From Micromonospora sp. R77 (GTDB lineage Bacteria > Actinomycetota > Actinomycetes > Mycobacteriales > Micromonosporaceae): DNA of 64,000 bases. How positions within the stretch are numbered: position 1 is the stretch's first letter; every line of letters starts with the position of its first letter. The position numbers were made by a program, and so were the translations under genes. The notes under the pieces are model-generated. The model saw only the letters and a list, made by a program, of their open reading frames with translations. It ran no database searches and was not told where the DNA came from. Of this stretch, positions 1 through 64,000 are shown piece by piece. Where the stretch lies: NCBI RefSeq assembly GCF_022747945.1, contig NZ_JALDST010000001.1, positions 1,302,001 through 1,366,000 on the forward strand, in the 5' to 3' direction.

Positions 1-315
1 AGGGCATCGATCGGGTCGGACTTGCCCTTACTCCGACGGGTCTTGCGGTCAGGGCGGTCGATCTCGATGACGGTGATGCCCGACGCGCTCAGGTGACGTG
101 CCAGGCCAGCGCCGTAGGCGCCGGTGCCCTCCACCCCGACCTTGACCACCCGGCCGAAGGTGCGCAGCCAGCGCAGCAACTGCTGATATCCGGCTGCGGT
201 GGCCGGGAACTGCTGATCACCGAGCACCCGACCCGCCTGGTCGACCGCAGCGGCGTGATGAGTCTTGCCGTGGGTATCAACCCCACCCGTGACCTGGCGC
301 TTCTTGGCTGTCATC
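1..315 (-). pseudogene. IS110-family transposase, N-terminal part, frameshifted and cut by window edge
   Basis: The reverse strand encodes the start of an IS110-type (DEDD) transposase. The frame includes GGVDTHGKTHHAA, carrying the first catalytic Asp, then VKVGVEGTGAYGAGL and a KTRRSKGKSDPIDA segment, all typical of the RuvC-like N-terminal domain. The rest lies beyond position 1. The natural start appears to be the ATG at 315 (MTAKK), but after five codons an extra G near 297-300 throws the ATG frame into a TGA within eight more codons. The body frame itself has an in-frame TGA at 314-312 and no ATG or GTG between that stop and the conserved body. The copy is therefore either inactive or carries a sequence error. 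No clear terminal inverted repeats are visible, as expected for IS110. Confidence 0.8.
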
Positions 316-450
316 CTGGAACCGTCGTCCCTTTCGCTTGCACCGACAGGGTCGGCACGCACTCGCCGGGACGGGCGGACAGGACAGTGACGGGGCCTCT
401 TGCACAGGCTCCTATCAGGTCACGACGCCCCTGCCAGTGACGTGCAGGAC

Positions 451-534
451 GGGGTCACCCGGAACCGGTCGACGAATCCACAGCAGGACAGCATCGTCGG
501 TCAGTCGGTGAGTCAGACCAGACCGGGTGACCCC
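451..534. repeat. 12-bp perfect inverted repeat flanking the IS110 5' region
   Basis: GGGGTCACCCGG at 451-462 is matched by its exact reverse complement CCGGGTGACCCC at 523-534. The pair lies between the transposase start and the stop of the neighbouring ABC ATPase gene. It may be a subterminal structure of the element or mark its junction with the host DNA. The exact element boundary cannot be fixed from one side. Confidence 0.45.
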
Positions 535-550
535 ACCTACATCCTCACTG

Positions 551-1483
551 TCAGTCGACCAGGGTGCGGCCGGTGAGGTGCAGGAAGACGTCTTCCAGGC
601 TGCTGCGTCGGACCAGCACTCCGGCCGGGACCAGACCGCGCGCGGTGACCTGGTCGACGGCGGCGTCGCCGTCGGAGACGTAGAGCAGGACGCGGTCGGG
701 CAGCACCTCGACCCGCTCGCCCAGGCCGTCGAGCTTGCCGGCGAAGGGCTCCTGCGACTCGGCGGCGAAGCGCAGCTCCACCACCTCGCGGGTGGAGTGC
801 TCCTCGATCAGCGCCCGGGGCGAGCCCTCGGCGACGATCCGGCCGCCGTCCATCACCACGAGACGGTCGCAGAGCTGCTCGGCCTCGTCCATGTAGTGCG
901 TGGTGAGCACCAGCGTGACGCCCTGCTGCTTGAGTCGGAACAACCGCTCCCAGACCAGATGGCGGGCCTGCGGGTCGAGCCCGGTGGTCGGCTCGTCGAG
1001 CAGCACGATCTCGGGATTGTTGACCAGCGATCTCGCGATCGTCAGACGGCGCTTCATGCCGCCGGAGAGCGGCTCGACCTTGCTGTCGGCCCGCTCGGCG
1101 AGCTGGACGAAGTCGAGCAGCTCGGCGGCGCGCTCCCGCGCCACCCGGCGCGGAATGCCGAAGTAGCGCGCGTAGGTGGTGAGGTTCTCCCGGACGGTCA
1201 GCTCGGGGTCGAGGTTGTCCAGCTGGGGGCAGACGCCCAGCCGGGCCCGGATGGCGGTGCCCTCGCGCACCGGGTCCATGCCGAGGATGCGCAGCTCACC
1301 ACCGGTGGGCGGCGAGATGCACCCGATCATCCGCATGGTGGAGGACTTGCCTGCGCCGTTCGGGCCGAGAAAGCCGAACGCCTCGCCGGGCCGCACCTCG
1401 ACGTCGATGCCGTCGACGGCGGTGAAGTCGCCGAACCGCTTCACCAGCCCCCGCGCCCGGATGAGTGGTTGCGCTGTGGTCAC
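551..1483 (-). CDS. ABC transporter ATP-binding protein, DrrA family
   Basis: This 310-residue ATPase would power an ABC-2 type exporter of drugs or lipids (daunorubicin-resistance DrrA family). It has Walker A GPNGAGKSS near residue 40, signature LSGGMKRRL near 140, Walker B IVLLDEPTTGLD, the H-loop TTHYMDEAEQL, and a C-terminal DrrA extension ending FLHLTGRTLVD. The start is GTG at 1483. A DrrB-type permease normally follows directly, usually overlapping the stop. Here the next 230 bp downstream carry no ORF and then the IS110 remnant, so the permease is either beyond the element or lost. The family is certain; the substrate is unknown. Confidence 0.9.
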   Translation of the reverse strand: MTTAQPLIRARGLVKRFGDFTAVDGIDVEVRPGEAFGFLGPNGAGKSSTMRMIGCISPPTGGELRILGMDPVREGTAIRARLGVCPQLDNLDPELTVRENLTTYARYFGIPRRVARERAAELLDFVQLAERADSKVEPLSGGMKRRLTIARSLVNNPEIVLLDEPTTGLDPQARHLVWERLFRLKQQGVTLVLTTHYMDEAEQLCDRLVVMDGGRIVAEGSPRALIEEHSTREVVELRFAAESQEPFAGKLDGLGERVEVLPDRVLLYVSDGDAAVDQVTARGLVPAGVLVRRSSLEDVFLHLTGRTLVD

Positions 1484-1796
1484 CGACCGACCCTAACCGG
1501 GGGCACCGACACCATCGACCGATAAACCCGGGACCTGCGGCGGCATCTCCACTACGCAGAGCTATCACGGTTACGCATCGTGATCTGCGGTCCGGCCGCC
1601 GGGCCGTCCCGTCACGACTGATTGCCGTGGGGCAAGCGCCCCCATAGTGGACAGATCGTTTTCGGACGCCGCCGAAACGGCCACAGCCGCTCGGCAACAC
1701 CCGCAAATATAGTGAAAATTGTTTCAGTATTGCCGTGCGCTGAGTAGTTGAGGACACATTTCCGTGACTTAGCGGAATCATTGCCGGCAATGTTCC
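1484..1796. promoter_or_regulatory. AT-richer intergenic region with two dyads, upstream of TRAP operon
   Basis: This 313-bp gap separates the divergent ATPase and TRAP genes and holds no credible ORF. Its right half (about 1690-1796) is clearly more AT-rich than the surroundings. It contains a perfect 12-bp palindrome ATTGCCGGCAAT at 1780-1791 and a TTCCG-N8-CGGAA dyad at 1760-1777, either of which could be an operator of the TRAP operon. No convincing -35/-10 pair was found. Confidence 0.4.
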
Positions 1797-4028
1797 ATGG
1801 CGTACCTGATTCGCGTATCGTGCCCCCTCGTGTCATCCGTTCGGAACGGCCCCTCGGTGCCGCTGCCACCCGAGGACGAGGCGGTCGCCGACCCGTCCTG
1901 GGCCGACGACGGGCCCAGCCACCCGCACCACGACCCTCGCGAACTCGCCGCCCGTTTCGAGGACGAGAAACCGGGGCGCACGCTCTCCGGGCCGGTCGGG
2001 ATCGTCGTCACTGCGGCGACCGTGGGGATCGCGCTCCTCGCCCTCAGGCAGGTCTTCTTCCCGCTCGCCCAGGGCAGCAAGTACTACCTGATCATTTTCC
2101 TGGCCGGGGTGCTGCCGGTGGTGTTCCTGGCGTACCCGGCGGATCTGCCGATCCCCCGCCGGGCCCGCACGGAGGACCACACGGAGGGCCGCGCCGGGGA
2201 CCGCGCGCCGGCGGACGGTACGGCCGACCGGCCAGCCGGCGGGCCGACGGTGGTCGACTGGGTGCTGGCCGCCGCCGCCCTGGTCAGCTGCCTCTACCCG
2301 GTGCTGCCGGTCGCCCTCGGCTCCGGCGGCGGCGGGTACGACGCCTTCCTCGACCGGCAGGGCCTGCTGGTCCCGCTGGACGTGGCCATGGGCACGGTGC
2401 TGCTGCTCCTGCTGCTGGAGGCGTGCCGGCGCACCACCGGTTGGATCCTGCCCGCCGTCTGCCTGCTCTTCCTGGCCTACGGCTACTACGGCGGGCTGCT
2501 GCCGCAGTCCTGGCCGGTGGCCCACGCCGGGCTCGACTTCGACCAACTCGTCGACGCCTTCTACAACTCCGACAGTGGTTTCTACGGCACCCCGCTCGAC
2601 GTCGCCGCGTCGTACATCGTGCTCTTCACGATCTATGGTGCGGTGCTCGACCTCTCGGGCGCGGGCCGGTTCTTCGTGGAGCTCTCCGCCGCCGCCTTCC
2701 GGCGCTCCCGGACCGCCGCGGGCCGCACCGCCGTCGCCTCCGGCTTCCTGCTCGGCACCGTCTCCGGCTCGGGTGCCGCGACGACGGTGAGCATCGGGGC
2801 GGTCACCTGGCCCATTCTGCGCCGCGCCGGCTACCCGGCGGAACGGGCCGGCGGCATGCTGGCCGCCGCCGGCGTGGGCGCGATCCTCTCCCCGCCCACA
2901 CTGGGCGCGGCGGCCTTCATCATCGCCGAGTACCTCGGCGTCTCCTACCTCCAGGTGCTCGGCTGGGCGACCGTCCCGACGATCCTGTACTACCTGGGCA
3001 TCCTGCTCTCGGTGGAGATCGACGCCCGGCGCTCCGGGGTACGGCCGGTGGTGATCGACACCGGTTCGGCGTGGCGGCTGCTCGGCCGTTTCGGCTACCA
3101 CTTCCTCTCGCTGATCGTGATCGTCGTGGTGCTCGCGGTCGGCGCGTCCGCGACGAAGGCGGTGGTGATCGCCACCGTCCTCGCCGCGGCACTGTCGTTC
3201 CTGGACCGTCGGCACCGACTCACCCCCCGCCGGCTGGTCGCCGCGCTCGGCAACGGCGTACGCGGGGTGCTCGCGGTGAGCGCGGTCTGCGCGGCGGCGG
3301 GCATCATCACCGCGACGACCACCAAGACCGGGCTCGGCCCGCAGGCCGCCGCGCTGCTGGTCGGTGGGGCCCGGACGGTGAGCGCCGAACCGGCGGTGGT
3401 GCTCGCGCTCACCGCGCTCCTCGCCGCCGTCGCGCTGAGCCTGCTCGGGCTCGCCGTACCGGTCACCGCGTCCTTCGTGATCGGTTGGGTGATCATCGGG
3501 CCGGCGCTGCTCGACCTCGGCGTCGCCGCACCCGCCGCGGCCATGTTCGTCTTCTACTTCGCGGTGCTGTCCGAGGTCTCCCCACCGACCGCACTCGCCG
3601 CGGTGGCCGCCGCCGCGGTGACCGGCGGCCGGCTGGTGCCGACCATGTGGCAGACCCTGCGGTACGCGCTGCCCGCGTACCTCATCCCGATCGCCTTCGT
3701 CATCACCCCGGCCGGCCTGGGGTTGCTCGGCATCGGCGGCCCGGTGCGGATCGCGGTCGCCGGGGTGGTCGGGGCGCTCGGCGTCGCCGTGCTGGCCGTG
3801 GCCGCCGGCGGCTGGCTGCCCGGCGTAGGCCCGGCCGGCGTGCCGGAACGGCTGCTCGGCGCGTTCGCCGGGGTGACGCTGCTCTGGCTCGAACCCGTGC
3901 CCGTCGCCGTCGGCGCGCTCGCCGCCGCCGTGATGGTCGCGGGCGTGCTCGTACGACGCGGATCCGCCGGCCGGGCCGGCGGACCGTCGGCAGGACAACC
4001 GGTGCACCATGGGGAGGAGACACAGTGA
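1797..4028 (+). CDS. TRAP transporter fused permease subunit (TAXI-TRAP, 4TM/12TM)
   Basis: At up to 743 residues this is a fused DctQ/DctM membrane subunit of a TAXI-type TRAP transporter, a secondary importer that uses an ion gradient and a dedicated extracytoplasmic binding protein. Many hydrophobic helices are present, with DctM-type segments around residues 290-420 (a GTVSGSGAATTVSIG loop, then AAGVGAILSPPTLGAAAF) and 500-620 (VPVTASFVIGWV, FYFAVLSEVSPPTALA). The C-terminus is an extra hydrophobic stretch. The start is uncertain: ATG 1797 is the longest, and GTG at 1830 or 1857 would remove a poorly conserved hydrophilic leader. It overlaps the next gene by GTGA, so the two should be translated together. 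Confidence 0.9.
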   Translation: MAYLIRVSCPLVSSVRNGPSVPLPPEDEAVADPSWADDGPSHPHHDPRELAARFEDEKPGRTLSGPVGIVVTAATVGIALLALRQVFFPLAQGSKYYLIIFLAGVLPVVFLAYPADLPIPRRARTEDHTEGRAGDRAPADGTADRPAGGPTVVDWVLAAAALVSCLYPVLPVALGSGGGGYDAFLDRQGLLVPLDVAMGTVLLLLLLEACRRTTGWILPAVCLLFLAYGYYGGLLPQSWPVAHAGLDFDQLVDAFYNSDSGFYGTPLDVAASYIVLFTIYGAVLDLSGAGRFFVELSAAAFRRSRTAAGRTAVASGFLLGTVSGSGAATTVSIGAVTWPILRRAGYPAERAGGMLAAAGVGAILSPPTLGAAAFIIAEYLGVSYLQVLGWATVPTILYYLGILLSVEIDARRSGVRPVVIDTGSAWRLLGRFGYHFLSLIVIVVVLAVGASATKAVVIATVLAAALSFLDRRHRLTPRRLVAALGNGVRGVLAVSAVCAAAGIITATTTKTGLGPQAAALLVGGARTVSAEPAVVLALTALLAAVALSLLGLAVPVTASFVIGWVIIGPALLDLGVAAPAAAMFVFYFAVLSEVSPPTALAAVAAAAVTGGRLVPTMWQTLRYALPAYLIPIAFVITPAGLGLLGIGGPVRIAVAGVVGALGVAVLAVAAGGWLPGVGPAGVPERLLGAFAGVTLLWLEPVPVAVGALAAAVMVAGVLVRRGSAGRAGGPSAGQPVHHGEETQ

Positions 4029-5044
4029 GACGGATCAACGTGCGGATCGCCGCGGGCGCGGGTGTGCTGGCCCTCGTCGCGGCCGGCGCCGCCGGATGCG
4101 GGGGCCGTCAGGACGGCGCGGCCAAGGACGACGCCGCGAGCGAGATCACCTGCAAGGTCACCAAGGACACCCGGGTCGGCATCGCCACCGGCAACGCCAC
4201 CGGCGTCTACTACGTCGTCGGCAACGCCCTGGCCGGTCAGCTCTCCGGTGCCACCGGCGGCAAGCTCACCGGCACCGCCGCCGAGACCGGCGCCTCCGTG
4301 CAGAACATCGAACAGCTCGTCGGCGGCCAGTACGACGTCGCCTTCTCGCTCTTCGACACCGCGGTCAACGCGGTCCAGGGCAAGGGCAGCTTCACCGCGC
4401 CACAGCCGGTGGAGGCCCTCGCCCGGATCTACGACAACTACACCCAGGTCGTGGTCCGCTCCGACGCCGGCATCAGCTCGGTCGCCGACATGAAGGGCAA
4501 GAAGATCTCCACCGGCTCGCCCAAGTCCGGTACCGAGGTCATCGCCAACCGGCTGCTCACCGCCGCCGGCCTGGACCCGGCGAAGGACGTCCAGGCCCAA
4601 CGGCTGGACCTGGCGAAGACCGTGGACGGGATGAAGGACGGCAGCATCGACGGCTTCTTCTGGTCCGGCGGCGTCCCGACCGGCGGGGTGACCGACCTGT
4701 TCACCACCGCCGGCGACAAGGTGAAGTTCCTCGACATCAGCCCGCTGCTGCCGAAGATGACCGAGCTGAACCCCGCCTACCAGGCCGGGACCATCAAGTC
4801 GGACGTCTACCGGACGGCGGCGGACACCCCGACCATCGTGGTGCCGAACGTGCTGTTGGTCCGCAAGGACCTCGACGCCAACGTGGCCTGCGCGATCACC
4901 CGGACCGTCTTCGACAAGAAGGACGCGCTGGCCCAGGCGAACCCGGCCGCGAAGGGCATCGCCCTGGAGAACGCCCGCAAGACCGACCCGGTGCCGCTGC
5001 ACCGGGGCGCGGCGAAGGCGTTGCAGGACCTCGGCGCGAGCTGA
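4025..5044 (+). CDS. TAXI family TRAP transporter solute-binding lipoprotein
   Basis: This 339-residue protein is the binding partner of the TRAP permease just upstream. It starts at GTG 4025, overlapping the permease stop by 4 nt, with a GGGGAGGAGA ribosome site at 4011-4020. The N-terminus is a lipoprotein signal with a cleavage site at AAGC, about residue 23. TAXI-family landmarks are ATGNATGVYYVVG, SVQNIEQLVGGQYDVAFSL and STGSPKSGTEVIANRLL. TAXI proteins bind small acids such as glutamate or other carboxylates, but the ligand here cannot be read from sequence. It has a close paralogue at 7939-8910. Confidence 0.93.
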   Translation: MRRINVRIAAGAGVLALVAAGAAGCGGRQDGAAKDDAASEITCKVTKDTRVGIATGNATGVYYVVGNALAGQLSGATGGKLTGTAAETGASVQNIEQLVGGQYDVAFSLFDTAVNAVQGKGSFTAPQPVEALARIYDNYTQVVVRSDAGISSVADMKGKKISTGSPKSGTEVIANRLLTAAGLDPAKDVQAQRLDLAKTVDGMKDGSIDGFFWSGGVPTGGVTDLFTTAGDKVKFLDISPLLPKMTELNPAYQAGTIKSDVYRTAADTPTIVVPNVLLVRKDLDANVACAITRTVFDKKDALAQANPAAKGIALENARKTDPVPLHRGAAKALQDLGAS

Positions 5045-5050
5045 CCCAGC

Positions 5051-5085
5051 GGTGCCGGGCCCGGACAGACCCCGGGCCCGGCACC
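5051..5085 (+). terminator. GC-rich hairpin between TAXI gene and sensor kinase gene
   Basis: A 14-bp perfect stem (5051-5064 with 5072-5085, arms GGTGCCGGGCCCGG and its complement) closes a 7-nt loop just after the TAXI stop. There is no U-tract. It may end or attenuate transcription so that the downstream sensory genes are made in smaller amounts than the transporter. Confidence 0.6.
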
Positions 5086-5108
5086 TCCGACCCCCACCGG
5101 GAGACCCC

Positions 5109-7553
5109 GTGCCGCTCCCCGCACCCGCCCGCGTACGCCGGCACCACCGGCCGACGAACGCCACCGACCAGCTCCGGTCGGTCCGGACCCAGCTGCTCGC
5201 CCCGATCCTGGTGGCGACCGTCGGGCTGATCGTGCTGGGCGTCCCCCAGACCGGGACCGCCCTCGACGCGTCCGCCGACGCCGACCGGGCCCGGGTGCTG
5301 GCCGGTACCGCCACCGCCACCGTCCGCCTCGTGCACGAGCTGGAACGGGAACTCGGCGAGACGGCGGCCCTGCGTCAACGGGGCGGCACGTCCGGCCGGC
5401 CGCTGGTGGACGCGCAGCGCCTGCGGGTGGACACCGCCGTCGACCGGTACCGCTCGGCCAGCCGAGCGGCCCGTGGGGCGGCACCGGACCTGTCCCGGGT
5501 GCTGGAGGACGCGGACGGGCAGCTCGGCCGGCTCGACCCCACCAGGAACCTGGCGCTGGTCGCGGAGACCGCCGACCCCGCGTACGGGTCCATGGTGGAG
5601 TCGCTGCTGGCGGTGGCCGACGCGCTGCCGGCCCAGCTGCGCGACGCCGACCTGGCCAACGGGGCCCGCGAGGTGGCCGCGGTGGCGGCGCAGGAACACC
5701 TGGCCGCGCTGGAACGGGACCGGCTCCGCACCATCTTCGTGCGGGGCACCCTCGCCGCCGGGGACCTGACCCGGCTCGGTGAGCTGCGGGGCGCCCGGGA
5801 ACAGCGGCGGGCCGAGTTCTCCCGGATCGCCACCGGACCGGCCGCCGCAGCCTGGTCCCGCCTGGTGACCGGGCCCGACGTGACCGCCGCCGAGCGGCTG
5901 CGTGACGCCGCGCTCGCCGCCGAGAGCGCGCCGGCCGGGCTGCGGACCGACCCGGACGCCTGGTACGTCGCGCAGAGCGGGGCCATCCGCCGCTACAACC
6001 TGCTCGGCCGGGAACTCTCCGAGGACCTCGACCGGGACGCCGTCGAGCTGGCGCGTACCGCCCGGCAGCGGGCCCTGCTCACCGCCGGCGCGACCACCAC
6101 GGTCGCGCTCGCCTCGCTGCTCACCGCGATCCTGCTGGCGGTACGGACCAGCCGGCGGCTGCACCGGCTGCGGGTCGCCGCGCTCACCATGGCGCACCGG
6201 GAACTGCCGGAACGGATCACCGCGATCGCGGCCGGGGAGAGCGGCCCCGGCGAGGGCTCGGCGACCCGGATCACCGCCGGGATCCGCCGGGGCCGGGACG
6301 AGGTGGGACAGGTCGCCGAGGCGTTCGACACGGTGAACCGGGCCGCGCTGCGGCTGGCCGGTGAACAGGCCGAGCTGCGGCTGGACGTGACCCGGATGGC
6401 GGAGGCGCTGGCCCGGCGGATCCGTACGCTGATCACCCGCCAGCTGCGGCTGCTCGACGAGTTCGAACGGGAGGAGACCGACCCGGAGGCGCTGGCCCGG
6501 CTGTTCGCGCTGGACCACCTGGCCGCCCGGATGCGGCGCAACGGCGAGAACCTGCTGGTCCTGGCCGGCGGCGAGCCGGGACGCGGACACGAGGGCGCGC
6601 ACCTGCTCGCCGACGTGGTCCGGGCCGCCGCCGCCGAGATCGAGGAGTACCTCCGGGTGGAGGTGGCGGTGCCGCTGGCGGCGGTGCACGGCACGGCGGT
6701 GGGCAACCTGGTGCACCTGCTGGCCGAGTTGCTGGAGAACGCCACCCTCTACTCGCCGCCGCACACGCCGGTGCTGGTGGACGGTCGCCGTACCGTCGAC
6801 GGGCTCACGCTGCGCGTGCACGACCAGGGCATCGGCATCAGCGCCAGCCGGCTCGCCGTGATCAACGAGCGGCTGGCCGCGCCGGCCGTGCTCTCCAGCG
6901 CCGCCGCCGGCAGCATGGGGCTGCACGTGGTGGCCCACCTGGCGGCCCGGCTCGGGGTGCGGGTGCAGCTGCACGACACCGGCAGCGGCACGGTCGCCCA
7001 GGTGGAGGTGCCCGAGGCGGTGCTGACCCGGGTCGACTCGGTGTCCCGCAGTCCCGCCCCGGTCGGACGGCGTCCCGTCGCCGCCGCGGCGGCCCCCTGG
7101 TTCCGCCCCCGCGCCGAGGCCACCACGGGCCCGTCCACCGGTCCGGGGCCGTCCCGCGACCTGGTGGCCACCGCACCCGACCCGGGCAGCCTGCACCGGA
7201 CGGCCACCGTCACCCTGCCGCCCGGCGTACCGGCCGCGCGCACCGGCACGGTCCGGGGCACCGCCCGGGTGGCCGGTTCCCCGCCGGCCGGGCCGGCCCC
7301 GGCCGGTCACCCCGTCCCGACCGCCGGAACGCGCCCGCCGGCCGGGCCGGCTCCGGTCACCCAGGCCGGCCTGCCCCGCCGGACCCGGGGCGGTCAACTG
7401 CCCGCCCCGCTGCACGAGATGCCGCCGTCGCGGCCCACGGACGACCTGCTCGACCCCGAGGTGGTGCGGGCCCGGCTGTCCGCGCTCGCCGAGGGTGTCG
7501 CCACCGCGATGCGGCGTACCCCGCCCACCACACCACCCGGGAGATCCGAATGA
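5109..7553 (+). CDS. Sensor histidine kinase with NIT-type extracellular domain (CvnA-like)
   Basis: From GTG 5109, with a GGGAGA ribosome site 5 nt upstream, this encodes 814 residues. A first membrane helix (about residues 25-45) is followed by a roughly 270-residue helical extracellular region of the nitrate/nitrite-sensing (NIT) type, a second helix near 320-345, a HAMP linker, a dimerisation segment with LDHLAARMRRNGENLLVLAG-like sequence, and a HATPase domain with LAELLENATLYSPP and DQGIGIS near 540-620. The last 170 residues are Pro/Ala-rich and probably disordered. This is the architecture of conservon kinases (CvnA of Streptomyces). The gene overlaps the roadblock gene by ATGA. No response regulator is adjacent, which is usual for this group. 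Confidence 0.88.
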   Translation: MPLPAPARVRRHHRPTNATDQLRSVRTQLLAPILVATVGLIVLGVPQTGTALDASADADRARVLAGTATATVRLVHELERELGETAALRQRGGTSGRPLVDAQRLRVDTAVDRYRSASRAARGAAPDLSRVLEDADGQLGRLDPTRNLALVAETADPAYGSMVESLLAVADALPAQLRDADLANGAREVAAVAAQEHLAALERDRLRTIFVRGTLAAGDLTRLGELRGAREQRRAEFSRIATGPAAAAWSRLVTGPDVTAAERLRDAALAAESAPAGLRTDPDAWYVAQSGAIRRYNLLGRELSEDLDRDAVELARTARQRALLTAGATTTVALASLLTAILLAVRTSRRLHRLRVAALTMAHRELPERITAIAAGESGPGEGSATRITAGIRRGRDEVGQVAEAFDTVNRAALRLAGEQAELRLDVTRMAEALARRIRTLITRQLRLLDEFEREETDPEALARLFALDHLAARMRRNGENLLVLAGGEPGRGHEGAHLLADVVRAAAAEIEEYLRVEVAVPLAAVHGTAVGNLVHLLAELLENATLYSPPHTPVLVDGRRTVDGLTLRVHDQGIGISASRLAVINERLAAPAVLSSAAAGSMGLHVVAHLAARLGVRVQLHDTGSGTVAQVEVPEAVLTRVDSVSRSPAPVGRRPVAAAAAPWFRPRAEATTGPSTGPGPSRDLVATAPDPGSLHRTATVTLPPGVPAARTGTVRGTARVAGSPPAGPAPAGHPVPTAGTRPPAGPAPVTQAGLPRRTRGGQLPAPLHEMPPSRPTDDLLDPEVVRARLSALAEGVATAMRRTPPTTPPGRSE

Positions 7554-7942
7554 CCCCCTCCGTCAGCACCGGCCTCGACTGGCTCCTGGCGAACTTCGCC
7601 GAGCAGGTGCCGGACGTGTCGCACGCCCTGGCCGTCTCCGGCGACGGGCTGCGGCTGGCCGCGTCGCCCGATCTGTCGACCGACCAGGTCGACCAGCTCG
7701 CCGCCGTGATCAGCGGTCTGGCCAGCCTCACCGTGGGTGCCGCCCGGCTGATGTCGGCCGGCCGGGTACGCCAGCAGATCGTCGACATGGACGGCGGGGT
7801 GCTGCTGGTGATGGCGGTCGGCGAGCGGGCGCTGGTCGGGGTGCTCGCCGCGCCGGGCTGCGACCTCGGGCAGATCGGCTACGAGACGGCGATGCTCGTC
7901 CAGCGGGTGGCGGAGGCGCTGGAACCGGCGGTCCGGGCGTGA
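7550..7942 (+). CDS. Roadblock/LC7 domain protein (CvnB-like)
   Basis: This 130-residue protein matches the roadblock/LC7 fold found as CvnB in actinobacterial conservons, where it works with a membrane kinase and a Ras-like GTPase. Visible family features are LDWLLANFAEQVPDVSHALAVSGDGL and the central strand QQIVDMDGGVLLVMAVGE. The start ATG overlaps the kinase stop and its stop overlaps the GTG of the next gene, so all three are translationally coupled. The DUF742 (CvnC) and GTPase (CvnD) partners of a full conservon are absent here; a second TAXI binding protein takes their place. Confidence 0.88.
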   Translation: MTPSVSTGLDWLLANFAEQVPDVSHALAVSGDGLRLAASPDLSTDQVDQLAAVISGLASLTVGAARLMSAGRVRQQIVDMDGGVLLVMAVGERALVGVLAAPGCDLGQIGYETAMLVQRVAEALEPAVRA

Positions 7943-8910
7943 CGCGTCGCCCGTCGCGACTGCTGGCCGCCCTGCTGGTGGCCGTCCTCGCGGCGACCGG
8001 CTGCGGTGCACCGGACCGGGGGCCGCGGGCCTGGCACGAGGGCCGCATCTTCCTGGCCACCGGCAACACCACCGGCGTCTACTACCAGCTCGGCGGCGGC
8101 TACGCGGACGTGATCAGCCGGCACCTGCCCGGGTACGAGGCGCGGGCCGAGCCGACCGGTGCCTCGGTGGAGAACATCAACCGGCTGGTCAGCGGCGACA
8201 TGGAGATCGGCTTCAGCCTGGCCGACACGGCGGCGGACGCGATCGCCGGGCGCGGCGCGTTCGCCGGCCAGCCGCAGCCGGTCCGGGCGCTGGCCCGGGT
8301 CTACACCAACTACACCCACGTGATCGTGCGGAACGACGCGAAGATCAGGAACTTCGCCGAGCTGCGCGGCAAGCGGGTCTCCACCGGTTCCCCGAAGTCC
8401 GGCACGGACATCATCGCGGGGCGGCTGCTGACCGCGTCCGGGATGGACCCGGACCGGGACGTCCGGCGGTTCACGCTCTCCCTGCCGGAGACGGTCAAGC
8501 GGATGCGGGCAGGGACGCTGGACGCGATGTTCTTCTCCGGTGGCCTGCCCACCCCCGGCGTCAAGGACCTGCTCTCCAGCGCGCCCGGGAAGTTCCAGCT
8601 GCTGCCCGTCGCCGACCTGATCGACCCGCTCACCGCCCGCTACGGCTCGGTCTACACCACCGCGCCGCTGCCCAAGGAGGTCTACGGCACGGCGGTCGGC
8701 ACCCCCACGGTGACGGTGGCGAACGTGATCCTGGTGAACGCGGACATGCCCGAACAACTCGCGTACGACCTGACCCGGTTGCTCTTCACCTATCAGGGCG
8801 ACCTGGTCAAGGTGCACCCGGAGGGGGCGAACTTCACCCGGGAGAGCGGAGCGTTCACCGGACCGATCCCGCTGCACCCGGGCGCGGCCCGGTACTACAA
8901 GCGGTACTGA
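7939..8910 (+). CDS. Second TAXI-family solute-binding lipoprotein, linked to sensor kinase
   Basis: This 323-residue TAXI protein starts at GTG 7939 inside the roadblock stop (GTGA overlap). It has a lipoprotein signal with lipobox AATGC near residue 22, then ATGNTTGVYYQLGG, SVENINRLVSGDMEIGFSL and STGSPKSGTDIIAGRLL, closely parallel to the protein at 4025. It has no second TRAP permease of its own. Inference: it may share the upstream permease, or it may present ligand to the extracellular domain of the kinase with which it is co-translated. The next gene converges after only 3 bp. Confidence 0.9.
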   Translation: MTRRPSRLLAALLVAVLAATGCGAPDRGPRAWHEGRIFLATGNTTGVYYQLGGGYADVISRHLPGYEARAEPTGASVENINRLVSGDMEIGFSLADTAADAIAGRGAFAGQPQPVRALARVYTNYTHVIVRNDAKIRNFAELRGKRVSTGSPKSGTDIIAGRLLTASGMDPDRDVRRFTLSLPETVKRMRAGTLDAMFFSGGLPTPGVKDLLSSAPGKFQLLPVADLIDPLTARYGSVYTTAPLPKEVYGTAVGTPTVTVANVILVNADMPEQLAYDLTRLLFTYQGDLVKVHPEGANFTRESGAFTGPIPLHPGAARYYKRY

Positions 8911-8913
8911 GGC

Positions 8914-9450
8914 TCAGACGTCGGCGGGCGTGGTGGCGGTGCGGGCGGCGGCGACCAGCCGGTCGGTCTCGGCGGCCACCGCCTCGTCGTCGGCGGGCGT
9001 GCCCGGGTCGTAGCGGACCGTCCAGGTCAGCCCGTCGGCGCCGGGCACCCGGCGGGCCGCGATCCGGCCCGCGCCGCCGGGCACCGGGTGGTGTCGGGTG
9101 TACGCCACCGAGCGGGTCACCCGGGCGCGCACCTGGTGCGGCAGCTCGCCCGGGTCGAGCAGCAGGTAGGTCTCGGCCGGGCAGTCGGCGACCACCCGGT
9201 AGCCGTCGCGCTCCGCGACGGACTCGGCCGGGGTGACGCTGAGTTCGCGCCCGGACCAGACCGCCTTGAGGATGTCGTGCCAGCCGAGCCGGTCCGCCCG
9301 GCCGGGCAGCCAGAGCCCGAGGTTGCTGGCGACCACCACGCCGTCGCCCTCACCGTTGCCGGCGGCGGCCCAGGCCAGCACCCGCTCGTCGGCGCCGAGC
9401 GGCGGCCGGGCGGCGGGCGGCAGCTTCGGCCGGCGGTGGAACAGTCCCAT
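8914..9450 (-). CDS. Hypothetical protein, possible bacterial PH-like domain
   Basis: A 178-residue cytoplasmic protein with no signal peptide or membrane helix. The segment GDGVVVASNLGLWLPG followed by RLGWHDILKAVWSG resembles the start of bacterial PH-like domains, where a strand-rich segment is followed by a W-x-D/E-I turn; this is a weak structural guess. ATG 9450 sits inside the dnaG stop, with a GGAGGG ribosome site (GTG 9453 is one codon earlier), so it is translationally coupled to dnaG. Conserved neighbours of dnaG of this kind exist in actinomycetes, but I do not recognise a named function. Confidence 0.75.
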   Translation of the reverse strand: MGLFHRRPKLPPAARPPLGADERVLAWAAAGNGEGDGVVVASNLGLWLPGRADRLGWHDILKAVWSGRELSVTPAESVAERDGYRVVADCPAETYLLLDPGELPHQVRARVTRSVAYTRHHPVPGGAGRIAARRVPGADGLTWTVRYDPGTPADDEAVAAETDRLVAAARTATTPADV

Positions 9451-11321
9451 CACAGCCCTCCCGCAGCCTGATCGCCAAGTGCCCGCGCATGCTGCTCCAG
9501 CGAGAGCAGTTCCCCGAAGAGCGCGAAGTACTCGTCCTTGTTGCTGACCGGGTTCAGCCGTTGTAGCTTCGACTTGACTTCGCGGATACGGGCAGTTACT
9601 GAACCACGTTGGAGACGTGCCAACTGGATCGCGACGTACCTGGGGTCCGGTTCGCCGTCCAGGCGAAGGGGCTCGACCGAAAGCTCGCTTACCAGGGCTT
9701 GAGCTGCGAGGTCCTCACAGGCATCGCGAACCTTCTCGATCCAGACAGCACCACTCGTGCCGCCGGAGGCCCCACCGGCTGCGGCAATGGCGGTGCGCAC
9801 CGATGCGTGGAGCGGGTGGCGGTACTCAGCGGCTTCTACCGCATCAAACATCGGCCCAGCAAGGGCAGGCTCCTGGAGAGCAAGCTTCAGTGCTTCGCGC
9901 TCGACCCTAGATTGCGGGCTGTCGACCGTCGGCACGCTCTGACCGGTCCGCACGACCGGGGCTGCGCCCTTGCTGGGCGCTGCGGTCCCAGCGGCGCGCA
10001 CTGCCCGTTGCACCACATCAATTTCCATACCGAGAAGGTCCTCGGCGAGCCTACGGCCGTACCCCTCGCGCTTCTCACGGTCCTTGATACTGGCTACGAG
10101 CGGGGCAGCACGATGCATGGCTTCAACGCGGCCGTCGACAGTGTCGAGATTGAATCGACTGACAACGTGACGAAGTGCGAAATCGACAAGCGGTTCGCGG
10201 CGGGCGACCAGGTCGCGGACGGCCAGATCGCCCTTGGCCAGGCGCAGGTCGCAGGGATCCATGTTGTCCGGGCTGACCGCGATGAACGTACGCCCGACGA
10301 AGCGCTGGTCGTCCTCGAAGGCACGCAGCGCGGCCTTCTGCCCGGCCGCGTCCCCGTCGAAGGTGAAGATGATCTCCCCTGCTACCTCGTCGCTGTCAAA
10401 CAACAGCCGACGCAGGACAGCGATGTGGTCGGAGCCGAACGCCGTGCCGCAGGTCGCCACCGCGGTCGGCACCCCGGCCAGGTGGCAGGCCATCACGTCG
10501 GTGTAGCCCTCGACGACGACCACCTTGCCCTGCTTGGCGATCTCCCGCTTGGCCTGGTCGATGCCGTAGAGGACGTGCGACTTCTTGTAGATCGGCGTCT
10601 CGGGGGTGTTCAGGTATTTCGGGCCGTCGTCGTCGGCGAAGAGCTTGCGCGCGCCGAACCCGATCACGTCACCGGTGAGGTCGCGGATCGGCCACATCAG
10701 CCGGCGGCGGAACCGGTCGATCAGGGTGCCGGAGCGGGACGGCCGGGACAGCCCGCCGGTGACCAGCTCGTCGTGGGTGAAGCCCTGCTGGCGCAGGTGC
10801 TTGGTGAGCAGGTCCCAGGCGTCGGGCGCGAACCCGCAGCCGTAGCGCTCGGCGGCGGCCCGGTCGAAGCCGCGCTGGGCGAGGAACTCCCGGGCCGGGC
10901 GGGCACCGGCGGTGCCGAGCTGGGCCCGGTAGAACTCGACGGCGGCGGCGTGCGCGGCCACCAGCCGCTGCCGCTGCCCCTGCTGCGGCCGGGTACGCGG
11001 CGCGGCGGTGTCGTTCTCCACGTACCGCAGCTGGATGCCGGCGCGGGCGGCGAGCCGCTCGACGGACTCCACGAAGCTCAGGTGCTCGGCGTCCATCAGG
11101 AACTTGATCGCGTCGCCGCCGGCCCCGCAGCCGAAGCAGTACCACACGTTGCGGGCGGGCGAGACGTTGAACGACGGGCTCTTCTCGTCGTGGAACGGGC
11201 AGAGCCCCTTGAGGTTGCCGCCGCCGGCCGACTTCAGGGTGACCGTGTCGGAGATGACCTCCGCGATGGAGGTGCGCTCGCGGACCAGCGCGATGTCCTC
11301 GTCCCGGATCCGCCCCGCCAT
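9450..11321 (-). CDS. dnaG: DNA primase
   Basis: This 623-residue DnaG makes RNA primers for replication. The N-terminal zinc ribbon is clear: CPFHDEKSPSF and YCFGCGAGGDAI within the first 70 residues. It is followed by the primase core and a TOPRIM domain with VVVEGYTDVMACH near residue 270 and FTFDGDAAGQKA near 320, then a C-terminal helicase-binding region ending near GDQAAGGL. The start ATG 11321 has a strong GGAGGTGG site 8 nt upstream. Base composition is uneven: hand counts give 53% G+C at 10141-10200 but 77% at 10801-10860, so the 3' half looks acquired or recombined. The position beside dgt matches the mycobacterial order. Confidence 0.97.
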   Translation of the reverse strand: MAGRIRDEDIALVRERTSIAEVISDTVTLKSAGGGNLKGLCPFHDEKSPSFNVSPARNVWYCFGCGAGGDAIKFLMDAEHLSFVESVERLAARAGIQLRYVENDTAAPRTRPQQGQRQRLVAAHAAAVEFYRAQLGTAGARPAREFLAQRGFDRAAAERYGCGFAPDAWDLLTKHLRQQGFTHDELVTGGLSRPSRSGTLIDRFRRRLMWPIRDLTGDVIGFGARKLFADDDGPKYLNTPETPIYKKSHVLYGIDQAKREIAKQGKVVVVEGYTDVMACHLAGVPTAVATCGTAFGSDHIAVLRRLLFDSDEVAGEIIFTFDGDAAGQKAALRAFEDDQRFVGRTFIAVSPDNMDPCDLRLAKGDLAVRDLVARREPLVDFALRHVVSRFNLDTVDGRVEAMHRAAPLVASIKDREKREGYGRRLAEDLLGMEIDVVQRAVRAAGTAAPSKGAAPVVRTGQSVPTVDSPQSRVEREALKLALQEPALAGPMFDAVEAAEYRHPLHASVRTAIAAAGGASGGTSGAVWIEKVRDACEDLAAQALVSELSVEPLRLDGEPDPRYVAIQLARLQRGSVTARIREVKSKLQRLNPVSNKDEYFALFGELLSLEQHARALGDQAAGGL

Positions 11322-11409
11322 CTGCGCCACCACCTCCGGCGTACATCCTGCCCTGCCGGACCGACGATCCGGCGCCCGGGGGACGCCCGTGTGGCGAACG
11401 ACGCCGCCC

Positions 11410-11441
11410 GACCGCCCGGCCCGTCGGCGGGCCGGGCGGTC
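11410..11441 (-). terminator. Strong hairpin ending the ABC/XRE operon
   Basis: A 14-bp perfect stem (11410-11423 with 11428-11441) closes a TCGG loop. It overlaps the stop codon of the XRE gene and lies upstream of dnaG in the same direction, so it should insulate dnaG from the exporter operon. There is no U-tract, as is common in actinobacteria. Confidence 0.7.
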
Positions 11442-11685
11442 AGGCGGAGCGGCTGATGGTCGCGTCGCCGATCCGGGGGAACGGGTCGATGGAGAAGACC
11501 ACCTCGACCGGCACCTCGAAGTACGCGGCGATCCGCAGCGCCAGGTGCAGGCTCGGCCGGAACTCGCCCCGCTCCAGGTAGCCGACCGTCTGGTAGTGCA
11601 CGCCCAGCGCGTCGGCGAGCTGCCGGCGGGAGACGCCCCGCTCGGCGCGCAGCACGGCGATCCGGTTGTGCACCGTCTCACTCAT
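11440..11685 (-). CDS. Small XRE-family transcriptional regulator
   Basis: This 81-residue protein is almost entirely one helix-turn-helix domain: NRIAVLRAERGVSRRQLADALGVHYQTVGYLERGEF with the usual LHLALRIAAYFEVPVEVVF tail. It resembles the short Cro/CI-like regulators often placed next to ABC-2 exporters. It is the last gene of a three-gene operon, 10 bp after the permease. It probably acts on its own operon, and the 13549-13584 dyad is the obvious candidate site, though such dyads are also typical of PadR proteins and no PadR gene is here. Confidence 0.87.
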   Translation of the reverse strand: MSETVHNRIAVLRAERGVSRRQLADALGVHYQTVGYLERGEFRPSLHLALRIAAYFEVPVEVVFSIDPFPRIGDATISRSA

Positions 11686-11695
11686 CGACGCCCTC

Positions 11696-12547
11696 TCATC
11701 CCACCCGCTGCATGGCGCGTTCCCGGCGGGCGGCGACCCGCGACCCGGACTCCCGGCGGGCCATCCGGCGCAGCACGACCGGGGCCAGGATCAGCCCGAG
11801 CACCGCCCAGAGCCCCAGTACGCCGACGGTCTCCAGGTGCCGCCAGGAGCCACCCAGCTCGACGGCCGCCATGCCGTCGGGGAGCAGCGCCGAGCGCATG
11901 CCCAACCCTAGCCAGTAGATCGGGAAGACCTGCGCGACGCCCTGGAGCCAGCCCGGCAGGCCGTTGATCGGATAGAAGATGCCGGAGAGCGCGATGAGGC
12001 CGAAGATGGGCAGCACCACCAGGCCCATATTGCGGGGATTCTCGATCAGCGAGCCGATCACGGCGCCCAACGGGAGCGCCGCCACCAACCCGAGCGGCAC
12101 CACCCAGGCCAGCGTGAGCCAGGCGCCGGGGTCACCGAGCCGGAGCCCGTCCAGGAAGAACAACCCCGGTGTGAGCTGGAGCGCCAGCCCGATCATCGAC
12201 ACCGCCGAGATCAGCACGATCTTGCCGATCAGATAGCCGAGCATCCCGTTCGGCGTCGCCTTGGCGCGCAGCAGGGTGCCGTCCTCCCGGTCGACGATCA
12301 GCTGCTGGGAGAGGCCGAGCAGGCCGCCGAAGACCAGCCCCATGCCGAGGGTGCTGGGCAGCGCCCGGGCACCGAGGGAGAAGTCGGTGCCGGGCACCGT
12401 CGAGCCGCGCATGAAGAACATCGCCACCAGCAGGATCGCGGTGGGGAAGAAATAGCTCCACAGGTCCTGGCCGTTGGTGAGGGTGTTGCGCAGCTCGATA
12501 CCGCCGCGTCGCACACCGGCGCGGACGGCTCCCGCCGTGGGGCTCAT
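11696..12547 (-). CDS. ABC-2 type transporter permease
   Basis: This 283-residue DrrB/NodJ-type permease has about six membrane helices (first near residues 30-48, YFFPTAILLVAMFFM; last near 240-260) and the ABC-2 motif region DREDGTLLRAKATPNG near residue 90, followed by GLIALSGIFYPING. The start ATG 12547 overlaps the ATPase stop (ATGA). With the ATPase it forms a complete exporter; substrate unknown. Confidence 0.9.
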   Translation of the reverse strand: MSPTAGAVRAGVRRGGIELRNTLTNGQDLWSYFFPTAILLVAMFFMRGSTVPGTDFSLGARALPSTLGMGLVFGGLLGLSQQLIVDREDGTLLRAKATPNGMLGYLIGKIVLISAVSMIGLALQLTPGLFFLDGLRLGDPGAWLTLAWVVPLGLVAALPLGAVIGSLIENPRNMGLVVLPIFGLIALSGIFYPINGLPGWLQGVAQVFPIYWLGLGMRSALLPDGMAAVELGGSWRHLETVGVLGLWAVLGLILAPVVLRRMARRESGSRVAARRERAMQRVG

Positions 12548-13518
12548 CGGTCGTCTCCCGTCTGCCAGACCCGGGCGGCCGCACCGGCCCGGGCACCGGA
12601 CTCCTGCTCGTACACCAGCGCCAGGTAGGCGTCCTCCAGGCTGGCCCGCCGCACCTCCAGCTCCTGCACCGCGTCGCCGTGCTGCCGGAGCAGGTCGCGG
12701 AGGAAGCCGGTGGCGTCCGCCGCGGCGTGCACGAAGCGCTCGCCGTCCCGGCTCCAGCGGATCTCGGCGTCCCCGGAGACCCGGCGGGCCAGCTCGTCCG
12801 GCGAGCCGTCGGCGATGATCCGGCCGCCGGCCAGGATGAGGATCCGGTCGGCGAGCTTCTCGGCCTCGTCCAGGTCGTGGGTGGTGAGCAGGATGGTGGT
12901 GGAGTCCAGGTCGGCGAGGCGGTGCACCAGCTCGTGGAACTCCCGCCGGGCGGCCGGGTCGAAGCCGACCGTCGGCTCGTCGAGGAAGAGCAGCTCCGGC
13001 CGGCCGACGATGCCGACCGCCACGTCGAGCCGGCGGCGCTGGCCGCCGGAGAGCTGGTGCACCCGCTTGCCGGCGTGCGCGGTCAGGCCGACCGTGGCCA
13101 GCAGCTCGTCCACCGGCCAGGGCCGGCGGACCCGGTCGGTCGAGTACGGCGCGTAGAAGTCGCCGAGGTGCGACAGCAGGTCCCGGACCCGCCACTTGCC
13201 GTGGTCCCGCCAGGACTGGAGCACCACGCCCAGCCGGGACCGCCACCGCTCGTCGCCCCGGCCCGGGTCGACGCCGAGGACGCGCACCTCACCGGCGGAC
13301 CGCAGTCGGAAGCCTTCGAGGATCTCGATGGTGGTGGTCTTGCCTGCCCCGTTGGGCCCGAGCAGGGCGAGCACCTCCCCGCGCCGGGCGGCGAAGCTCA
13401 CGCCGTGCAGCACGTCCACGGTGCCGTAGCGCATCCGCAGGTCACGGACGTCGAGGACGAGGTCGTCGTCGGGTGGGTGGGGAGTCGCGTCGACTCCCGG
13501 AAGTTGGACCGCGGTCAT
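12544..13518 (-). CDS. ABC transporter ATP-binding protein
   Basis: This 324-residue ATPase is the partner of the ABC-2 permease. It has Walker A GPNGAGKTT near residue 50, signature QLSGGQRRRLDVA, Walker B LLFLDEPTVGFDP and H-loop TTHDLDEAEKLA, plus a C-terminal domain typical of DrrA-like exporters. ATG 13518 is the first gene of the operon ATPase-permease-XRE, and the dyad operator lies 30-66 bp upstream. The family is certain; cargo (drug, lipid or peptide) cannot be deduced. Confidence 0.93.
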   Translation of the reverse strand: MTAVQLPGVDATPHPPDDDLVLDVRDLRMRYGTVDVLHGVSFAARRGEVLALLGPNGAGKTTTIEILEGFRLRSAGEVRVLGVDPGRGDERWRSRLGVVLQSWRDHGKWRVRDLLSHLGDFYAPYSTDRVRRPWPVDELLATVGLTAHAGKRVHQLSGGQRRRLDVAVGIVGRPELLFLDEPTVGFDPAARREFHELVHRLADLDSTTILLTTHDLDEAEKLADRILILAGGRIIADGSPDELARRVSGDAEIRWSRDGERFVHAAADATGFLRDLLRQHGDAVQELEVRRASLEDAYLALVYEQESGARAGAAARVWQTGDDR

Positions 13519-13548
13519 GACCGTTCCCCCGCTGTGTGACGGATCAAT

Positions 13549-13584
13549 ACCTCGGAATGTAGCATCCCTACTACATATCGAGGT
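13549..13584 (-). promoter_or_regulatory. Inverted-repeat operator upstream of ABC/XRE operon
   Basis: ACCTCGGAATGTAG (13549-13562) and CTACATATCGAGGT (13571-13584) form a 14-bp dyad with two mismatches and an 8-bp centre, including an ATGTAG/CTACAT core. It is the only AT-rich patch between the exporter operon and the BCCT gene, so it probably overlaps the exporter promoter. The regulator is not proven. Confidence 0.65.
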
Positions 13585-13592
13585 AGACCCAC

Positions 13593-15233
13593 TCAGCCTC
13601 GTGGGCGGTGGAACCAGCGGGTGACCGGTGCCGGATCCTCCTCCCCGTACGACCGGGCGGCCCGCACCGCGGCGGCCAGGCCGGACCGGCGCGGTCGGGC
13701 CGGTGGTCGGACCGCCGGGTCGGCGGCCAGCTCCCGGACCAGGGCGACCGCCAGGCCGAGCATCACCACCACGAACGGCAACGCGACCAGGATGGTGGCC
13801 TGCTGCAACGCGGCCAGCCCGCCGGCGAGCAGCAACGCCGCCGCGACCGCCCCGATGAGTACGCCCCAGAGCACCACCAGCACCCGGTGCGGCCGCAGCG
13901 CGCCCCGGGACGTCAGCGACCCCAGCACCAACGAGGCCGAGTCGGCGCTGGTGACGAAGTAGAGCGCGACCAGCACCATGGCGACCCCGCTGGTCACCGT
14001 GGCCAGCGGCAGCGCGTCCAGCAGCCCGAACAGGGCCTGCTCGGAACTCGCGCCGACGTCCGCGACCAGGTCCCGGGTGCCGGTGGACTGGGTCCGCAGC
14101 GCGCTTCCGCCGAGCACGGCGAACCACACGGCGCTCGCCCCGCTGGGGACCAGCAGGACGCCGACGAGGAACTGGCGGACCGTCCGCCCCCGGGAGATGC
14201 GCGCGATGAACGTGCCCACGAACGGCGCCCAGGAGATCCACCACGCCCAGTAGAAGATCGTCCAGGAGCCGAGCCAGGCGGGATCGGAGAACGCCCCCGT
14301 CCGGGTCGACATCCGGATCAGGTTGCTCAGGTAGTCACCGACCGAGGCGGGCAGCACCTCCAGCGTGTAGATGGTCGGCCCCACCACGAAGACGAAGAGC
14401 ATCAGCACGACGGCGAGCACCACGTTCGTGATGGACAACCACTTCACGCCCCGGTGCAGGCCCGAGAAGGCGGAGGCGACGAACGCCAGGGTCAGCGCGC
14501 CGATCACCACGACCTCCAGCGCCCTGGTGTCCGGCACGCCGGCCACCAGGTCCAGACCGGCGGCCACCTGGAGGGCGCCGAGACCCAGGCTGGTGGCCGA
14601 GCCGAAGACGGTGGCGAAGACGGCCAGCAGGTCGATCAGCCGACCCGGACCACCGTCGGCGCGGGCACCGAGCAGCGGGTGGAACGCCGCCGAGATCCGG
14701 TTGCCGCGCCCCTTGCGGAAGGTCGAGTACGCCAGCGCCAGTGCGGCGATCGCGTAGATCCCCCACGGGTGCAGGGTCCAGTGGAAGAGGGTGTACTGCA
14801 TGGCGACCGACGCGGCCGCCCCGCTCTGCGGCGGCACGCCCGCCGCCGGTGGCGGTGTCGCGTAGTGCTGGATCGGTTCGGCGACGGCGAAGAAGACGAG
14901 GCCGATCCCCATCCCGGCGCTGAACATCATGGCGACCCAGGCGAGGGTGTCGAACTCCGGTTCGTCGTCGTCGGCGCCGAGCCGGATCCGCCCGAACCGG
15001 GACGCCGCGAGGACCACGGCGAGCACCAGGAAGGCGTCGGCGGCGACCACGAAGAACCAGCCGAACGTGGCGATCGCCCAGGCCAGCCCGGCCTCGCCGA
15101 AGCGGGCGAGGGAGCCCTGGGCGAGCACTCCCCAGGCCACCACCGCCAGCACCCCGCCGACACTCAGCGCGAGCACCACCGGATCCACCGTCCGGCCGGC
15201 CTGCCGCTGTCCCTCGTCCACCTGCTCCGCCAT
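13593..15233 (-). CDS. BCCT family transporter (betaine/choline/carnitine type)
   Basis: This 546-residue carrier should import a quaternary ammonium osmolyte such as glycine betaine with Na+ or H+. Twelve helices are expected and visible. Family marks are MFSAGMGIGLVFFAVAEP near residue 90, FHWTLHPWGIYAIAAL near 150, and FYWAWWISWAPFVGTFIARI near 330, the tryptophan-rich substrate region. ATG 15233 follows an AGGA site. The tail is Pro/Arg-rich and short, and its role in osmosensing is unknown. It is divergent from 15339. Confidence 0.94.
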   Translation of the reverse strand: MAEQVDEGQRQAGRTVDPVVLALSVGGVLAVVAWGVLAQGSLARFGEAGLAWAIATFGWFFVVAADAFLVLAVVLAASRFGRIRLGADDDEPEFDTLAWVAMMFSAGMGIGLVFFAVAEPIQHYATPPPAAGVPPQSGAAASVAMQYTLFHWTLHPWGIYAIAALALAYSTFRKGRGNRISAAFHPLLGARADGGPGRLIDLLAVFATVFGSATSLGLGALQVAAGLDLVAGVPDTRALEVVVIGALTLAFVASAFSGLHRGVKWLSITNVVLAVVLMLFVFVVGPTIYTLEVLPASVGDYLSNLIRMSTRTGAFSDPAWLGSWTIFYWAWWISWAPFVGTFIARISRGRTVRQFLVGVLLVPSGASAVWFAVLGGSALRTQSTGTRDLVADVGASSEQALFGLLDALPLATVTSGVAMVLVALYFVTSADSASLVLGSLTSRGALRPHRVLVVLWGVLIGAVAAALLLAGGLAALQQATILVALPFVVVMLGLAVALVRELAADPAVRPPARPRRSGLAAAVRAARSYGEEDPAPVTRWFHRPRG

Positions 15234-15338
15234 GACCCAATCCTGGGCGGGCGACCGGTTCCGCCGGGGCGATACCGGGCATCTACCCTTGCGGATCTTG
15301 GCTATGGTCGGGACCGCGACCACGGGGAGGACCACCGG

Positions 15339-16025
15339 ATGAGCCAGGACCAGGACACGCCGCTGACCATCGCCCTCGCCGAGTACGAGCACCTGCGCGA
15401 GCTGAGCCGTGCGGTGCACGACCAGTCCGCCGCCCGGTTCACCTTCTTCCTCGCGGTGGCCACCGCCGCCACCGCCGTCTCGGCCGGGCTGGTCACCACG
15501 GGCGGCAGCGCCCTGGCCGGCCCGGTCCGGCCCGCCGTACTGGCCGGGCTGGGCGTGCTCGTCCTGCTCCTCGGGGTGGCCGTCTTCGCCCGGCAGATCG
15601 AGCTGAACGACCGCGGCCGCCGGTACGCCGTCGCCGCCACCGTGCTGCGCACGTACCTGACCCGCCGCGCCCCGGAACTGGCCGCGTACGTGATCATGCC
15701 GACGCTCGACGACCCGGGACCCTTCGCGCCGGAGCCGTTCCGCCGGCACTGGTTCCGCGACCTGGTCAGCCAGGCCGGCATGATCGCCGTGGTGAACAGC
15801 GTGCTGGTGGCCCTGGCCGCCGCGCTGGCGGTGCTGGCCGCCGGGCCGGTGTGGCTGGCCGCGACGGCCGCGGCGCTGGTCGTTGCCGGCTCGCTGGCGC
15901 TGCACGTGCGGGTGATCCGCCGCCGCATCGCCGGCTCCGCCGCGCAGGTCGGCCTGGTCCTCGACCGCCGTTCGCTGCACCCGACGGAGCGGGCGGTCGT
16001 CGGCACGGGCGAGACCTACGCCTGA
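15339..16025 (+). CDS. Hypothetical four-helix membrane protein
   Basis: A 228-residue protein with two hydrophobic hairpins (about residues 28-48 and 55-78, then 150-170 and 176-196) and charged segments between them. I do not recognise the family. The start ATG 15339 has a clear GGGGAGG site at 15323-15329, and the N-terminal LAEYEHLRELSRAVHDQSAARF resembles small membrane proteins of the SLATT/DUF4231 type only loosely. It ends 8 bp from the convergent siderophore-interacting protein gene. Confidence 0.75.
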   Translation: MSQDQDTPLTIALAEYEHLRELSRAVHDQSAARFTFFLAVATAATAVSAGLVTTGGSALAGPVRPAVLAGLGVLVLLLGVAVFARQIELNDRGRRYAVAATVLRTYLTRRAPELAAYVIMPTLDDPGPFAPEPFRRHWFRDLVSQAGMIAVVNSVLVALAAALAVLAAGPVWLAATAAALVVAGSLALHVRVIRRRIAGSAAQVGLVLDRRSLHPTERAVVGTGETYA

Positions 16026-16032
16026 CCCGGGA

Positions 16033-16857
16033 TCAGGCGGTGACGGTCGCCTCCTCGGCCTCGACCTGGCGGTTCCAGTCGGCCTTGGTGGCGCGCCAGC
16101 CCTCGTCGTCGAAGCCGCGCCGCCAGTAGCCGGAGATCGAGAGAGCGTCGCGCGGCACGCCCCGCTCGACCCGCAGCAGCCGGCGCAGCTCCTTGACGAA
16201 GCCGGCCTCGCCGTGCACGAAGGCCTGCACCGCGCCGGGCCGGAACTCCAGCGCCCGGACCGCCTCGACCAGGGCCGCACCGACCGGGCGACCGGCCCGG
16301 TGCAGCCAGGTCAGCTCCACCGCACCCGGGCTGGCCAGCGGCAGTTCGTCGGCCGGGCCGTCGACCTCCAGGAAGACCGTGGCGGGCGCGCCGGCCGGCA
16401 GCCGCTCCAGCGTCGCGGCGATCGCCGGCAGCGCGCTCTCGTCGCCGACCAGCAGGTGCCAGTCGGCGGCCGGGTCCGGGGCGTACGCGCCACCGGGGCC
16501 GGTGAAGAGCACCCGGTCACCGGGGCGCAGCGCGGCGGCCCAGGGGCCGGCCAGCCCCTCGTCGCCGTGGTGCACGATGTCGACGGTCAGCTCAGCGGCC
16601 GCCGCGTCGAAGGCCCGCACCGTGTACGCCCGCAGCCGCGGCCACTGCTCGCGGGGCAGGTCCCGCTTGAGGGTGGCCAGGTCCACCGGGTGCGGATAGC
16701 TGACCCCGGCCGGCGGGAAGACGAACTTGACATAGTGGTCGGTGTACTCGCCCACCGGCAGGCCGGCCAGCTCCGCCCCGCCGAGCACCAGCCGGATCAG
16801 GTGCGGGGTGGGCCGCTCGGTACGCAGGACCGTGGCGGCGGTGAGCTTCTTCGTCAT
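16033..16857 (-). CDS. Siderophore-interacting protein (FAD-dependent ferric reductase)
   Basis: This 274-residue protein belongs to the SIP/ViuB family, which reduces ferric siderophores in the cytoplasm to release iron using NAD(P)H and FAD. The FAD motif RLRAYTVR near residue 77, the VDIVHHGDEGLAGPWA region, and the C-terminal SGYWRRGFDDEGWRATKADW motif are all present. It lies 16 bp after dgt in the same direction, but an iron box sits exactly in that gap, so it should have its own iron-repressed promoter with a TAGCCT -10 box 7 nt before the ATG. Confidence 0.93.
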   Translation of the reverse strand: MTKKLTAATVLRTERPTPHLIRLVLGGAELAGLPVGEYTDHYVKFVFPPAGVSYPHPVDLATLKRDLPREQWPRLRAYTVRAFDAAAAELTVDIVHHGDEGLAGPWAAALRPGDRVLFTGPGGAYAPDPAADWHLLVGDESALPAIAATLERLPAGAPATVFLEVDGPADELPLASPGAVELTWLHRAGRPVGAALVEAVRALEFRPGAVQAFVHGEAGFVKELRRLLRVERGVPRDALSISGYWRRGFDDEGWRATKADWNRQVEAEEATVTA

Positions 16858-16876
16858 GCCGGTAAGGCTAGCCTCA
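16858..16876 (-). promoter_or_regulatory. IdeR/DmdR-type iron box with -10 element for the siderophore-interacting gene
   Basis: On the minus strand TGAGGCTAGCCTTACC has the perfect palindrome AGGCTAGCCT (16865-16874). It matches 13 of 19 positions of the actinobacterial iron-box consensus TTAGGTTAGCCTAACCTAA, by eye. The -10 hexamer TAGCCT (16865-16870) lies inside the box and 7 nt before the ATG at 16857, so the mRNA is probably leaderless. The box overlaps the dgt stop codon. Confidence 0.75.
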
Positions 16877-18124
16877 GTCCCGCCCGTCCCCCACCCGCCC
16901 GCCGACCAGGCGACCGTGCCAGGCCAGCGCGGCCGGGTCGGTGAGCGAGGCGACCTGGTCGATCACCACCCGGAGCCGCGCGGCGTCGTCGGTCGCGTCC
17001 CGCCACAGCGGCGCGAAGACCGGGTCGAGCGCGTCCGGCGCCCGGTCGACCAGGGCGGCGACCAGCTCGGCGAGGATCTCCCGCTGCCGGGCGTACCGGG
17101 GGCCCGCGCCGGGACGGCGCATCACGTAGCGCAGTGCGATGCCCTTGAGCAGCGCGCACTGGGCCCGGATCCGGCGCGGCACCACCAGGTCGGCGGCGTA
17201 CCGGCGGTGCGGGGCGGGGCCGAACCGGTCCCGGGTGGCGGCCACCACGGTCGAGACGAACCGGCCGGTGAGCACGCTGGTGGTGGCCTTCAGGGCGGCC
17301 TGCGCGCGGTGGCTGCCGTCGTACCCGGCGAGGGGGGCGAGCACCGGCTCGGCGAGCAGGTCGACCAGCACCTCGTCCAGGTCGTCCGCGGACTCCCCGG
17401 AGTACGCCGTCGCCACGTCGGCGCAGAGCGCCCGCCGCTCGTCCGGGTCGGCCAGCGGGGCGAGGCTGACGTACCCGCCGTGGATGCCGTCCTCCACGTC
17501 GTGCACCGAGTACGCCACGTCGTCGGCCCAGTCCATCACCTGCGCCTCCAGGCAGCGCCGGCCGTCGGTCGGGGCGCCCGCGCGCAACCAGTCGAAGACC
17601 GGGCGGTCGTCGGCGTACACGCCGAACTTGCGCCGGCCGGGGCGGCGCGGCCACGGGTACTTGCCGACCGCGTCGAGCGACGCGCGGGTGAGGTTCAGCC
17701 CGGCGGAGGTGCCGTCCGGGGCGAGCACCTTCGCCTCCAGCCGGGTGAGCACCCGCAGCGTCTGCGCGTTCCCCTCGAAGCCGCCGCAGTCGGCGGCGAG
17801 GGTGTCCAGCGCGTCCTCGCCGTTGTGCCCGAACGGCGGGTGGCCGAGGTCGTGCGCGAGCCCGGCGGTGTCCACCACGTCCGGGTCGCAGCCCAGCCGG
17901 TCGCCCATCTCGCGGGCGATCTGCGCCACCTCCAGCGAGTGGGTCAGCCGGGTACGCAGGAAGTCGTCCGTGCCGGCGGTGTGCACCTGGGTCTTCGCGG
18001 CGAGCCGCCGGAACGCGGCCGAGTGCAGCACCCGCGCCCGGTCCCGCTCGTACGGCGACCGCCCGTACCCGGTGTCCTTGGGCGCCTCCTCGACCAGGCG
18101 CGCCGCGTCGTCAGCCTCGCTCAC
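16874..18124 (-). CDS. dgt: Deoxyguanosinetriphosphate triphosphohydrolase-like protein
   Basis: This 416-residue HD-domain enzyme hydrolyses dNTPs to nucleosides and triphosphate and helps set the dNTP pool. The metal and catalytic residues are visible: RTRLTHSLEVAQIARE near residue 57, LAHDLGHPPFGHNGEDAL near 90, and a later WADDVAYSVHDVEDG. The start is GTG 18124 (VSEADD). The place near dnaG matches Rv2344c of M. tuberculosis. Confidence 0.93.
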   Translation of the reverse strand: MSEADDAARLVEEAPKDTGYGRSPYERDRARVLHSAAFRRLAAKTQVHTAGTDDFLRTRLTHSLEVAQIAREMGDRLGCDPDVVDTAGLAHDLGHPPFGHNGEDALDTLAADCGGFEGNAQTLRVLTRLEAKVLAPDGTSAGLNLTRASLDAVGKYPWPRRPGRRKFGVYADDRPVFDWLRAGAPTDGRRCLEAQVMDWADDVAYSVHDVEDGIHGGYVSLAPLADPDERRALCADVATAYSGESADDLDEVLVDLLAEPVLAPLAGYDGSHRAQAALKATTSVLTGRFVSTVVAATRDRFGPAPHRRYAADLVVPRRIRAQCALLKGIALRYVMRRPGAGPRYARQREILAELVAALVDRAPDALDPVFAPLWRDATDDAARLRVVIDQVASLTDPAALAWHGRLVGGRVGDGRD

Positions 18125-18182
18125 TCACTCCTCGCGCCCCCTGGCCCACTGAGGTCGCGACTGCGGGGCTCGCAACCCCGGC

Positions 18183-18536
18183 TCACTCCTCGCGCCCCCG
18201 CAGTACGCAGAACTCGTTGCCCTCCGGGTCGGCCAGCACCGTCCAGCCGACGTCGCCCTGGCCCACGTCGACGTGCCGGGCGCCCATGTCGACCAGCCGC
18301 TCGACCTCGGCCTCCCGGTCGGCCGGGCGCAGGTCGAGGTGGAGCCGGTTCTTGGTCTGTTTGGCGTCGGTGACCGGGACGAAGACGATGCCGGGGAGTC
18401 GGTCCGCCGCGGGGCGGATCTCCACCTCGTCCGGCTTGTCGGCGACCACCTGGTAGCCGAGTGCCTCCGCCCACCAGTGGGCCAGCCGGGAGGGATCGCG
18501 GGCGTCCACGGTCAGGCTCTCCCAGACACTGGTCAT
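18183..18536 (-). CDS. VOC family protein (glyoxalase-like)
   Basis: A 117-residue single vicinal-oxygen-chelate domain: two beta-alpha-beta-beta-beta units, with VDARDPSRLAHWWAEALGY at the start, RLHLDLRPAD in the middle and a WTVLADPEGNEFCVL ending. Candidate metal ligands are the His of LHLDL and the Glu of GNEF. Such proteins range from lyases to resistance proteins and the substrate is unknown. The ATG 18536 follows a GGAGGTGG site. Confidence 0.87.
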   Translation of the reverse strand: MTSVWESLTVDARDPSRLAHWWAEALGYQVVADKPDEVEIRPAADRLPGIVFVPVTDAKQTKNRLHLDLRPADREAEVERLVDMGARHVDVGQGDVGWTVLADPEGNEFCVLRGREE

Positions 18537-18657
18537 GCGGCCACCTCCGGTCGATCGGACAGTGCGCCCAGGTTACGCCGGGACGGGGCGATCGGCGCGC
18601 CGGGCGACCCGCCGCACGGGGCCGCCGGACGTACCGGCGACCCCGTGGTGGACCGGG

Positions 18658-21366
<2,709 letters not shown>

Positions 21367-21675
21367 CAGAGCCTCCCACGCGCGCCATTGACACTTAACG
21401 AAGGTTCAGTTCGGACTTACCCCGGGAGCGACCACCGGTAATCCCGGCGTCGTCAGCGATCGGTGGGCGAAGGTTAAGCGAACTTCGAGTGGGCTGGGAC
21501 CGTTCGGTGACAATCGGCACAACGGTCACCACTGTCCGCGTCCGTACCGGTTTCTGGGAACGCTTCCACGCGCACGATCACGCAACCTCGCCGCCCCTCG
21601 TACTCTTGACAGCGCTCGTTCGGCCGAAACTCACCTTTGCCATATCCCACGCGAATACACCCCGGAGCCGCCACC
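21367..21675. promoter_or_regulatory. Divergent intergenic region with LacI-type operator candidate
   Basis: About 310 bp between ppdK and the hexosaminidase gene, no credible ORF. It holds TGGGAACGCTTCCA at 21555-21568, similar to LacI-family sugar operators (10 of 14 positions symmetric), and TTGACA at 21606-21611, a plausible -35 box for the rightward gene, although no good -10 follows at 17 bp. The octamer CGAAGGTT occurs twice (21399-21406, 21469-21476), perhaps linked to ppdK control. Confidence 0.45.
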
Positions 21676-21882
21676 GTGTCGACCACCCCGGACACCAGCC
21701 CCGGCCAGGGCCGGACGGTCCCCCGGCCTGCTGCCGGCGAGCCCGCCGCCGTTTCCGCCCCACCCGCCGTTCCCGGCGTCCCCGCGCAGCCGGCGGAGCG
21801 GCCGGTGCCGCCGGGGATCTCGCGCGCCCGCCGGCGGTGGCCGACCTCGCCCACGCCGCCGCCCGGTCGGCGGACCGGCTGA
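21676..21882 (+). other. Short reading frame that looks like the displaced N-terminus of the GH20 gene
   Basis: GTG 21676, preceded by a CGGAG site, opens a 68-codon Pro/Ala-rich frame whose third positions are nearly all G or C, which argues that it is translated. It stops at 21882 while overlapping the start of the hexosaminidase frame. A single missing base between about 21780 and 21840 would join the two into one longer protein. Confidence 0.5.
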
Positions 21883-23576
21883 TCACCCCGCCGGCCCCGG
21901 TCCGACTCGGCGACGTGGTGCCGGCGCCGGAACGCGTCCACCCCGACCCGGCGGCCGACTTCACGCTTTCTGCGGACGCCGTCGTCCGGGTGAGCCCCGA
22001 CCCGGCCGCCCGGGACGTGGCCGAGCAGCTCGCCGACCTGCTGCGTCCCGCCACCGGCTACCGGCTTCCGATCACCGAACTGGCCGACGCCGGGGCCGAC
22101 GGCCACCTGGTGCTCACCCTCTCCGCCCCGATGCCGACTGCGCCCCGATCCACCCCGGCTCCGGCGCAACCCGGCCCGGCGGACACGGCTCCCGCGCAGT
22201 CCGTCCCGACGGGCCCGGCTCCGGCGGCCGGGGTCGGGCCGGCGGCCGACGGGGGCTACCGGCTGACGGTCGCCCCCGACGAGGTACGGATCGTCGCGGC
22301 CGGCGCGGTCGGGCTCTTCCACGGAGTGCAGACGCTGCGCCAACTGCTGCCGGCGGCGATCGAGAGCCCGAACCCGGTGACCGAGCGCTGGACGGTGCCC
22401 GGCGGCACGATCGTCGACCGGCCCCGGTTCCCGTACCGGGGCGCGATGCTCGACGTGGCCCGACACTTCTTCGCCGTACCCGACGTGCTGCGGGTGATCG
22501 ACCTGCTGGCCCGGTACAAGCTCAACCACCTGCACCTGCACCTCACCGACGACCAGGGCTGGCGGATCGCCGTCGACTCCTGGCCCCGGCTGGCGACCGT
22601 GGGCGGCGCCACCGAGGTGGGCGGTGGCCCCGGCGGCTGGTACACCGGGGCGGACTACCGCCGCATCGTCCGGCACGCCGCGCGCCGGCACATCACCGTG
22701 GTCCCCGAGATCGACCTGCCGGGCCACACCAACGCGGCCCTGGTCGCCTACCCCGAGCTGGCACCGAACAAGATCGCGCCGCCGCCCTACACCGGCACCG
22801 AGGTCGGCTTCAGCCACGTCGACCACGCCGACGAGCGGACGTACGACTTCGTCGCCGACGTCCTCGGCGAGCTGGCCGCGCTCACCCCCGGGCCCTGGCT
22901 GCACATCGGCGGCGACGAGGCGTTCAAGGTGAAGGGGGCCACGTACACCGGTTTCGTGGAGCGGGTCCAGCGGATCGTCGCCGGCACCGGGAAGACCGTC
23001 GTCGGCTGGCACCAGATCGCTCCGGCCGGGCACGTCGACGGCCGGGTGGTGCAGTGGTGGGGCACCCACGGCGACGACCCCGAGACCGCCGACGCGGTAC
23101 GCCGCGGCGCCCGGCTGATCCTCTCCCCCGGCAACCACGCCTACCTGGACATGAAGTACGCCCCGGACACCCCGATCGGACACGACTGGGCCGGGCTGAT
23201 CGACGTGCGGCGGGCGTACGAGTGGGATCCGGGCACGCACCTGACCGGCGTGCCGGCCGAGGCGGTGCTGGGCGTCGAGGCCCCGCTCTGGACCGAGTCG
23301 GTCACCACCCCCGCCGAGATCGAGTTCATGCTGCTGCCCCGGCTGCCCGCCCTCGCCGAACTCGCCTGGTCGCCCCGGTCGACGCACGACTGGGCCGGCT
23401 TCCGGGAGCGGCTGGCCGGCCACGGCCCCCGCTGGACCACCGCCGGCATCGCCTTCCACCCCTCCCCGGAGGTCCCCTGGCCGGCGGCGACCCACTCCCG
23501 CCCGGTGCCCGCCCGACCCACGCCGGACGCGGCGGCCGATTCGCCCCGGTCAGGTGCCACCCCGCACGTAACGTGA
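21837..23576 (+). CDS. Beta-N-acetylhexosaminidase, glycoside hydrolase family 20
   Basis: In this frame the conserved protein runs from about GTG 21837 (579 residues). It removes terminal N-acetylglucosamine or galactosamine by substrate-assisted catalysis. The GH20b domain (VVPAPERVHPDP, DEVRIVAAGAVGLFHGVQTL) precedes the barrel with RGAMLDVARHFF, LHLHLTDDQGWRI, and the catalytic Asp-Glu pair in WLHIGGDEAFKV. A later W-rich aglycone part (VVQWWGTHGDD, EAPLWTES) is intact. No signal peptide is seen, so it is either cytoplasmic, acting on imported chitobiose or muropeptide sugars, or the true N-terminus is in the other frame at 21676. Confidence 0.9.
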   Translation: MADLAHAAARSADRLITPPAPVRLGDVVPAPERVHPDPAADFTLSADAVVRVSPDPAARDVAEQLADLLRPATGYRLPITELADAGADGHLVLTLSAPMPTAPRSTPAPAQPGPADTAPAQSVPTGPAPAAGVGPAADGGYRLTVAPDEVRIVAAGAVGLFHGVQTLRQLLPAAIESPNPVTERWTVPGGTIVDRPRFPYRGAMLDVARHFFAVPDVLRVIDLLARYKLNHLHLHLTDDQGWRIAVDSWPRLATVGGATEVGGGPGGWYTGADYRRIVRHAARRHITVVPEIDLPGHTNAALVAYPELAPNKIAPPPYTGTEVGFSHVDHADERTYDFVADVLGELAALTPGPWLHIGGDEAFKVKGATYTGFVERVQRIVAGTGKTVVGWHQIAPAGHVDGRVVQWWGTHGDDPETADAVRRGARLILSPGNHAYLDMKYAPDTPIGHDWAGLIDVRRAYEWDPGTHLTGVPAEAVLGVEAPLWTESVTTPAEIEFMLLPRLPALAELAWSPRSTHDWAGFRERLAGHGPRWTTAGIAFHPSPEVPWPAATHSRPVPARPTPDAAADSPRSGATPHVT

Positions 23577-24123
23577 GACAGCCCCGCCAGGGAGCGCCCA
23601 AGACGGCGAAGGCGAACGGCGCCGGCAACCGGCCCCAGCAAGACGGCCGGCCCGGAGGAGCGCGAGGAACCGCGCGGTCCGCACAGGCCGCAGGCGGACA
23701 CGGACCGGTCGGCAGGGACACGTCCAGGCCGAGACCGCCGCCTCCGGGCGGGCAGTCTGGCCACCGTGTCCGGTTCATGCCCTCGCGTCCCGTGGTCGGG
23801 GCCACGCCAGCGGCGGAATCACGCCGGGAGCGGGGTCGTTGAACATGGCAGACCGCGCGGCATCCCGGCCCCCCGAGCCGGCCCGCCGCCCGGTCGGAAT
23901 GACCGGCCACCGGCCGTGGTTACCTCCCCCGGCACCGCGAACACCGGGTCCCGAGCCGGTGAGGTCGAGGGAATCACTCCCCGCCACCGGTCGTTACATC
24001 CCCGGGCCATCGAGCAGGTCGACCACGATCGCCGGATGCCCCGAGACTTTCCTCTTTCGCGGCACGACCGCATCCCCCGTCGCGGGTGCCGCGCAACCCC
24101 CGAATGGAAGGCGTGATCTGATC
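23577..24123. other. 547-bp gap upstream of secreted peptidase gene
   Basis: No credible ORF: all frames here lack the third-position G/C pattern of neighbouring genes. A frame open from 23839 runs into the peptidase gene but its translation is low-complexity Arg/Pro sequence. Small GC hairpins occur, for example GCATCC/GGGTGC near 24070-24090. I looked for ydaO-type riboswitch motifs, which precede some actinobacterial secreted hydrolases, and did not find them. A long 5' leader is possible. Confidence 0.4.
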
Positions 24124-24777
24124 ATGGCTACCACTCTGCTGCGCAAGACCGTGCTGACCGCTGCCGGTATCGCCGCCACCGCCGGTGGCATCGCCGGACC
24201 CGCCATCGCCGCCCAGGCCGCCCCGGCCGAGAAGGCCGCGTCGTCGGTGACCACCGACCGCAAGGGTCACGGCGAGCGGGAGCTGGACGTCCGCTACGAG
24301 GCCCAGCCCAACTTCTACTACTGCGGCCCGGCCGCCACCCGTAACGCCCTGAGCGTCCTCGGCAAGAACATCGACGTCGACGCCATGGCCAAGGAGATGG
24401 GCACCACCGAGAACGGCACCAACAGCATCAACGACATCACCCCGGTGCTGAACAAGGAGACCGGCAAGCACTACCGGTCCGTCGAGATCCGGGACAGCAA
24501 GGCCGACGACAAGCAGACCGACACCCTGCGCGCCGACATCGTGCGTACCGTCGACGACGGCCGTGCCGTGGTCGCCAACATCGCCGGCACCGCCACCGAC
24601 ACCGACGGCAACACCCACAGCTTCGAGGGTGGGCACTACATCAGCGTGGTGGGCTACCGCGACGGCGGGAAGATCGTGACGATCGCCGACTCGGCCAACC
24701 CGGACCAGGCCGCCTACCGGATGAGCGTGGACAACCTCGCCGACTGGATCGCCACCCGCGGCTACAGCGCCTCCTGA
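24124..24777 (+). CDS. Secreted C39-like cysteine peptidase domain protein
   Basis: A 217-residue protein with a cleavable signal peptide (hydrophobic region about residues 8-30, cleavage likely after AAQA or shortly after). The mature part is a papain-like peptidase C39_2 domain: QPNFYYCGPAATRNAL holds the candidate nucleophile Cys near residue 63, GGHYISVVGY the His near 178, and TIADSANPD the Asp. There is no transporter domain and no neighbouring bacteriocin gene, so it is a stand-alone secreted peptidase rather than a C39 exporter. ATG 24124 follows GGAAGG at 12 nt. A strong terminator follows. Confidence 0.85.
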   Translation: MATTLLRKTVLTAAGIAATAGGIAGPAIAAQAAPAEKAASSVTTDRKGHGERELDVRYEAQPNFYYCGPAATRNALSVLGKNIDVDAMAKEMGTTENGTNSINDITPVLNKETGKHYRSVEIRDSKADDKQTDTLRADIVRTVDDGRAVVANIAGTATDTDGNTHSFEGGHYISVVGYRDGGKIVTIADSANPDQAAYRMSVDNLADWIATRGYSAS

Positions 24778-24793
24778 CGATCCCGGCACCTGA

Positions 24794-24830
24794 CGAAGGG
24801 CCCGACCCCACCACGGGGTCGGGCCCTTCG
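24794..24830 (+). terminator. Terminator hairpin after secreted peptidase gene
   Basis: A 16-bp perfect stem: 24794-24809 (CGAAGGGCCCGACCCC) pairs with 24815-24830 around a 5-nt ACCAC loop, 17 bp after the stop codon. The outer bases give a short TTCGTCG run rather than a true U-tract. Confidence 0.85.
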
Positions 24831-24947
24831 TCGTCTCCATTCGCCCGGAGCGGGCCGACGCAGGCCGGGCACCCGGAACGCCGGCCGACGCGGCCCGGGC
24901 ACCGGAGCGCGGGGCCGGCGACTGCCGCCGGGAGCGGGCAGGGCGGC

Positions 24948-26120
24948 TCAGCCGCCGGAGTCGTCCAGCTCGGCGCCCTCGGGCACGGTGTCGTCGTCCC
25001 GGCTGGCCAGCCAGCCGTCGGGCAGGGCGACCCTGCCCGGCGAGTTGGTCCGGCCGCGCGGCTGGCCCAGGTTCTCCACCGGGAACGGCACCGCCGGGTC
25101 CAGCTTGCCGAGCAGGTCGTCGAGCTGCGCCAGGCTGTCGATCATGGCGAGGGAGCGGCGCAGCTCGCTGCCGACCGGGAAGCCCTTGAGATACCAGGCG
25201 ACGTGCTTGCGGAAGTCGGTGCAGCCGTCCCGCTCGCCGCGCGCCGGGTTGCGGGCACCGGCCACGAACTGGTCCACCAGCAGTTCGGCGTGCCGCCGCA
25301 TGGTCACCGCCACCTCGCCCAGGGAGGGCAGCCGCCGGTCGGCCCGGCCGTTGAAGGCGGCCTCCAGGTCGGCGAAGAGCCACGGCCGGCCGAGGCAGCC
25401 GCGCCCGACCACCACCCCGTCCACCCCGGTGTGCGCGACCATCCGCAGCGCGTCGTCGGCCTCCCAGATGTCGCCGTTGCCGAGCACCGGCACGTCGAGG
25501 GCCTGCTTGAGGGTGGCGATGGCGTCCCAGTCGGCGGTGCCGGAGTAGCGCTGCGCGGCCGTACGACCGTGCAGGGCGACCGCGGCGACGCCGGCGTCCT
25601 GGGCGGCGAGGCCGGCCTCGACGTACGTCAGGTGGTCGTCGTCGATGCCCTTGCGCATCTTGACCGTGACCGGCACCCCGGCGGGTGACGCGGCGTCCAC
25701 CGCGGCCTTGACCAACCGGGCGAAGAGCCGGCGCCGCCACGGCAGGGCCGACCCGCCGCCGCGCCGGGTGACCTTCGGGACCGGGCAGCCGAAGTTGAGG
25801 TCGATGTGGTCGGCGAGGTCCCGCTCGACCACGATCCGCACGGCGGCGGCGGTCACCTCCGGGTCGGTGCCGTAGAGCTGGAGGCTGCGCGGGTGCTCGT
25901 CCGCCCCGAAGGCGATCATGCGCAGCGTCTTCGGGTTCCGTTCGACCAGCGCCCGCGTGGTGATCATCTCGCAGACGTAGATCCCCCCGCCCTGCTCCCG
26001 GCAGAGCCGCCGGAAGCCGACGTTGGTGATCCCCGCCATCGGCGCGAGCACCACCGGCGGCCACACCTGGTACGGGCCGAGGGTGAGCGGGCGCAGCGCG
26101 GGCACGGTCGGAGCAGTCAC
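24948..26120 (-). CDS. dusB: tRNA-dihydrouridine synthase
   Basis: This 390-residue FMN enzyme reduces uridine to dihydrouridine in tRNA D-loops. It has the TIM-barrel start VVLAPMAGITNVGFR, the catalytic Cys in LNFGCPVPKVTRRGGGSA, the VTVKMRKGIDDDHL strand, AVALHGRTAAQRYSG, and the phosphate-binding VLGNGDIWEADDA and GVVVGRGCLGRPW. The start is GTG 26120 and it appears leaderless: TACACT lies 6 nt upstream. Some actinobacterial copies are named nifR3/dus; the subfamily (DusB) is the usual assignment for this length. Confidence 0.94.
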   Translation of the reverse strand: MTAPTVPALRPLTLGPYQVWPPVVLAPMAGITNVGFRRLCREQGGGIYVCEMITTRALVERNPKTLRMIAFGADEHPRSLQLYGTDPEVTAAAVRIVVERDLADHIDLNFGCPVPKVTRRGGGSALPWRRRLFARLVKAAVDAASPAGVPVTVKMRKGIDDDHLTYVEAGLAAQDAGVAAVALHGRTAAQRYSGTADWDAIATLKQALDVPVLGNGDIWEADDALRMVAHTGVDGVVVGRGCLGRPWLFADLEAAFNGRADRRLPSLGEVAVTMRRHAELLVDQFVAGARNPARGERDGCTDFRKHVAWYLKGFPVGSELRRSLAMIDSLAQLDDLLGKLDPAVPFPVENLGQPRGRTNSPGRVALPDGWLASRDDDTVPEGAELDDSGG

Positions 26121-26126
26121 CGGACA

Positions 26127-26132
26127 AGTGTA
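26127..26132 (-). promoter_or_regulatory. -10 box of leaderless dusB promoter
   Basis: TACACT on the minus strand, ending 6 nt before GTG 26120, places the transcription start at the start codon. There is no ribosome site. Confidence 0.6.
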
Positions 26133-26146
26133 CGGAGGGTGCCGGC

Positions 26147-27226
26147 TCAGGGTCGGACGACGGTGAGCCGGAACCGGCCGCCGGTCTCCGCGGCGTGCGC
26201 CACCGCCCGGTTCACGGCGTCGAGTCCGAACTCGGTCACCTCGAAGGCGTCGAGGTCCAGCAGCCCGGACCGGGCCAGGTTGATCAGGCGGAGGTTGGCC
26301 TCCTGCGGATACATCCACTGCCCCCGTACGGTGATGCTGTCGCGCATCAGCCACGGGTACGGCAGGGCCAGGTCTGCGCCGCCGAGCATCCCCACGCCCC
26401 CCATCAGGACGACCCGGCCGAACTCACGGACGGTCATCGCGGCGGCCCGGACGGCGGTGGCCGGGGCGGCCGGCGGCAGCAGGTCGAGCACCAGGTCGAT
26501 CGGTCCGGGGGCGGCGGCCCGCATCCGCCGCCGGTCGTCGTCCTCGTCCCCGCAGAGCCGCACGGTACGCACCCGGGGCCCGAACCGGTCGGCGAGGGCG
26601 GCGAGCATCCGCTCGTCCCGGCCCGGCGCGACGACGCAGCCGGCGCCCAGGGCCAGCGCGACGGCCACCCCGGCGCTGCCGAAGTTGCCTGTCGCGCCGC
26701 TGATCAGGACCGTCTCGCCGGGGCGCAGGTCACCGGCGAGGAGCCCGCCGAACGGCACCAGGCAGAGCCGCAGCGCGCACCACCGGCCCGCCTCGGCGGG
26801 GTCGATCGGCCCCAGCGGGTGGACGTTCTCGGTGGGCGCGAGGACCTGCTCCGCGTACGAGCCGTGGCCGAAGTGGCGCTGCAACCGGAGGCCGCCGTCG
26901 CCCCGGCCGCTCAGGCCCTGGAGGGTGATGTCCGGGGTCGGGCCGCCGTCGCGGGAGCGTACCGTCGGGTCGACGGAAACCCAGTCGCCCACCGCGAGGC
27001 GGGTCGCGTCGGGCCCGACCGCGCGGACCCGGCCGACCGCGCCCGCGCCGGGCACGACGGGCAGGGTGAGCGCGTACGACCGCTCGCCGCTGAAGACCTC
27101 GGCGGCGTACGGGAGCACACCCGCCGCCACCACGTCGACGACGACCTCACCCGTGCCGAGCACGGGGTCGGGCACGGTCTGGACGGTCAGGGGTGTGCCG
27201 AACTCGGTGAGCACAGCGGCGCGCAT
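26147..27226 (-). CDS. Zinc-less alcohol dehydrogenase / quinone-oxidoreductase family (MDR) enzyme
   Basis: A 359-residue medium-chain dehydrogenase/reductase. The N-terminal GroES-like domain has PVVPGAGAVGRVRAVGPDA and the nucleotide domain TVLISGATGNFGSAGVAVALALGAG (split here as GATGNFGSAGVA with the Rossmann glycines). The Cys/His zinc ligands of classical ADHs are not apparent in the usual GHE context, since PGAGAVG replaces GHE. It is divergent from an XRE regulator with which it shares a 123-bp promoter region, suggesting control by that regulator. The substrate is unknown. Confidence 0.85.
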   Translation of the reverse strand: MRAAVLTEFGTPLTVQTVPDPVLGTGEVVVDVVAAGVLPYAAEVFSGERSYALTLPVVPGAGAVGRVRAVGPDATRLAVGDWVSVDPTVRSRDGGPTPDITLQGLSGRGDGGLRLQRHFGHGSYAEQVLAPTENVHPLGPIDPAEAGRWCALRLCLVPFGGLLAGDLRPGETVLISGATGNFGSAGVAVALALGAGCVVAPGRDERMLAALADRFGPRVRTVRLCGDEDDDRRRMRAAAPGPIDLVLDLLPPAAPATAVRAAAMTVREFGRVVLMGGVGMLGGADLALPYPWLMRDSITVRGQWMYPQEANLRLINLARSGLLDLDAFEVTEFGLDAVNRAVAHAAETGGRFRLTVVRP

Positions 27227-27349
27227 GATCGACTCCTGTCTGCGGACGGGCGGGTGACCGACCCATCGTGCGTCGACCGGACGGACCGGATTCAGGACCG
27301 GAGCGATCCTGGGACCGGCGCGTACCACCCGAGGAGCGAGGAGGAGACG
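27227..27349. promoter_or_regulatory. Shared promoter region of oxidoreductase and XRE regulator, with dyad
   Basis: A 19-bp imperfect dyad, CAGGACCGGAGCGATCCTG, lies at 27293-27311 between the divergent starts. It is the best candidate operator for the adjacent regulator. The regulator start has a GAGGAGGAGA ribosome site at 27338-27348. Confidence 0.4.
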
Positions 27350-28126
27350 ATGGCTGAGCGGACCCGGAGCGGGCTGGGCGAGTTCCTGCGGTCGCGGCGG
27401 GCGCGACTGACGCCGGTCGCGGTCGGCCTGCCCGAGCGGGGTCGGCGCCGGACCCCCGGCCTACGCCGGGAGGAGGTCGCCGAGCTGGCCGGGATCGGCA
27501 TCGACTGGTACGTCCGGCTGGAGCAGGGACGGGACGTCAGCCCGTCCGGGGCGACGGTGGACGCGCTGGCCCGGGCGCTGCGGCTGGACGGCGCGGAACA
27601 CGCGCACCTGCGGGCGCTGGCCGGCCCGCGCGGGCTGCCCCCGTTCGTCCGGGAGAGCGTGCCCGACGACCTGCGGCGGCTGCTCGACACGTTGACCCAG
27701 CCCGCGTACGTGACCGGCTGCCGGTGGGACCTGCTGGCCTGGAACGCCGCGGCGGCGGAGCTGTTCGGCGGGTTGGTCGGCCTGCCCGAGCCGGACCGGA
27801 ACTCGCTGGTATACCTGTTCCTGGAGCCGGACGCCAAGCGGCTGTTCGGGGCCGGCTGGGCCGACGACGCGCGCCGGGTGCTGGCGAAGTTCCGGGTGGC
27901 GCACGACCTGCACCCGGGTGACCCGGCGTTCACCGGGCTCACCGCCCGGCTGCGGGCGGGCAGCCCGGAGTTCGCGCGCTGGTGGGACCGGCACGACATC
28001 GACCGTGGCGGCAGCGGCCACAAGACGCTGCACCATCCCGACCGGGGCGCGCTGCGGTTCGCGTACTCGGCCCTGCACCCCACCGGGAACCCGGCGCTGA
28101 AGCTGGTCGTCTACACGCCCGCCTGA
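27350..28126 (+). CDS. XRE-family regulator with MmyB-like ligand domain
   Basis: A 258-residue regulator common in actinomycetes. The N-terminal HTH (residues about 8-85) includes TPGLRREEVAELAGIGIDWYVRLEQGR, the hallmark of this group. The rest is the MmyB-like domain (PAYVTGCRWDLLAWNAAAAELFG, SLVYLFLEPDAKRLF, HPTGNPALKLVVYTP) thought to bind a fatty-acid-like or other small ligand. Homologues usually control one adjacent divergent oxidoreductase gene, exactly as arranged here. Confidence 0.92.
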   Translation: MAERTRSGLGEFLRSRRARLTPVAVGLPERGRRRTPGLRREEVAELAGIGIDWYVRLEQGRDVSPSGATVDALARALRLDGAEHAHLRALAGPRGLPPFVRESVPDDLRRLLDTLTQPAYVTGCRWDLLAWNAAAAELFGGLVGLPEPDRNSLVYLFLEPDAKRLFGAGWADDARRVLAKFRVAHDLHPGDPAFTGLTARLRAGSPEFARWWDRHDIDRGGSGHKTLHHPDRGALRFAYSALHPTGNPALKLVVYTPA

Positions 28127-28129
28127 ACG

Positions 28130-28165
28130 CGACGGGGCCCCGACCGGACGGTCGGGGCCCCGTCG
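28130..28165. terminator. Bidirectional terminator between XRE regulator and glyS
   Basis: A perfect 16-bp stem (28130-28145 with 28150-28165, arm CGACGGGGCCCCGACC) with a GGAC loop lies in the 48-bp gap between convergent genes. Confidence 0.85.
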
Positions 28166-28174
28166 CTCGTTCGC

Positions 28175-29554
28175 TCAGCAGCCGGGCAGGCGCTCGATCA
28201 GGTAGCGCTCGACCTGGTCCAGGGCGACCCGCTCCTGGGCCATGGTGTCCCGGTTCCGCACGGTCACCGCGTCGTCGTCGAGGGTGTCGAAGTCGACGGT
28301 CACGCAGAACGGGGTGCCGATCTCGTCCTGCCGGCGGTAGCGGCGGCCGATCGCCTGCGAGTCGTCGAACTCGACCACCCAGCGCTTGCGCAGCTGGGCG
28401 GCGAGGCCCTTCGCCTTCGGCGAGAGCGCCTCGTTGCGGGACAGCGGCAGCACCGCCACCTTCACCGGGGCCAGCCGAGGGTCGAAGCGCATCACGGTGC
28501 GCTTGTCCACGCCGCCCTTGGTGTTGGGCGCCTCGTCCTCGTCGTACGCCTCCAGCAGGAAGGCGAGCACCGCGCGGGTCAGGCCGGCGGCCGGCTCGAT
28601 CACGTATGGCATCCAGCGCTCGCCCTTGGTCTGGTCGAAGTACGACAGGTCGACGCCGGAGTGCTTGCTGTGCGTCGACAGGTCGAAGTCCGTCCGGTTG
28701 GCGATGCCCTCCAGCTCGGCGAACTCGGTGCCGCCGAAGCGGAACCGGTACTCGATGTCGACCGTGCGCTTCGAGTAGTGGGAGAGCTTCTCCTTGGGGT
28801 GCTCGTAGAAGCGCAGGTTGTCGGCGGAGAGGCCGAGGTCGAGATACCAGTTCCAGCGCTCGGAGAGCCAGTACTCGTGCCACTGCTCGTCGGAGCCCGG
28901 CTCGACGAAGAACTCCATCTCCATCTGCTCGAACTCACGGGTCCGGAAGATGAAGTTGCCCGGGGTGATCTCGTTGCGGAACGACTTGCCGGTCTGCGCG
29001 ATGCCGAACGGCGGCTTCTTGCGGGCGACCGTCTCGACGTTCTTGTAGTTGACGAAGATGCCCTGGGCGGTCTCGGGGCGCAGGTAGTGCAGCCCCTCGT
29101 CGCTCTCCACCGGGCCCAGGTAGGTCTTCATCAGGCCGTTGAACATCTTCGGCTCGGTGAAGGTGCCCTTGTTGCCGCAGTTGGGGCAGTTCAGCTCCTG
29201 CAGCGAGGTGAGCGGCTTGCCGTGCTTCTCCGCGTACGCCTCCTCGAGGTGGTCGGCGCGGAACCGCTTGTGGCAGGACTGGCACTCGGTGAGCGGGTCG
29301 ACGAACTCGGCGATGTGGCCGGAGGCCTCCCACACCTTGCGGGCCAGGATGACCGCGGAGTCCAGGCCGACGACGTCGTCGCGCTGCTGGACCATGGTCT
29401 TCCACCACTGCCGGCGGACGTTCTCCTTGAGCTCCACGCCGAGCGGGCCGTAGTCCCACGCCGACCGGGTGCCCCCGTAGATCTCGCTGGAGGGGAAGAC
29501 GAAGCCTCGGCGCTTGGCGAGGCTGACGACGGCGTCGATACGGTCGGCTGGCAT
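28175..29554 (-). CDS. glyS: Glycyl-tRNA synthetase
   Basis: This 459-residue class II synthetase is the single-chain alpha2 type (eukaryote/archaeal-like GlyQS). It has motif 1 in the [21 protein letters not shown] region, the zinc-like CxxC pairs ECQSCHKRF and CPNCGNKGT near residues 95-140, motif 2 [21 protein letters not shown], motif 3 [13 protein letters not shown], and an anticodon-binding C-terminal domain ([16 protein letters not shown]). ATG 29554 follows GGAGGAAAC. Its neighbourhood with the zinc regulators matches the M. tuberculosis order glyS-smtB-furB. Confidence 0.97.
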
Positions 29555-29667
29555 GTTTCCTCCTACGCCGGCTGGCGGTCGGCGGGGGTGCGGTGTGAGT
29601 GGAACGGTCAGTTCGGACAACGGTACGGCGACCGGGTGCCCGAGCCCAGCAGAATACCGGGGTCGGG

Positions 29668-30114
29668 TCAGCTCACCCCGCACACCTCCATGCCGCCCGT
29701 CTGCTGGTCCGGCGCGAGGGTGACCTGCTGGAGGTTCCGGTCGCCGCCGCTGAAGACCACGTTGACCGGGACGGTGAGGGTGTTCGGGTTCACCGGGCCC
29801 ACCCGGTAGCTGGCGATCTGCGGCTCGGCGGCGACCCGTCGCTCGAACTCGGGGCGCGACTCGCGCTGCTGCGCGGTGTCGCAGAGCTTGTCGTACGCCT
29901 TGCGCCAGTCCTTCTCCACCAGCGCCTGATAGTAGTCGTCGGTGACCGCCCGGCCCTGTTCCTCGACCGCCTGGATGTTGGTCACCGCGAGCCCGATGAC
30001 GGCTGCGCCGCCCCCGCCGCAGCAGAGCAGCACGGCCAGCGCGCCGACGCCCAGCCCGAGCCAGAGCCGCCGCCGGCCGCCCTCGGTCGGGGGCGCGGCG
30101 AACGGCGGCGCCAC
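29668..30114 (-). CDS. Single-pass membrane protein with DUF4878-like extracellular domain, N-terminus apparently frameshifted
   Basis: From GTG 30114 the frame gives 148 residues: a Pro-rich start, one membrane helix (about residues 18-45, with [15 protein letters not shown]), then an extracellular domain with [23 protein letters not shown] and two more Cys, like small DUF4878/lumazine-type proteins. Upstream, from about 30242 to 30117, another frame with strong third-position G/C encodes a Pro/Gly-rich tail beginning [18 protein letters not shown]. One missing base in the CCCCGGG run at 30114-30120 would fuse it to this protein. That upstream frame has no ATG, GTG or TTG start. The gene may be frameshifted in reality or in the sequence only. 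Confidence 0.6.
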
Positions 30115-30260
30115 CCGGGGCCGGCCGGCGGGGTCGGCACGCCGGGCTCGGACGGCGGACCCGCGACCGGCGGGGCACCGTCGGCGCCGGGCAGCAGGTT
30201 CGGCGGGGTGGGGCTGCCGGTCCGGGAGCGGTCATACGCCAGAGGGTAGTGCCCGTTTGC

Positions 30261-30602
30261 TCAACGGTAAGGGCCAGCGGCCCGATCACTGGGGACGATG
30301 ACGATCTCGCCCGCCGGAGCGGCGCTGGCGAGCGTCTCGTACGCGGACGGTTCGTCGACCGACTCGGCGAGCAGCGGGGTGGCGTGCACCTTGACGTCGA
30401 AGCCGCCCAGCGCCCGCCGGTAGGTCCCGACGGACTCCCACTCGGTGACCAGGCACCAGTGGGTCGGGTCGTCGAGCGCCCGCAGCAGTTCCCCGCGCAG
30501 ATAGCCGGGGCGGGCGGCGAGCGCCGCGAGGGCGGCGTGGGCCCGCTCGGTGAAGGCCGCACTGGCCTCCGTGTCCACCACGAACCGGTTGGTGACCAGC
30601 AC
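30261..30602 (-). CDS. Antibiotic biosynthesis monooxygenase (ABM) domain protein
   Basis: A 113-residue ABM-type ferredoxin-like protein: [26 protein letters not shown], then [33 protein letters not shown]. Family members are heme-degrading or quinone monooxygenases; the conserved W-x-S/E block is present, but the function here is unassigned. The start is GTG 30602 with a GAGGAGGAC site. It is divergent from 30630. Confidence 0.82.
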
Positions 30603-30616
30603 CCGCGTCCTCCTCG

Positions 30617-30622
30617 TAGAGT
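30617..30622 (+). promoter_or_regulatory. -10 box of a leaderless promoter
   Basis: TAGAGT ends 7 nt before ATG 30630, so the small membrane-protein gene is probably leaderless. Confidence 0.55.
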
Positions 30623-30629
30623 CTGTGGG

Positions 30630-30887
30630 ATGCAGCGTACGCAGCGCCCCCTGCTCGCCCGGCTGGCCCGGGTCAACCCGACGACGGTGTTCCTGGCCAC
30701 CCTGGTCCTGGTGCTGGTGGCGTTCTTCGCGCCGGGCCCGGTGGGCGGGGTGCTGCTGCTGGTGCTGGCCGCGGGGCTGGTGTGGCTGATGGCGACCACC
30801 TGGCCGGTGCAGTCCCCCGCCACCCGGGTGATCCGCCTGGTCATGCTCACCCTGCTGATCGCGGTCGCCCTCGCCAAGCTCTCCTGA
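30630..30887 (+). CDS. Small membrane protein, two helices
   Basis: An 85-residue protein starting [17 protein letters not shown], with two hydrophobic segments (about residues 20-37 and 40-55) and a third weaker one near 68-84. I do not recognise a named family, although small two- or three-helix proteins of this sort (DUF6703-like) are common beside actinobacterial housekeeping genes. It has no ribosome site and a leaderless-type promoter. Confidence 0.7.
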
Positions 30888-30892
30888 CCCGG

Positions 30893-30950
30893 TGGTGAGA
30901 GGGGGACCCTTCTATACCGGAGGCGTTAACAGGGGGCCCCTCCTTACACA
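30893..30950 (+). repeat. GTTAACAGGGGGCCC intergenic element, copy A
   Basis: A degenerate first half (AGGGGGACCCT near 30899-30910, then TCTATACCGGA) is followed by the conserved half GGCGTTAACAGGGGGCCCCT at 30922-30941 and CCTTACACA. The same two-part element occurs at 35156-35215 and 56494-56552. It lies between a small membrane-protein gene and znuA. Confidence 0.8.
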
Positions 30951-30967
30951 CATGCAAGCATGCGTTT

Positions 30968-30997
30968 TTGACAATCAATTTCGTTATCGCGGACAGT
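30968..30997 (+). promoter_or_regulatory. znuA promoter with Zur-box-like operator
   Basis: TGACAATCAATTTCG at 30969-30983 matches 11 of 15 positions of the actinobacterial Zur consensus TGAAAATGATTTTCA, by eye. It overlaps a -35 box TTGACA at 30968-30973. A weak -10 GACAGT at 30992-30997 would put the transcript start at the znuA ATG (31004). This is the most AT-rich patch of the area. Confidence 0.65.
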
Positions 30998-31003
30998 GGG
31001 GAC

Positions 31004-31936
31004 ATGACCGTCCGTCCCCGCGCCGTGGCCGCCGCCACCACCGCCCTGCTCGCCCTCGGTGGCGTCGCCGCCTGCGGTGACGCCGGAGCTGGCGCCGACC
31101 CGGACCGGGTCGACGTGGTGGCCGCCTTCTATCCGCTGCAGTTCCTCGCCGAGCGGATCGGCGGGGACGCGGTCCGGGTCACCGGCCTGGCCAAGCCGGG
31201 CGCCGAGCCGCACGACCTGGAACTGCACCCGCGCCAGGTCGGGCAGGTCGTCGACGCGGAACTGGTCCTCTATCTCAAGGACTTCCAGCCGGCGGTGGAC
31301 GAGGCGGTCGCCCAGAACGCCGCGGACCGGGCCCTCGACGTGGCCACCGTGCAGCCGCTGCTCGACGCGGCGGCCGGCGGCCACGACCACGAGGGCGAGG
31401 CCGGGCACGCGGAGGAGACCGGGGGCAAGGACCCGCACCTCTGGCTCGACCCGACCCGGCTGGCCACCGTCGGTGACCGGATCGCCGAGCGGCTCGGCCG
31501 GCTCGATCCGGGCCGGGCCGCCGACTTCACCGCCCGGGCCGCGGCCTTCCGCGCCGACCTGGACACCCTCGACCGGGAGTACGTCACCGGCCTGGCGCGC
31601 TGCCAACGACGGGAGATCGTGGTGAGTCACACCGCGTTCGGCTACCTGGCCGCCCGCTACCGCCTCGAACAGGTCGGCATCACCGGCCTCACCCCCGACA
31701 CCGAGGCCCCCGCCGGGCGGCTCGCCGAGGTGGCGAAGGAGGCCCGCGAGCACGGTGCCACCACCATCTTCTTCGAGCGGCTGGTCAGCCCGAAGGTCGC
31801 CGAGACCGTCGCCCGGGAGGTCGGGGCGCGGACCGCCGTGCTCGATCCGATCGAGGGGCCGCCCGCCGACGGGGACTACCTGTCGGCCATGCGGACCAAT
31901 CTCCGGACCCTGCGAACCGCGTTGGACTGCTCATGA
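31004..31936 (+). CDS. znuA: Zinc ABC transporter substrate-binding lipoprotein
   Basis: A 310-residue cluster A-I metal-binding protein. Lipobox GVAAC lies near residue 25. Expected ligands are visible: GAEPHDLELHP (His 1), a His/Asp/Glu-rich loop GGHDHEGEAGHAEE near 125-140, DPHLWLDP (His 2), VVSHTAFGYLA (His 3) and a late Asp region VLDPIEGPP. The His-rich loop points to zinc rather than manganese. It is the first gene of znuABC, overlapping znuC by ATGA, and is probably repressed by the Zur encoded at 33908. Confidence 0.95.
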   Translation: MTVRPRAVAAATTALLALGGVAACGDAGAGADPDRVDVVAAFYPLQFLAERIGGDAVRVTGLAKPGAEPHDLELHPRQVGQVVDAELVLYLKDFQPAVDEAVAQNAADRALDVATVQPLLDAAAGGHDHEGEAGHAEETGGKDPHLWLDPTRLATVGDRIAERLGRLDPGRAADFTARAAAFRADLDTLDREYVTGLARCQRREIVVSHTAFGYLAARYRLEQVGITGLTPDTEAPAGRLAEVAKEAREHGATTIFFERLVSPKVAETVAREVGARTAVLDPIEGPPADGDYLSAMRTNLRTLRTALDCS

Positions 31937-32694
31937 GCGCACCAGTGATCCAGGTCGACCACGCCGCCGTCGGCTACGACGGGCGGTCCGTGCTGCGGGA
32001 CGTGTCGCTGACCGTCACCGCCGGTGAGGTGGTCGCCGTGCTGGGCGCCAACGGCTCCGGCAAGTCGACCCTGATCCGGGCCGTGCTCGGGCTGGTGCCG
32101 CTGGGTGCCGGGTCGGTCACCCTCTTCGGCACCCCGCAGCGCCGCTTCCGGCACTGGCACCGCATCGGGTACGTCCCGCAGCGGCTCGGCGCCGGCAGCG
32201 GCGTACCGGCCACGGTGGGTGAGGTGGTGGCTTCGGGGCGGCTGGCCCGCCGGGGCATCCTGCGTCCGTCGGGGCGCGCCGACCGGGAGAAGGTCGCCGC
32301 CGCACTGGCCGCCGTCGGGCTGAGCGACCGGGCCGGCGATCCGGTCGCCACCCTCTCCGGCGGGCAGCAGCAGCGCACCCTGATCGCCCGGGCGCTCGCC
32401 GGCGAGCCGGAGGTGCTGGTGCTCGACGAGCCGACCGCCGGGGTGGACGCGGTCAGCCAGGAGGCGTTCGCCGGCGCGCTGCGCGGTTTCCTGACCGGCG
32501 GCGGGACGGTGCTGCTGGTCGCCCACGAGCTGGGGCCGCTGCGCCCGCTGATCAGCCGGGCGGTGGTCGTCCACCAGGGCGGCATCTGCCACGACGGCCC
32601 GGTGCCGGAACCGGCCGGGCACCACGCGGAACCGGACCACGACCACGTGCACCCGCACTGCGACGAGGAGCCCGCCGGGCTGTGGAGCATCTGA
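31933..32694 (+). CDS. znuC: Zinc ABC transporter ATP-binding protein
   Basis: A 253-residue ATPase with Walker A GANGSGKST near residue 38, signature LSGGQQQRTLIARAL, Walker B VLVLDEPTAGVD and H-loop VAHELGPL. It ends in a His/Asp-rich tail (HHAEPDHDHVHPHCDEE), which may bind zinc and regulate the pump. It overlaps znuA by 4 nt and is 1 bp from znuB. Confidence 0.95.
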   Translation: MSAPVIQVDHAAVGYDGRSVLRDVSLTVTAGEVVAVLGANGSGKSTLIRAVLGLVPLGAGSVTLFGTPQRRFRHWHRIGYVPQRLGAGSGVPATVGEVVASGRLARRGILRPSGRADREKVAAALAAVGLSDRAGDPVATLSGGQQQRTLIARALAGEPEVLVLDEPTAGVDAVSQEAFAGALRGFLTGGGTVLLVAHELGPLRPLISRAVVVHQGGICHDGPVPEPAGHHAEPDHDHVHPHCDEEPAGLWSI

Positions 32695-32695
32695 C

Positions 32696-33568
32696 ATGGA
32701 CCTCTTCCAGTACGACTTCATGCTGCGCGCCCTGGTCGGCGCGCTGGTCATCGGGCTCGCCGCGCCGGCGCTCGGGATCTATCTGGTGCAGCGCCGGCTG
32801 GCGCTGATCGGCGACGGGATCGGGCACGTGGCGCTGACCGGCGTCGGGGCGGGGCTGCTGCTCAACCGCTCCCCGGTGCTGGTGGCGGTGCTCGCGGCGA
32901 CGCTCGGCGCGGTCGTCATCGAGCTGGTCCGGGCCCGCGGGCGTACCTCCGGCGACCTGGCGCTGGCGCTGCTCTTCTACGGCGGTATCGCCGGCGGCGT
33001 GATGCTGGTCGGCCTCTCCGACGCCAGCAGCGCGTCGCTCAACTCGTACCTCTTCGGGTCGCTGACCACGACGTCACCGGCCGACCTGGTCACCATCGGC
33101 GTGCTCGGCGTGGTGATCGTGGTGGTCATGCTGGCGCTGCGCCCGGCGCTCTTCGCGGTCTGTCACGACGAGGAGTACGCCCGGGTCTCCGGCCTGCCTG
33201 TCCGGGCGCTGAACCTGCTGCTCGCGGTGACCACCGCGGTCACCGTGACCATCGCCATGCGGGCCGTCGGGGTGCTGCTGATCAGCGCGCTGATGGTGGT
33301 GCCGGTGGCCACCGCGCAGCAGGTCACCCGGGGTTTCCGCAGCACCATGGCGGCCGCGATGACGCTGGGGCTGTTCGCCGCCGGGGCGGGCATCTGGGTG
33401 GCGGCCACCGCCGACACCGCGCCCGGCGCCTCGGTGGTGCTGCTCGCCATCGCGTCGTTCCTGGTGGTCGCGCTCGGCGCGGCGGCCTGGCGGGCGGTAC
33501 GCCGCCGGAACCGGCCGGCCGGCCCGCCGGTCACCGAGCCGCACGAGCCCGAGGTGGTGCTCGGATGA
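32696..33568 (+). CDS. znuB: Zinc ABC transporter permease
   Basis: A 290-residue ABC-3 family permease with eight or nine helices. Family marks are RRLALIGDGIGHVALTGVGAG near residue 35, GRTSGDLALALLFYGGIAGGV near 85, and the conserved RAVGVLLISALMVVPVATA near 190. It completes znuABC. The C-terminal tail is hydrophilic. Confidence 0.95.
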   Translation: MDLFQYDFMLRALVGALVIGLAAPALGIYLVQRRLALIGDGIGHVALTGVGAGLLLNRSPVLVAVLAATLGAVVIELVRARGRTSGDLALALLFYGGIAGGVMLVGLSDASSASLNSYLFGSLTTTSPADLVTIGVLGVVIVVVMLALRPALFAVCHDEEYARVSGLPVRALNLLLAVTTAVTVTIAMRAVGVLLISALMVVPVATAQQVTRGFRSTMAAAMTLGLFAAGAGIWVAATADTAPGASVVLLAIASFLVVALGAAAWRAVRRRNRPAGPPVTEPHEPEVVLG

Positions 33569-33599
33569 GGCTCCGCCGGGCGGCCCGGTTGGCATTGGT

Positions 33600-33605
33600 T
33601 ACCGT
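33600..33605 (+). promoter_or_regulatory. -10 box of leaderless smtB-zur promoter
   Basis: TACCGT ends 6 nt before GTG 33612, within the short AT-richer patch TTGGCATTGGTTACCGTTAC. No ribosome site is present, so the regulator operon is probably leaderless and separately promoted from znuABC. Confidence 0.55.
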
Positions 33606-33611
33606 TACGGG

Positions 33612-33911
33612 GTGACCGGCACGAACGGGTACGACGCCTTCGAGGGTGCGGGTGACCTGCTGCGCGCCCTGTCGGCGCCGATCCGGCTGGCGATCGTGAG
33701 CGAACTGGCGCAGGGTGAACGGTGCGTGCACGAGCTGGTCGAGAAGCTCGGCGCACCGCAGCCGCTGGTCTCGCAGCACCTGCGGGTGTTGCGCGGCGCG
33801 GGGGTGGTGCGCGGCTCCCGGCGCGGCCGGGAGATCGCGTACGCGCTGGTCGACGAGCACGTCGCGCACATCGTCGCCGACGCGGTCAGCCACGCCGGGG
33901 AGGGGCCGTGA
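33612..33911 (+). CDS. smtB: ArsR/SmtB-family zinc-responsive repressor
   Basis: A 99-residue winged-helix metalloregulator: DLLRALSAPIRLAIVSELAQGERCVHELVEKLG, then the recognition helix QPLVSQHLRVLRGAGVV. The last helix carries D-x-H-x10-H-x2-E (DEHVAHIVADAVSHAGE), exactly the alpha5 zinc site of SmtB. It overlaps the Fur-family gene by GTGA. This pair equals Rv2358-furB of M. tuberculosis, where zinc releases SmtB from the operon promoter so that Zur is made. The start is GTG 33612. Confidence 0.92.
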   Translation: MTGTNGYDAFEGAGDLLRALSAPIRLAIVSELAQGERCVHELVEKLGAPQPLVSQHLRVLRGAGVVRGSRRGREIAYALVDEHVAHIVADAVSHAGEGP

Positions 33912-34303
33912 GCGAGGGTACGTTGCGCAACACCCGCCAGCGGACGGCGGTGAGCACCCTGCTGGCCGAGGTGGAGGGCTTCCACAGCGCCCAGGAGCTG
34001 CACGCCATGCTGCGCCAGCGGGGTGAACGGGTCGGCCTGACCACCGTCTACCGGACGTTGCAGGGGCTCGCCGACGCCGGTGACATCGACGTGATGCGCC
34101 CACCGGGCGGTGAGCACCTCTACCGGCGGTGCAGCGAGGGCCACCACCATCACCTGGTCTGCCGCGCCTGCGGGCGGACCGTCGAGGTGGCCGGCCCGGC
34201 CGTGGAGAGCTGGGCCGAGCGGGTCGCCGCCCAGCACGGGTACGCCGAGGTCAGCCACACCCTGGAGATCTTCGGCACCTGCCCGGCCTGCGCCGGCCGA
34301 TAG
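33908..34303 (+). CDS. zur: Zinc uptake regulator, Fur family
   Basis: A 131-residue Fur-family repressor beginning VSEGTLRNTRQRTAVSTLL. The winged helix has GLTTVYRTLQGLADAGDID. Metal sites are visible: EGHHHHLVCRACG and GTCPACAG supply two CxxC pairs for the structural zinc, and the HHHH run plus EHLYRR supply the regulatory zinc. The location after SmtB and znuABC identifies Zur rather than Fur. It is translationally coupled to smtB. Confidence 0.94.
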   Translation: MSEGTLRNTRQRTAVSTLLAEVEGFHSAQELHAMLRQRGERVGLTTVYRTLQGLADAGDIDVMRPPGGEHLYRRCSEGHHHHLVCRACGRTVEVAGPAVESWAERVAAQHGYAEVSHTLEIFGTCPACAGR

Positions 34304-34348
34304 AACCGACCCGTGCCCGGACGGCCGGGGCGTGGCACGCTGTCCGGC

Positions 34349-34954
34349 GTGAAGATCTACGCCGACCGTTTTCCCACCGCCCTCCGTCAGCTCCTCACCG
34401 ACCTGCTCGTCGTGGTCTGGGTGTACGCGGCGATCCGCTTCGCACTCTGGCTGCACGACCTGGTCGAGAAGCTGGCCGTACCCGGGAAGAAGCTGGAGGG
34501 GGCCGGCGGCGGCCTCGCCGACAACCTGGCCGACGCCGGCGGCAAGGTCGGCCGGGTGCCGCTGGTCGGCGACGAGCTGACCGCGCCCTTCACCCGGGCC
34601 GCCGACGCCGCCCGGGCGATGGCCGAGGCGGGCCGCGACCAGCAGGAGCTGGTCGGCCAGCTCGCCCTCGCGCTGAGCATCGCGGTGCTGGTCTTCCCGC
34701 TCGGGCTGGTGCTCTTCGGCTGGCTGCCGCTGCGGGTCCGCTGGATGCGCCGGGCCGGCGCGGCCAAGGCGCTCGCCGCCGTGCCCGCCGGGCGGGACCT
34801 GCTGGCGTTGCGCGCCCTGGCCGGTCAGCCGCTGGGCCGGCTGGCCCGGATCGCGCCGGACGTGGCGGAGGCGTGGCGGCGCGGCGACGACGCCACCGTC
34901 GACGCGCTCGCCGCGTTGGAGCTGCGCGGACTCGGGCTCAAGCCCGGTCGGTAG
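34349..34954 (+). CDS. Hypothetical membrane protein with two helices
   Basis: A 201-residue protein with helices near residues 15-35 (LLTDLLVVVWVYAAIRFALWL) and 107-130 (ALALSIAVLVFPLGLVLFGWL), separated by a roughly 65-residue amphipathic stretch. The GTG 34349 start is supported by third-position G/C. It has no recognised domain. It lies after zur but 45 bp away, and may be co-transcribed. Confidence 0.75.
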   Translation: MKIYADRFPTALRQLLTDLLVVVWVYAAIRFALWLHDLVEKLAVPGKKLEGAGGGLADNLADAGGKVGRVPLVGDELTAPFTRAADAARAMAEAGRDQQELVGQLALALSIAVLVFPLGLVLFGWLPLRVRWMRRAGAAKALAAVPAGRDLLALRALAGQPLGRLARIAPDVAEAWRRGDDATVDALAALELRGLGLKPGR

Positions 34955-34957
34955 GGT
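34952..34957 (+). promoter_or_regulatory. -10 box overlapping the previous stop codon
   Basis: TAGGGT includes the TAG stop of the preceding gene and ends 6 nt before GTG 34964: a leaderless-type promoter for the 55-residue gene. Confidence 0.5.
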
Positions 34958-34963
34958 GTCCGG

Positions 34964-35131
34964 GTGCTCTACTTCCTGATCGTCGTCGCCGTGCTGCTGC
35001 TGGTGTACGCGGGTGTCCTGGTGAGCTTCGTCCGTAAGGGTCGCAAGATCCCGCCGGCGGCGTACCTGGTGCTGGCCGGGCTGAACGGGCTCATCCTGGC
35101 CGCCGTGATCGCCTGGGCCGTCGCCCGCTGA
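34964..35131 (+). CDS. Small two-helix membrane protein
   Basis: A 55-residue frame, GTG 34964 to TGA 35131: VLYFLIVVAVLLLVYAGVLV, a basic turn (FVRKGRKIPPAAY), then LVLAGLNGLILAAVIAWAV. Third positions are strongly G/C. The hairpin form is typical of small actinobacterial membrane proteins. Function unknown. Confidence 0.6.
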   Translation: MLYFLIVVAVLLLVYAGVLVSFVRKGRKIPPAAYLVLAGLNGLILAAVIAWAVAR

Positions 35132-35155
35132 GCGCTCGGCGCGGCCCGCGCTGGG

Positions 35156-35215
35156 GTGTTAGCAGGGGCCCCCTGCTATGCAGCAGGCGTTAACAGGGGG
35201 CCCCTGCTTTCACTC
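35156..35215. repeat. GTTAACAGGGGGCCC intergenic element, copy B
   Basis: Two halves: GTTAGCAGGGGCCCC (35159-35173) and GGCGTTAACAGGGGGCCCCT (35186-35205), joined by CTATGCAGCA. AGCAGGGGCCCCCTG at 35161-35175 pairs perfectly with 35194-35208, giving a 15-bp stem between convergent genes. It overlaps the last codon of the acyl-CoA dehydrogenase gene. A terminator function is likely for this copy. Confidence 0.85.
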
Positions 35216-37315
35216 GGGGCGGGGGATGCGGCGGCGGACGTCCTCGGCGGTGGACGGGCCGGGGGTCCAGCGGGCCACCCAGGGGGCATCGTCCGGCGGG
35301 GTGGCGATCCCCTCCTCCAGCGCGGCGTACCGGCCGGCGAGGATGCGCTTCGCGGCTGTCACGTCGAGGTCGTCGGTGTTCGACCAGAGCCCGGTGAACA
35401 GCTCGTCGATCCGCAGCCGGGCCTGCCGGCAGAACAGGTCGGCCAGCTCGACGTTCTCCGGGCGCTCGGCCCGCTCGGCGGTGGCCCGGACGCAGACCGC
35501 GGACATCGCGAACAGCTCGGCGCCGATGTCCACCACCCGGCCCAGGAACGCCTGCTTGCGCTCCATCTTGCCCTGCCAGCGGGACATCGCGTAGAAGGTG
35601 GACCGGGCCAGCTTGCGGCTGGTCCGCTCGACGTGCCGCAGGTGACCGGCGAGCGGACCGAAGTCGGCGTACGCGCCGGGCGTCTGGCCCTTGCCGACGG
35701 CGAGGGTGGGCAGCCACTTGGCGTAGAAGACGCCGGCCTTCGCGCCCGCCTTCGCCTTGCGGCCGAGGCCGGCGTCCGGGTCGATGATGTCGCCGGCCAC
35801 CGAGAGGTGGGCGTCGACCGCCTCGCGGGCGATCAGCAGGTGCATGATCTCGGTGGAGCCCTCGAAGATCCGGTTGATCCGCAGGTCCCGCAGGAGCTGC
35901 TCGACGGCGGCCGGCCGCTCGCCCCGGGCGGCCAGCGAGTCGGCCGTCTCGTAGCCGCGCCCACCGCGGATCTGGACCAGCTCGTCGGCGATCTTCCAGG
36001 CCATCTCGCTGGCGTAGAGCTTCACCAGCGCCGCCTCGATCCGGATGTCGTTGCGGTCGTCGTCGGCGAGCAGGCAGCACAGGTCGAGCATGGACTCCAT
36101 GCCGTACGTGGTGGCGGCCATGAAGGCCAGCTTCTTGGCCACCGCCTCGTGCTCGCCCACCGGCCGGCCCCACTGGACCCGGTCGGCGGCCCACTCCCGG
36201 GCCACGTTCAGCGCCCACTTGCCCGCGCCGACGCACATCGCCGGCAGCGAGAGCCGCCCGGTGTTCAACGTGGTCAGGGCGATCTTCAGGCCCTTGCCCT
36301 CGCCGCCGATCACGTTCTCCCTGGGCACGAAGACGTCGTGGAAACGGGTCAGGCTGTTCTCCAGGCCGCGCAGGCCGATGAAGGAGTTCCGCCGTTCCAC
36401 GGTGATGCCCTCGCTGTCGCCCTCGACCACGAAGGCGGTGATCCCGCCGCGCCGGCCCTCGGCGGCGGGCACCCGGGCCATCACCACCAGCAGCGTGGCG
36501 ACGGTGCCGTTGGTGGCCCAGAGCTTCACCCCGTTGAGCCGGTAGCCGCTGCCGTCCTCGGTCGGTTCGGCGGTGGTCGCCAGCCGGGCCGGGTCGGAGC
36601 CGACGTCCGGCTCGGTGAGCAGGAAGGCGGAGACCTCACCGGCGGCGAGCCGGGGCAGGAACCGCTCCTTCTGCTCGGTGGTGCCGAACATCTTCAGCGG
36701 CTGCGGCACGCCGATCGACTGGTGCGCCGAGAGCAGCGCGCCGATCGCCGGGCTCACCGAACCGGCCCGCATCAGGGCCCGGCAGTAGTGCAGGTTGCTC
36801 AGCCCCAGCCCGCCGTACTTCCGGTCGATCTTCATGCCGAAGGCGCCCCGGCGGGCCATCCCCTGGAACACCTCGTCCGGGATGGACGCGTCCCGCTCGA
36901 TGGCCGCGCCGTCCACCTCGGCGTCCAGGTACGCCCCGAACCCGGCGAGGAACTCCTCGGCGCGCGCCACGTCGTCCGGGTCGGCACGCGGCCAGGGGTC
37001 GATCAGGTCGAGCCGGAACCGGCCGAGGAAGAGCTCCTTGCCGAAGCTGGGCCGGTCCCAGGCCGACTCGCGGGCCGCCTCGGCGACCTGCCGGGCCTCC
37101 TTCTCGGAGACCTGTCCCGCCTCGGCGGGCAGCGGTGCCGCCCCGCCGGCCTCGTCGACCGCCGCCGCCGTCGCCGCCGCCGCCTCGTCCCCGGGGGCTG
37201 CCGTCTCCTCGGCGGCCGGCCCGCCGCCGGCCGCCGGTGCGGCGTCGTCGATCGGGGCGACGCGGCCGGTGGGACCCCCCGTCCCGTCGGGTCGGCTGTT
37301 CTGTGTCGTGGTCAC
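35210..37315 (-). CDS. Acyl-CoA dehydrogenase family protein
   Basis: A 701-residue flavoprotein of the long (VLCAD-like/FadE) type that oxidises acyl-CoA at the alpha-beta bond. After a roughly 65-residue Ala/Pro-rich N-terminal leader come the acyl-CoA dehydrogenase domains: GLSNLHYCRALMRAGS, FLLTEPDVGSDPARLATTA, GLRGLENSLTRFHDVFVP, and near residue 435 GRGYETADSLAARGE with IFEGSTEIMHLLIAREA, the flavin and catalytic region. A C-terminal helical extension of about 200 residues follows. The start GTG 37315 is probable but the low-complexity leader makes later starts possible. It has no electron-transfer partner beside it. Confidence 0.9.
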   Translation of the reverse strand: MTTTQNSRPDGTGGPTGRVAPIDDAAPAAGGGPAAEETAAPGDEAAAATAAAVDEAGGAAPLPAEAGQVSEKEARQVAEAARESAWDRPSFGKELFLGRFRLDLIDPWPRADPDDVARAEEFLAGFGAYLDAEVDGAAIERDASIPDEVFQGMARRGAFGMKIDRKYGGLGLSNLHYCRALMRAGSVSPAIGALLSAHQSIGVPQPLKMFGTTEQKERFLPRLAAGEVSAFLLTEPDVGSDPARLATTAEPTEDGSGYRLNGVKLWATNGTVATLLVVMARVPAAEGRRGGITAFVVEGDSEGITVERRNSFIGLRGLENSLTRFHDVFVPRENVIGGEGKGLKIALTTLNTGRLSLPAMCVGAGKWALNVAREWAADRVQWGRPVGEHEAVAKKLAFMAATTYGMESMLDLCCLLADDDRNDIRIEAALVKLYASEMAWKIADELVQIRGGRGYETADSLAARGERPAAVEQLLRDLRINRIFEGSTEIMHLLIAREAVDAHLSVAGDIIDPDAGLGRKAKAGAKAGVFYAKWLPTLAVGKGQTPGAYADFGPLAGHLRHVERTSRKLARSTFYAMSRWQGKMERKQAFLGRVVDIGAELFAMSAVCVRATAERAERPENVELADLFCRQARLRIDELFTGLWSNTDDLDVTAAKRILAGRYAALEEGIATPPDDAPWVARWTPGPSTAEDVRRRIPRPE

Positions 37316-37446
37316 GGCTGCCTCCTCGAACCTCGGTCCGGCTGCGTCGACGTGCTCGACGAAAACGACGCTACCCCCGGGTGTTACCCAGGGGTAGCGT
37401 CCGCTGCACGTCCGATTTGGCGTACCGGCCCGTCCGTGGCGAGGGG

Positions 37447-37950
37447 TCAGTCGCCGGTGAGCACCTGCGGGTCGTCGTCATCGTCGTCGATGTCGTCGTC
37501 GCCCCAGCCGCGCCGAAGGAACGGCAGGAACATCCAGAAGGTGAGGAACCAGACCGCGGTGACCGCGGTGAGGATCAGGGCGGTCGAGCGGTGCAGCACG
37601 AAGTCGGTCACCAGCAGCACCGCGCTGACCATCGAGATCAGCATGAAGGCCAGGCCCCCGCTGGCCATCCGGTGCGCGAACCGGACCAGCTCCGGCTTGC
37701 GCCCCTGCCGGAACAACGCCCGGTGGAAGGCGACCGGCGAGATGATCATCGCGGCGGACGCGGCGGCGGAGAGCAACGCGACGATGTAGACGTCCTTCTG
37801 GAAGCCACTGGTCCGGGTGAAACCGTTGCTGAACGGCAGGGTCAGCAGGAACGCGAAGAGGATCTGCACACCCGTCTGCGCCACCCGCAGCTCCTGGAGC
37901 AGGTCGGCGAAGTTGCGCTGCCAGCGCTGCTTCTCGGTTTCCTTGGACAC
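37447..37950 (-). CDS. DUF6328-like four-helix membrane protein
   Basis: A 167-residue protein with four helices in two hairpins. LLQELRVAQTGVQILFAFLL followed by FSNGF and a charged QKDVY is the hallmark of the DUF6328 family of unknown function. It ends with an acidic run (DDDIDDDDDD). The start GTG 37950 is chosen because a GGAGG ribosome site lies 6 nt upstream at 37957-37961; a TTG two codons earlier would overlap it. Confidence 0.82.
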   Translation of the reverse strand: MSKETEKQRWQRNFADLLQELRVAQTGVQILFAFLLTLPFSNGFTRTSGFQKDVYIVALLSAAASAAMIISPVAFHRALFRQGRKPELVRFAHRMASGGLAFMLISMVSAVLLVTDFVLHRSTALILTAVTAVWFLTFWMFLPFLRRGWGDDDIDDDDDDPQVLTGD

Positions 37951-38047
37951 GCGCAACCTCCACGGAAGACGGTACTGCCGGCGGGGAGCACCCCGTCGGC
38001 AGCAACGCCAGTGCCCCGCCCGGACCTCGGCGAAACGCGACCCGCGC

Positions 38048-38797
38048 TCAGGAACCGCGGCGGATCCGGCCGGCGTACCGGGCCTCCAGCGCGGCGTTGT
38101 GCTCGTCGCCGCCGGTGATGTTGGCCGACAGGTAGACCGGGGGCCGCTCCCCCGCCGCCAGCAGCCGGGCGCACACCTCCGCCACGATCTGCTGGGCCAG
38201 CAGGGCGGCGGTGATCGAGGAGACCGCGCCGACCGCGCCGCCGTCGGGCAGCGGCAGGGTCGCGTCGCCGTACGGGGCGCCGTTGTCGAGCACCACGTCG
38301 GCGAAGTCGGCGAGCTTGCGCCCCGACGGGTGGCGGGACGTCATCCGGCCGGAGTGCGCGGTCGAGGTGATCGCCACCAGGGCGTGCCCGCGCTGCTTCA
38401 CCAGCGACGCGAACTCCACCATCGCGCCGTTGACGCCGGAGTTGGAGGCGAGCACGAAGATGTCCTGCGGGCGTACCGGGGCCAGCTCGTAGAGCCGGTG
38501 CGCCACCGCCGGGTCACGCTCCAGGTGCGGCCCGAGGATGCTCGCGGGCTCGCCGCCGTGCAGCACCAGGTCACGCAGCGCGATCCGGTTGGTGGGCACC
38601 AGCCCGCCGGCCCGACCGGCGATCTCCATGGCGAGCGCCTCGGAGTGCCCGGTGCCGAACGCGTGGATCACCCCGTCCGCCCGCAACGCCTCGGCGACCA
38701 GGTCGGCGGCCCGCCCGACCGCCTCCCGCTGCCCGGCGGCCACCCGGGCCATCGTCGCGGTCACCGTCGCCAGGTACGCCTCGGCGCTCACCGTCAT
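38048..38797 (-). CDS. SIS-domain phosphosugar-binding protein
   Basis: A 249-residue SIS (sugar isomerase) protein: IHAFGTGHSEALAMEIAGRAGG is the first phosphosugar-binding loop, FVLASNSGVNGAMVEFA the second strand-turn, VAITSTAHSG the next. It is of the uncharacterised stand-alone type (YckF/UPF0309-like) rather than glutamine-fructose aminotransferase. ATG 38797 overlaps the stop of the AAC(3)-like gene, so it is the third gene of a coupled operon. Confidence 0.88.
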   Translation of the reverse strand: MTVSAEAYLATVTATMARVAAGQREAVGRAADLVAEALRADGVIHAFGTGHSEALAMEIAGRAGGLVPTNRIALRDLVLHGGEPASILGPHLERDPAVAHRLYELAPVRPQDIFVLASNSGVNGAMVEFASLVKQRGHALVAITSTAHSGRMTSRHPSGRKLADFADVVLDNGAPYGDATLPLPDGGAVGAVSSITAALLAQQIVAEVCARLLAAGERPPVYLSANITGGDEHNAALEARYAGRIRRGS

Positions 38798-39606
38798 GCT
38801 TCCTCCGTCCGTCGGTTACGGGCCAGCCACTCCACCGCGAAGCCGACCGCCGCGCGCTGCCGCACCAGCCGGCCCTCCCCGGCACCGACCGGCCCCACCC
38901 GGACCGCCCCGGTCGCCTCCAGGTCGCGGCCCAGTTGCCCGAAGTCGCTCTCGTCCAGGTCCACGTCGTCCCACCACACCCACTCCCGGCCGCCGTCGCC
39001 GGTCCGCACGGCGGCCCCCAGCCGCGTCCGCGGTGCTCCGGGCCGGCGGTACTCCGCCAGGTGCAGCGAGGTGTTGGAGCCGTGGTCGACGCCGAGCAGC
39101 AGCACATCGGCGCCGAGGTCGTAGAGCCGGGCCAGCGGGGAACCCTCGCCGAGCATGTCGGCCCGGGAGTGGTCGGCGACGATCCGGCCGGCGGCCGGAC
39201 CGACTGCGGCGAAGGAGACCTGCGGGTGGTCGCTGCGCAACGCGCCGGGCCAGGTGCGGACCTGCTCGGCGAGCGCGCCCATGAACCGGCTCGGGCTCAG
39301 CGCCGGGTCGAAGCCCGGCAGCTCCGCCCGGATCACCGGCCACCAGTCCGCCGGCACCGGCGGGTTGCACCACCCGGCCGGATCGCTGTTCTCCGGGGTG
39401 TGGGTGGGCACCACCAGGGTGCCGTCCGGTCCGAGCACGTCGCGCAGCGCCAGCACCACCGTCTCGGGGCCGCCGCAGACGAACCCGAGCCGGCGCAGCG
39501 CCGCGTGCACCAGGACGACCCCGCCGGGGCGTACACCGAGGTGGTGGAACTGCGCGGCGAGCGACGCGCGGGTGTGCGGCCGGGCCGGCGCGGACGCCGC
39601 GGTCAC
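38794..39606 (-). CDS. AAC(3)-family N-acetyltransferase
   Basis: A 270-residue member of the antibiotic N-acetyltransferase family, named for aminoglycoside 3-N-acetyltransferases. GGVVLVHAALRRLGFVCGG, LGPDGTLVVPTHTPE, LRSDHPQVSFAAVGP and the signature LLLGVDHGSNTSLHLAE are all present. It could modify aminoglycosides, but many chromosomal homologues act on other amines or amino sugars. It is sandwiched between an alpha/beta hydrolase and a SIS sugar protein with 4-nt overlaps on both sides, which hints at amino-sugar metabolism rather than pure resistance. The start is GTG 39606. Confidence 0.88.
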   Translation of the reverse strand: MTAASAPARPHTRASLAAQFHHLGVRPGGVVLVHAALRRLGFVCGGPETVVLALRDVLGPDGTLVVPTHTPENSDPAGWCNPPVPADWWPVIRAELPGFDPALSPSRFMGALAEQVRTWPGALRSDHPQVSFAAVGPAAGRIVADHSRADMLGEGSPLARLYDLGADVLLLGVDHGSNTSLHLAEYRRPGAPRTRLGAAVRTGDGGREWVWWDDVDLDESDFGQLGRDLEATGAVRVGPVGAGEGRLVRQRAAVGFAVEWLARNRRTEEA

Positions 39607-40427
39607 CCGCCGACCCGGGCGAGGATCGCCTCGGCCAGCGGACCGGGGGCCGTGTCGGGGATCCAGTGGCTGACGCCGGGGAGCACCACGAAGCGGAAGT
39701 CGCCGGTCACGTGCCGGGCGCACGCCTGCGCGGCGGTGCGGCCGATCGCGACATCCCGGTCGCTCCAGACGAAGGTGGTCGGCACCTGCACCGGCGGGAT
39801 GGCCTTCATGTCCGCTCCGGACATCGCCCGGTACCAGTTCAACGCGGCGGTCAGCGCACCCGGCTCGCGCAGCGGATCGACGTAGCGGGCCACCCGGGCG
39901 GCGTCGCCCACGTCGGAGAGCATCCGGCGCAGCACGGCCGCGTCGAACGAGAGCAGCACCCGCTCCGCGAGGTGACGTCTGCGGAACAGTGCCATGTAGG
40001 TCGACCGGGCCCGCTGCCCGAAGTCGGTGGCCAGCGCGTCCGCCATCGCCGTCGGGTGCGGCACCGAGACCGCGGTGAGGCTGCGGACCAGCTCCGGCCG
40101 CGCCCCGGCGAGCCCCCACGCCGTGACCGCGCCCCAGTCGTGCCCGACCACGTGCGCCGCCGCGACGCCGAGCGCGTCGAGCACCGCCGCCGCGTCGTCC
40201 ACCAGCTCCGGGATCCGGTACGCCCCGACCTCCGCCGGCCGGGCACCCGGCGAGTAGCCCCGCTGGTCCAGCGCGTACGTGCGCAGCCCGGCGGCGTGCA
40301 GCGCGGGCAGCACGTCGTCCCACTCCCCGCTGTGCTGGGGGAAACCGTGCAGCAGCAGGACGGGCGGGCCGTCCTCAGGGCCGCCGGTGTGCACCTCGAA
40401 CGTCAGACCCCGCGCCTCGACCCGCAT
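39603..40427 (-). CDS. Alpha/beta hydrolase, epoxide-hydrolase-like
   Basis: A 274-residue alpha/beta hydrolase. The oxyanion HGFPQHSGEWDDVL, the nucleophile elbow VGHDWGAVTAWGLA (Asp nucleophile, so epoxide hydrolase or dehalogenase type), and the late His in LPGVSHWIPDTAP are clear. ATG 40427 has a leaderless-type promoter (TAGGGT, 7 nt upstream). It is the first gene of the operon with the AAC(3)-like and SIS genes and is divergent from the thiamine locus. Confidence 0.9.
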   Translation of the reverse strand: MRVEARGLTFEVHTGGPEDGPPVLLLHGFPQHSGEWDDVLPALHAAGLRTYALDQRGYSPGARPAEVGAYRIPELVDDAAAVLDALGVAAAHVVGHDWGAVTAWGLAGARPELVRSLTAVSVPHPTAMADALATDFGQRARSTYMALFRRRHLAERVLLSFDAAVLRRMLSDVGDAARVARYVDPLREPGALTAALNWYRAMSGADMKAIPPVQVPTTFVWSDRDVAIGRTAAQACARHVTGDFRFVVLPGVSHWIPDTAPGPLAEAILARVGG

Positions 40428-40434
40428 GATCGCC

Positions 40435-40440
40435 ACCCTA
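40435..40440 (-). promoter_or_regulatory. -10 box of leaderless hydrolase operon promoter
   Basis: TAGGGT on the minus strand ends 7 nt before ATG 40427. No ribosome site. Confidence 0.55.
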
Positions 40441-40483
40441 CCCAGCAAGCGGGTCCTGCTGGGTCGTCGACGCAGGTCGGTGC

Positions 40484-40489
40484 TAGCGT
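40484..40489 (+). promoter_or_regulatory. -10 box of thiamine operon promoter
   Basis: TAGCGT lies about 25 nt upstream of the riboswitch, giving a predicted transcript start near 40496. No clear -35 was seen. Confidence 0.45.
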
Positions 40490-40510
40490 CTGCCGAGACA
40501 ACTTCACATC

Positions 40511-40598
<88 letters not shown>

Positions 40599-40608
40599 TC
40601 GACCTCCA

Positions 40609-40642
40609 GCCGCGCCGTGGTCCGGTGACAACCGGGCGCGGC
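40609..40642 (+). terminator. Putative expression-platform hairpin of the TPP riboswitch
   Basis: An 8-bp stem (GCCGCGCC 40609-40616 with 40635-40642) with an 18-nt loop lies between the riboswitch and ykoE. It has only a weak pyrimidine run after it. It may be an intrinsic or factor-dependent stop, or part of a structure that hides the ykoE ribosome site. Confidence 0.5.
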
Positions 40643-40683
40643 GTGCGTCTTGCCTGGTTCGTACCACTGAACTGGGAGCATTC

Positions 40684-41274
40684 ATGAACCACACGGACAG
40701 CAACCGCTGGCGCACCATCGACATCGTGGTCGCCTCGGTGATCGCGGTCGCCTTCGGCGTCATCTTCTGGGCCTGGGGCCTGGTCTGGAGCGCCACCGAG
40801 GGTGCCTTCGCCTTCTTCCCGCCCGCGCAGACCCTGCTCTACGGCGTGTGGCTGATGCCGGCCGTGCTGGGCGGGCTGATCATCCGCAAGCCCGGTGCGG
40901 CGCTGTACTGCGAGACGGTCGCCGCGGTCGTCTCCGCGCTGCTGGGCAGCCAGTGGGCGGCCACCGTCATCCCGCAGGGCATCGTCCAGGGCCTCGGCGC
41001 CGAGCTGGCCTTCGCCGCCTTCCGCTACCGCTCGTTCCGGCTGCCCACCGCGCTGCTGGCCGGCGCGTTGACGGGGCTCAGCGCCGCGCTCTTCGACTTC
41101 TTCGTCTGGAACGCCGCCTACGACCTGTCCAGCTACCGCCTCCCGTACGCGCTGCTCACCATCGTCAGCGCCACGATCATCGCCGGCGCCGGCTCCTGGC
41201 TCCTGACCCGCGCCCTGGCAGCCACCGGCGCCCTGGACCGCTTCCCCGCCGCCCGCGACCGCACCCTGGTCTGA
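40684..41274 (+). CDS. ykoE: ECF transporter S component for thiamine precursor (HMP), YkoE
   Basis: A 196-residue membrane protein with five or six helices. VVASVIAVAFGVIFWAWG at the start and PGAALYCETVAAVVSALLGSQWAAT near residue 80 are typical of YkoE, the substrate-binding subunit for hydroxymethylpyrimidine or a related thiamine precursor. It directly follows a TPP riboswitch and precedes YkoD and YkoC, which fixes the assignment. ATG 40684 has a GGGAG site. Confidence 0.93.
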   Translation: MNHTDSNRWRTIDIVVASVIAVAFGVIFWAWGLVWSATEGAFAFFPPAQTLLYGVWLMPAVLGGLIIRKPGAALYCETVAAVVSALLGSQWAATVIPQGIVQGLGAELAFAAFRYRSFRLPTALLAGALTGLSAALFDFFVWNAAYDLSSYRLPYALLTIVSATIIAGAGSWLLTRALAATGALDRFPAARDRTLV

Positions 41275-41288
41275 CCCCCTGCACCCCC

Positions 41289-41369
41289 ACCCTGCCGAGT
41301 TGATCATGGAGTTGACGGCGATGTGGATCTCTGAAACGTCCGTCAACCTCATGATCGACTCGGCAGGGT
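41289..41369. repeat. Long imperfect palindrome between ykoE and ykoD
   Basis: Arms 41289-41318 and 41340-41369 (about 30 bp each, a few mismatches) contain CCCTGCCGAGTTGATCATGG and its near-complement. The 21-bp centre is AT-richer. It has the look of a dispersed REP-like element and may act as a terminator or attenuator within the thiamine operon. Confidence 0.8.
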
Positions 41370-41394
41370 GGTGCCGGGAAGGAGGTGGGGGCCG

Positions 41395-42810
41395 GTGGGT
41401 GCGGTAGTTCTGCGGGGGTTCGGGTGGCGGCACGCGGGGCGGCGGGCCTGGGCTCTGCGGGGGGTGGAGCTGCGCGTCGAGCGTGGGGAGCGGGTGCTGC
41501 TGCTGGGGGCGTCGGGGGCGGGTAAGAGCACGCTGTTGGCCGCGCTCGCCGGGCTGCTGCCCGCGGACTCCGGGGAGCAGGAGGGCAGCGTCGAGATCGA
41601 CGGACTCGACCCGCGCGCGGGCCGCACGCAGGTCGGCGTCGTCTTCCAGGACCCGGAGAGCCAACTGGTGATGGCCCGGTGCGGCGACGACGTCGCGTTC
41701 GGGCTGGAGAACCGGGGCGTACCGGCGGCCGAGATCTGGCCCCGGGTGGACGAGGCGCTGCACCGGGTCGGCTTCCCGTACCACCGGGACCGGCCCACCG
41801 CCGCCCTCTCCGGCGGCGAACAGCAACGCCTCGCGCTCGCCGGGGCGCTGGCCCTACGGCCGACGCTGCTGCTGCTCGACGAGCCGACCGCCAACCTCGA
41901 CCCGGCCGGCGCGGCGCTGATCCGGCGGGCCGTCGCGGACGCCGTCGACGCCGACACCACCCTGATCCTGGTGGAGCACCGGGTCGCCGAGGCGCTGCCG
42001 CTGGTCGACCGGGTGGTCGTCCTCGAACCCGGCGGCGGGGTCCGGGCCGACGGACCGCCGGCCGCCGTCTTCGCCGCGCACGGCGACGCGCTCGCCGCCG
42101 AAGGGGTCTGGGTGCCGGGTCGGACCGTGCCGCCCCGGCCCGCGACCACGCCCGCCGGGGAGCCGCTGATCACCGCCGACCGGCTCGGCCTGCCACCCCG
42201 GCTGGCGGAAACCGATCTTCGGGTACGCGCCGGCGAGGCGCTCGCCGTGCTCGGCCCCAACGGCGCCGGCAAGTCCACCCTGGCGCTGCTCCTCGGTGGC
42301 CTGCTCCGCCCCGGCACCGGTACGGCCACCGCCACCCCCGCCCTGGCCGGCCGGGACGCGCGCACTCCCCCGCACCGCTGGCGGGCACCCGCCCTGGCCG
42401 GGCGGATCGGCTCGGTCTTCCAGGACCCGGAACACCAGTTCGTCACCGGCACCGTGCACGACGAACTGGCCCTCGGTCCCCGCCGGACCGGCCAGCCCGA
42501 GCCGGCCGTCCGGGCCACCGTGGACGCCCTGCTGGAGCGGCTGCGACTGGCGAAGCTGGCCGGTGCCAACCCGTACACCCTCTCCGGCGGGGAGGCGCGG
42601 CGGCTGAGCGTGGCGACCGCCCTGGCCACCGCGCCCCGCCTGCTGATCTGCGACGAGCCCACCTTCGGTCAGGACCGGCGGACCTGGCTCGGGCTGGTCG
42701 ACCTCTTCGCCGAGCTGCGCGACGCCGGGCACGGCATCGTCGCGGTCACCCACGACACCGACTTCGTCGCCGCACTGGCCGACCGCACTCTCACCCTGGA
42801 ACGCCGATGA
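41395..42810 (+). CDS. ykoD: ECF transporter ATPase with two fused ATP-binding domains, YkoD
   Basis: A 471-residue tandem ATPase. Domain 1: Walker A GASGAGKST near residue 39, signature LSGGEQQRLALAGAL, Walker B LLLLDEPTANLD. Domain 2: Walker A GPNGAGKST near 285, Q-loop SVFQDPEHQFV, signature LSGGEARRLSVATAL, Walker B LLICDEPTFGQD. GTG 41395 is chosen because GGAGG lies about 8 nt upstream and earlier codons belong to the palindromic repeat. It powers YkoE/YkoC. Confidence 0.93.
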   Translation: MGAVVLRGFGWRHAGRRAWALRGVELRVERGERVLLLGASGAGKSTLLAALAGLLPADSGEQEGSVEIDGLDPRAGRTQVGVVFQDPESQLVMARCGDDVAFGLENRGVPAAEIWPRVDEALHRVGFPYHRDRPTAALSGGEQQRLALAGALALRPTLLLLDEPTANLDPAGAALIRRAVADAVDADTTLILVEHRVAEALPLVDRVVVLEPGGGVRADGPPAAVFAAHGDALAAEGVWVPGRTVPPRPATTPAGEPLITADRLGLPPRLAETDLRVRAGEALAVLGPNGAGKSTLALLLGGLLRPGTGTATATPALAGRDARTPPHRWRAPALAGRIGSVFQDPEHQFVTGTVHDELALGPRRTGQPEPAVRATVDALLERLRLAKLAGANPYTLSGGEARRLSVATALATAPRLLICDEPTFGQDRRTWLGLVDLFAELRDAGHGIVAVTHDTDFVAALADRTLTLERR

Positions 42811-42857
42811 CGACCACCGCCGCACCCGAGCGCGCCGTCACCCCGGAGCGATCGTGA
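42807..42857 (+). other. 16-codon reading frame bridging ykoD and ykoC
   Basis: ATG 42807 overlaps the ykoD stop (ATGA), and its TGA (42855-42857) overlaps the ykoC GTG (GTGA). The peptide is MTTTAAPERAVTPERS. It is either a coupling mini-ORF or the real N-terminus of YkoC, displaced by one missing base. Confidence 0.45.
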
Positions 42858-43654
42858 TCGACGTGCAGCCGGTGGCGGTGCCCGGCGCACCGCTGGCCCG
42901 GCGGAACCCGGTGGCGAAGCTGGCCGCCGCGATGGTCTTCTCGTTCGTCCTGATCGCCACCCTGGACCCGGTGGCCCCGGCGCTGGCCATCGCCGCCGAG
43001 CTGGCCCTGCTGCCGCTCTTCGGCATCCGCTACCGGGTGCTGGCCCGGCGGGCCTGGCCGCTGCTGGCCAGCGCCGGGGGCATCCTGGTCACCCTGGTGC
43101 TCTTCGCCGCCGACCGGTCCGGGCGGGTGCTGCTCGACGCCGGTCCGGTGGTGGTCACCTCGGGGGTGCTGGTCGCCGCGCTCGGCCTGGTGCTCCGGCT
43201 GCTCGCCGTGGCGCTGCCCGGGATCATCGTCTTCGCCACCACCGACCCGACCGACCTGGCCGACGCACTGGTGCAGAACGCGAAGGCGCCGGCCCGGTTC
43301 GCCATCGGTGCGCTGGCCGCGTTCCGGCTGGTGCCGCTGCTGGAGCAGGAATGGCAGATGATCAGCATGGCGCGCCGGGCCCGGGGGGTGGACGCCGGGC
43401 GCAATCCGCTGGCCAAGCTGCGACTGTTCGCCTCGACCGCATTCGCGCTGCTGGTCGGGGCGATCCGCCGGGGTACCCGGCTGGCGGTGGCGATGGACGC
43501 CCGTGGCTTCGACGCCGGGACGCCACGTACGGTCGCCCGGCGGCAGGACTTCACCCGGGCCGACGCCCTGCTGATCGCCGGGGCGGCGGCGTTGGCCGGC
43601 GGGGCGCTCACGGTCAGCGTCCTGCTGGGCACCTTCCGCCCGCTGATCGGCTGA
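42854..43654 (+). CDS. ykoC: ECF transporter T component, YkoC
   Basis: A 266-residue CbiQ-family energy-coupling membrane protein with about six helices. The coupling helices carry the expected motifs MARRARGVDAG near residue 178 and MDARGFDAG near 216, which dock to the ATPase. It completes YkoEDC. The start GTG 42854 lies within the stop of the preceding mini-ORF. Confidence 0.92.
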   Translation: MIDVQPVAVPGAPLARRNPVAKLAAAMVFSFVLIATLDPVAPALAIAAELALLPLFGIRYRVLARRAWPLLASAGGILVTLVLFAADRSGRVLLDAGPVVVTSGVLVAALGLVLRLLAVALPGIIVFATTDPTDLADALVQNAKAPARFAIGALAAFRLVPLLEQEWQMISMARRARGVDAGRNPLAKLRLFASTAFALLVGAIRRGTRLAVAMDARGFDAGTPRTVARRQDFTRADALLIAGAAALAGGALTVSVLLGTFRPLIG

Positions 43655-43673
43655 CCGACTGGTCGCTCCGGGG

Positions 43674-43713
43674 CGGTGTGGTTGCCGTTGCCGGGGCGAC
43701 GACAACCACACCG
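43674..43713. terminator. Bidirectional terminator after ykoC
   Basis: An 11-bp perfect stem (43674-43684 with 43703-43713, arm CGGTGTGGTTG) with an 18-nt GC-rich loop lies between ykoC and the convergent 78-residue gene. Confidence 0.7.
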
Positions 43714-43721
43714 GGGCCGGG

Positions 43722-43958
43722 TCAGCTGCGGCGGAAGGCGTACCGGCGGGCCTGGCCCTTCTGCTGGGCACGGCCGGCGAACCGGGCGTCCCGACCCGGC
43801 GGCGGACCGGCCTTCGGTGGGGCCGGCGACTCCACCGGCAGGGCGACCGGTGCCGCCGGGGCCACCGCGATCGTGTCGAGGTCGGGTGGGGTCAGGTCCA
43901 CCAGGGACGGCTCCACGGACGGCTTGCGGGACTTCTTCGGACTGCGCTTGGCGGGCAT
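43722..43958 (-). CDS. Small basic Pro/Ala-rich hypothetical protein
   Basis: A 78-residue protein beginning MPAKRSPKKSRKPSVEPSL and ending RRYAFRRS, with a low-complexity Pro/Ala centre. It has no predicted helix in a membrane and is very basic at both ends, suggesting nucleic-acid or ribosome contact, but I know no family. The start ATG 43958 has an excellent AAGGAGGT site at proper spacing, which is the main reason to accept it. Confidence 0.65.
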   Translation of the reverse strand: MPAKRSPKKSRKPSVEPSLVDLTPPDLDTIAVAPAAPVALPVESPAPPKAGPPPGRDARFAGRAQQKGQARRYAFRRS

Positions 43959-44290
43959 CCACTACCTCCTTCTCACCGACGACCCTCCGTCGCATTGGAC
44001 GGACGGACTCGGCGACGCGGGACCGGCCCACGGGGCCGGTAGCCGGGTTCCGACCACGACGACAGGGTCCGGCCGGACGAGCACGGGAAACGGGTCCGTC
44101 CGGGCGACGGGTCCGACCACGACGAGGGCCACGAGCCGCGGCAGTGGAGGAGGCGGACGCCCGGAAGCGGACAGCTCCGCGGCGGACGGCGGCGGAGCAG
44201 GCTCGACGATGAGGGCGTCAGTTACGCATGCCGACACGCTAACCGGCCGCCGGGCCGTTCCGCAGCCGATTTACTGGCACCATCGGCGGC
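43959..44290. other. 332-bp gap without a supported gene
   Basis: A minus-strand frame (about 43962-44237, 91 codons) is open here, but its third positions are mixed and the product is low-complexity. I see no RNA gene or strong hairpin. It presumably contains the promoters for the divergent 43722-43958 gene and the thiamine-binding gene at 44291. Confidence 0.4.
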
Positions 44291-44587
44291 ATGCTGATCG
44301 CGTTCTCCATCACCCCGCTCGGCGTGGGTGAGTCCGTCGGCGACCTGGTCGCCGACGCCGTCCGGGTGGTCCGCGAGTCCGGACTGCCGAACCGCACCGA
44401 CGCCATGTTCACCACCGTCGAGGGCGAGTGGGACGAGGTGATGGCGGTGGTGAAACGGGCGGTCGACGTGGTCGCCGCCGAGGCGCCCCGGGTCGGCCTG
44501 GTGCTGAAGGCGGACCTCCGCCCGGGTGTCACCGACGCGCTGACCGCCAAGGTCGCCCACGTCGAGGCCCGCCTCGCCGAGGACTGA
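44291..44587 (+). CDS. MTH1187-family thiamine-binding protein
   Basis: A 98-residue protein of the MTH1187/YkoF-like (DUF77) family: [24 protein letters not shown], then [24 protein letters not shown]. The ferredoxin-like fold binds thiamine or HMP. Its position less than 700 bp from ykoEDC strengthens a role in thiamine-precursor handling. It has no ribosome site; CACCAT 7 nt before the ATG may act as a leaderless -10. Confidence 0.88.
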
Positions 44588-44722
44588 CGCGCGAGGGCTG
44601 ACGGACGAACGCCGACCACCGAGCGTCACCGGAACCGCACCAGCCGTCGACGACCCGGCCCGGGCCGCCGTCGACCGCGATACGGTCGCAGCACGGCGAC
44701 ACGACGAGAGGTGGCGGTACGA

Positions 44723-46159
44723 ATGGCGGAGCGGGCGCAGATCGGCGTGACCGGGTTGGCGGTGATGGGTCGTAACCTGGCCCGGAACCTGGCCCGCAAC
44801 GGCTTCACCGTGGCGGTGCACAACCGTTCGCCCGAGCGCACCCGCAGCCTGGTGGCCGAGCACGGCGACGAGGGCGCCTTCGTGCCGGCGGAGTCCCTGG
44901 CGGACTTCGTCGACTCGCTGGAGCGGCCCCGCGCGGTGATCGTCATGGTGAAGGCCGGTGCCCCCACCGACGCGGTGATCGACGAGCTGGTCCCGCTGCT
45001 CGACGAGGGTGACATCGTCGTCGACTGCGGCAACGCGCACTTCGCCGACACCCGCCGCCGGGAGGAGGCGCTGCGCGGGCACGGGCTGCACTTCGTCGGC
45101 ACCGGCGTCTCCGGCGGCGAGGAGGGGGCGCTGCGCGGCCCGAGCATCATGCCGGGCGGCTCCGCCGAGTCGTACGAGAAGCTGGGGCCGATCTTCGAGA
45201 AGATCGCCGCGCAGGTCGACGGCACCCCGTGCTGCCGGCACATCGGGCCGGACGGGGCCGGTCACTTCGTCAAGATGGTGCACAACGGCATCGAGTACGC
45301 CGACATGCAGCTCATCGCCGAGGCGTACGACCTGCTGCGGGCAGGGCTGTCGGCCGGGCCGGCGGAGATCGCGGAGATCTTCCGGGAGTGGAACGGCGGC
45401 GAGCTGGAGTCGTTCCTCATCGAGATCACCGCCGACGTGCTGGCGCACACCGACGCCGCGACCGGCCGGCCCTTCGTCGACGTGGTGCTCGACCAGGCCG
45501 AGCAGAAGGGCACCGGCCGGTGGACCGTGCAGAGCGCCCTCGACCTGGGCATCCCGATCACCGGCATCGCCGAGGCGACCTTCGCCCGGTCGCTGTCCGG
45601 CCACGCCGACCAGCGCGAGGCCGCCCGCCGCGCCTTCGCTGACGCGGGCGCGAAGTGGCAGGTGGACGACCGGGAGACGTTCGTCGAGGACGTCCGGCGC
45701 GCGCTGCTGGCCAGCAAGATCGTCGCGTACGCGCAGGGCTTCGACCAGATCCGCGCCGGCAGCCGGGAGTACGACTGGGACATCGACCTCGGCGGCACCG
45801 CCACCATCTGGCGGGGCGGCTGCATCATCCGGGCCCGTTTCCTGGACCGCATCCGCGAGGCGTACGACGCGGAGCCGGACCTGTCGACGCTGCTGGTGGC
45901 CCCGTGGTTCGCCGACCGGGTCGGTGCCGGGGTGCCGGGCTGGCGGCGGGTGGTGGCCGACGCGGCCCGGGCGGGCGTGCCCACCCAGGCGTTCTCGTCC
46001 TCGCTGGCCTGGTTCGACGCGCTGCGCGCCGAGCGGCTGCCGGCCGCGCTGATCCAGGGGCTGCGGGACAACTTCGGCGCGCACACCTATCACCGGGTGG
46101 ACCGGGCGGGCTCGTTCCACACGCTCTGGGGCGGGGACCGCTCCGAAGTGGAGGCGTGA
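44723..46159 (+). CDS. gnd: 6-phosphogluconate dehydrogenase, decarboxylating
   Basis: A 478-residue enzyme of the oxidative pentose phosphate pathway, producing ribulose 5-phosphate, CO2 and NADPH. The NADP fold starts IGVTGLAVMGRNLARNLA with VAVHNRSPERT. The substrate region has GTGVSGGEEGALRGPSIMPGG and GHFVKMVHNGIEYADMQLIAEAYDLL with the catalytic Lys and His/Asn. It ends with the long-form tail ALIQGLRDNFGAHTYHRVDR. ATG 44723 is preceded by GAGAGGTGG. A terminator follows. Confidence 0.96.
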   Translation: MAERAQIGVTGLAVMGRNLARNLARNGFTVAVHNRSPERTRSLVAEHGDEGAFVPAESLADFVDSLERPRAVIVMVKAGAPTDAVIDELVPLLDEGDIVVDCGNAHFADTRRREEALRGHGLHFVGTGVSGGEEGALRGPSIMPGGSAESYEKLGPIFEKIAAQVDGTPCCRHIGPDGAGHFVKMVHNGIEYADMQLIAEAYDLLRAGLSAGPAEIAEIFREWNGGELESFLIEITADVLAHTDAATGRPFVDVVLDQAEQKGTGRWTVQSALDLGIPITGIAEATFARSLSGHADQREAARRAFADAGAKWQVDDRETFVEDVRRALLASKIVAYAQGFDQIRAGSREYDWDIDLGGTATIWRGGCIIRARFLDRIREAYDAEPDLSTLLVAPWFADRVGAGVPGWRRVVADAARAGVPTQAFSSSLAWFDALRAERLPAALIQGLRDNFGAHTYHRVDRAGSFHTLWGGDRSEVEA

Positions 46160-46176
46160 GGGCCCGCCCACACGTT

Positions 46177-46206
46177 AGCGCCGTCACCCTCGCAGGTGAC
46201 GGCGCT
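46177..46206. terminator. Bidirectional terminator after gnd
   Basis: A 12-bp perfect stem (AGCGCCGTCACC 46177-46188 with 46195-46206) with a 6-nt loop between convergent genes. Confidence 0.8.
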
Positions 46207-46218
46207 GACGGGAGTCGG

Positions 46219-46407
46219 TCAGAAGAAGCGACGCTTGCGCTTCGCTTTCTGCGGCCGGAGCATGTCGGCGCCCTTGGTGAGCAGTCGGCTCACCCCGGAC
46301 GGGCCACGCCGGGCCTCGAGGGTCGTGCTGAGCCGGCGGGCACCGGCCGCGGCCAGCGGCACCGCGACCGCCATGACCGCCCACTGGGCAATACGCTTCT
46401 GAATCAT
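46219..46407 (-). CDS. Small basic membrane-associated hypothetical protein
   Basis: A 62-residue protein: one hydrophobic segment (about residues 7-22, IAQWAVMAVAVPLAAAGA) then an Arg/Lys-rich tail ending KAKRKRRFF. The ATG 46407 has a perfect GGAGGTGA site. Conserved small proteins of this kind occur upstream of uppS in related genomes as far as I recall. Function unknown. Confidence 0.7.
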   Translation of the reverse strand: MIQKRIAQWAVMAVAVPLAAAGARRLSTTLEARRGPSGVSRLLTKGADMLRPQKAKRKRRFF

Positions 46408-46477
46408 GTGGGTTCACCTCCGCAATTGGCTGCTACCCCTACCGGTACCCAGCCCGCCACGTCGGTAAGCGTGCGCT

Positions 46478-47290
46478 CTACAGCACCGGGGCCACCGGAT
46501 TGGGCAGCGCGCCGCCGAAGCGGCGGTCCCGCTGGGCGTAGAGCTCGCACGCGTACCACAGGTGACGGCGGTCGAAGTCCGGCCAGAGCGTGTCCAGGAA
46601 CACCAGTTCGGCGTACGCGCTCTGCCAGAGCAGGAAGTTGGAGGTGCGCTGCTCGCCGGAGGGCCGCAGGAAGAGGTCCACCTCGGGGATCTCCGGGTGG
46701 TAGAGGTATTTCTGGATCGTCTTTTCGGTGATCTTGTCCGGGTGCAGCCTGCCGGCGGCCACGTCGCGGGCGATGGCGGCGGTGGCATCGGCGATCTCCG
46801 CGTGCCCGCCGTAGTTGACGCAGAACTGGAGGGTCAGCGTCGAGTTGCCCCGGGACATCTCCTCGGCGGTCTGCAACTCGGAGATGACGCTCTTCCACAG
46901 CCGACCGGCCCGCCCGGACCAGACCACCCGGACGCCGAGGTCCACCAGCTGGTCGCGGCGACGGCGGATCACGTCCCGGTTGAAGCCCATCAGGAAGCGG
47001 ACCTCGTCGGGCGAGCGCCGCCAGTTCTCGGTGGAGAACGCGTACGCCGAGAGGTAGGGCACACCCAGCTCGATGGCGCCCTCGATGGTGTCGAAGAGGC
47101 TGTGCTCGCCCTGCTCGTGACCCTTGGTGCGGGGCAGGCCGCGCTCCTTGGCCCACCGGCCGTTGCCGTCCATCACCACCGCGACGTGCCTCGGCAGGGC
47201 CTCGGCGGGCAGCGCCGGGGGCCGGGCACCCGACGGGTGCGGTGTCGGCGGCACCGGCTCGCGCCGGCCGGCCCTCATCGATCGGATCAC
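46478..47290 (-). CDS. uppS: Isoprenyl transferase (undecaprenyl/decaprenyl diphosphate synthase)
   Basis: A 270-residue cis-prenyltransferase that makes the lipid carrier for cell-wall synthesis. Motifs: [17 protein letters not shown] near residue 36, [17 protein letters not shown], and the C-terminal [20 protein letters not shown]. It matches Rv2361c in position, after recO. GTG 47290 overlaps the recO stop (GTGA). A later ATG 47278 is possible. Confidence 0.95.
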
Positions 47291-48126
47291 TCGGTTCTCT
47301 CCCTGTTCACACCGGCCGTGCCCGGTCCGCCTGCGCCCGGTGGCGACGGGACCGTGCCGGCCGCGCCCCGGTCGACCAGCGGCAGCGAGCGTAACGCGCG
47401 CTCCAGGTGCCACTGCAGGTGCGCCGCGACCAGGCCGCTGCACTCCCGGCGTACCCCGGTCTCGGTGGCGTCGGCGAGCACCCAGTCGCCGGTGGTCAGC
47501 GCGGACATCAGGTCGATGGTGGCCGGCGCGGGGTGGGCCGCGCCGGGCGGCCGGCAGTCCGGGCAGACCGCGCCCCCCGCCGGTACGGAGAACGCCCGGT
47601 GCCGTCCCGGCGTGCCGCAGACCGCGCAGGCGGTCAACGCGGGCGCCCAGCCGGCGAAGGCCATCCCCCGCAGCAGGTAGGCGTCGAGCACCAGGGTGGT
47701 GGCGTGGTCGCCGCGGGCGAGGGACTTCAGCGCGCCGAGGGTGAGCTGGAACAGCCGCAGCGACGGCTCCCGCTCGACCGGGGTGAGCCGCTCGGCGGTC
47801 TCGGCGATCGCGCTGGCGGCCGTGTAGCGGGGATAGTCGCCGAGGAACCGCTTGCCGAACAGGTCGATCCCCTCGACCTGGCTGATGCTGTGCAGCGAGC
47901 TGCCGTGGTTGCCCTTCGGGTCACCGGCGAGTTGGACGTCCACGTGGCCGAACGGCTCCAGCCGGGCGCCGAACTTGCTGGTGGTGCGGCGTACGCCCCG
48001 GGCGACCGCGCGCAAACGCCCGTGCCGGCGGGTGAGCAGCGTGATGATCCGGTCGGACTCGCCGAGTTTCTGCACACGCAGCACCACCGCGTCGTCGCGG
48101 TAGAGCTGTCGGCGGTACCCGGCCAT
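47287..48126 (-). CDS. recO: DNA repair protein RecO
   Basis: A 279-residue RecO, which helps load RecA during recombinational repair. The N-terminal OB fold has [28 protein letters not shown], and the middle carries a zinc finger with [10 protein letters not shown] and VCPDCRPPG. The ATG 48126 has no ribosome site. It is upstream of uppS and coupled to it. Confidence 0.94.
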
Positions 48127-48215
48127 CCCGTCATTCTCCCTCGGGGTGCGATCTCAGGGTCGGTTCGGGGTGGACCGGCGGTCGGACCCCGATGTGCCGC
48201 CTCCCGGTCCACCCG

Positions 48216-48221
48216 TAGCGT
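48216..48221 (+). promoter_or_regulatory. -10 box of leaderless lipoprotein gene
   Basis: TAGCGT ends 6 nt before ATG 48228, with no ribosome site. Confidence 0.55.
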
Positions 48222-48227
48222 GCTGCC

Positions 48228-48995
48228 ATGGCTCTGCACCGGACCACTTCCCCGCGCTGGGTGGCTGCTTCCGCGGCGACCCTGATCCTCCTCTCCGGGT
48301 GTGACACCCTCTCGTCCCGTCGACTCGACTTCGACAACACCGAGGCGGTACGGATCACCCGGGTCACCGTCCGCCCCGGCGCCGGGGACGTGGTGGTCCG
48401 GGCCGCCGGCACCGCCGCCCAGGTGCGGATCAAACGGACAGTGCGCTACCAGGGCGACGAGCCCACCGCCCGGTACGAGATCAAGGGCGACGAGCTGGTC
48501 CTGGACACCGACTGCGGTCCCCGGTGCAGCATCTCCTACGAGGTGACCGCGCCGCAGGGGGTGGCCGTCCGGGGCGAGACGGGCTCGGGTGACGTCGAGC
48601 TGTCCGGGGTCGGGCCGGTCGAGATGAAGCTCAGCTCCGGCAACATCACCGTGGTCGGGGCGACCGGCGACGTCCGCGCCGAGACCAACTCGGGCAACAT
48701 CGAGGTCTCCGACGTGACCGGCACGGCGAGCCTGCGGGCCGCCTCCGGCGACGTCAGCGCCCGCGGGCTCGCCGGCCCGGTCGACGCCGCGGCCGGCTCC
48801 GGCAACGTCGAGGTGGAGCTGGCCAGGCCGGGGTCGGCCCGCGCGCACGCCGGCAGCGGGAACGTCGACCTGATCGTGCCGGCGGGGCGGTACCGGGTCC
48901 GCGCGCACGCCGACTGGGCGACACCGACGTGGCGGTGCCGGACGATCCCGCCGCCACCCAGGTGCTCGACGCGCGGGCGGGCAGCGGGAACGTGA
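48228..48995 (+). CDS. DUF4097-like beta-repeat lipoprotein, C-terminus apparently frameshifted
   Basis: A 255-residue lipoprotein (lipobox LLSGC near residue 25) followed by a right-handed beta-helix-like repeat with GSGDVELSGVG, SSGNITVVGATGDV, NSGNIEVSDVTG, ASGDVSARGLAG, GSGNVEVEL and GSGNVDLIVPAG, about 20 residues apart. These DUF4097-type proteins are surface or periplasm-facing and of unknown function. After HAD (48913) the frame turns to unrelated Trp/Arg/Pro sequence. In another frame GDTDVAV...AGSGNVTVSQR continues the repeat to TGA 49012. One missing base near 48914-48916 explains it. Confidence 0.8.
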   Translation: MALHRTTSPRWVAASAATLILLSGCDTLSSRRLDFDNTEAVRITRVTVRPGAGDVVVRAAGTAAQVRIKRTVRYQGDEPTARYEIKGDELVLDTDCGPRCSISYEVTAPQGVAVRGETGSGDVELSGVGPVEMKLSSGNITVVGATGDVRAETNSGNIEVSDVTGTASLRAASGDVSARGLAGPVDAAAGSGNVEVELARPGSARAHAGSGNVDLIVPAGRYRVRAHADWATPTWRCRTIPPPPRCSTRGRAAGT

Positions 48996-48998
48996 CCG

Positions 48999-50225
48999 TC
49001 AGCCAGCGTTGATCTCCACCGTCGCCAGCTCGCCGGTGACGCTCCGGCACGCCGGCACCCGGGCCCGGCCGGCCGCCGCGCCCGCGGTGCCGGGCTCCCG
49101 ACGCCTCGGAACCGGCAGGTCCGCCGCGCCGGCCGGCGCCGGGCTGGCCGGGGCGGTGGCGATCCGGCGGACCGCGCTCTCCCGGATGTTCGCGGCGTCG
49201 CCGGAGCTGCTGTGCCGGGAGGGAGTGCGGCCACCCGGCAGCAGCTCCGGCGGGCGGCGGGCCGCCAGGTCCTCGACCCAGCCCACCAGCAGCGTGACCA
49301 CGCCGACCAGGGCGAAGACCAGCACCACCCGGACCGCCAGGCCGACGGGGTCCCGCACGGACCAGCCGACCAGACCGACCAGCGGGGTGAGCAGCACCAC
49401 GAACGGCATGTGCCACAGATAGACGGTGAGTGCCCGCCGGTTCACCAGGGTCACCGCGCGGCCGAGCACCCGGCTCCGGTCCACCCACTCGGCGGTGGCC
49501 GGGGCCCGACCGATCACCACCAGGATGAACGCGGCGGACCAGAGGGCGTTGCCCAGGTGGATGTCGTTGAGGTCGTACCCGCGGGGACCGGGGTGGGTGA
49601 CGATCCAGCCGAGGCCCGCCGCGCCCAGCAGTACGGCCACCGGCACCAGCACCCGGTTGGCGAGCCGGGCCAGCAGACCGTCGTGGTGGGCGAAGCCGAA
49701 CAGCCAGGCGCCGAAATAGAGGCCGAACTCGCGCAGCACGGTCGGCGGGTCCGCCAGGATGCCCACCTCGATCGCCACGAGCAGCAGGTACGGGGCGATC
49801 AGGGTGGGCAGCGGGGCGCGCCGGAACAGCCACAGGGCGACCGGCGAGGCGAGCACGAACCACAGGTAGTCCCGCAGGTACCAGATCGGGCTCAGCGCCA
49901 GCCCGCCCCAGTAGTTGGCCGGTGGGTCACCGACCGGGAAGAGCCAGAGCAGCACCTTCGGGGTCAGCGGCAGCCCGGTGAGCAGCATCGCCGGCACGAA
50001 GACCGCCGCCGCCACCCAGAGCGACGGCAGCAGCCGCCGCAGCCGACGCCCGACCGCCGGCACCCCGGTACGGTCCAGCGAGGCGGCCATCAGCGAGCCG
50101 GCCAGCGCGAACATCACCGACATGGCCGGGAAGACCAGGGTCAGCGCGGCGTAACCCGTCACGTGATAGACGACGACTCGCACGATGGCCAGGAAGCGGA
50201 GCAGGTCCAGGTATCGGTTTCGCAT
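48999..50225 (-). CDS. Acyltransferase family 3 membrane protein
   Basis: A 408-residue integral membrane O-acyltransferase (OafA/NodX type) with ten or so helices. The catalytic region LLRFLAIVRVVVYHVTGY near residue 8-25 has the R-x10-H motif of the family. Later marks are SPIWYLRDYLWFVLASP and LTVYLWHMPFVVLL. The last about 90 residues are a Pro/Ala-rich cytoplasmic tail. It would acetylate or acylate a cell-surface sugar. ATG 50225. Confidence 0.9.
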   Translation of the reverse strand: MRNRYLDLLRFLAIVRVVVYHVTGYAALTLVFPAMSVMFALAGSLMAASLDRTGVPAVGRRLRRLLPSLWVAAAVFVPAMLLTGLPLTPKVLLWLFPVGDPPANYWGGLALSPIWYLRDYLWFVLASPVALWLFRRAPLPTLIAPYLLLVAIEVGILADPPTVLREFGLYFGAWLFGFAHHDGLLARLANRVLVPVAVLLGAAGLGWIVTHPGPRGYDLNDIHLGNALWSAAFILVVIGRAPATAEWVDRSRVLGRAVTLVNRRALTVYLWHMPFVVLLTPLVGLVGWSVRDPVGLAVRVVLVFALVGVVTLLVGWVEDLAARRPPELLPGGRTPSRHSSSGDAANIRESAVRRIATAPASPAPAGAADLPVPRRREPGTAGAAAGRARVPACRSVTGELATVEINAG

Positions 50226-50392
50226 CAGCCTGCATCTGGGTCCGGGGGCGGGGGCTAACCTTCCCTACCCTCCGGGCCGACGACGACAACCGGCCGACAC
50301 CCCCGGGGAAACGTGAAACAGACCATATGTCCGACCGGTACCGATCAGTGACGGCCGCCGGACCGGTGGCCCGGCCGGCGACCGTCGACCGG

Positions 50393-51292
50393 TCAGAAGC
50401 CGAGCTTGCGCAGCTGCTTCGGGTCGCGCTGCCAGTCCTTCGCGACCCGGACGTGCAGGTCCAGATAGACCCGGCTGCCCAGCAGCTCCTCGATCTGCTT
50501 GCGGGCGGTGGTGCCGACCGCCTTGAGCCGGCTGGCCCGGTGCCCGATCACGATGGCCTTCTGGCTGGGCCGCTCGACGTAGAGGTCGGCATAGATCTTG
50601 GTGAGCTGCCCCTCGACGATCATCTCCTCCACCACCACGGCGATGGAGTGCGGCAGCTCGTCGCGGACCCCCTCCAGGGCCGCCTCCCGGATCAGCTCGG
50701 CGCAGAGCACCTGCTCCGGTTCCTCGGTGAGCATGTCGTCGGGATAGAGCTGCGGCGACTCGGGCAGATAGCCGGTCATCACGTCGACCAGGGTGTCCAC
50801 CTGGTGCCCGGAGACCGCGCTCACCGGCACGACGGCGGCGAACTCGCCCAGCTCGCTCACCGCGAGCAGCTGCTCGGCCAGCTTCTTCTTGTCCACCAGG
50901 TCGGTCTTGGTCACCACGGCCAGCACGGTGGCCTTCAGCTCGGCCAGCTCGCCGGTGATGAACCGGTCGCCCCGGCCGATCGGCTCGTCCGCCGGGATGC
51001 ACAGGCCGATCACGTCCACCTCGCTCCAGGTGGAGCGGACCAGGTCGTTGAGGCGCTCGCCGAGCAGCGTCCGGGGCCGGTGCAGACCCGGCGTGTCGAC
51101 GAGGACGAGCTGCGAGTCCGGCCGGTGCAGCACGGCCCGGATGACGTGCCGGGTGGTCTGCGGCTTGTTCGAGGTAATCGCGATCTTCGTACCGACGATC
51201 GCGTTGGTCAGCGTCGACTTGCCGGCGTTCGGCCGCCCGACGAAACAGGCGAAACCCGCACGGTACGGCGGACGCGGCGCGGCCCCGGTCAC
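50393..51292 (-). CDS. era: GTPase Era
   Basis: A 299-residue GTPase that assists 30S ribosome assembly by binding 16S rRNA. G1 GRPNAGKSTLTNAIVG, G2 region SNKPQTTRHVIRAV, G3 DTPGLH, G4 TKTDL and a C-terminal KH domain (VEEMIVEGQLTKIYADLYVE, KAIVIGHRASRLKAVG). The start is GTG 51292, overlapping the stop of the deaminase-like gene. Confidence 0.96.
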   Translation of the reverse strand: MTGAAPRPPYRAGFACFVGRPNAGKSTLTNAIVGTKIAITSNKPQTTRHVIRAVLHRPDSQLVLVDTPGLHRPRTLLGERLNDLVRSTWSEVDVIGLCIPADEPIGRGDRFITGELAELKATVLAVVTKTDLVDKKKLAEQLLAVSELGEFAAVVPVSAVSGHQVDTLVDVMTGYLPESPQLYPDDMLTEEPEQVLCAELIREAALEGVRDELPHSIAVVVEEMIVEGQLTKIYADLYVERPSQKAIVIGHRASRLKAVGTTARKQIEELLGSRVYLDLHVRVAKDWQRDPKQLRKLGF

Positions 51293-51675
51293 TCCACCAC
51301 CGTGCCGAGGACCGTGCCGTCCGGGGCGGCCACGTGGATCGGCGCGTCCGGTGCCAGGTCACGGACCGCGGCGTGCCCCGCGCCGTCCAGCGTCGACGCC
51401 TCGGTCACCACCACGGCGGCTTCCAGCCGGCTCGCGCCCGCGGCCACCGCCGAGGCGACCGCGAGCTGGAGCGCGGTCAGGGTCAGCGACGGCAGCGCCA
51501 CGCTGGCTGCGGCGTACGTCCGACCGTCCTGGTCACGGACCGCCGCGCCCTCCACGGCGCCGACCCGGCCGCGCGCGCCCCGGGCCAGGATGACCAGCTT
51601 GCCGTCCTCGGCGCTCAGCTCGGCCGGATCGGACGGGGTGGGCCGGGCAGCCGGCACGGCGGGTGACTCAGGCAT
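51289..51675 (-). CDS. Cytidine-deaminase-like protein without zinc ligands
   Basis: A 128-residue protein with the short deaminase-like fold: GAVEGAAVRDQDGRTYAAASVALPSL, then LTALQLAVASAVAAGAS. Real cytidine deaminases have a C/H-A-E and a PCxxC motif; here the first is replaced by AAA and no PCxxC is found, so it cannot hold the catalytic zinc. The position between era and corC equals Rv2365c of M. tuberculosis. Probably a structural or regulatory role. It overlaps both neighbours. Confidence 0.8.
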   Translation of the reverse strand: MPESPAVPAARPTPSDPAELSAEDGKLVILARGARGRVGAVEGAAVRDQDGRTYAAASVALPSLTLTALQLAVASAVAAGASRLEAAVVVTEASTLDGAGHAAVRDLAPDAPIHVAAPDGTVLGTVVE

Positions 51676-53053
51676 CGGCGGGTAGCCTCTCCTCGGATCG
51701 GTTCTGGTTGTTGCGGGACTCGGCGTGCTCGCCGCGCCCCGGACTGTCCTGCCCGTCGGTCGGCTCGATCCGGCTCACCAGCACGGTGTCGATCCGGTTG
51801 CGCCGGCCGGTGGTGCCCTCGGCGATCAGCCGCAGGCCGGCCACCTCGGCCTCCGCCCCGGGGATCGGGACCCGACCGAGGGACTGGGCGAGCAGACCGC
51901 CGACCGTCTCCACCTCGTCGGTGGGGAGTTCGGTGTCGAAGAGCTCGCCCAGATTCTCCACCGGGAGCCGGGCGGTGACCCGTACGGCCCCGTCGTCCAG
52001 GCGTTCGACCGGCGGGCGTTCGACATCGTACTCGTCGGTGATCTCGCCGACGATCTCCTCCAGGATGTCCTCGATGGTGACCAGGCCGCCGGTGCCGCCG
52101 TACTCGTCCACCACGATGACCAGGTGGTTGCGGGCCGCCTGCATCTCCGACAGCAGGTCGTCGACCGGCTTGGACTCCGGCACGAAGGTCGCCGGGCGCA
52201 TCAGCTCCGCCACCGGCAGTTCCTCGGCCCGCGGGTCCCCGCCCCGGGTACGCCGGATCAGGTCCTTCAGGTAGAGCACACCCAGCACGTCGTCCACGCT
52301 CTCGCCGATCACCGGGATGCGGGAGAAACCGGAGCGCAGGAAGAGCGCCAGCGCCTGGGAGAGCGTCTTGCCCTCCTCGATCCACACCATCTCGGTACGC
52401 GGCACCATCACCTCCCGGGCGATGGTGTCGCCGAGGGCGAAGACCGAGTGGATCATCTGCCGCTCGCCGTGCTCCACGACACCGCGCTGCTCCGCCAGGT
52501 CGACCAGCTCGCGCAGCTCCACCTGGGTGGCGAACGGCCCCTCCCGGAAGCCGCGCCCCGGGGTGACCGCGTTGCCGATCAGGATCAGCAGCGAGGCGAG
52601 CGGGTTGAGCGCCCGGCCCAGCCAGCGCACCAGCGGCGCCACCGCCCGACCGACCGCGTACGCGTGCTGCCGGCCCAGGGTGCGCGGCGCAACCCCGACC
52701 ACCACGAAGCTGACCACGGTCATCGCCCCGGCGGTGACCAGCGCCGCCCGCCAGCCGGCGCCGAAGCTGTCCACCGCGACCAGGGCGACCAGGGTGGTGG
52801 CGGTCAGCTCGGCCAGCAGCCGGAGCAGCAGCAGCAGGTTGAGGTGGCGCACCACGTCACCGGCGACCGCCTGCAGCGCCCGCGCCCCGCGTGCGGAGTC
52901 CCGGGCCAGCTCGGCGGCCCGGGCCGGGGAGACGGCGGCCAGCGCCGCCTCGGTCATCGCGATGAGGCCGGCCAGCACCACCAGCCCCGCCGCGAAGACG
53001 ACGAGCTGGACGTCGGGCAGGCCCGGGGCGGCGCCGGCCGCCAGGGTGGTCAT
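51668..53053 (-). CDS. CNNM/CorC-family membrane protein with CBS domains
   Basis: A 461-residue protein with a DUF21/CNNM membrane domain (about residues 1-190; AGLIAMTEAALAAVSPARA), two CBS domains (about 215-340; MVPRTEMVWIEEGKTL, IPVIGESVDDVLGVLYLKDL, HLVIVVDEYGGTGGLVTIEDILEEIVGEI) and a CorC/HlyC C-terminal domain (about 360-440). Homologues export Mg2+ or Co2+. It is often called hemolysin. ATG 53053 overlaps the ybeY stop. Confidence 0.93.
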   Translation of the reverse strand: MTTLAAGAAPGLPDVQLVVFAAGLVVLAGLIAMTEAALAAVSPARAAELARDSARGARALQAVAGDVVRHLNLLLLLRLLAELTATTLVALVAVDSFGAGWRAALVTAGAMTVVSFVVVGVAPRTLGRQHAYAVGRAVAPLVRWLGRALNPLASLLILIGNAVTPGRGFREGPFATQVELRELVDLAEQRGVVEHGERQMIHSVFALGDTIAREVMVPRTEMVWIEEGKTLSQALALFLRSGFSRIPVIGESVDDVLGVLYLKDLIRRTRGGDPRAEELPVAELMRPATFVPESKPVDDLLSEMQAARNHLVIVVDEYGGTGGLVTIEDILEEIVGEITDEYDVERPPVERLDDGAVRVTARLPVENLGELFDTELPTDEVETVGGLLAQSLGRVPIPGAEAEVAGLRLIAEGTTGRRNRIDTVLVSRIEPTDGQDSPGRGEHAESRNNQNRSEERLPADA

Positions 53054-53526
53054 CACCGGGACCGGGTCGACCGCCAGCTGGCCAGCAGTCGGGCCTGGAG
53101 CCCGAACATCTCGCGCTCCTCCTCCGGCTCGGCATGGTCGTAGCCGAGCAGGTGCAGCACGCCGTGCACGGTGAGCAGGTGCAGCTCGTCCGCGGGCGAG
53201 TGGCCGGCGGTGGCCGCCTGCTTGGACGCCACCTCCGGGCAGAGCACGATGTCGCCGAGCAGCGCCGGCTCACCACCGGCCGGGGCGCTCTCCCCCGGGC
53301 CGTGGTCGACGCTGCCCTCGTCCATGGGGAAGGCGAGCACGTCGGTCGGACCGTCGCCGCCCATCCAGCGGTGGTTCAGCTCGGTCATGTAGTCGACGTC
53401 GACCAGCAGCACGGAGAGCTCGGCGAGGGGGTTGACCCCCATCTCGTCGAGGGCGTGCCGGGCGACGGCGAGCACGGCGTCGGTGTCGACCTCGACACCG
53501 GACTCGTTGGCGATCTCGATGGACAA
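53053..53526 (-). CDS. ybeY: Endoribonuclease YbeY (rRNA maturation factor)
   Basis: A 157-residue metalloprotein needed for 16S rRNA 3'-end processing and 70S quality control. The zinc motif [18 protein letters not shown] (H-x3-H-x5-H) is intact. The start is TTG 53526 (LSIEIANES), unusual but supported by the GAGGAAG site 5 nt upstream and by conservation. It is downstream of phoH in the usual order. Confidence 0.94.
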
Positions 53527-53544
53527 CTGTCTTCCTCTGGTAAG

Positions 53545-54603
<1,059 letters not shown>

Positions 54604-54738
54604 AGTTCGGGCCCGTCGGGCCCTGCGCCACCTGCTCTCGATCTCGGCGCCGGGCCCTGCTGGCGCGGCGGACGGACGTTACGCCCATGCTATCCGGTCA
54701 ACACCGGGCGCACCTCGCCCATTTCCCCGGCTCGGAGA

Positions 54739-56115
54739 TCAACTACCGGTGCGGAAGTCGTAGCCGTCGAAGGTCTCCTGGGCGCGGGTGAAGCGGTAGG
54801 TGGCCCAGTGCATCCGGACCACCACGCCACGCTCGTCGCGGGTCAGCCGGAGCAGCTCGCCGACCTCCCGCCCGGCCACCGTGCGGAACACGTCCGGCCG
54901 GTCCGGCAGCGGGGCGAAGACCGCCGGGGGGCGACCCGCCGGATCGTCCGCGCCCCGGGCCCGCAGGGTCCCGTCGTGCCAGGAGAAGACGTACTCGAAG
55001 CCCTCGCCCCACCACCGGCCCAGCACGCCCCGCAGGTGGTCGGGGGCCGGCTCGCCCGGCCGCCACGGCGCGATGTCGGCCGGGTCGTGCTCGGTCGCGG
55101 CGGCGAGCAGCCGGTGCGGCAGGTCGAAGACCTCCACGCCGGTGCCGGCGGAGCCGAGCACCGCGCAGCCCATCGCACCGGCGGTGCCGTCCCCACCCCG
55201 CCGGCCGTAGACGGCGGCCAGGAACCCGGGCATCGCCCCGTCGTGCCCGACGTGCACCACCCGCTGCCCCTGCGGCACCAGGATCAGGCCGAGCCCGAAG
55301 CCGGCCGCCCAGAGCGTCTCGTCGGTGGTGGTCAGCGGCCAGCGCATCTCGTCGAGGGTGGCCGGGGCGAGCACCGCGCCGGTCGGGTCCAGCGCGGCCG
55401 GGTCGGCCAGGAAGGCCGCCCAGCGGGCCATGTCGGTCGCGGTGCTCCAGAGCTGCGCGGCGGGGGCCACCGCCCCGAAGTCGGTCGGCGGTTCCGGCCG
55501 GGCCTCGTCCGAGTACGCGTCCACCAGGAACCCGGTCGCCGCCCGCTGTCCCGGCGTCGGCGAGGTCGCGGTCAGCCCGAGCGGGGCGAGCACCCGCTCG
55601 GCGAGCACCTCCGCCCAGGTGCCGCCGCGCAGCCGGGCGACCAGCTCGCCGAGGAGCGCCATGCCGAGGTTGGAGTAGTGGTAGCGCCGCCCGGTGGGCA
55701 GCACCCGCTCGACCCGGTGCAGGTCGGCGAGGAGCTGGTCCACGCCGGGGGCGCGCAGGGTGTCCCAGACGTCGCCGTGCGGCTCCCGCTGCAGGCCCGC
55801 GGTGTGCGACAACAGCCGGCGTACGGTCAGCTCGCCGTGCGCCGGCAGGTCCAGGTGCCGCCCGATCGGGTCGTCCAGGTCGAGCAGGCCCTCGTCGCGG
55901 CACTGGAGCACCAGCACCGAGGTGAAGGTCTTGGTGACCGAGCCGATCCGGAAGACGGTCTCCGGCCCCAGCGGGGTGTCGTTGCCGGTCCCGCCCACCG
56001 TGCAGGTCCAGAGCGGCCGGTCGGCCCGGTGCAGGGCGGCCGAGACCGCCGGGATCCGGCCCTGCGCCTGGGCCTGCGCCACCATCCGGCCGAGCCGGTC
56101 GTGCACCGTGATCAT
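54739..56115 (-). CDS. Serine hydrolase, beta-lactamase class C family
   Basis: A 458-residue penicillin-binding-protein-like hydrolase. S-x-x-K motif FRIGSVTKTFTSVLVLQ near residue 60 and Y-x-N motif RYHYSNLGMALLGEL near 150 are intact. A C-terminal domain follows the core. It has no signal peptide, so it is probably cytoplasmic, an esterase or D-amino-acid peptidase rather than a beta-lactamase. Single gene. Confidence 0.9.
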   Translation of the reverse strand: MITVHDRLGRMVAQAQAQGRIPAVSAALHRADRPLWTCTVGGTGNDTPLGPETVFRIGSVTKTFTSVLVLQCRDEGLLDLDDPIGRHLDLPAHGELTVRRLLSHTAGLQREPHGDVWDTLRAPGVDQLLADLHRVERVLPTGRRYHYSNLGMALLGELVARLRGGTWAEVLAERVLAPLGLTATSPTPGQRAATGFLVDAYSDEARPEPPTDFGAVAPAAQLWSTATDMARWAAFLADPAALDPTGAVLAPATLDEMRWPLTTTDETLWAAGFGLGLILVPQGQRVVHVGHDGAMPGFLAAVYGRRGGDGTAGAMGCAVLGSAGTGVEVFDLPHRLLAAATEHDPADIAPWRPGEPAPDHLRGVLGRWWGEGFEYVFSWHDGTLRARGADDPAGRPPAVFAPLPDRPDVFRTVAGREVGELLRLTRDERGVVVRMHWATYRFTRAQETFDGYDFRTGS

Positions 56116-56135
56116 GAGGGCAGTCTAGGGCCGCG

Positions 56136-56486
56136 TCAGCGGCAGAGCATCGGGCCGAGCGGCGCGCCGCCGAGCAGGTGCGCGTGCACGTGGAAGACCT
56201 CCTGGCCGCCGTACGGGCCGGTGTTGAACATCAGCCGGAACCCGTCGACGGTCAGCCCCTCCTCCTCGGCCACGAGGGCGGCGGTGGCGAGCACCTCGCC
56301 GGCCAGGCCGGGATCGCCCTGGGCGAGGGTCGCCACGTCGGCGTAGTGCTCCTTCGGGATGACCAGCACGTGGGTGGGCGCCTTGGGGTCGATGTCCCGG
56401 AAGGCGAGGGTCGTGGCGGTCTCCCGCACGACGGTGGCCGGGATCTCTCCCGCGACGATCCGGCAGAACAGGCAGTCGGTTCCCAT
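56136..56486 (-). CDS. HIT-family protein (Hint-like nucleotide hydrolase)
   Basis: A 116-residue protein with MGTDCLFCRIVAGEIPATVV, the zinc-like CLFC pair, then HVLVIPKEHYADVATLA and the histidine triad VFHVHAHLLGGAP. HINT proteins cleave purine nucleoside phosphoramidates. ATG 56486 lies 6 nt from a TACACT -10, so it is probably leaderless. Confidence 0.94.
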   Translation of the reverse strand: MGTDCLFCRIVAGEIPATVVRETATTLAFRDIDPKAPTHVLVIPKEHYADVATLAQGDPGLAGEVLATAALVAEEEGLTVDGFRLMFNTGPYGGQEVFHVHAHLLGGAPLGPMLCR

Positions 56487-56492
56487 CCGGGC

Positions 56493-56498
56493 AGTGTA
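56493..56498 (-). promoter_or_regulatory. -10 box of leaderless HIT gene promoter, at the end of the repeat element
   Basis: TACACT on the minus strand ends 6 nt before ATG 56486. Five of its six bases lie inside the conserved CCTTACAC end of repeat copy C. Confidence 0.6.
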
Positions 56499-56552
56499 AG
56501 GAAGGGCCCCCTGTTAACGCCTTCTGCATAGTAAGGGGCCCTTGTTAACGCC
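56494..56552 (-). repeat. GTTAACAGGGGGCCC intergenic element, copy C
   Basis: Read on the minus strand: GGCGTTAACAAGGGCCCC (56552-56535) then TTACTATGCAGAA and GGCGTTAACAGGGGGCCC (56521-56504), ending TTCCTTACAC. Two tandem halves of about 31 bp, like copies A and B. It fills the divergent gap between the HIT and SDR genes. Confidence 0.85.
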
Positions 56553-56579
56553 GTGCCGGGCTGCGGCAGGATGGCGGCC

Positions 56580-57341
56580 ATGGCGGGACGGGCGGTACTG
56601 GTGACGGGGGCCTCGCGCGGCATCGGCAGCGCGGTGGCGAGGGTGTTCGCGGCGGGCGGGGACCGCGTGGCGGTGCACCACCGCGACTCCGCCGAGCTGG
56701 CCGAACGGGTACGCGCCGACCTGCCCGGCGACGGGCACGTGGTGGTCCGCGCCGACCTCGCCGACCCGGACGCCGTCCGGGCGATGGTGGACGAGGCCGC
56801 CGAGCGCCTCGGCGGGCTGGACGTGCTGGTCAACAACGCCGGTGTCTACGGCCCCCGGGAGCTGCCGCACCCGGTCTTCGGCAACACCTACGAGCAGTGG
56901 CGCGAGCAGTGGCGGCTGGTGCTGGAGACCAACCTCACCGGCGCCGCCAACGTCACCTGGTGCGCCGCCCAGCACATGCGCGAGCGGGGCGGCCGGATCG
57001 TCAACGTCTCCTCGCGGGGTGCCTTCCGGGGCGAGCCGGAGCAGCCCGCGTACGGGGCGAGCAAGGCGGGGCTGAACGCGCTCGGTCAGTCGCTGGCCCT
57101 GGCCCTGGCCCCGTACGGCATCGCGGTGGCCACGGTCGCCCCCGGCTTCGTCGAGACCGACATGACCACCACCCACCTGGCCGGCGAGCGGGGCGACGCG
57201 ATCCGCGCCCAGAGCCCCTTCAACCGGGTGGCCCGCCCGGCGGAGATCGCCGCCGCCGTGCACTGGCTGGCCAGCCCCGAGGCCGAGTGGGCCTCGGGCA
57301 CCATCGTCGACCTCAACGGCGCCTCCTACCTGCGCAGCTGA
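56580..57341 (+). CDS. Short-chain dehydrogenase/reductase (FabG-like)
   Basis: A 253-residue classical SDR: cofactor loop VTGASRGIGSAVA, NNAG motif LVNNAGVYG, catalytic Ser in VNVSSRGAFRG and the YGASKAG Tyr-Lys. VHHRDS after strand 2 suggests NADP. The ATG 56580 or an in-frame ATG 56571 may be used. The substrate is unknown. Confidence 0.9.
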   Translation: MAGRAVLVTGASRGIGSAVARVFAAGGDRVAVHHRDSAELAERVRADLPGDGHVVVRADLADPDAVRAMVDEAAERLGGLDVLVNNAGVYGPRELPHPVFGNTYEQWREQWRLVLETNLTGAANVTWCAAQHMRERGGRIVNVSSRGAFRGEPEQPAYGASKAGLNALGQSLALALAPYGIAVATVAPGFVETDMTTTHLAGERGDAIRAQSPFNRVARPAEIAAAVHWLASPEAEWASGTIVDLNGASYLRS

Positions 57342-57369
57342 CGCCGCAGGGGCACGCTTCCGCCGGCGG

Positions 57370-57398
57370 CTCCGGGCACGCCGGCGAGGGGCCCGGAG
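57370..57398. terminator. Hairpin between SDR and rsmE
   Basis: CTCCGGGC (57370-57377) pairs with 57391-57398 around a 13-nt loop between convergent genes. Moderate strength. Confidence 0.4.
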
Positions 57399-57415
57399 AC
57401 GACGGACCCCGCGGG

Positions 57416-58150
57416 CTACCAGCGGTCGAGGCGGGCGGAGAGGACGCTCAGGGCGGCGACGCCGGCCGTGGAGGTACGCAGCACCGACGGGCCCAGCCGG
57501 ACGGGGCGGGCACCGGCCTCCCGGAAGGCGGCAAGCTCGGCCGGCGCGATCCCGCCCTCGGGGCCGACCACCAGGACGATCTCCCCCGTCGCGGGCAGCT
57601 CGGCGGTGGTCAGCCGCTCCTCGGCCTCCTCGTGCAGCACGAACGCGGTGGCGGCCCCGGCGATCCGCCGGACCACGGTGCGGGTGGACTCGTCGGGCGC
57701 ACCGGCCACCACCGGCAGCCACGCCCGGCGGGCCTGCTTGGCCGCCTCCCGGGCGGTGGCGGCCCACTTCTCCCGGGCCCGTACGCCCCGCTCACCGCGC
57801 CACTGCGCCACCGAGCGGGACGCCGCCCAGGGCACGATCTCGTCCACGCCGACCTCGGTCATCGCCTGCACGGCCAGCTCGCCCCGGTCACCCTTGGCGA
57901 TGCCCTGCACCACCACGAGCCGCGGGACGGACGCGTCGACGTACCCCCGAGAGGTGAGCCGGACGTCGAGGGTGCCCTTGCCGGCGGCGGTGACCACGGC
58001 GGCGGCCGTGCCACCCCGCCCGTCGGCGAGGAGCAGCTCCTCGCCGACGCGCAGCCGCTGCACGTCGGCGGCGTGGTGCCCCTCGGGACCGTCCAGGGTC
58101 AGCGTGTCACCGGTGGGCAGCGCCTCGACCAGGAACAGCGGCGCCGACAC
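57416..58150 (-). CDS. rsmE: 16S rRNA m3U1498 methyltransferase
   Basis: A 244-residue SPOUT methyltransferase. GPEGHHAADVQRLRVGEEL, QAMTEVGVDEIVPWAASRSV, the SAM knot VVGPEGGIAPAEL and LGPSVLRTSTAGVAAL are intact. It starts at GTG 58150, one base after the dnaJ stop, and is the last gene of hrcA-dnaJ-rsmE as in many actinobacteria. Confidence 0.94.
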   Translation of the reverse strand: MSAPLFLVEALPTGDTLTLDGPEGHHAADVQRLRVGEELLLADGRGGTAAAVVTAAGKGTLDVRLTSRGYVDASVPRLVVVQGIAKGDRGELAVQAMTEVGVDEIVPWAASRSVAQWRGERGVRAREKWAATAREAAKQARRAWLPVVAGAPDESTRTVVRRIAGAATAFVLHEEAEERLTTAELPATGEIVLVVGPEGGIAPAELAAFREAGARPVRLGPSVLRTSTAGVAALSVLSARLDRW

Positions 58151-58151
58151 C

Positions 58152-59297
58152 TCAGGGGTGCCCGTTGAAGGCGTCGCGCATCCGGGAGAAGAAGCCACCC
58201 TGCTTGGTCAGCTCGGCGACCTCCTCGCCCCGGGTCTTGGCGAAGTCGCGCAGCATCTTCTCCTGGTCGGCGTCGAGCTTCGTCGGGGTCCGCACGTCCA
58301 GGTGGACATAGAGGTCACCCCGGCCGGTGCCGCGCAGGTGCGGTACGCCCCGGGCGCGCAGCCGCAGCGTGCTGCCCGGCTGGGTGCCGGCCTTGACGTC
58401 GACCGTCTCCTCGCTGTCGAGGGTCTTGATGGTCAGCCGGGTGCCGAGCGCGGCGGCGGTCATCGGCACGGTGACCCGGCAGTGCAGGTCGTCGCCCTTG
58501 CGGGAGTAGACGTCGTGCGGCCGCTCGTGGATCTCCACGTAGAGGTCGCCGGCCGTGCCGCCGCCCGGGCCCACCTCACCCTGCTGGGCCAGCCGGATCC
58601 GCATGCCGTCCTCGACCCCGGCCGGGATCTTGACGGTCAGCGAGCGGCGGGTCCGCACCCGGCCGTCACCGGCGCAGGTCGGGCAGGGGTGCGGGATGGT
58701 GGTGCCGTAGCCCTGGCAGACCGTGCAGGGCCGGGCGGAGACCACCTGGCCGAGGAAGGTCCGCTGCACCGACTGCACCTCGCCCCGGCCGCCGCACGCC
58801 TCGCAGGTGGCCAGGTGGGTGCCGGCCGCGGTGCCGGCGCCGGAGCAGGTGGTGCAGAGCACCGCGGTGTCGACGGTGATCGGCGCCTCGACGCCGAACG
58901 CGGTCTCGTGCAGGTCCAGCTCCAGCCGCAGGATCGCGTCCGCGCCCGGCCGGGTCCGTGGACGGGGCCCCCGGGCACCGCCGGCCGCCCCGCCGAAGAA
59001 GGCGTCCATGATGTCCTGGAAACCGACGAAGGGTCCCGCGCCGCCCGGTCCCCCGGGGCCGCCGGCACCGCCGCCGCCCGGGGCGAGCGGGTCGCCACCC
59101 AGGTCGACGATCTGCCGCTTCCGGTCGTCCGAGAGGACCTCGTACGCCGCGTTGATGTCCTTGAACTTCTCCTGTGCCTCCGGGTCCGGATTGACGTCCG
59201 GGTGGAACTGCCGCGCCAGCTTGCGGTAGGCGCGCTTGATCTCGTCGTCGGAGGCCTCCCGGTTCACACCGAGAATGCCGTAGTAGTCCCTGGCCAC
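58152..59297 (-). CDS. dnaJ: Molecular chaperone DnaJ
   Basis: A 381-residue type I J-protein. J domain [24 protein letters not shown] with HPD at FHPDVNPD, a Gly-rich linker (residues 75-105), four zinc repeats [32 protein letters not shown], then client-binding domains. It corresponds to DnaJ2 beside HrcA. GTG 59297 (VARDYYG) is chosen; an ATG at 59315 adds six residues. Confidence 0.95.
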
Positions 59298-59370
59298 TGC
59301 GTTCCGTGTCCTCATGTTCGTCTCGCGTTGCACCGGTCGTCGGCCGGAGCCGGCCGTCGGCCCTGACTGG

Positions 59371-60393
59371 TCAGTTCTGGGCCAGCAGCTCGCCCACGTA
59401 GCGTGCCACGGCCCTCACCGTGGCGATCGTGCCGGGGTAGTCCATCCGGGTGGGACCCAGCACACCCAGGCCGCCGAGGGCGGTCGAGCCCGGGCCGTAC
59501 CCGGTGCTGACCACCGAGGCGGCCCGCAGGTTGTCGATCTCGTTCTCGTCGCCGATCAGCACCCGGGTGGTGGTGGACTCCGCCTCGCCGATCAGCTTGA
59601 GCATCACCACCTCCTCCTCCAGCGCCTCCAGGATGGGGCGCAGCGAGCCCTGGAAGTCGAGCAGTCCACCCCGGGTGAGGTTGGCGGTGCCGGCCAGCGC
59701 GATGCGCTCCTCGTGCCGCTCGACGAGGGTCTCCAGCAGCACGGTCGACAGCGTGGTCATCGCCCCGCGCAGGTGCGGCACGGCCTCGTCGACCAGCGCC
59801 TGGACCAGCGGCGGGGTCTCCGACAGGCGGCTGCCGACCAGCTTCTCGTTGACCAGCCGGCGCAGGTCGGTGACGTCGTCGGCGGGGATCGGCGCGGGCA
59901 GCTCGACCAGCCGCTGCTCGACCCGCCCGGTGTCCGCGATCATGACCAGCATCAGCCGGGTGGTGGAGATCGGCACCAGCTCCAGGTGACGCACCGAGGA
60001 ACGGGCCAGCGACGGGTACTGCACGACGGCGACCTGGCGGGTGAGCTGGGCCAGCAGCCGGACCGTGCGGTGCACCACGTCGTCCAGGTCGACCGCGCCG
60101 ACCAGGAAGCGTTCGATGGCGCGGCGTTCGGCCGGGCTGAGCGGCTTGACCCGGGACAGCCGGTCGACGAAGAGCCGGTAACCCCGGTCGGTGGGCACCC
60201 GGCCGGCACTGGTGTGCGGCTGCCGGATGTAGCCCTCCTCCTCCAGCACCGCCATGTCGTTGCGCACCGTCGCCGGGGAGACGCCGAGCTGGTGGCGCTC
60301 GACGAGGGCCCTGCTCCCCACCGGTTCCTGGGTGGCGACGTAGTCCTCGACGATCGCGCGCAGCACGGCGAGCTTGCGGTCGTCGAGACCCAT
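59371..60393 (-). CDS. hrcA: Heat-inducible transcription repressor HrcA
   Basis: A 340-residue HrcA: winged helix [27 protein letters not shown] and [31 protein letters not shown], a GAF-like central part, ending in [24 protein letters not shown]. It represses by binding CIRCE, which lies 22-48 bp upstream. ATG 60393 has a GGAGGTGGGAG site. Confidence 0.96.
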
Positions 60394-60414
60394 CTCCCAC
60401 CTCCTGGCGCACTC

Positions 60415-60441
60415 CTGGCACTCGACTGTAGCGAGTGCCAG
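60415..60441 (-). promoter_or_regulatory. CIRCE element upstream of hrcA-dnaJ
   Basis: CTGGCACTC at 60415-60423, a 9-bp spacer, and GAGTGCCAG at 60433-60441 form a perfect 9-bp dyad matching the CIRCE consensus (GCACTC-N9-GAGTGC core). The -10 box TACAGT of the hrcA promoter lies in the spacer (60425-60430, minus strand). Confidence 0.95.
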
Positions 60442-60576
60442 TCTACGTCGGTGCCCCCGCCGACGCGATGATCAGCGACGGACCTCCGGTGCGGCACCCC
60501 CGACGTCGACACACCAGAGCCGATCAGCCGGACATCCCGGGCGGTGTCGCTCTGGCGCCTGCTTGCCACCGGCCCC

Positions 60577-60582
60577 TACCGT
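60577..60582 (+). promoter_or_regulatory. -10 box of leaderless DUF4870 gene
   Basis: TACCGT ends 7 nt before ATG 60590; no ribosome site. Confidence 0.6.
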
Positions 60583-60589
60583 GGCGTCC

Positions 60590-61192
60590 ATGACTGAACC
60601 ACCTCGCCCGCCCGGAGCGGGGGACCCCGGCGCCCAGCCGGACCCGACCGCGCCGTACGGCTCGTCGGAGCCACCCACCGCACCACTGTCCGGGGCACCG
60701 GGCGGCGCCGGGTATCCCCCGCCCGGTGGCTATCCGCCGCCCACCGGCGGTCAGCCGCCGTCGGGCGGCTACCCCCCGCCGGGCGGCTACCCGCCGCCGA
60801 ACGCCGGCTACCCGACCGGCGGCGCGTACGGCGCCCCCACCGGCGGCTACGCCAACAACGACGACAAGACCTGGGCCCTGGTCGCGCACTTCGGCGGTGC
60901 CGCCGGCGCGCTGATCAGCTTCGGCCCGCTGGGCTTCGTCGCCCCGCTCATCGCCTACCTGGCCCGTGGTCAGCAGTCGCCGACCGTCCGGGCGCACGCC
61001 CTGGCCGCGCTGAACTTCCAGATCCTCTGGTCGATCATCGCGTTCGTGCTGCTCTTCGTGAGCTGGTGCCTGCTCTTCCTGCCCAGCATCGCGGTCGTGG
61101 TGATCCAGATCCTGTTCGGGATCATCGCCGGCATGAAGGCCAACGAGGGTCAGCCCTACCGCTACCCGATGTCCGCGAACTTCATCAAGTGA
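60590..61192 (+). CDS. DUF4870 membrane protein with Pro/Gly-rich repeats
   Basis: A 200-residue protein. Residues about 35-90 are a Gly-Tyr-Pro-Pro repeat region (GGYPPPGGYPPP-type), then the DUF4870 domain begins at DDKTWALVAHFGGAAGALISFG with three helices (about 100-120, 143-165 and 168-185). The repeated tract is cytoplasmic and disordered, as in many actinobacterial cell-envelope proteins. Function unknown. Confidence 0.88.
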   Translation: MTEPPRPPGAGDPGAQPDPTAPYGSSEPPTAPLSGAPGGAGYPPPGGYPPPTGGQPPSGGYPPPGGYPPPNAGYPTGGAYGAPTGGYANNDDKTWALVAHFGGAAGALISFGPLGFVAPLIAYLARGQQSPTVRAHALAALNFQILWSIIAFVLLFVSWCLLFLPSIAVVVIQILFGIIAGMKANEGQPYRYPMSANFIK

Positions 61193-61236
61193 CACCGGCC
61201 CGGCCGGCCCACGGGGTCGGCCGGGTCCCCGGGCGG

Positions 61237-62460
61237 TCAGGCCAGCAGGTCGCGGACCACCGCGTCGGCCAGCAACCGCCCGCGCAGGGTGAGCACCGCC
61301 CGCCCCGCCGCGTGGTCCGGCGCGGCCAGCAGGCCGTCGGCCAGGGCACGGGCCGCAGCCGCCCGGCCCGCGTCGTCCAGCACCGCCAGCGGCAGCCCCG
61401 ACGCGAGCCGCAGCCGCAGCATCACGTCCTCCATGTGCGCCTCGTCGGGCGTGAGCAGTTCCCGGGCCAGGCCGGGTGACTCCCCCGCCGCCAGGCGCTT
61501 CGCGTACGCGGTGGGGTGCTTGACGTTCCACCAGCGGACCCCGCCGACGTGGCTGTGCGCCCCCGGCCCGAGGCCCCACCAGTCGGCACCGGTCCAGTAG
61601 AGCAGGTTGTGCCGGCACCGGGCCGCCTCGGAGCGGGCCCAGTTGGACACCTCGTACCAGGAGAAGCCGGCCGCGTCGAGGGCGGCCTCCGCGGCCAGGT
61701 AACGGTCCGCCGCCACGTCGTCGGAGGGGTACGGCAGCTCGCCGCGCCGCATCCGCGCCGCGAGCCGGGTGCCGTCCTCCACGATCAGGGCGTACGCGCT
61801 GACGTGGTCCACGCCCGCCGCCACCACCTGCGCGAGCGAGGCGGCGAAGTCGTCGGCGCTCTCCCCCGGCGTGCCGTAGATCAGGTCCAGGTTGACGTGG
61901 TCGAAGCCGGCCTCCCGGGCTTCCCGGGCGGCCTCGGCGGCCCGGCCGGGGCGGTGCCGGCGGTCGAGCACCGCCAGCACCCCGGGCGCGGCGGACTGCA
62001 TGCCCAGCGAGATCCGGGTGTAGCCGGCCGCCCGCAGCGTCCGAAGCGACTCGGGCGTGACCGACTCGGGGTTGGCCTCGGTGGTCACCTCGGCGTCGGC
62101 GGCCAGCCCCCAGGTGCGGTCGATCCCGTCCAGGATGCGGGCCAGGTCGTCGGCGGACAGCAGGGTCGGCGTGCCGCCGCCGACGAAGACGGTGTCCACC
62201 CGCCGCGGCGGGGTGTCGCCGAGCACCCGACCGGCCAGCGCCAGCTCGGCCAGCACCGTGTCGGCGTACGACTCGCGGTCGGCGCCGCCGCCCAGCTCGG
62301 CCGAGGTGTAGGTGTTGAAGTCGCAGTAGCCGCAGCGGCTGGCGCAGAACGGCACGTGCACGTACACGCCGAAACCGCGCGCGCCGACCGAGGTCAGGGC
62401 GGTGGCGGGCAGCGCACCGTCGACGGGGACGGTCTCGCCATCTGGAAGGACGCCGGGCAT
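61237..62460 (-). CDS. hemW: Radical SAM heme chaperone HemW
   Basis: A 407-residue radical SAM protein, formerly called HemN-like. The cluster motif is VHVPFCASRCGYCDFNTYT near residue 34 (CxxxCxYC), and TVFVGGGTPTLL, EANPESVTPESL, RISLGMQSAAPGVLAVLDR and DLIYGTPGES are characteristic. It inserts or carries heme rather than oxidising coproporphyrinogen. The position before the Rpf-region gene matches Rv2388c. ATG 62460 shares a 19-bp gap with the next gene. Confidence 0.94.
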   Translation of the reverse strand: MPGVLPDGETVPVDGALPATALTSVGARGFGVYVHVPFCASRCGYCDFNTYTSAELGGGADRESYADTVLAELALAGRVLGDTPPRRVDTVFVGGGTPTLLSADDLARILDGIDRTWGLAADAEVTTEANPESVTPESLRTLRAAGYTRISLGMQSAAPGVLAVLDRRHRPGRAAEAAREAREAGFDHVNLDLIYGTPGESADDFAASLAQVVAAGVDHVSAYALIVEDGTRLAARMRRGELPYPSDDVAADRYLAAEAALDAAGFSWYEVSNWARSEAARCRHNLLYWTGADWWGLGPGAHSHVGGVRWWNVKHPTAYAKRLAAGESPGLARELLTPDEAHMEDVMLRLRLASGLPLAVLDDAGRAAAARALADGLLAAPDHAAGRAVLTLRGRLLADAVVRDLLA

Positions 62461-62466
62461 GGCCAC

Positions 62467-62473
62467 TAGTGTG
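62467..62473. promoter_or_regulatory. Overlapping back-to-back -10 boxes of hemW and enoyl-CoA hydratase genes
   Basis: TAGTGT (62467-62472, plus) lies 7 nt before ATG 62480, and CACACT (62473-62468, minus) lies 7 nt before the hemW ATG 62460. The two hexamers share five base pairs, so both promoters should be leaderless and mutually exclusive. Confidence 0.6.
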
Positions 62474-62479
62474 CCCGGC

Positions 62480-63289
62480 ATGACCTCTCCGGACGCTCTC
62501 GTGCGGGTCGCCACGGCCCGTGGGGTGACCACCCTCACCCTGGACAGCCCGCACAACCGCAACGCGCTCTCCACGCCGCTGATGACCGAGCTGCTGGCCG
62601 GGCTGGCCGCCGCGGTCGCCGACGACACCGTCCGGGCGGTCGTGCTGGACCACACCGGCCCGGTCTTCTGCTCCGGTGCCGACCTCAAGGAGACCGCCGC
62701 CGCGTACGCCAGCGGGACCGTGCCGGCCGGCATGCTCGGCGACGTCCTGGCGGCGGTGTGGGAGTGCCCGAAGCCGGTGCTGGCGAAGGTGGCCGGGCCG
62801 GCCCGGGCCGGCGGGCTGGGCCTGATCGCGGCGGCGGACCTGGCGGTCTGCGCGCAGGAGGCGACGTTCGCGTTCACCGAGGTCCGGATCGGCGTGATCC
62901 CGGCGGTCATCTCGGCGACCGTGCTGCCCCGGCTGCACCCACGGGCCGCCGCCGAGCTCTATCTGACCGGCGACACCTTCGACGGCCGGCGGGCCGCCGA
63001 GATCGGCCTGGTCACCGCGGCGGTGCCGGCCGACGGGCTGGACGCCGCCGTGGCCCGCTACTGCGACTCCCTGGTACGCGGCGCGCCGGGTGCGCTGACC
63101 GGCGCGAAGGAGTTGCTGCGCCGGCCGGCCACCACCGACCTGCGCGCGGAGATCGCCGAGTTGGCAACGCTCTCCACCGGGTACTTCCTCTCCGACGAGG
63201 GCCGCGAGGGCGTCCTGGCCTTCCGCGAGAAGCGATTGACTCGATGGGTGGCCGCTCTCGATGGTGGTCGAGGAGAGAGTGCGGGGTAG
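62480..63289 (+). CDS. Enoyl-CoA hydratase/isomerase family protein
   Basis: A 269-residue crotonase-fold protein: LTLDSPHNRNALSTPLMTELL, the CoA oxyanion segment GPVFCSGADLKETAAAY, and the second oxyanion loop GPARAGGLGLIAAADLAVC with Gly-Gly-Leu. The first catalytic Glu of true hydratases is not obvious, so it may be an isomerase or methylglutaconyl-CoA-type enzyme. Leaderless promoter. Confidence 0.9.
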   Translation: MTSPDALVRVATARGVTTLTLDSPHNRNALSTPLMTELLAGLAAAVADDTVRAVVLDHTGPVFCSGADLKETAAAYASGTVPAGMLGDVLAAVWECPKPVLAKVAGPARAGGLGLIAAADLAVCAQEATFAFTEVRIGVIPAVISATVLPRLHPRAAAELYLTGDTFDGRRAAEIGLVTAAVPADGLDAAVARYCDSLVRGAPGALTGAKELLRRPATTDLRAEIAELATLSTGYFLSDEGREGVLAFREKRLTRWVAALDGGRGESAG

Positions 63290-63335
63290 GAGCGTCGGCG
63301 GTCGGCCGGGTGGGAGGTAGGAGGGTCGGCGGCCG
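63290..63335. repeat. Imperfect direct repeat after enoyl-CoA hydratase gene
   Basis: Around 63285-63345 the motif GTAGGAG-GTCGGCGG-C-GGCCGGG occurs twice in tandem with small changes (starting near 63285 and near 63316). Low sequence complexity; may be only GC-rich spacer. The rest of the 173-bp gap shows no gene. Confidence 0.4.
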
Positions 63336-63462
63336 GGCGGGCGCGAGGTGGGCGGGTCGGGGCGCGGTCCGCAGCGGGTCGGTGACACTGCGGGAGGGGG
63401 CCGGTCGGACGACCCGGACGGTGTGTCGGGGGACGTACTCTTGGCGGACGGTCGAACAGGGG

Positions 63463-64000
63463 GTGCGGGTGCGAAGTCGGGCAGTCGTGGCAGCCGGCGT
63501 GGCGGTGGCGGTCGTCGCCCTCCTCGGGATCTGGTTCGTGGTCCGGCAGCTCGGGCCGCACCTCACCCTGCCCCTGGCCAGCCGCACCTGCACGGTGCAG
63601 GCCGACGGCCGGGTGGTGCTCGGCGCGGACCAGATGGCCAACGCGGCCACCATCGCGGCGATCGGCATGCAACGCGGGATGCCCGAGCAGGCCGTGGTCG
63701 TGGCGCTGGCCACCGCCTACCAGGAATCGCACCTGAAGAACATCGGCCACGGCGACCGGGACTCGGTGGGGCTGTTCCAGCAGCGGCCGAGCCAGGGCTG
63801 GGGCACCGCCGAGCAGATCCAGGACCCGCGCTACGCGGCGGCCCGGTTCTATGCCGCGCTGAAGAAGGTCAAGGGCTGGCAGGGGATGCGGGTCACCGAG
63901 GCCGCGCAGCGGGTGCAGCGGTCGGCCTACCCGGAGGCGTACCAGAAGTGGGCCGACGAGTCGCAGGTGCTCACCCGGGCCCTGCTCGGCGACGCGACCG
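63463..64000 (+). CDS. Membrane-anchored transglycosylase-like protein, partial (cut by window end)
   Basis: The frame from GTG 63463 (or GTG 63469) is open to the window end (179 residues seen). An N-terminal anchor (about residues 7-28, AVVAAGVAVAVVALLGIWFVV) precedes a CTV turn and a domain with QMANAATIAAIGMQRGMPEQ, ATAYQESHLKNIGHGDRDSVGLFQQRPSQGWG and RFYAALKKVKGW. This resembles actinobacterial lytic-transglycosylase-like proteins; the Glu in QESHL fits the catalytic position. It lies in the slot that holds rpfD after hemW in M. tuberculosis but is not an Rpf domain as far as I can see. Confidence 0.82.
   Translation, partial: MRVRSRAVVAAGVAVAVVALLGIWFVVRQLGPHLTLPLASRTCTVQADGRVVLGADQMANAATIAAIGMQRGMPEQAVVVALATAYQESHLKNIGHGDRDSVGLFQQRPSQGWGTAEQIQDPRYAAARFYAALKKVKGWQGMRVTEAAQRVQRSAYPEAYQKWADESQVLTRALLGDAT

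Follow-up and report, generated by a model that had tools for sequence, protein, structure and literature searches.

A conserved kinase–roadblock–TAXI gene cassette in Micromonosporaceae with a predicted extracytoplasmic ligand sensor

Positions 5109–8910 of the window, a 64,000-nucleotide stretch of the Micromonospora sp. R77 genome, hold a conserved three-gene cassette (K-R-T). It encodes a conservon-type NIT histidine kinase, a roadblock protein and a TAXI solute-binding protein (TAXI2). TAXI2 is predicted to be the extracytoplasmic ligand sensor of the kinase, and we put the probability of this reading at roughly two in three. TAXI2 is likely the nutrient detector of the kinase and not part of a pump, because the cassette often occurs without a matching uptake pump.

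Gene organisation of the locus

The initial annotation had named five consecutive genes. All were recovered by profile matches on the plus strand between 1797 and 8910. The fused TAXI-TRAP permease (1797–4028) scored 392 bits with TIGR02123, over the cut-off, and 182.8 bits with PF06808. It is followed by TAXI1 (4025–5044; TIGR02122, 257.5 bits), the permease-linked solute-binding protein. TAXI1 has a lipobox-like Cys25 that is invariant in seven aligned rows, and it is permease-linked in control loci as well. The kinase (5109–7553; PF08376, PF02518) resembles CvnA and carries an extracytoplasmic NIT domain. The CvnB-like roadblock protein (7550–7942; PF03259, 67.8 bits; alignment of 14) precedes TAXI2 (7939–8910; TIGR02122, 250.7 bits, over the cut-off), a predicted lipid-anchored solute-binding protein and putative ligand sensor. 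The overlaps of four nucleotides between these genes were found as annotated: GTGA at 4025–4028 (permease/TAXI1), ATGA at 7550–7553 (kinase/roadblock) and GTGA at 7939–7942 (roadblock/TAXI2). For the kinase, the most likely start codon is GTG 5109, preceded by GGGAG at 5099–5103, and not 5052, a position inside a hairpin.

The five genes are two separable units, permease–TAXI1 and K-R-T. Three Micromonospora loci have permease–TAXI1 and lack the whole cassette. An intercistronic RNA hairpin (5051–5085, plus strand) lies between both units. The region 5040–5110 folds at −45.7 kcal/mol (z −5.3). The hairpin is conserved across 16 Micromonospora loci, and 8 of its 14 pairs show compensatory changes, exceeding both controls; 16 of 18 hairpins were taken into this covariation analysis, leaving out L098 and L100. 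It had been described as terminator-like. The hairpin is real and conserved, but it has no T tract and a terminator scan of the region gave no match. Its reading as a proven terminator was therefore rejected.

Conservation of the cassette

The distribution was analysed in a sample of 200 family genomes with 294 bits or more as the threshold for TAXI2 orthologs. Rows that repeat other loci (L023, L068, L143, L144 and L147) were left out before counts in the TAXI and kinase trees and the mirror-tree analysis. Sixty orthologs were present. Roadblock and kinase genes are located directly upstream in 59 of them, and the sole exception is a truncated remnant. In the opposite direction, 56 of 57 genomes with a K-R-T-type kinase ectodomain hold TAXI2. 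The genes of binding protein and kinase are stably linked, and the neighbourhood recurs well beyond a single strain. These neighbourhood counts place the layout beyond chance. The cassette is present in 13 genera with differing flanking genes and was gained or lost as a block (L135–L137).

The overlap of the roadblock gene with that of TAXI2 measures 4 nt in 33 of 58 gene-called sets and 7 nt in seven more. L087, L091 and L105 were left out of these or the mirror-tree sets. In L087, one frame of 1257 amino acids runs over kinase and TAXI2. A fusion protein was rejected since the roadblock gene lies inside in another frame; the long frame is taken as chance read-through of GC-rich DNA. In another relative, L093, the kinase is split over two frames.

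TAXI2 and the NIT domain of the kinase

The lipobox of TAXI2, ATGC, ends at residue 22, and a lipobox is present in 56 of the 58 sets. TAXI2 belongs to the TAXI fold family; seven solved structures are related at E 0.001 or better. Its single origin was suggested by a quick tree (SH-aLRT 88). It is weakened by a careful tree, thinned of near-copies to 114 rows, with support values of 39/79 and a recovery in 35% of the bootstrap trees with one change.

In the kinase, H470, N544, G574 and G576 are invariant in 16 aligned rows. Its NIT domain (PF08376, 109 bits) matches the NasR structure 4akk (E 1.6e-11). The nitrate motif of NIT domains is described as G/Q-x-x-R in helix 1 (PMC8199190). At the position set by the alignment with NasR 4akk, the motif is kept in none of 56 K-R-T kinases. 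The arginine is retained in 10 rows (nine genes) of other NIT kinases. It is also missing in the sister kinases of genus g4, which are linked to Trk genes. Five g4 genomes encode this sister kinase and a roadblock protein and have no TAXI anywhere in the genome. Therefore, loss of the arginine alone does not imply a TAXI input. These five genomes were counted against the sensor model.

The persistence of kinase and roadblock in these TAXI-free genomes was counted in favour of mere co-inheritance: TAXI2 would be an orphan binding protein with its own function, and the kinase would sense something else via its NIT domain. The mirror-tree analysis, cited on the same side, gave a mixed result. With all 56 rows, the partial correlation of TAXI2 was 0.60 with the ectodomain and 0.45 with the cytoplasmic part of the kinase; with 20 thinned rows it was 0.33 versus 0.44. 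The failure to single out the ectodomain was counted against the sensor model. So was the point that inheritance as one operon might account for the linkage with no contact between the proteins. Against this stand the bidirectional co-occurrence in 13 genera despite differing flanking genes, the gene overlaps in most sets, the loss as a block and the lost nitrate motif. Co-inheritance is the best of the alternatives and still improbable, at odds of about one in seven.

Relation to transport

The second alternative assigns TAXI2 to the upstream TRAP permease, or to another carrier, as its second or alternative binding protein; kinase and roadblock would regulate the operon without TAXI2. The annotation of TAXI2 as a TRAP subunit supports it, as does the ligand site: Micromonospora TAXI2 (21 rows) equals the family TAXI1 (41 rows) at six of seven positions. 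In other genera, the residues at the TAXI2 ligand site vary, which was counted against the sensor model. The transport reading is further supported by permease genes directly upstream in 22 of 59 K-R-T loci and divergent in one. In Micromonospora, the cassette mostly follows permease–TAXI1.

However, the cassette adjoins permease–TAXI1 in only 23 of 58 decidable loci (22 on the same strand with the permease upstream, one divergent) and is apart in 35. The proposed coupling to a transporter is thus not intrinsic to the cassette. Whereas TAXI2 shares its genome with a TRAP permease here (1797–4028), 25 of the 39 genomes with K-R-T from other genera lack a match to the window's permease, and 22 of these 25 (22/39) also have no DctM match, in searches confined to TRAP-type permeases. 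A simple pairing of TAXI2 with a second TRAP permease was not found. Neither kinase nor roadblock occurs beside any of 18 other permease–TAXI1 loci. Given 35 separate loci and 22 of 39 genomes without a DctM-type permease, TAXI2 cannot be regarded as a TRAP subunit in general. The automatic name is misleading in these 22 genomes, as TAXI2 has no detectable TRAP permease there. A transport role remains a minority explanation, slightly behind co-inheritance.

Relation to conservons and Trk-linked kinases

Kinase and roadblock had been interpreted as the CvnA/CvnB half of a conservon. This interpretation holds. The kinase combines PF08376 and PF02518, matches the CvnA encoded in the conservon of this genome and is adjacent to a CvnB-type gene. 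In relatives, comparison with their own complete conservon gave about 33% for kinase and CvnA and about 55% (53–60%) for roadblock and CvnB. The absence of DUF742 and Ras-like GTPase was also confirmed: neither CvnC (DUF742) nor CvnD is among the five genes, and both flanking neighbours are on the minus strand, so neither belongs to the operon. Of the seven NIT kinases encoded in this genome, five lie within 4 kb of a DUF742 match; the kinase of the cassette does not. In the contexts of other cassettes, CvnC or CvnD matches were confined to a separate upstream conservon in L112 and L197.

The resemblance to CvnA and CvnB and the missing C and D genes could indicate a decaying conservon with TAXI2 present by accident, but this is very unlikely given the same set in 13 genera, the kinase motifs that do not vary over 16 aligned rows and the separation of K-R-T and Trk-linked kinases from the few included CvnA rows at full support in the kinase tree, hence an old lineage. 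The outgroup of this tree was small since a motif filter dropped several conservon-type kinases; L077 was left out for its length.

The sister kinase clade is linked to TrkH–TrkA in each of the seven genomes seen; two of these have a TAXI and five do not. This pattern would fit a kinase acting in a K+ (Trk) or osmotic response with TAXI2 as a secondary input added in part of the lineage. It is an equally unlikely reading, as no Trk genes were recognised among the listed neighbours of K-R-T loci. The TAXI proteins of both Trk-linked genomes that have one sit on a long branch outside the K-R-T group, an observation counted against the sensor model.

Proposed function

In the preferred reading, TAXI2 is the sensor of the kinase. 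Tethered to the extracytoplasmic side of the membrane, it may close on its ligand and dock on the NIT ectodomain. The NIT domain would have given up nitrate reception and turned into a docking platform. Docking would change the kinase activity, and the roadblock protein may then relay the signal. The operon has no GTPase, DUF742 protein or response regulator, so the output would be encoded at another site and might be a CvnD-type GTPase from a different conservon. Where both units are joined in Micromonospora, TAXI1 and TAXI2 may read the same solute or similar ones, in line with their agreement at six of seven ligand-site positions; the cell would thus sense what it imports.

On balance, we lean slightly towards a history in which a transporter binding protein duplicated, was freed from transport and came to serve a conservon-type kinase as its lipid-anchored sensory subunit. 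The NIT domain of this kinase would have lost its nitrate pocket and become the docking platform. If true, extracellular solute-binding proteins can drive conservon-type signalling. A kinase with a dedicated binding protein is a purifiable ligand receptor and offers a direct route to an input of conservon signalling. Together with the separate TAXI and two-component pairs across Actinomycetes, it would mean that TAXI proteins became dedicated sensors on at least two occasions.

Comparison with known systems

No description of such a kinase–roadblock–TAXI system was found in the open-licence literature. Conservons, the actinobacterial G protein systems, are described as CvnA-B-C-D with accessory CvnE (P450) or CvnF (GAF), and their signal path as poorly understood (PMC13343842). 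In the cassette, too, a CvnB-like roadblock gene comes after that of a CvnA-like NIT and HATPase kinase. The cassette differs by the absence of CvnC and CvnD, and an extracytoplasmic TAXI replaces the cytoplasmic accessory protein. CvnE and CvnF are reported to go with kinases without a sensory domain (PMC13343842), whereas the K-R-T kinase keeps its NIT domain, minus the nitrate motif.

The TAXI-TRAP transporter VcGluP–VcGluQM (PMC11574862) is a pair like permease and TAXI1 of this locus. TAXI2 is of the same fold family. Its residues differ at five of the seven positions of the glutamate site, and there is no tie between its clade and a permease. TAXI-GltS of Bordetella (PMC12344293) is likewise a TAXI away from TRAP permeases; its partner is a glutamate symporter, whereas the partners in the cassette are kinase and roadblock.

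A TAXI gene is also located beside an OmpR-type two-component pair in L019 and in 22 of 40 class-level contexts, chosen from better-scoring matches and not by random draw. These genes, too, neighbour a sensor kinase, mostly without a permease. In contrast to the cassette, they accompany an ordinary HisKA kinase and response regulator and belong to a TAXI clade different from that of TAXI2.

A precedent for the sensor model is the kinase BctE, which is activated by BctC, a binding protein of the TctC family (PMC9602780). Here too, a binding protein of a secondary-transporter class feeds a sensor kinase, as predicted for K-R-T. BctC also serves its own transporter, whereas TAXI2 often occurs without any TRAP permease. 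BctE belongs to an ordinary two-component system, whereas the K-R-T kinase is of the conservon type and has no adjacent response regulator.

Organisation of the locus

The five consecutive genes and their overlaps described in the initial annotation were borne out at the locus, which lies in a genome of 7.1 Mb. They encode, all on the forward strand, a fused TAXI-TRAP permease (1797-4028), its solute-binding protein TAXI1 (4025-5044), a kinase (5109-7553), a roadblock protein (7550-7942) and a second TAXI protein, TAXI2 (7939-8910). The operon comprises these five genes, because a reverse-strand gene flanks either end (551-1483, ABC; 8914-9453, no family found). A reverse-strand frame cut by the window start (3-362) presumably resembles an IS110-type transposase. 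Micromonospora chalcea DSM 43026 has two copies of the whole locus on one contig, oppositely oriented and with identical gene calls (L022, L023), either an inverted duplication or an assembly artefact.

The kinase start lies just 64 nt behind TAXI1. Behind TAXI1, a GC hairpin of 14 pairs (5051-5085) had been read as terminator-like. Of 18 Micromonospora loci read here, 16 were aligned, and the hairpin is conserved in these, but the T tract of a terminator is absent. Compensatory changes occur at 8 of the 14 pairs in the 16 aligned loci. Shuffling gave a mean of 4.4 compensatory pairs and never as many as 8 in 500 trials, and the signal was lost with slid partners. The hairpin may be an intercistronic element that adjusts gene expression inside a single transcript.

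A recurrent kinase-roadblock-TAXI2 cassette

The kinase, roadblock and TAXI2 genes (K-R-T) form a real, recurrent cassette. Within 200 family genomes, a TAXI2 ortholog (at least 294 bits) was present in 60, own genome included, and the surroundings were fetched for the remaining 59. In 58 of the 59 fetched loci, kinase and roadblock immediately precede TAXI2 on one strand and in the same order, so this arrangement is not that of a single strain. It spans 13 genera. In L077 and L091 the kinase is cut off by a contig end, and each genome has the ectodomain on a further contig. The sole exception is a TAXI2 gene without a 5' end (L105 of G175, 2240-3037), with neither kinase nor roadblock within the 6 kb examined. 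One kinase match is split over two reading frames (L093 of G150, 3973-6377), by a frameshift or a sequencing error.

The converse search of the same 200 genomes with the NIT ectodomain of the kinase gave two-peaked scores. At least 185 bits were reached in 57 genomes, and 56 of these have TAXI2; in the remaining one (G063) the contig ends inside the kinase (L191). Three further K-R-T genomes (G039, G080, G094) gave the ectodomain as split alignments. The next tier (75-162 bits) is formed by seven genomes that belong to a divergent, Trk-linked group, followed by scores of about 60 bits and less. G095 has a second ectodomain match of 129 bits (L192, G095:C20:31619-32644), where gene calling finds no kinase gene.

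Genes were called in 58 sets. Of these, 33 have a 4-nt and 7 a 7-nt overlap between roadblock and TAXI2, and 32 have a 4-nt overlap between kinase and roadblock. A lipobox pattern occurs in 56 of the 58 TAXI2 proteins; the other two are probable start miscalls. In two genomes of genus g33 (L112, L197), the K-R-T kinase directly follows a complete conservon (CvnA to CvnD: kinase, roadblock, DUF742 protein and Ras-like GTPase), which could supply the missing C and D partners.

In the kinase tree, 58 K-R-T kinases form one side of a branch (SH-aLRT 99) adjoining the seven Trk-linked kinases, with few outgroup rows. A quick TAXI tree needs one label change for the 59 TAXI2 rows (SH-aLRT 88); their neighbours in it are permease-linked TAXI proteins. 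A careful tree supports the TAXI2 grouping weakly (39/79; 33 of 35 rows at 90/91) and puts the TAXI of two Trk-linked genomes on a long branch outside it. In a mirror-tree comparison, TAXI2 gave partial correlations of 0.60 with the ectodomain and 0.45 with the cytoplasmic part of the kinase for 56 rows, and of 0.33 and 0.44 for 20 thinned rows.

Kinase-roadblock pairs without TAXI

The Trk-linked relatives provide the strongest counter-result to TAXI2 as a sensor. Two genomes have the order TrkH-TrkA-kinase-roadblock-TAXI (L188, L189). Five genomes of genus g4 have TrkH-TrkA-kinase-roadblock without TAXI (L190, L193-L196), and no TAXI match was found anywhere in these five. Trk calls rest on Pfam for TrkH and TrkA in L188 and TrkH in L190, and on likeness elsewhere. 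In g4 the kinase-roadblock pair is able to persist without TAXI.

Another half-conservon type, CvnA-CvnB only, lies beside a sugar-kinase-like gene in L198 and L202. A complete conservon of the own genome (L021, 1573-8044) is convergent to a Peripla_BP_6 lipoprotein-like gene (6818-8044, reverse strand), a further case of a binding protein next to a conservon; no such gene was seen beside the relative in L201.

Link to the TRAP permease

A transporter-coupled sensing module had been proposed. The kinase-roadblock-TAXI2 unit recurs, but the permease adjoins it in only 23 of 59 loci and the transporter link is optional. Among the 59 K-R-T loci (own included), 22 have permease-TAXI1 directly upstream in the same orientation. 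In L078 it adjoins the cassette divergently, 35 loci lack it, and L091 is undecided. Contig ends shorten two of the 35 loci without it (L077, L107), but their genomes have no permease match anywhere. Conversely, kinase or roadblock occurs in none of 18 permease-TAXI1 loci elsewhere (L127-L142, L145, L146). The cassette as a whole is missing from three Micromonospora loci (L135-L137), where the gene downstream of TAXI2 in the window follows permease-TAXI1 directly, after 22-26 nt. The five-gene locus is two units, not one.

Pairing of TAXI2 with a TRAP permease elsewhere in the genome was also checked. No match to this permease was found in 25 of 39 K-R-T genomes outside the genus, and 22 of these 25 (22/39) have no DctM family match either; the control search gave matches in 7 of 14 genomes. 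Among the 22, a completeness of 100% is listed for G071 and G080, each assembled in a single contig, and for G009 and G133, each in four contigs. TAXI2 is not generally a TRAP subunit.

Kinase domain and TAXI ligand site

His470, N544 and G574 with G576, which we take to be phosphoacceptor, N box and G box, are kept in all 16 aligned kinase rows. The ectodomain matches NasR (4akk, E 1.6e-11). According to PMC8199190, such nitrate sensors use a G-x-x-R motif, in which NasR has Gln in place of one Gly. The motif was read as Q-C-E-R in 4akk, and the complete conservon kinase of the own genome has Q-D-E-R. The nitrate motif is kept in none of 56 K-R-T kinases, which have E-x-E-(L/V/I), with L, V or I in 50. 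A second comparison covered other NIT kinases from own genome, family and class, of which 10 rows (9 genes) keep the Arg. Three rows (two genes) have Ala at this column, where the alignment shifts a neighbouring Q-x-E-R, and one row is gapped. Nine further K-R-T and Trk-linked rows are without the Arg. Since these include TAXI-less Trk-linked kinases, the motif was lost either before the TAXI link arose or independently of it.

Glutamate-site positions of VcGluP, as given in PMC11574862, were transferred via alignment to 8s4j (Y45, S75, Q93, E125, D157, Y200, M201), a chain taken as VcGluP because the residue numbering fits. At these sites, 41 family TAXI1 rows have Y,S,L,N,T,W,S (W in 40, F in one) and 21 Micromonospora TAXI2 rows Y,S,L,N,T,F,S. 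Six of seven positions are equal, and five of seven differ from the glutamate site, so that both proteins in Micromonospora are likely to share a type of solute, which is probably not glutamate. The residues are not constant across the full set of 59 K-R-T rows (in the Q93 column, L in 29, F in 19, others in the rest), and different genera therefore probably have different ligands.

Comparison with known systems

The ectodomain had a match in 90 of 394 class genomes, the best outside the family at 69.3 bits. K-R-T occurs in none of 40 class-level contexts, which were picked from the better hits of another 394-genome search, and, as far as this sample shows, is restricted to the family. A TAXI gene lies within about 2 kb of a histidine kinase-response regulator pair in 22 of the 40 contexts, nine of them also near a TAXI-permease pair. 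TAXI proteins beside two-component pairs are a separate clade in the careful tree (20 rows plus one, 100/99). The third TAXI gene of the own genome (L019, 7026-10052; C1, about 4825525-4828551) has no permease beside it and is convergent with the genes for a response regulator of OmpR type and a HisKA sensor kinase.

As far as literature searches reach, the K-R-T sensing cassette is undescribed. No open-licence paper was found joining TAXI, TRAP transporter and conservon, the full TAXI name with histidine kinase, or conservon with solute-binding. Among the open-licence papers listed for TAXI with two-component systems or histidine kinases, none concerns such a pairing by its title and the opening of its abstract. 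Conservon accessory genes counted in the available part of PMC13343842 are of CvnE or CvnF type only. The predicted role of TAXI2 as a sensor is likely. A precedent for a binding protein acting on a kinase is BctC-BctE, and about ten such cases are characterised according to PMC9602780.
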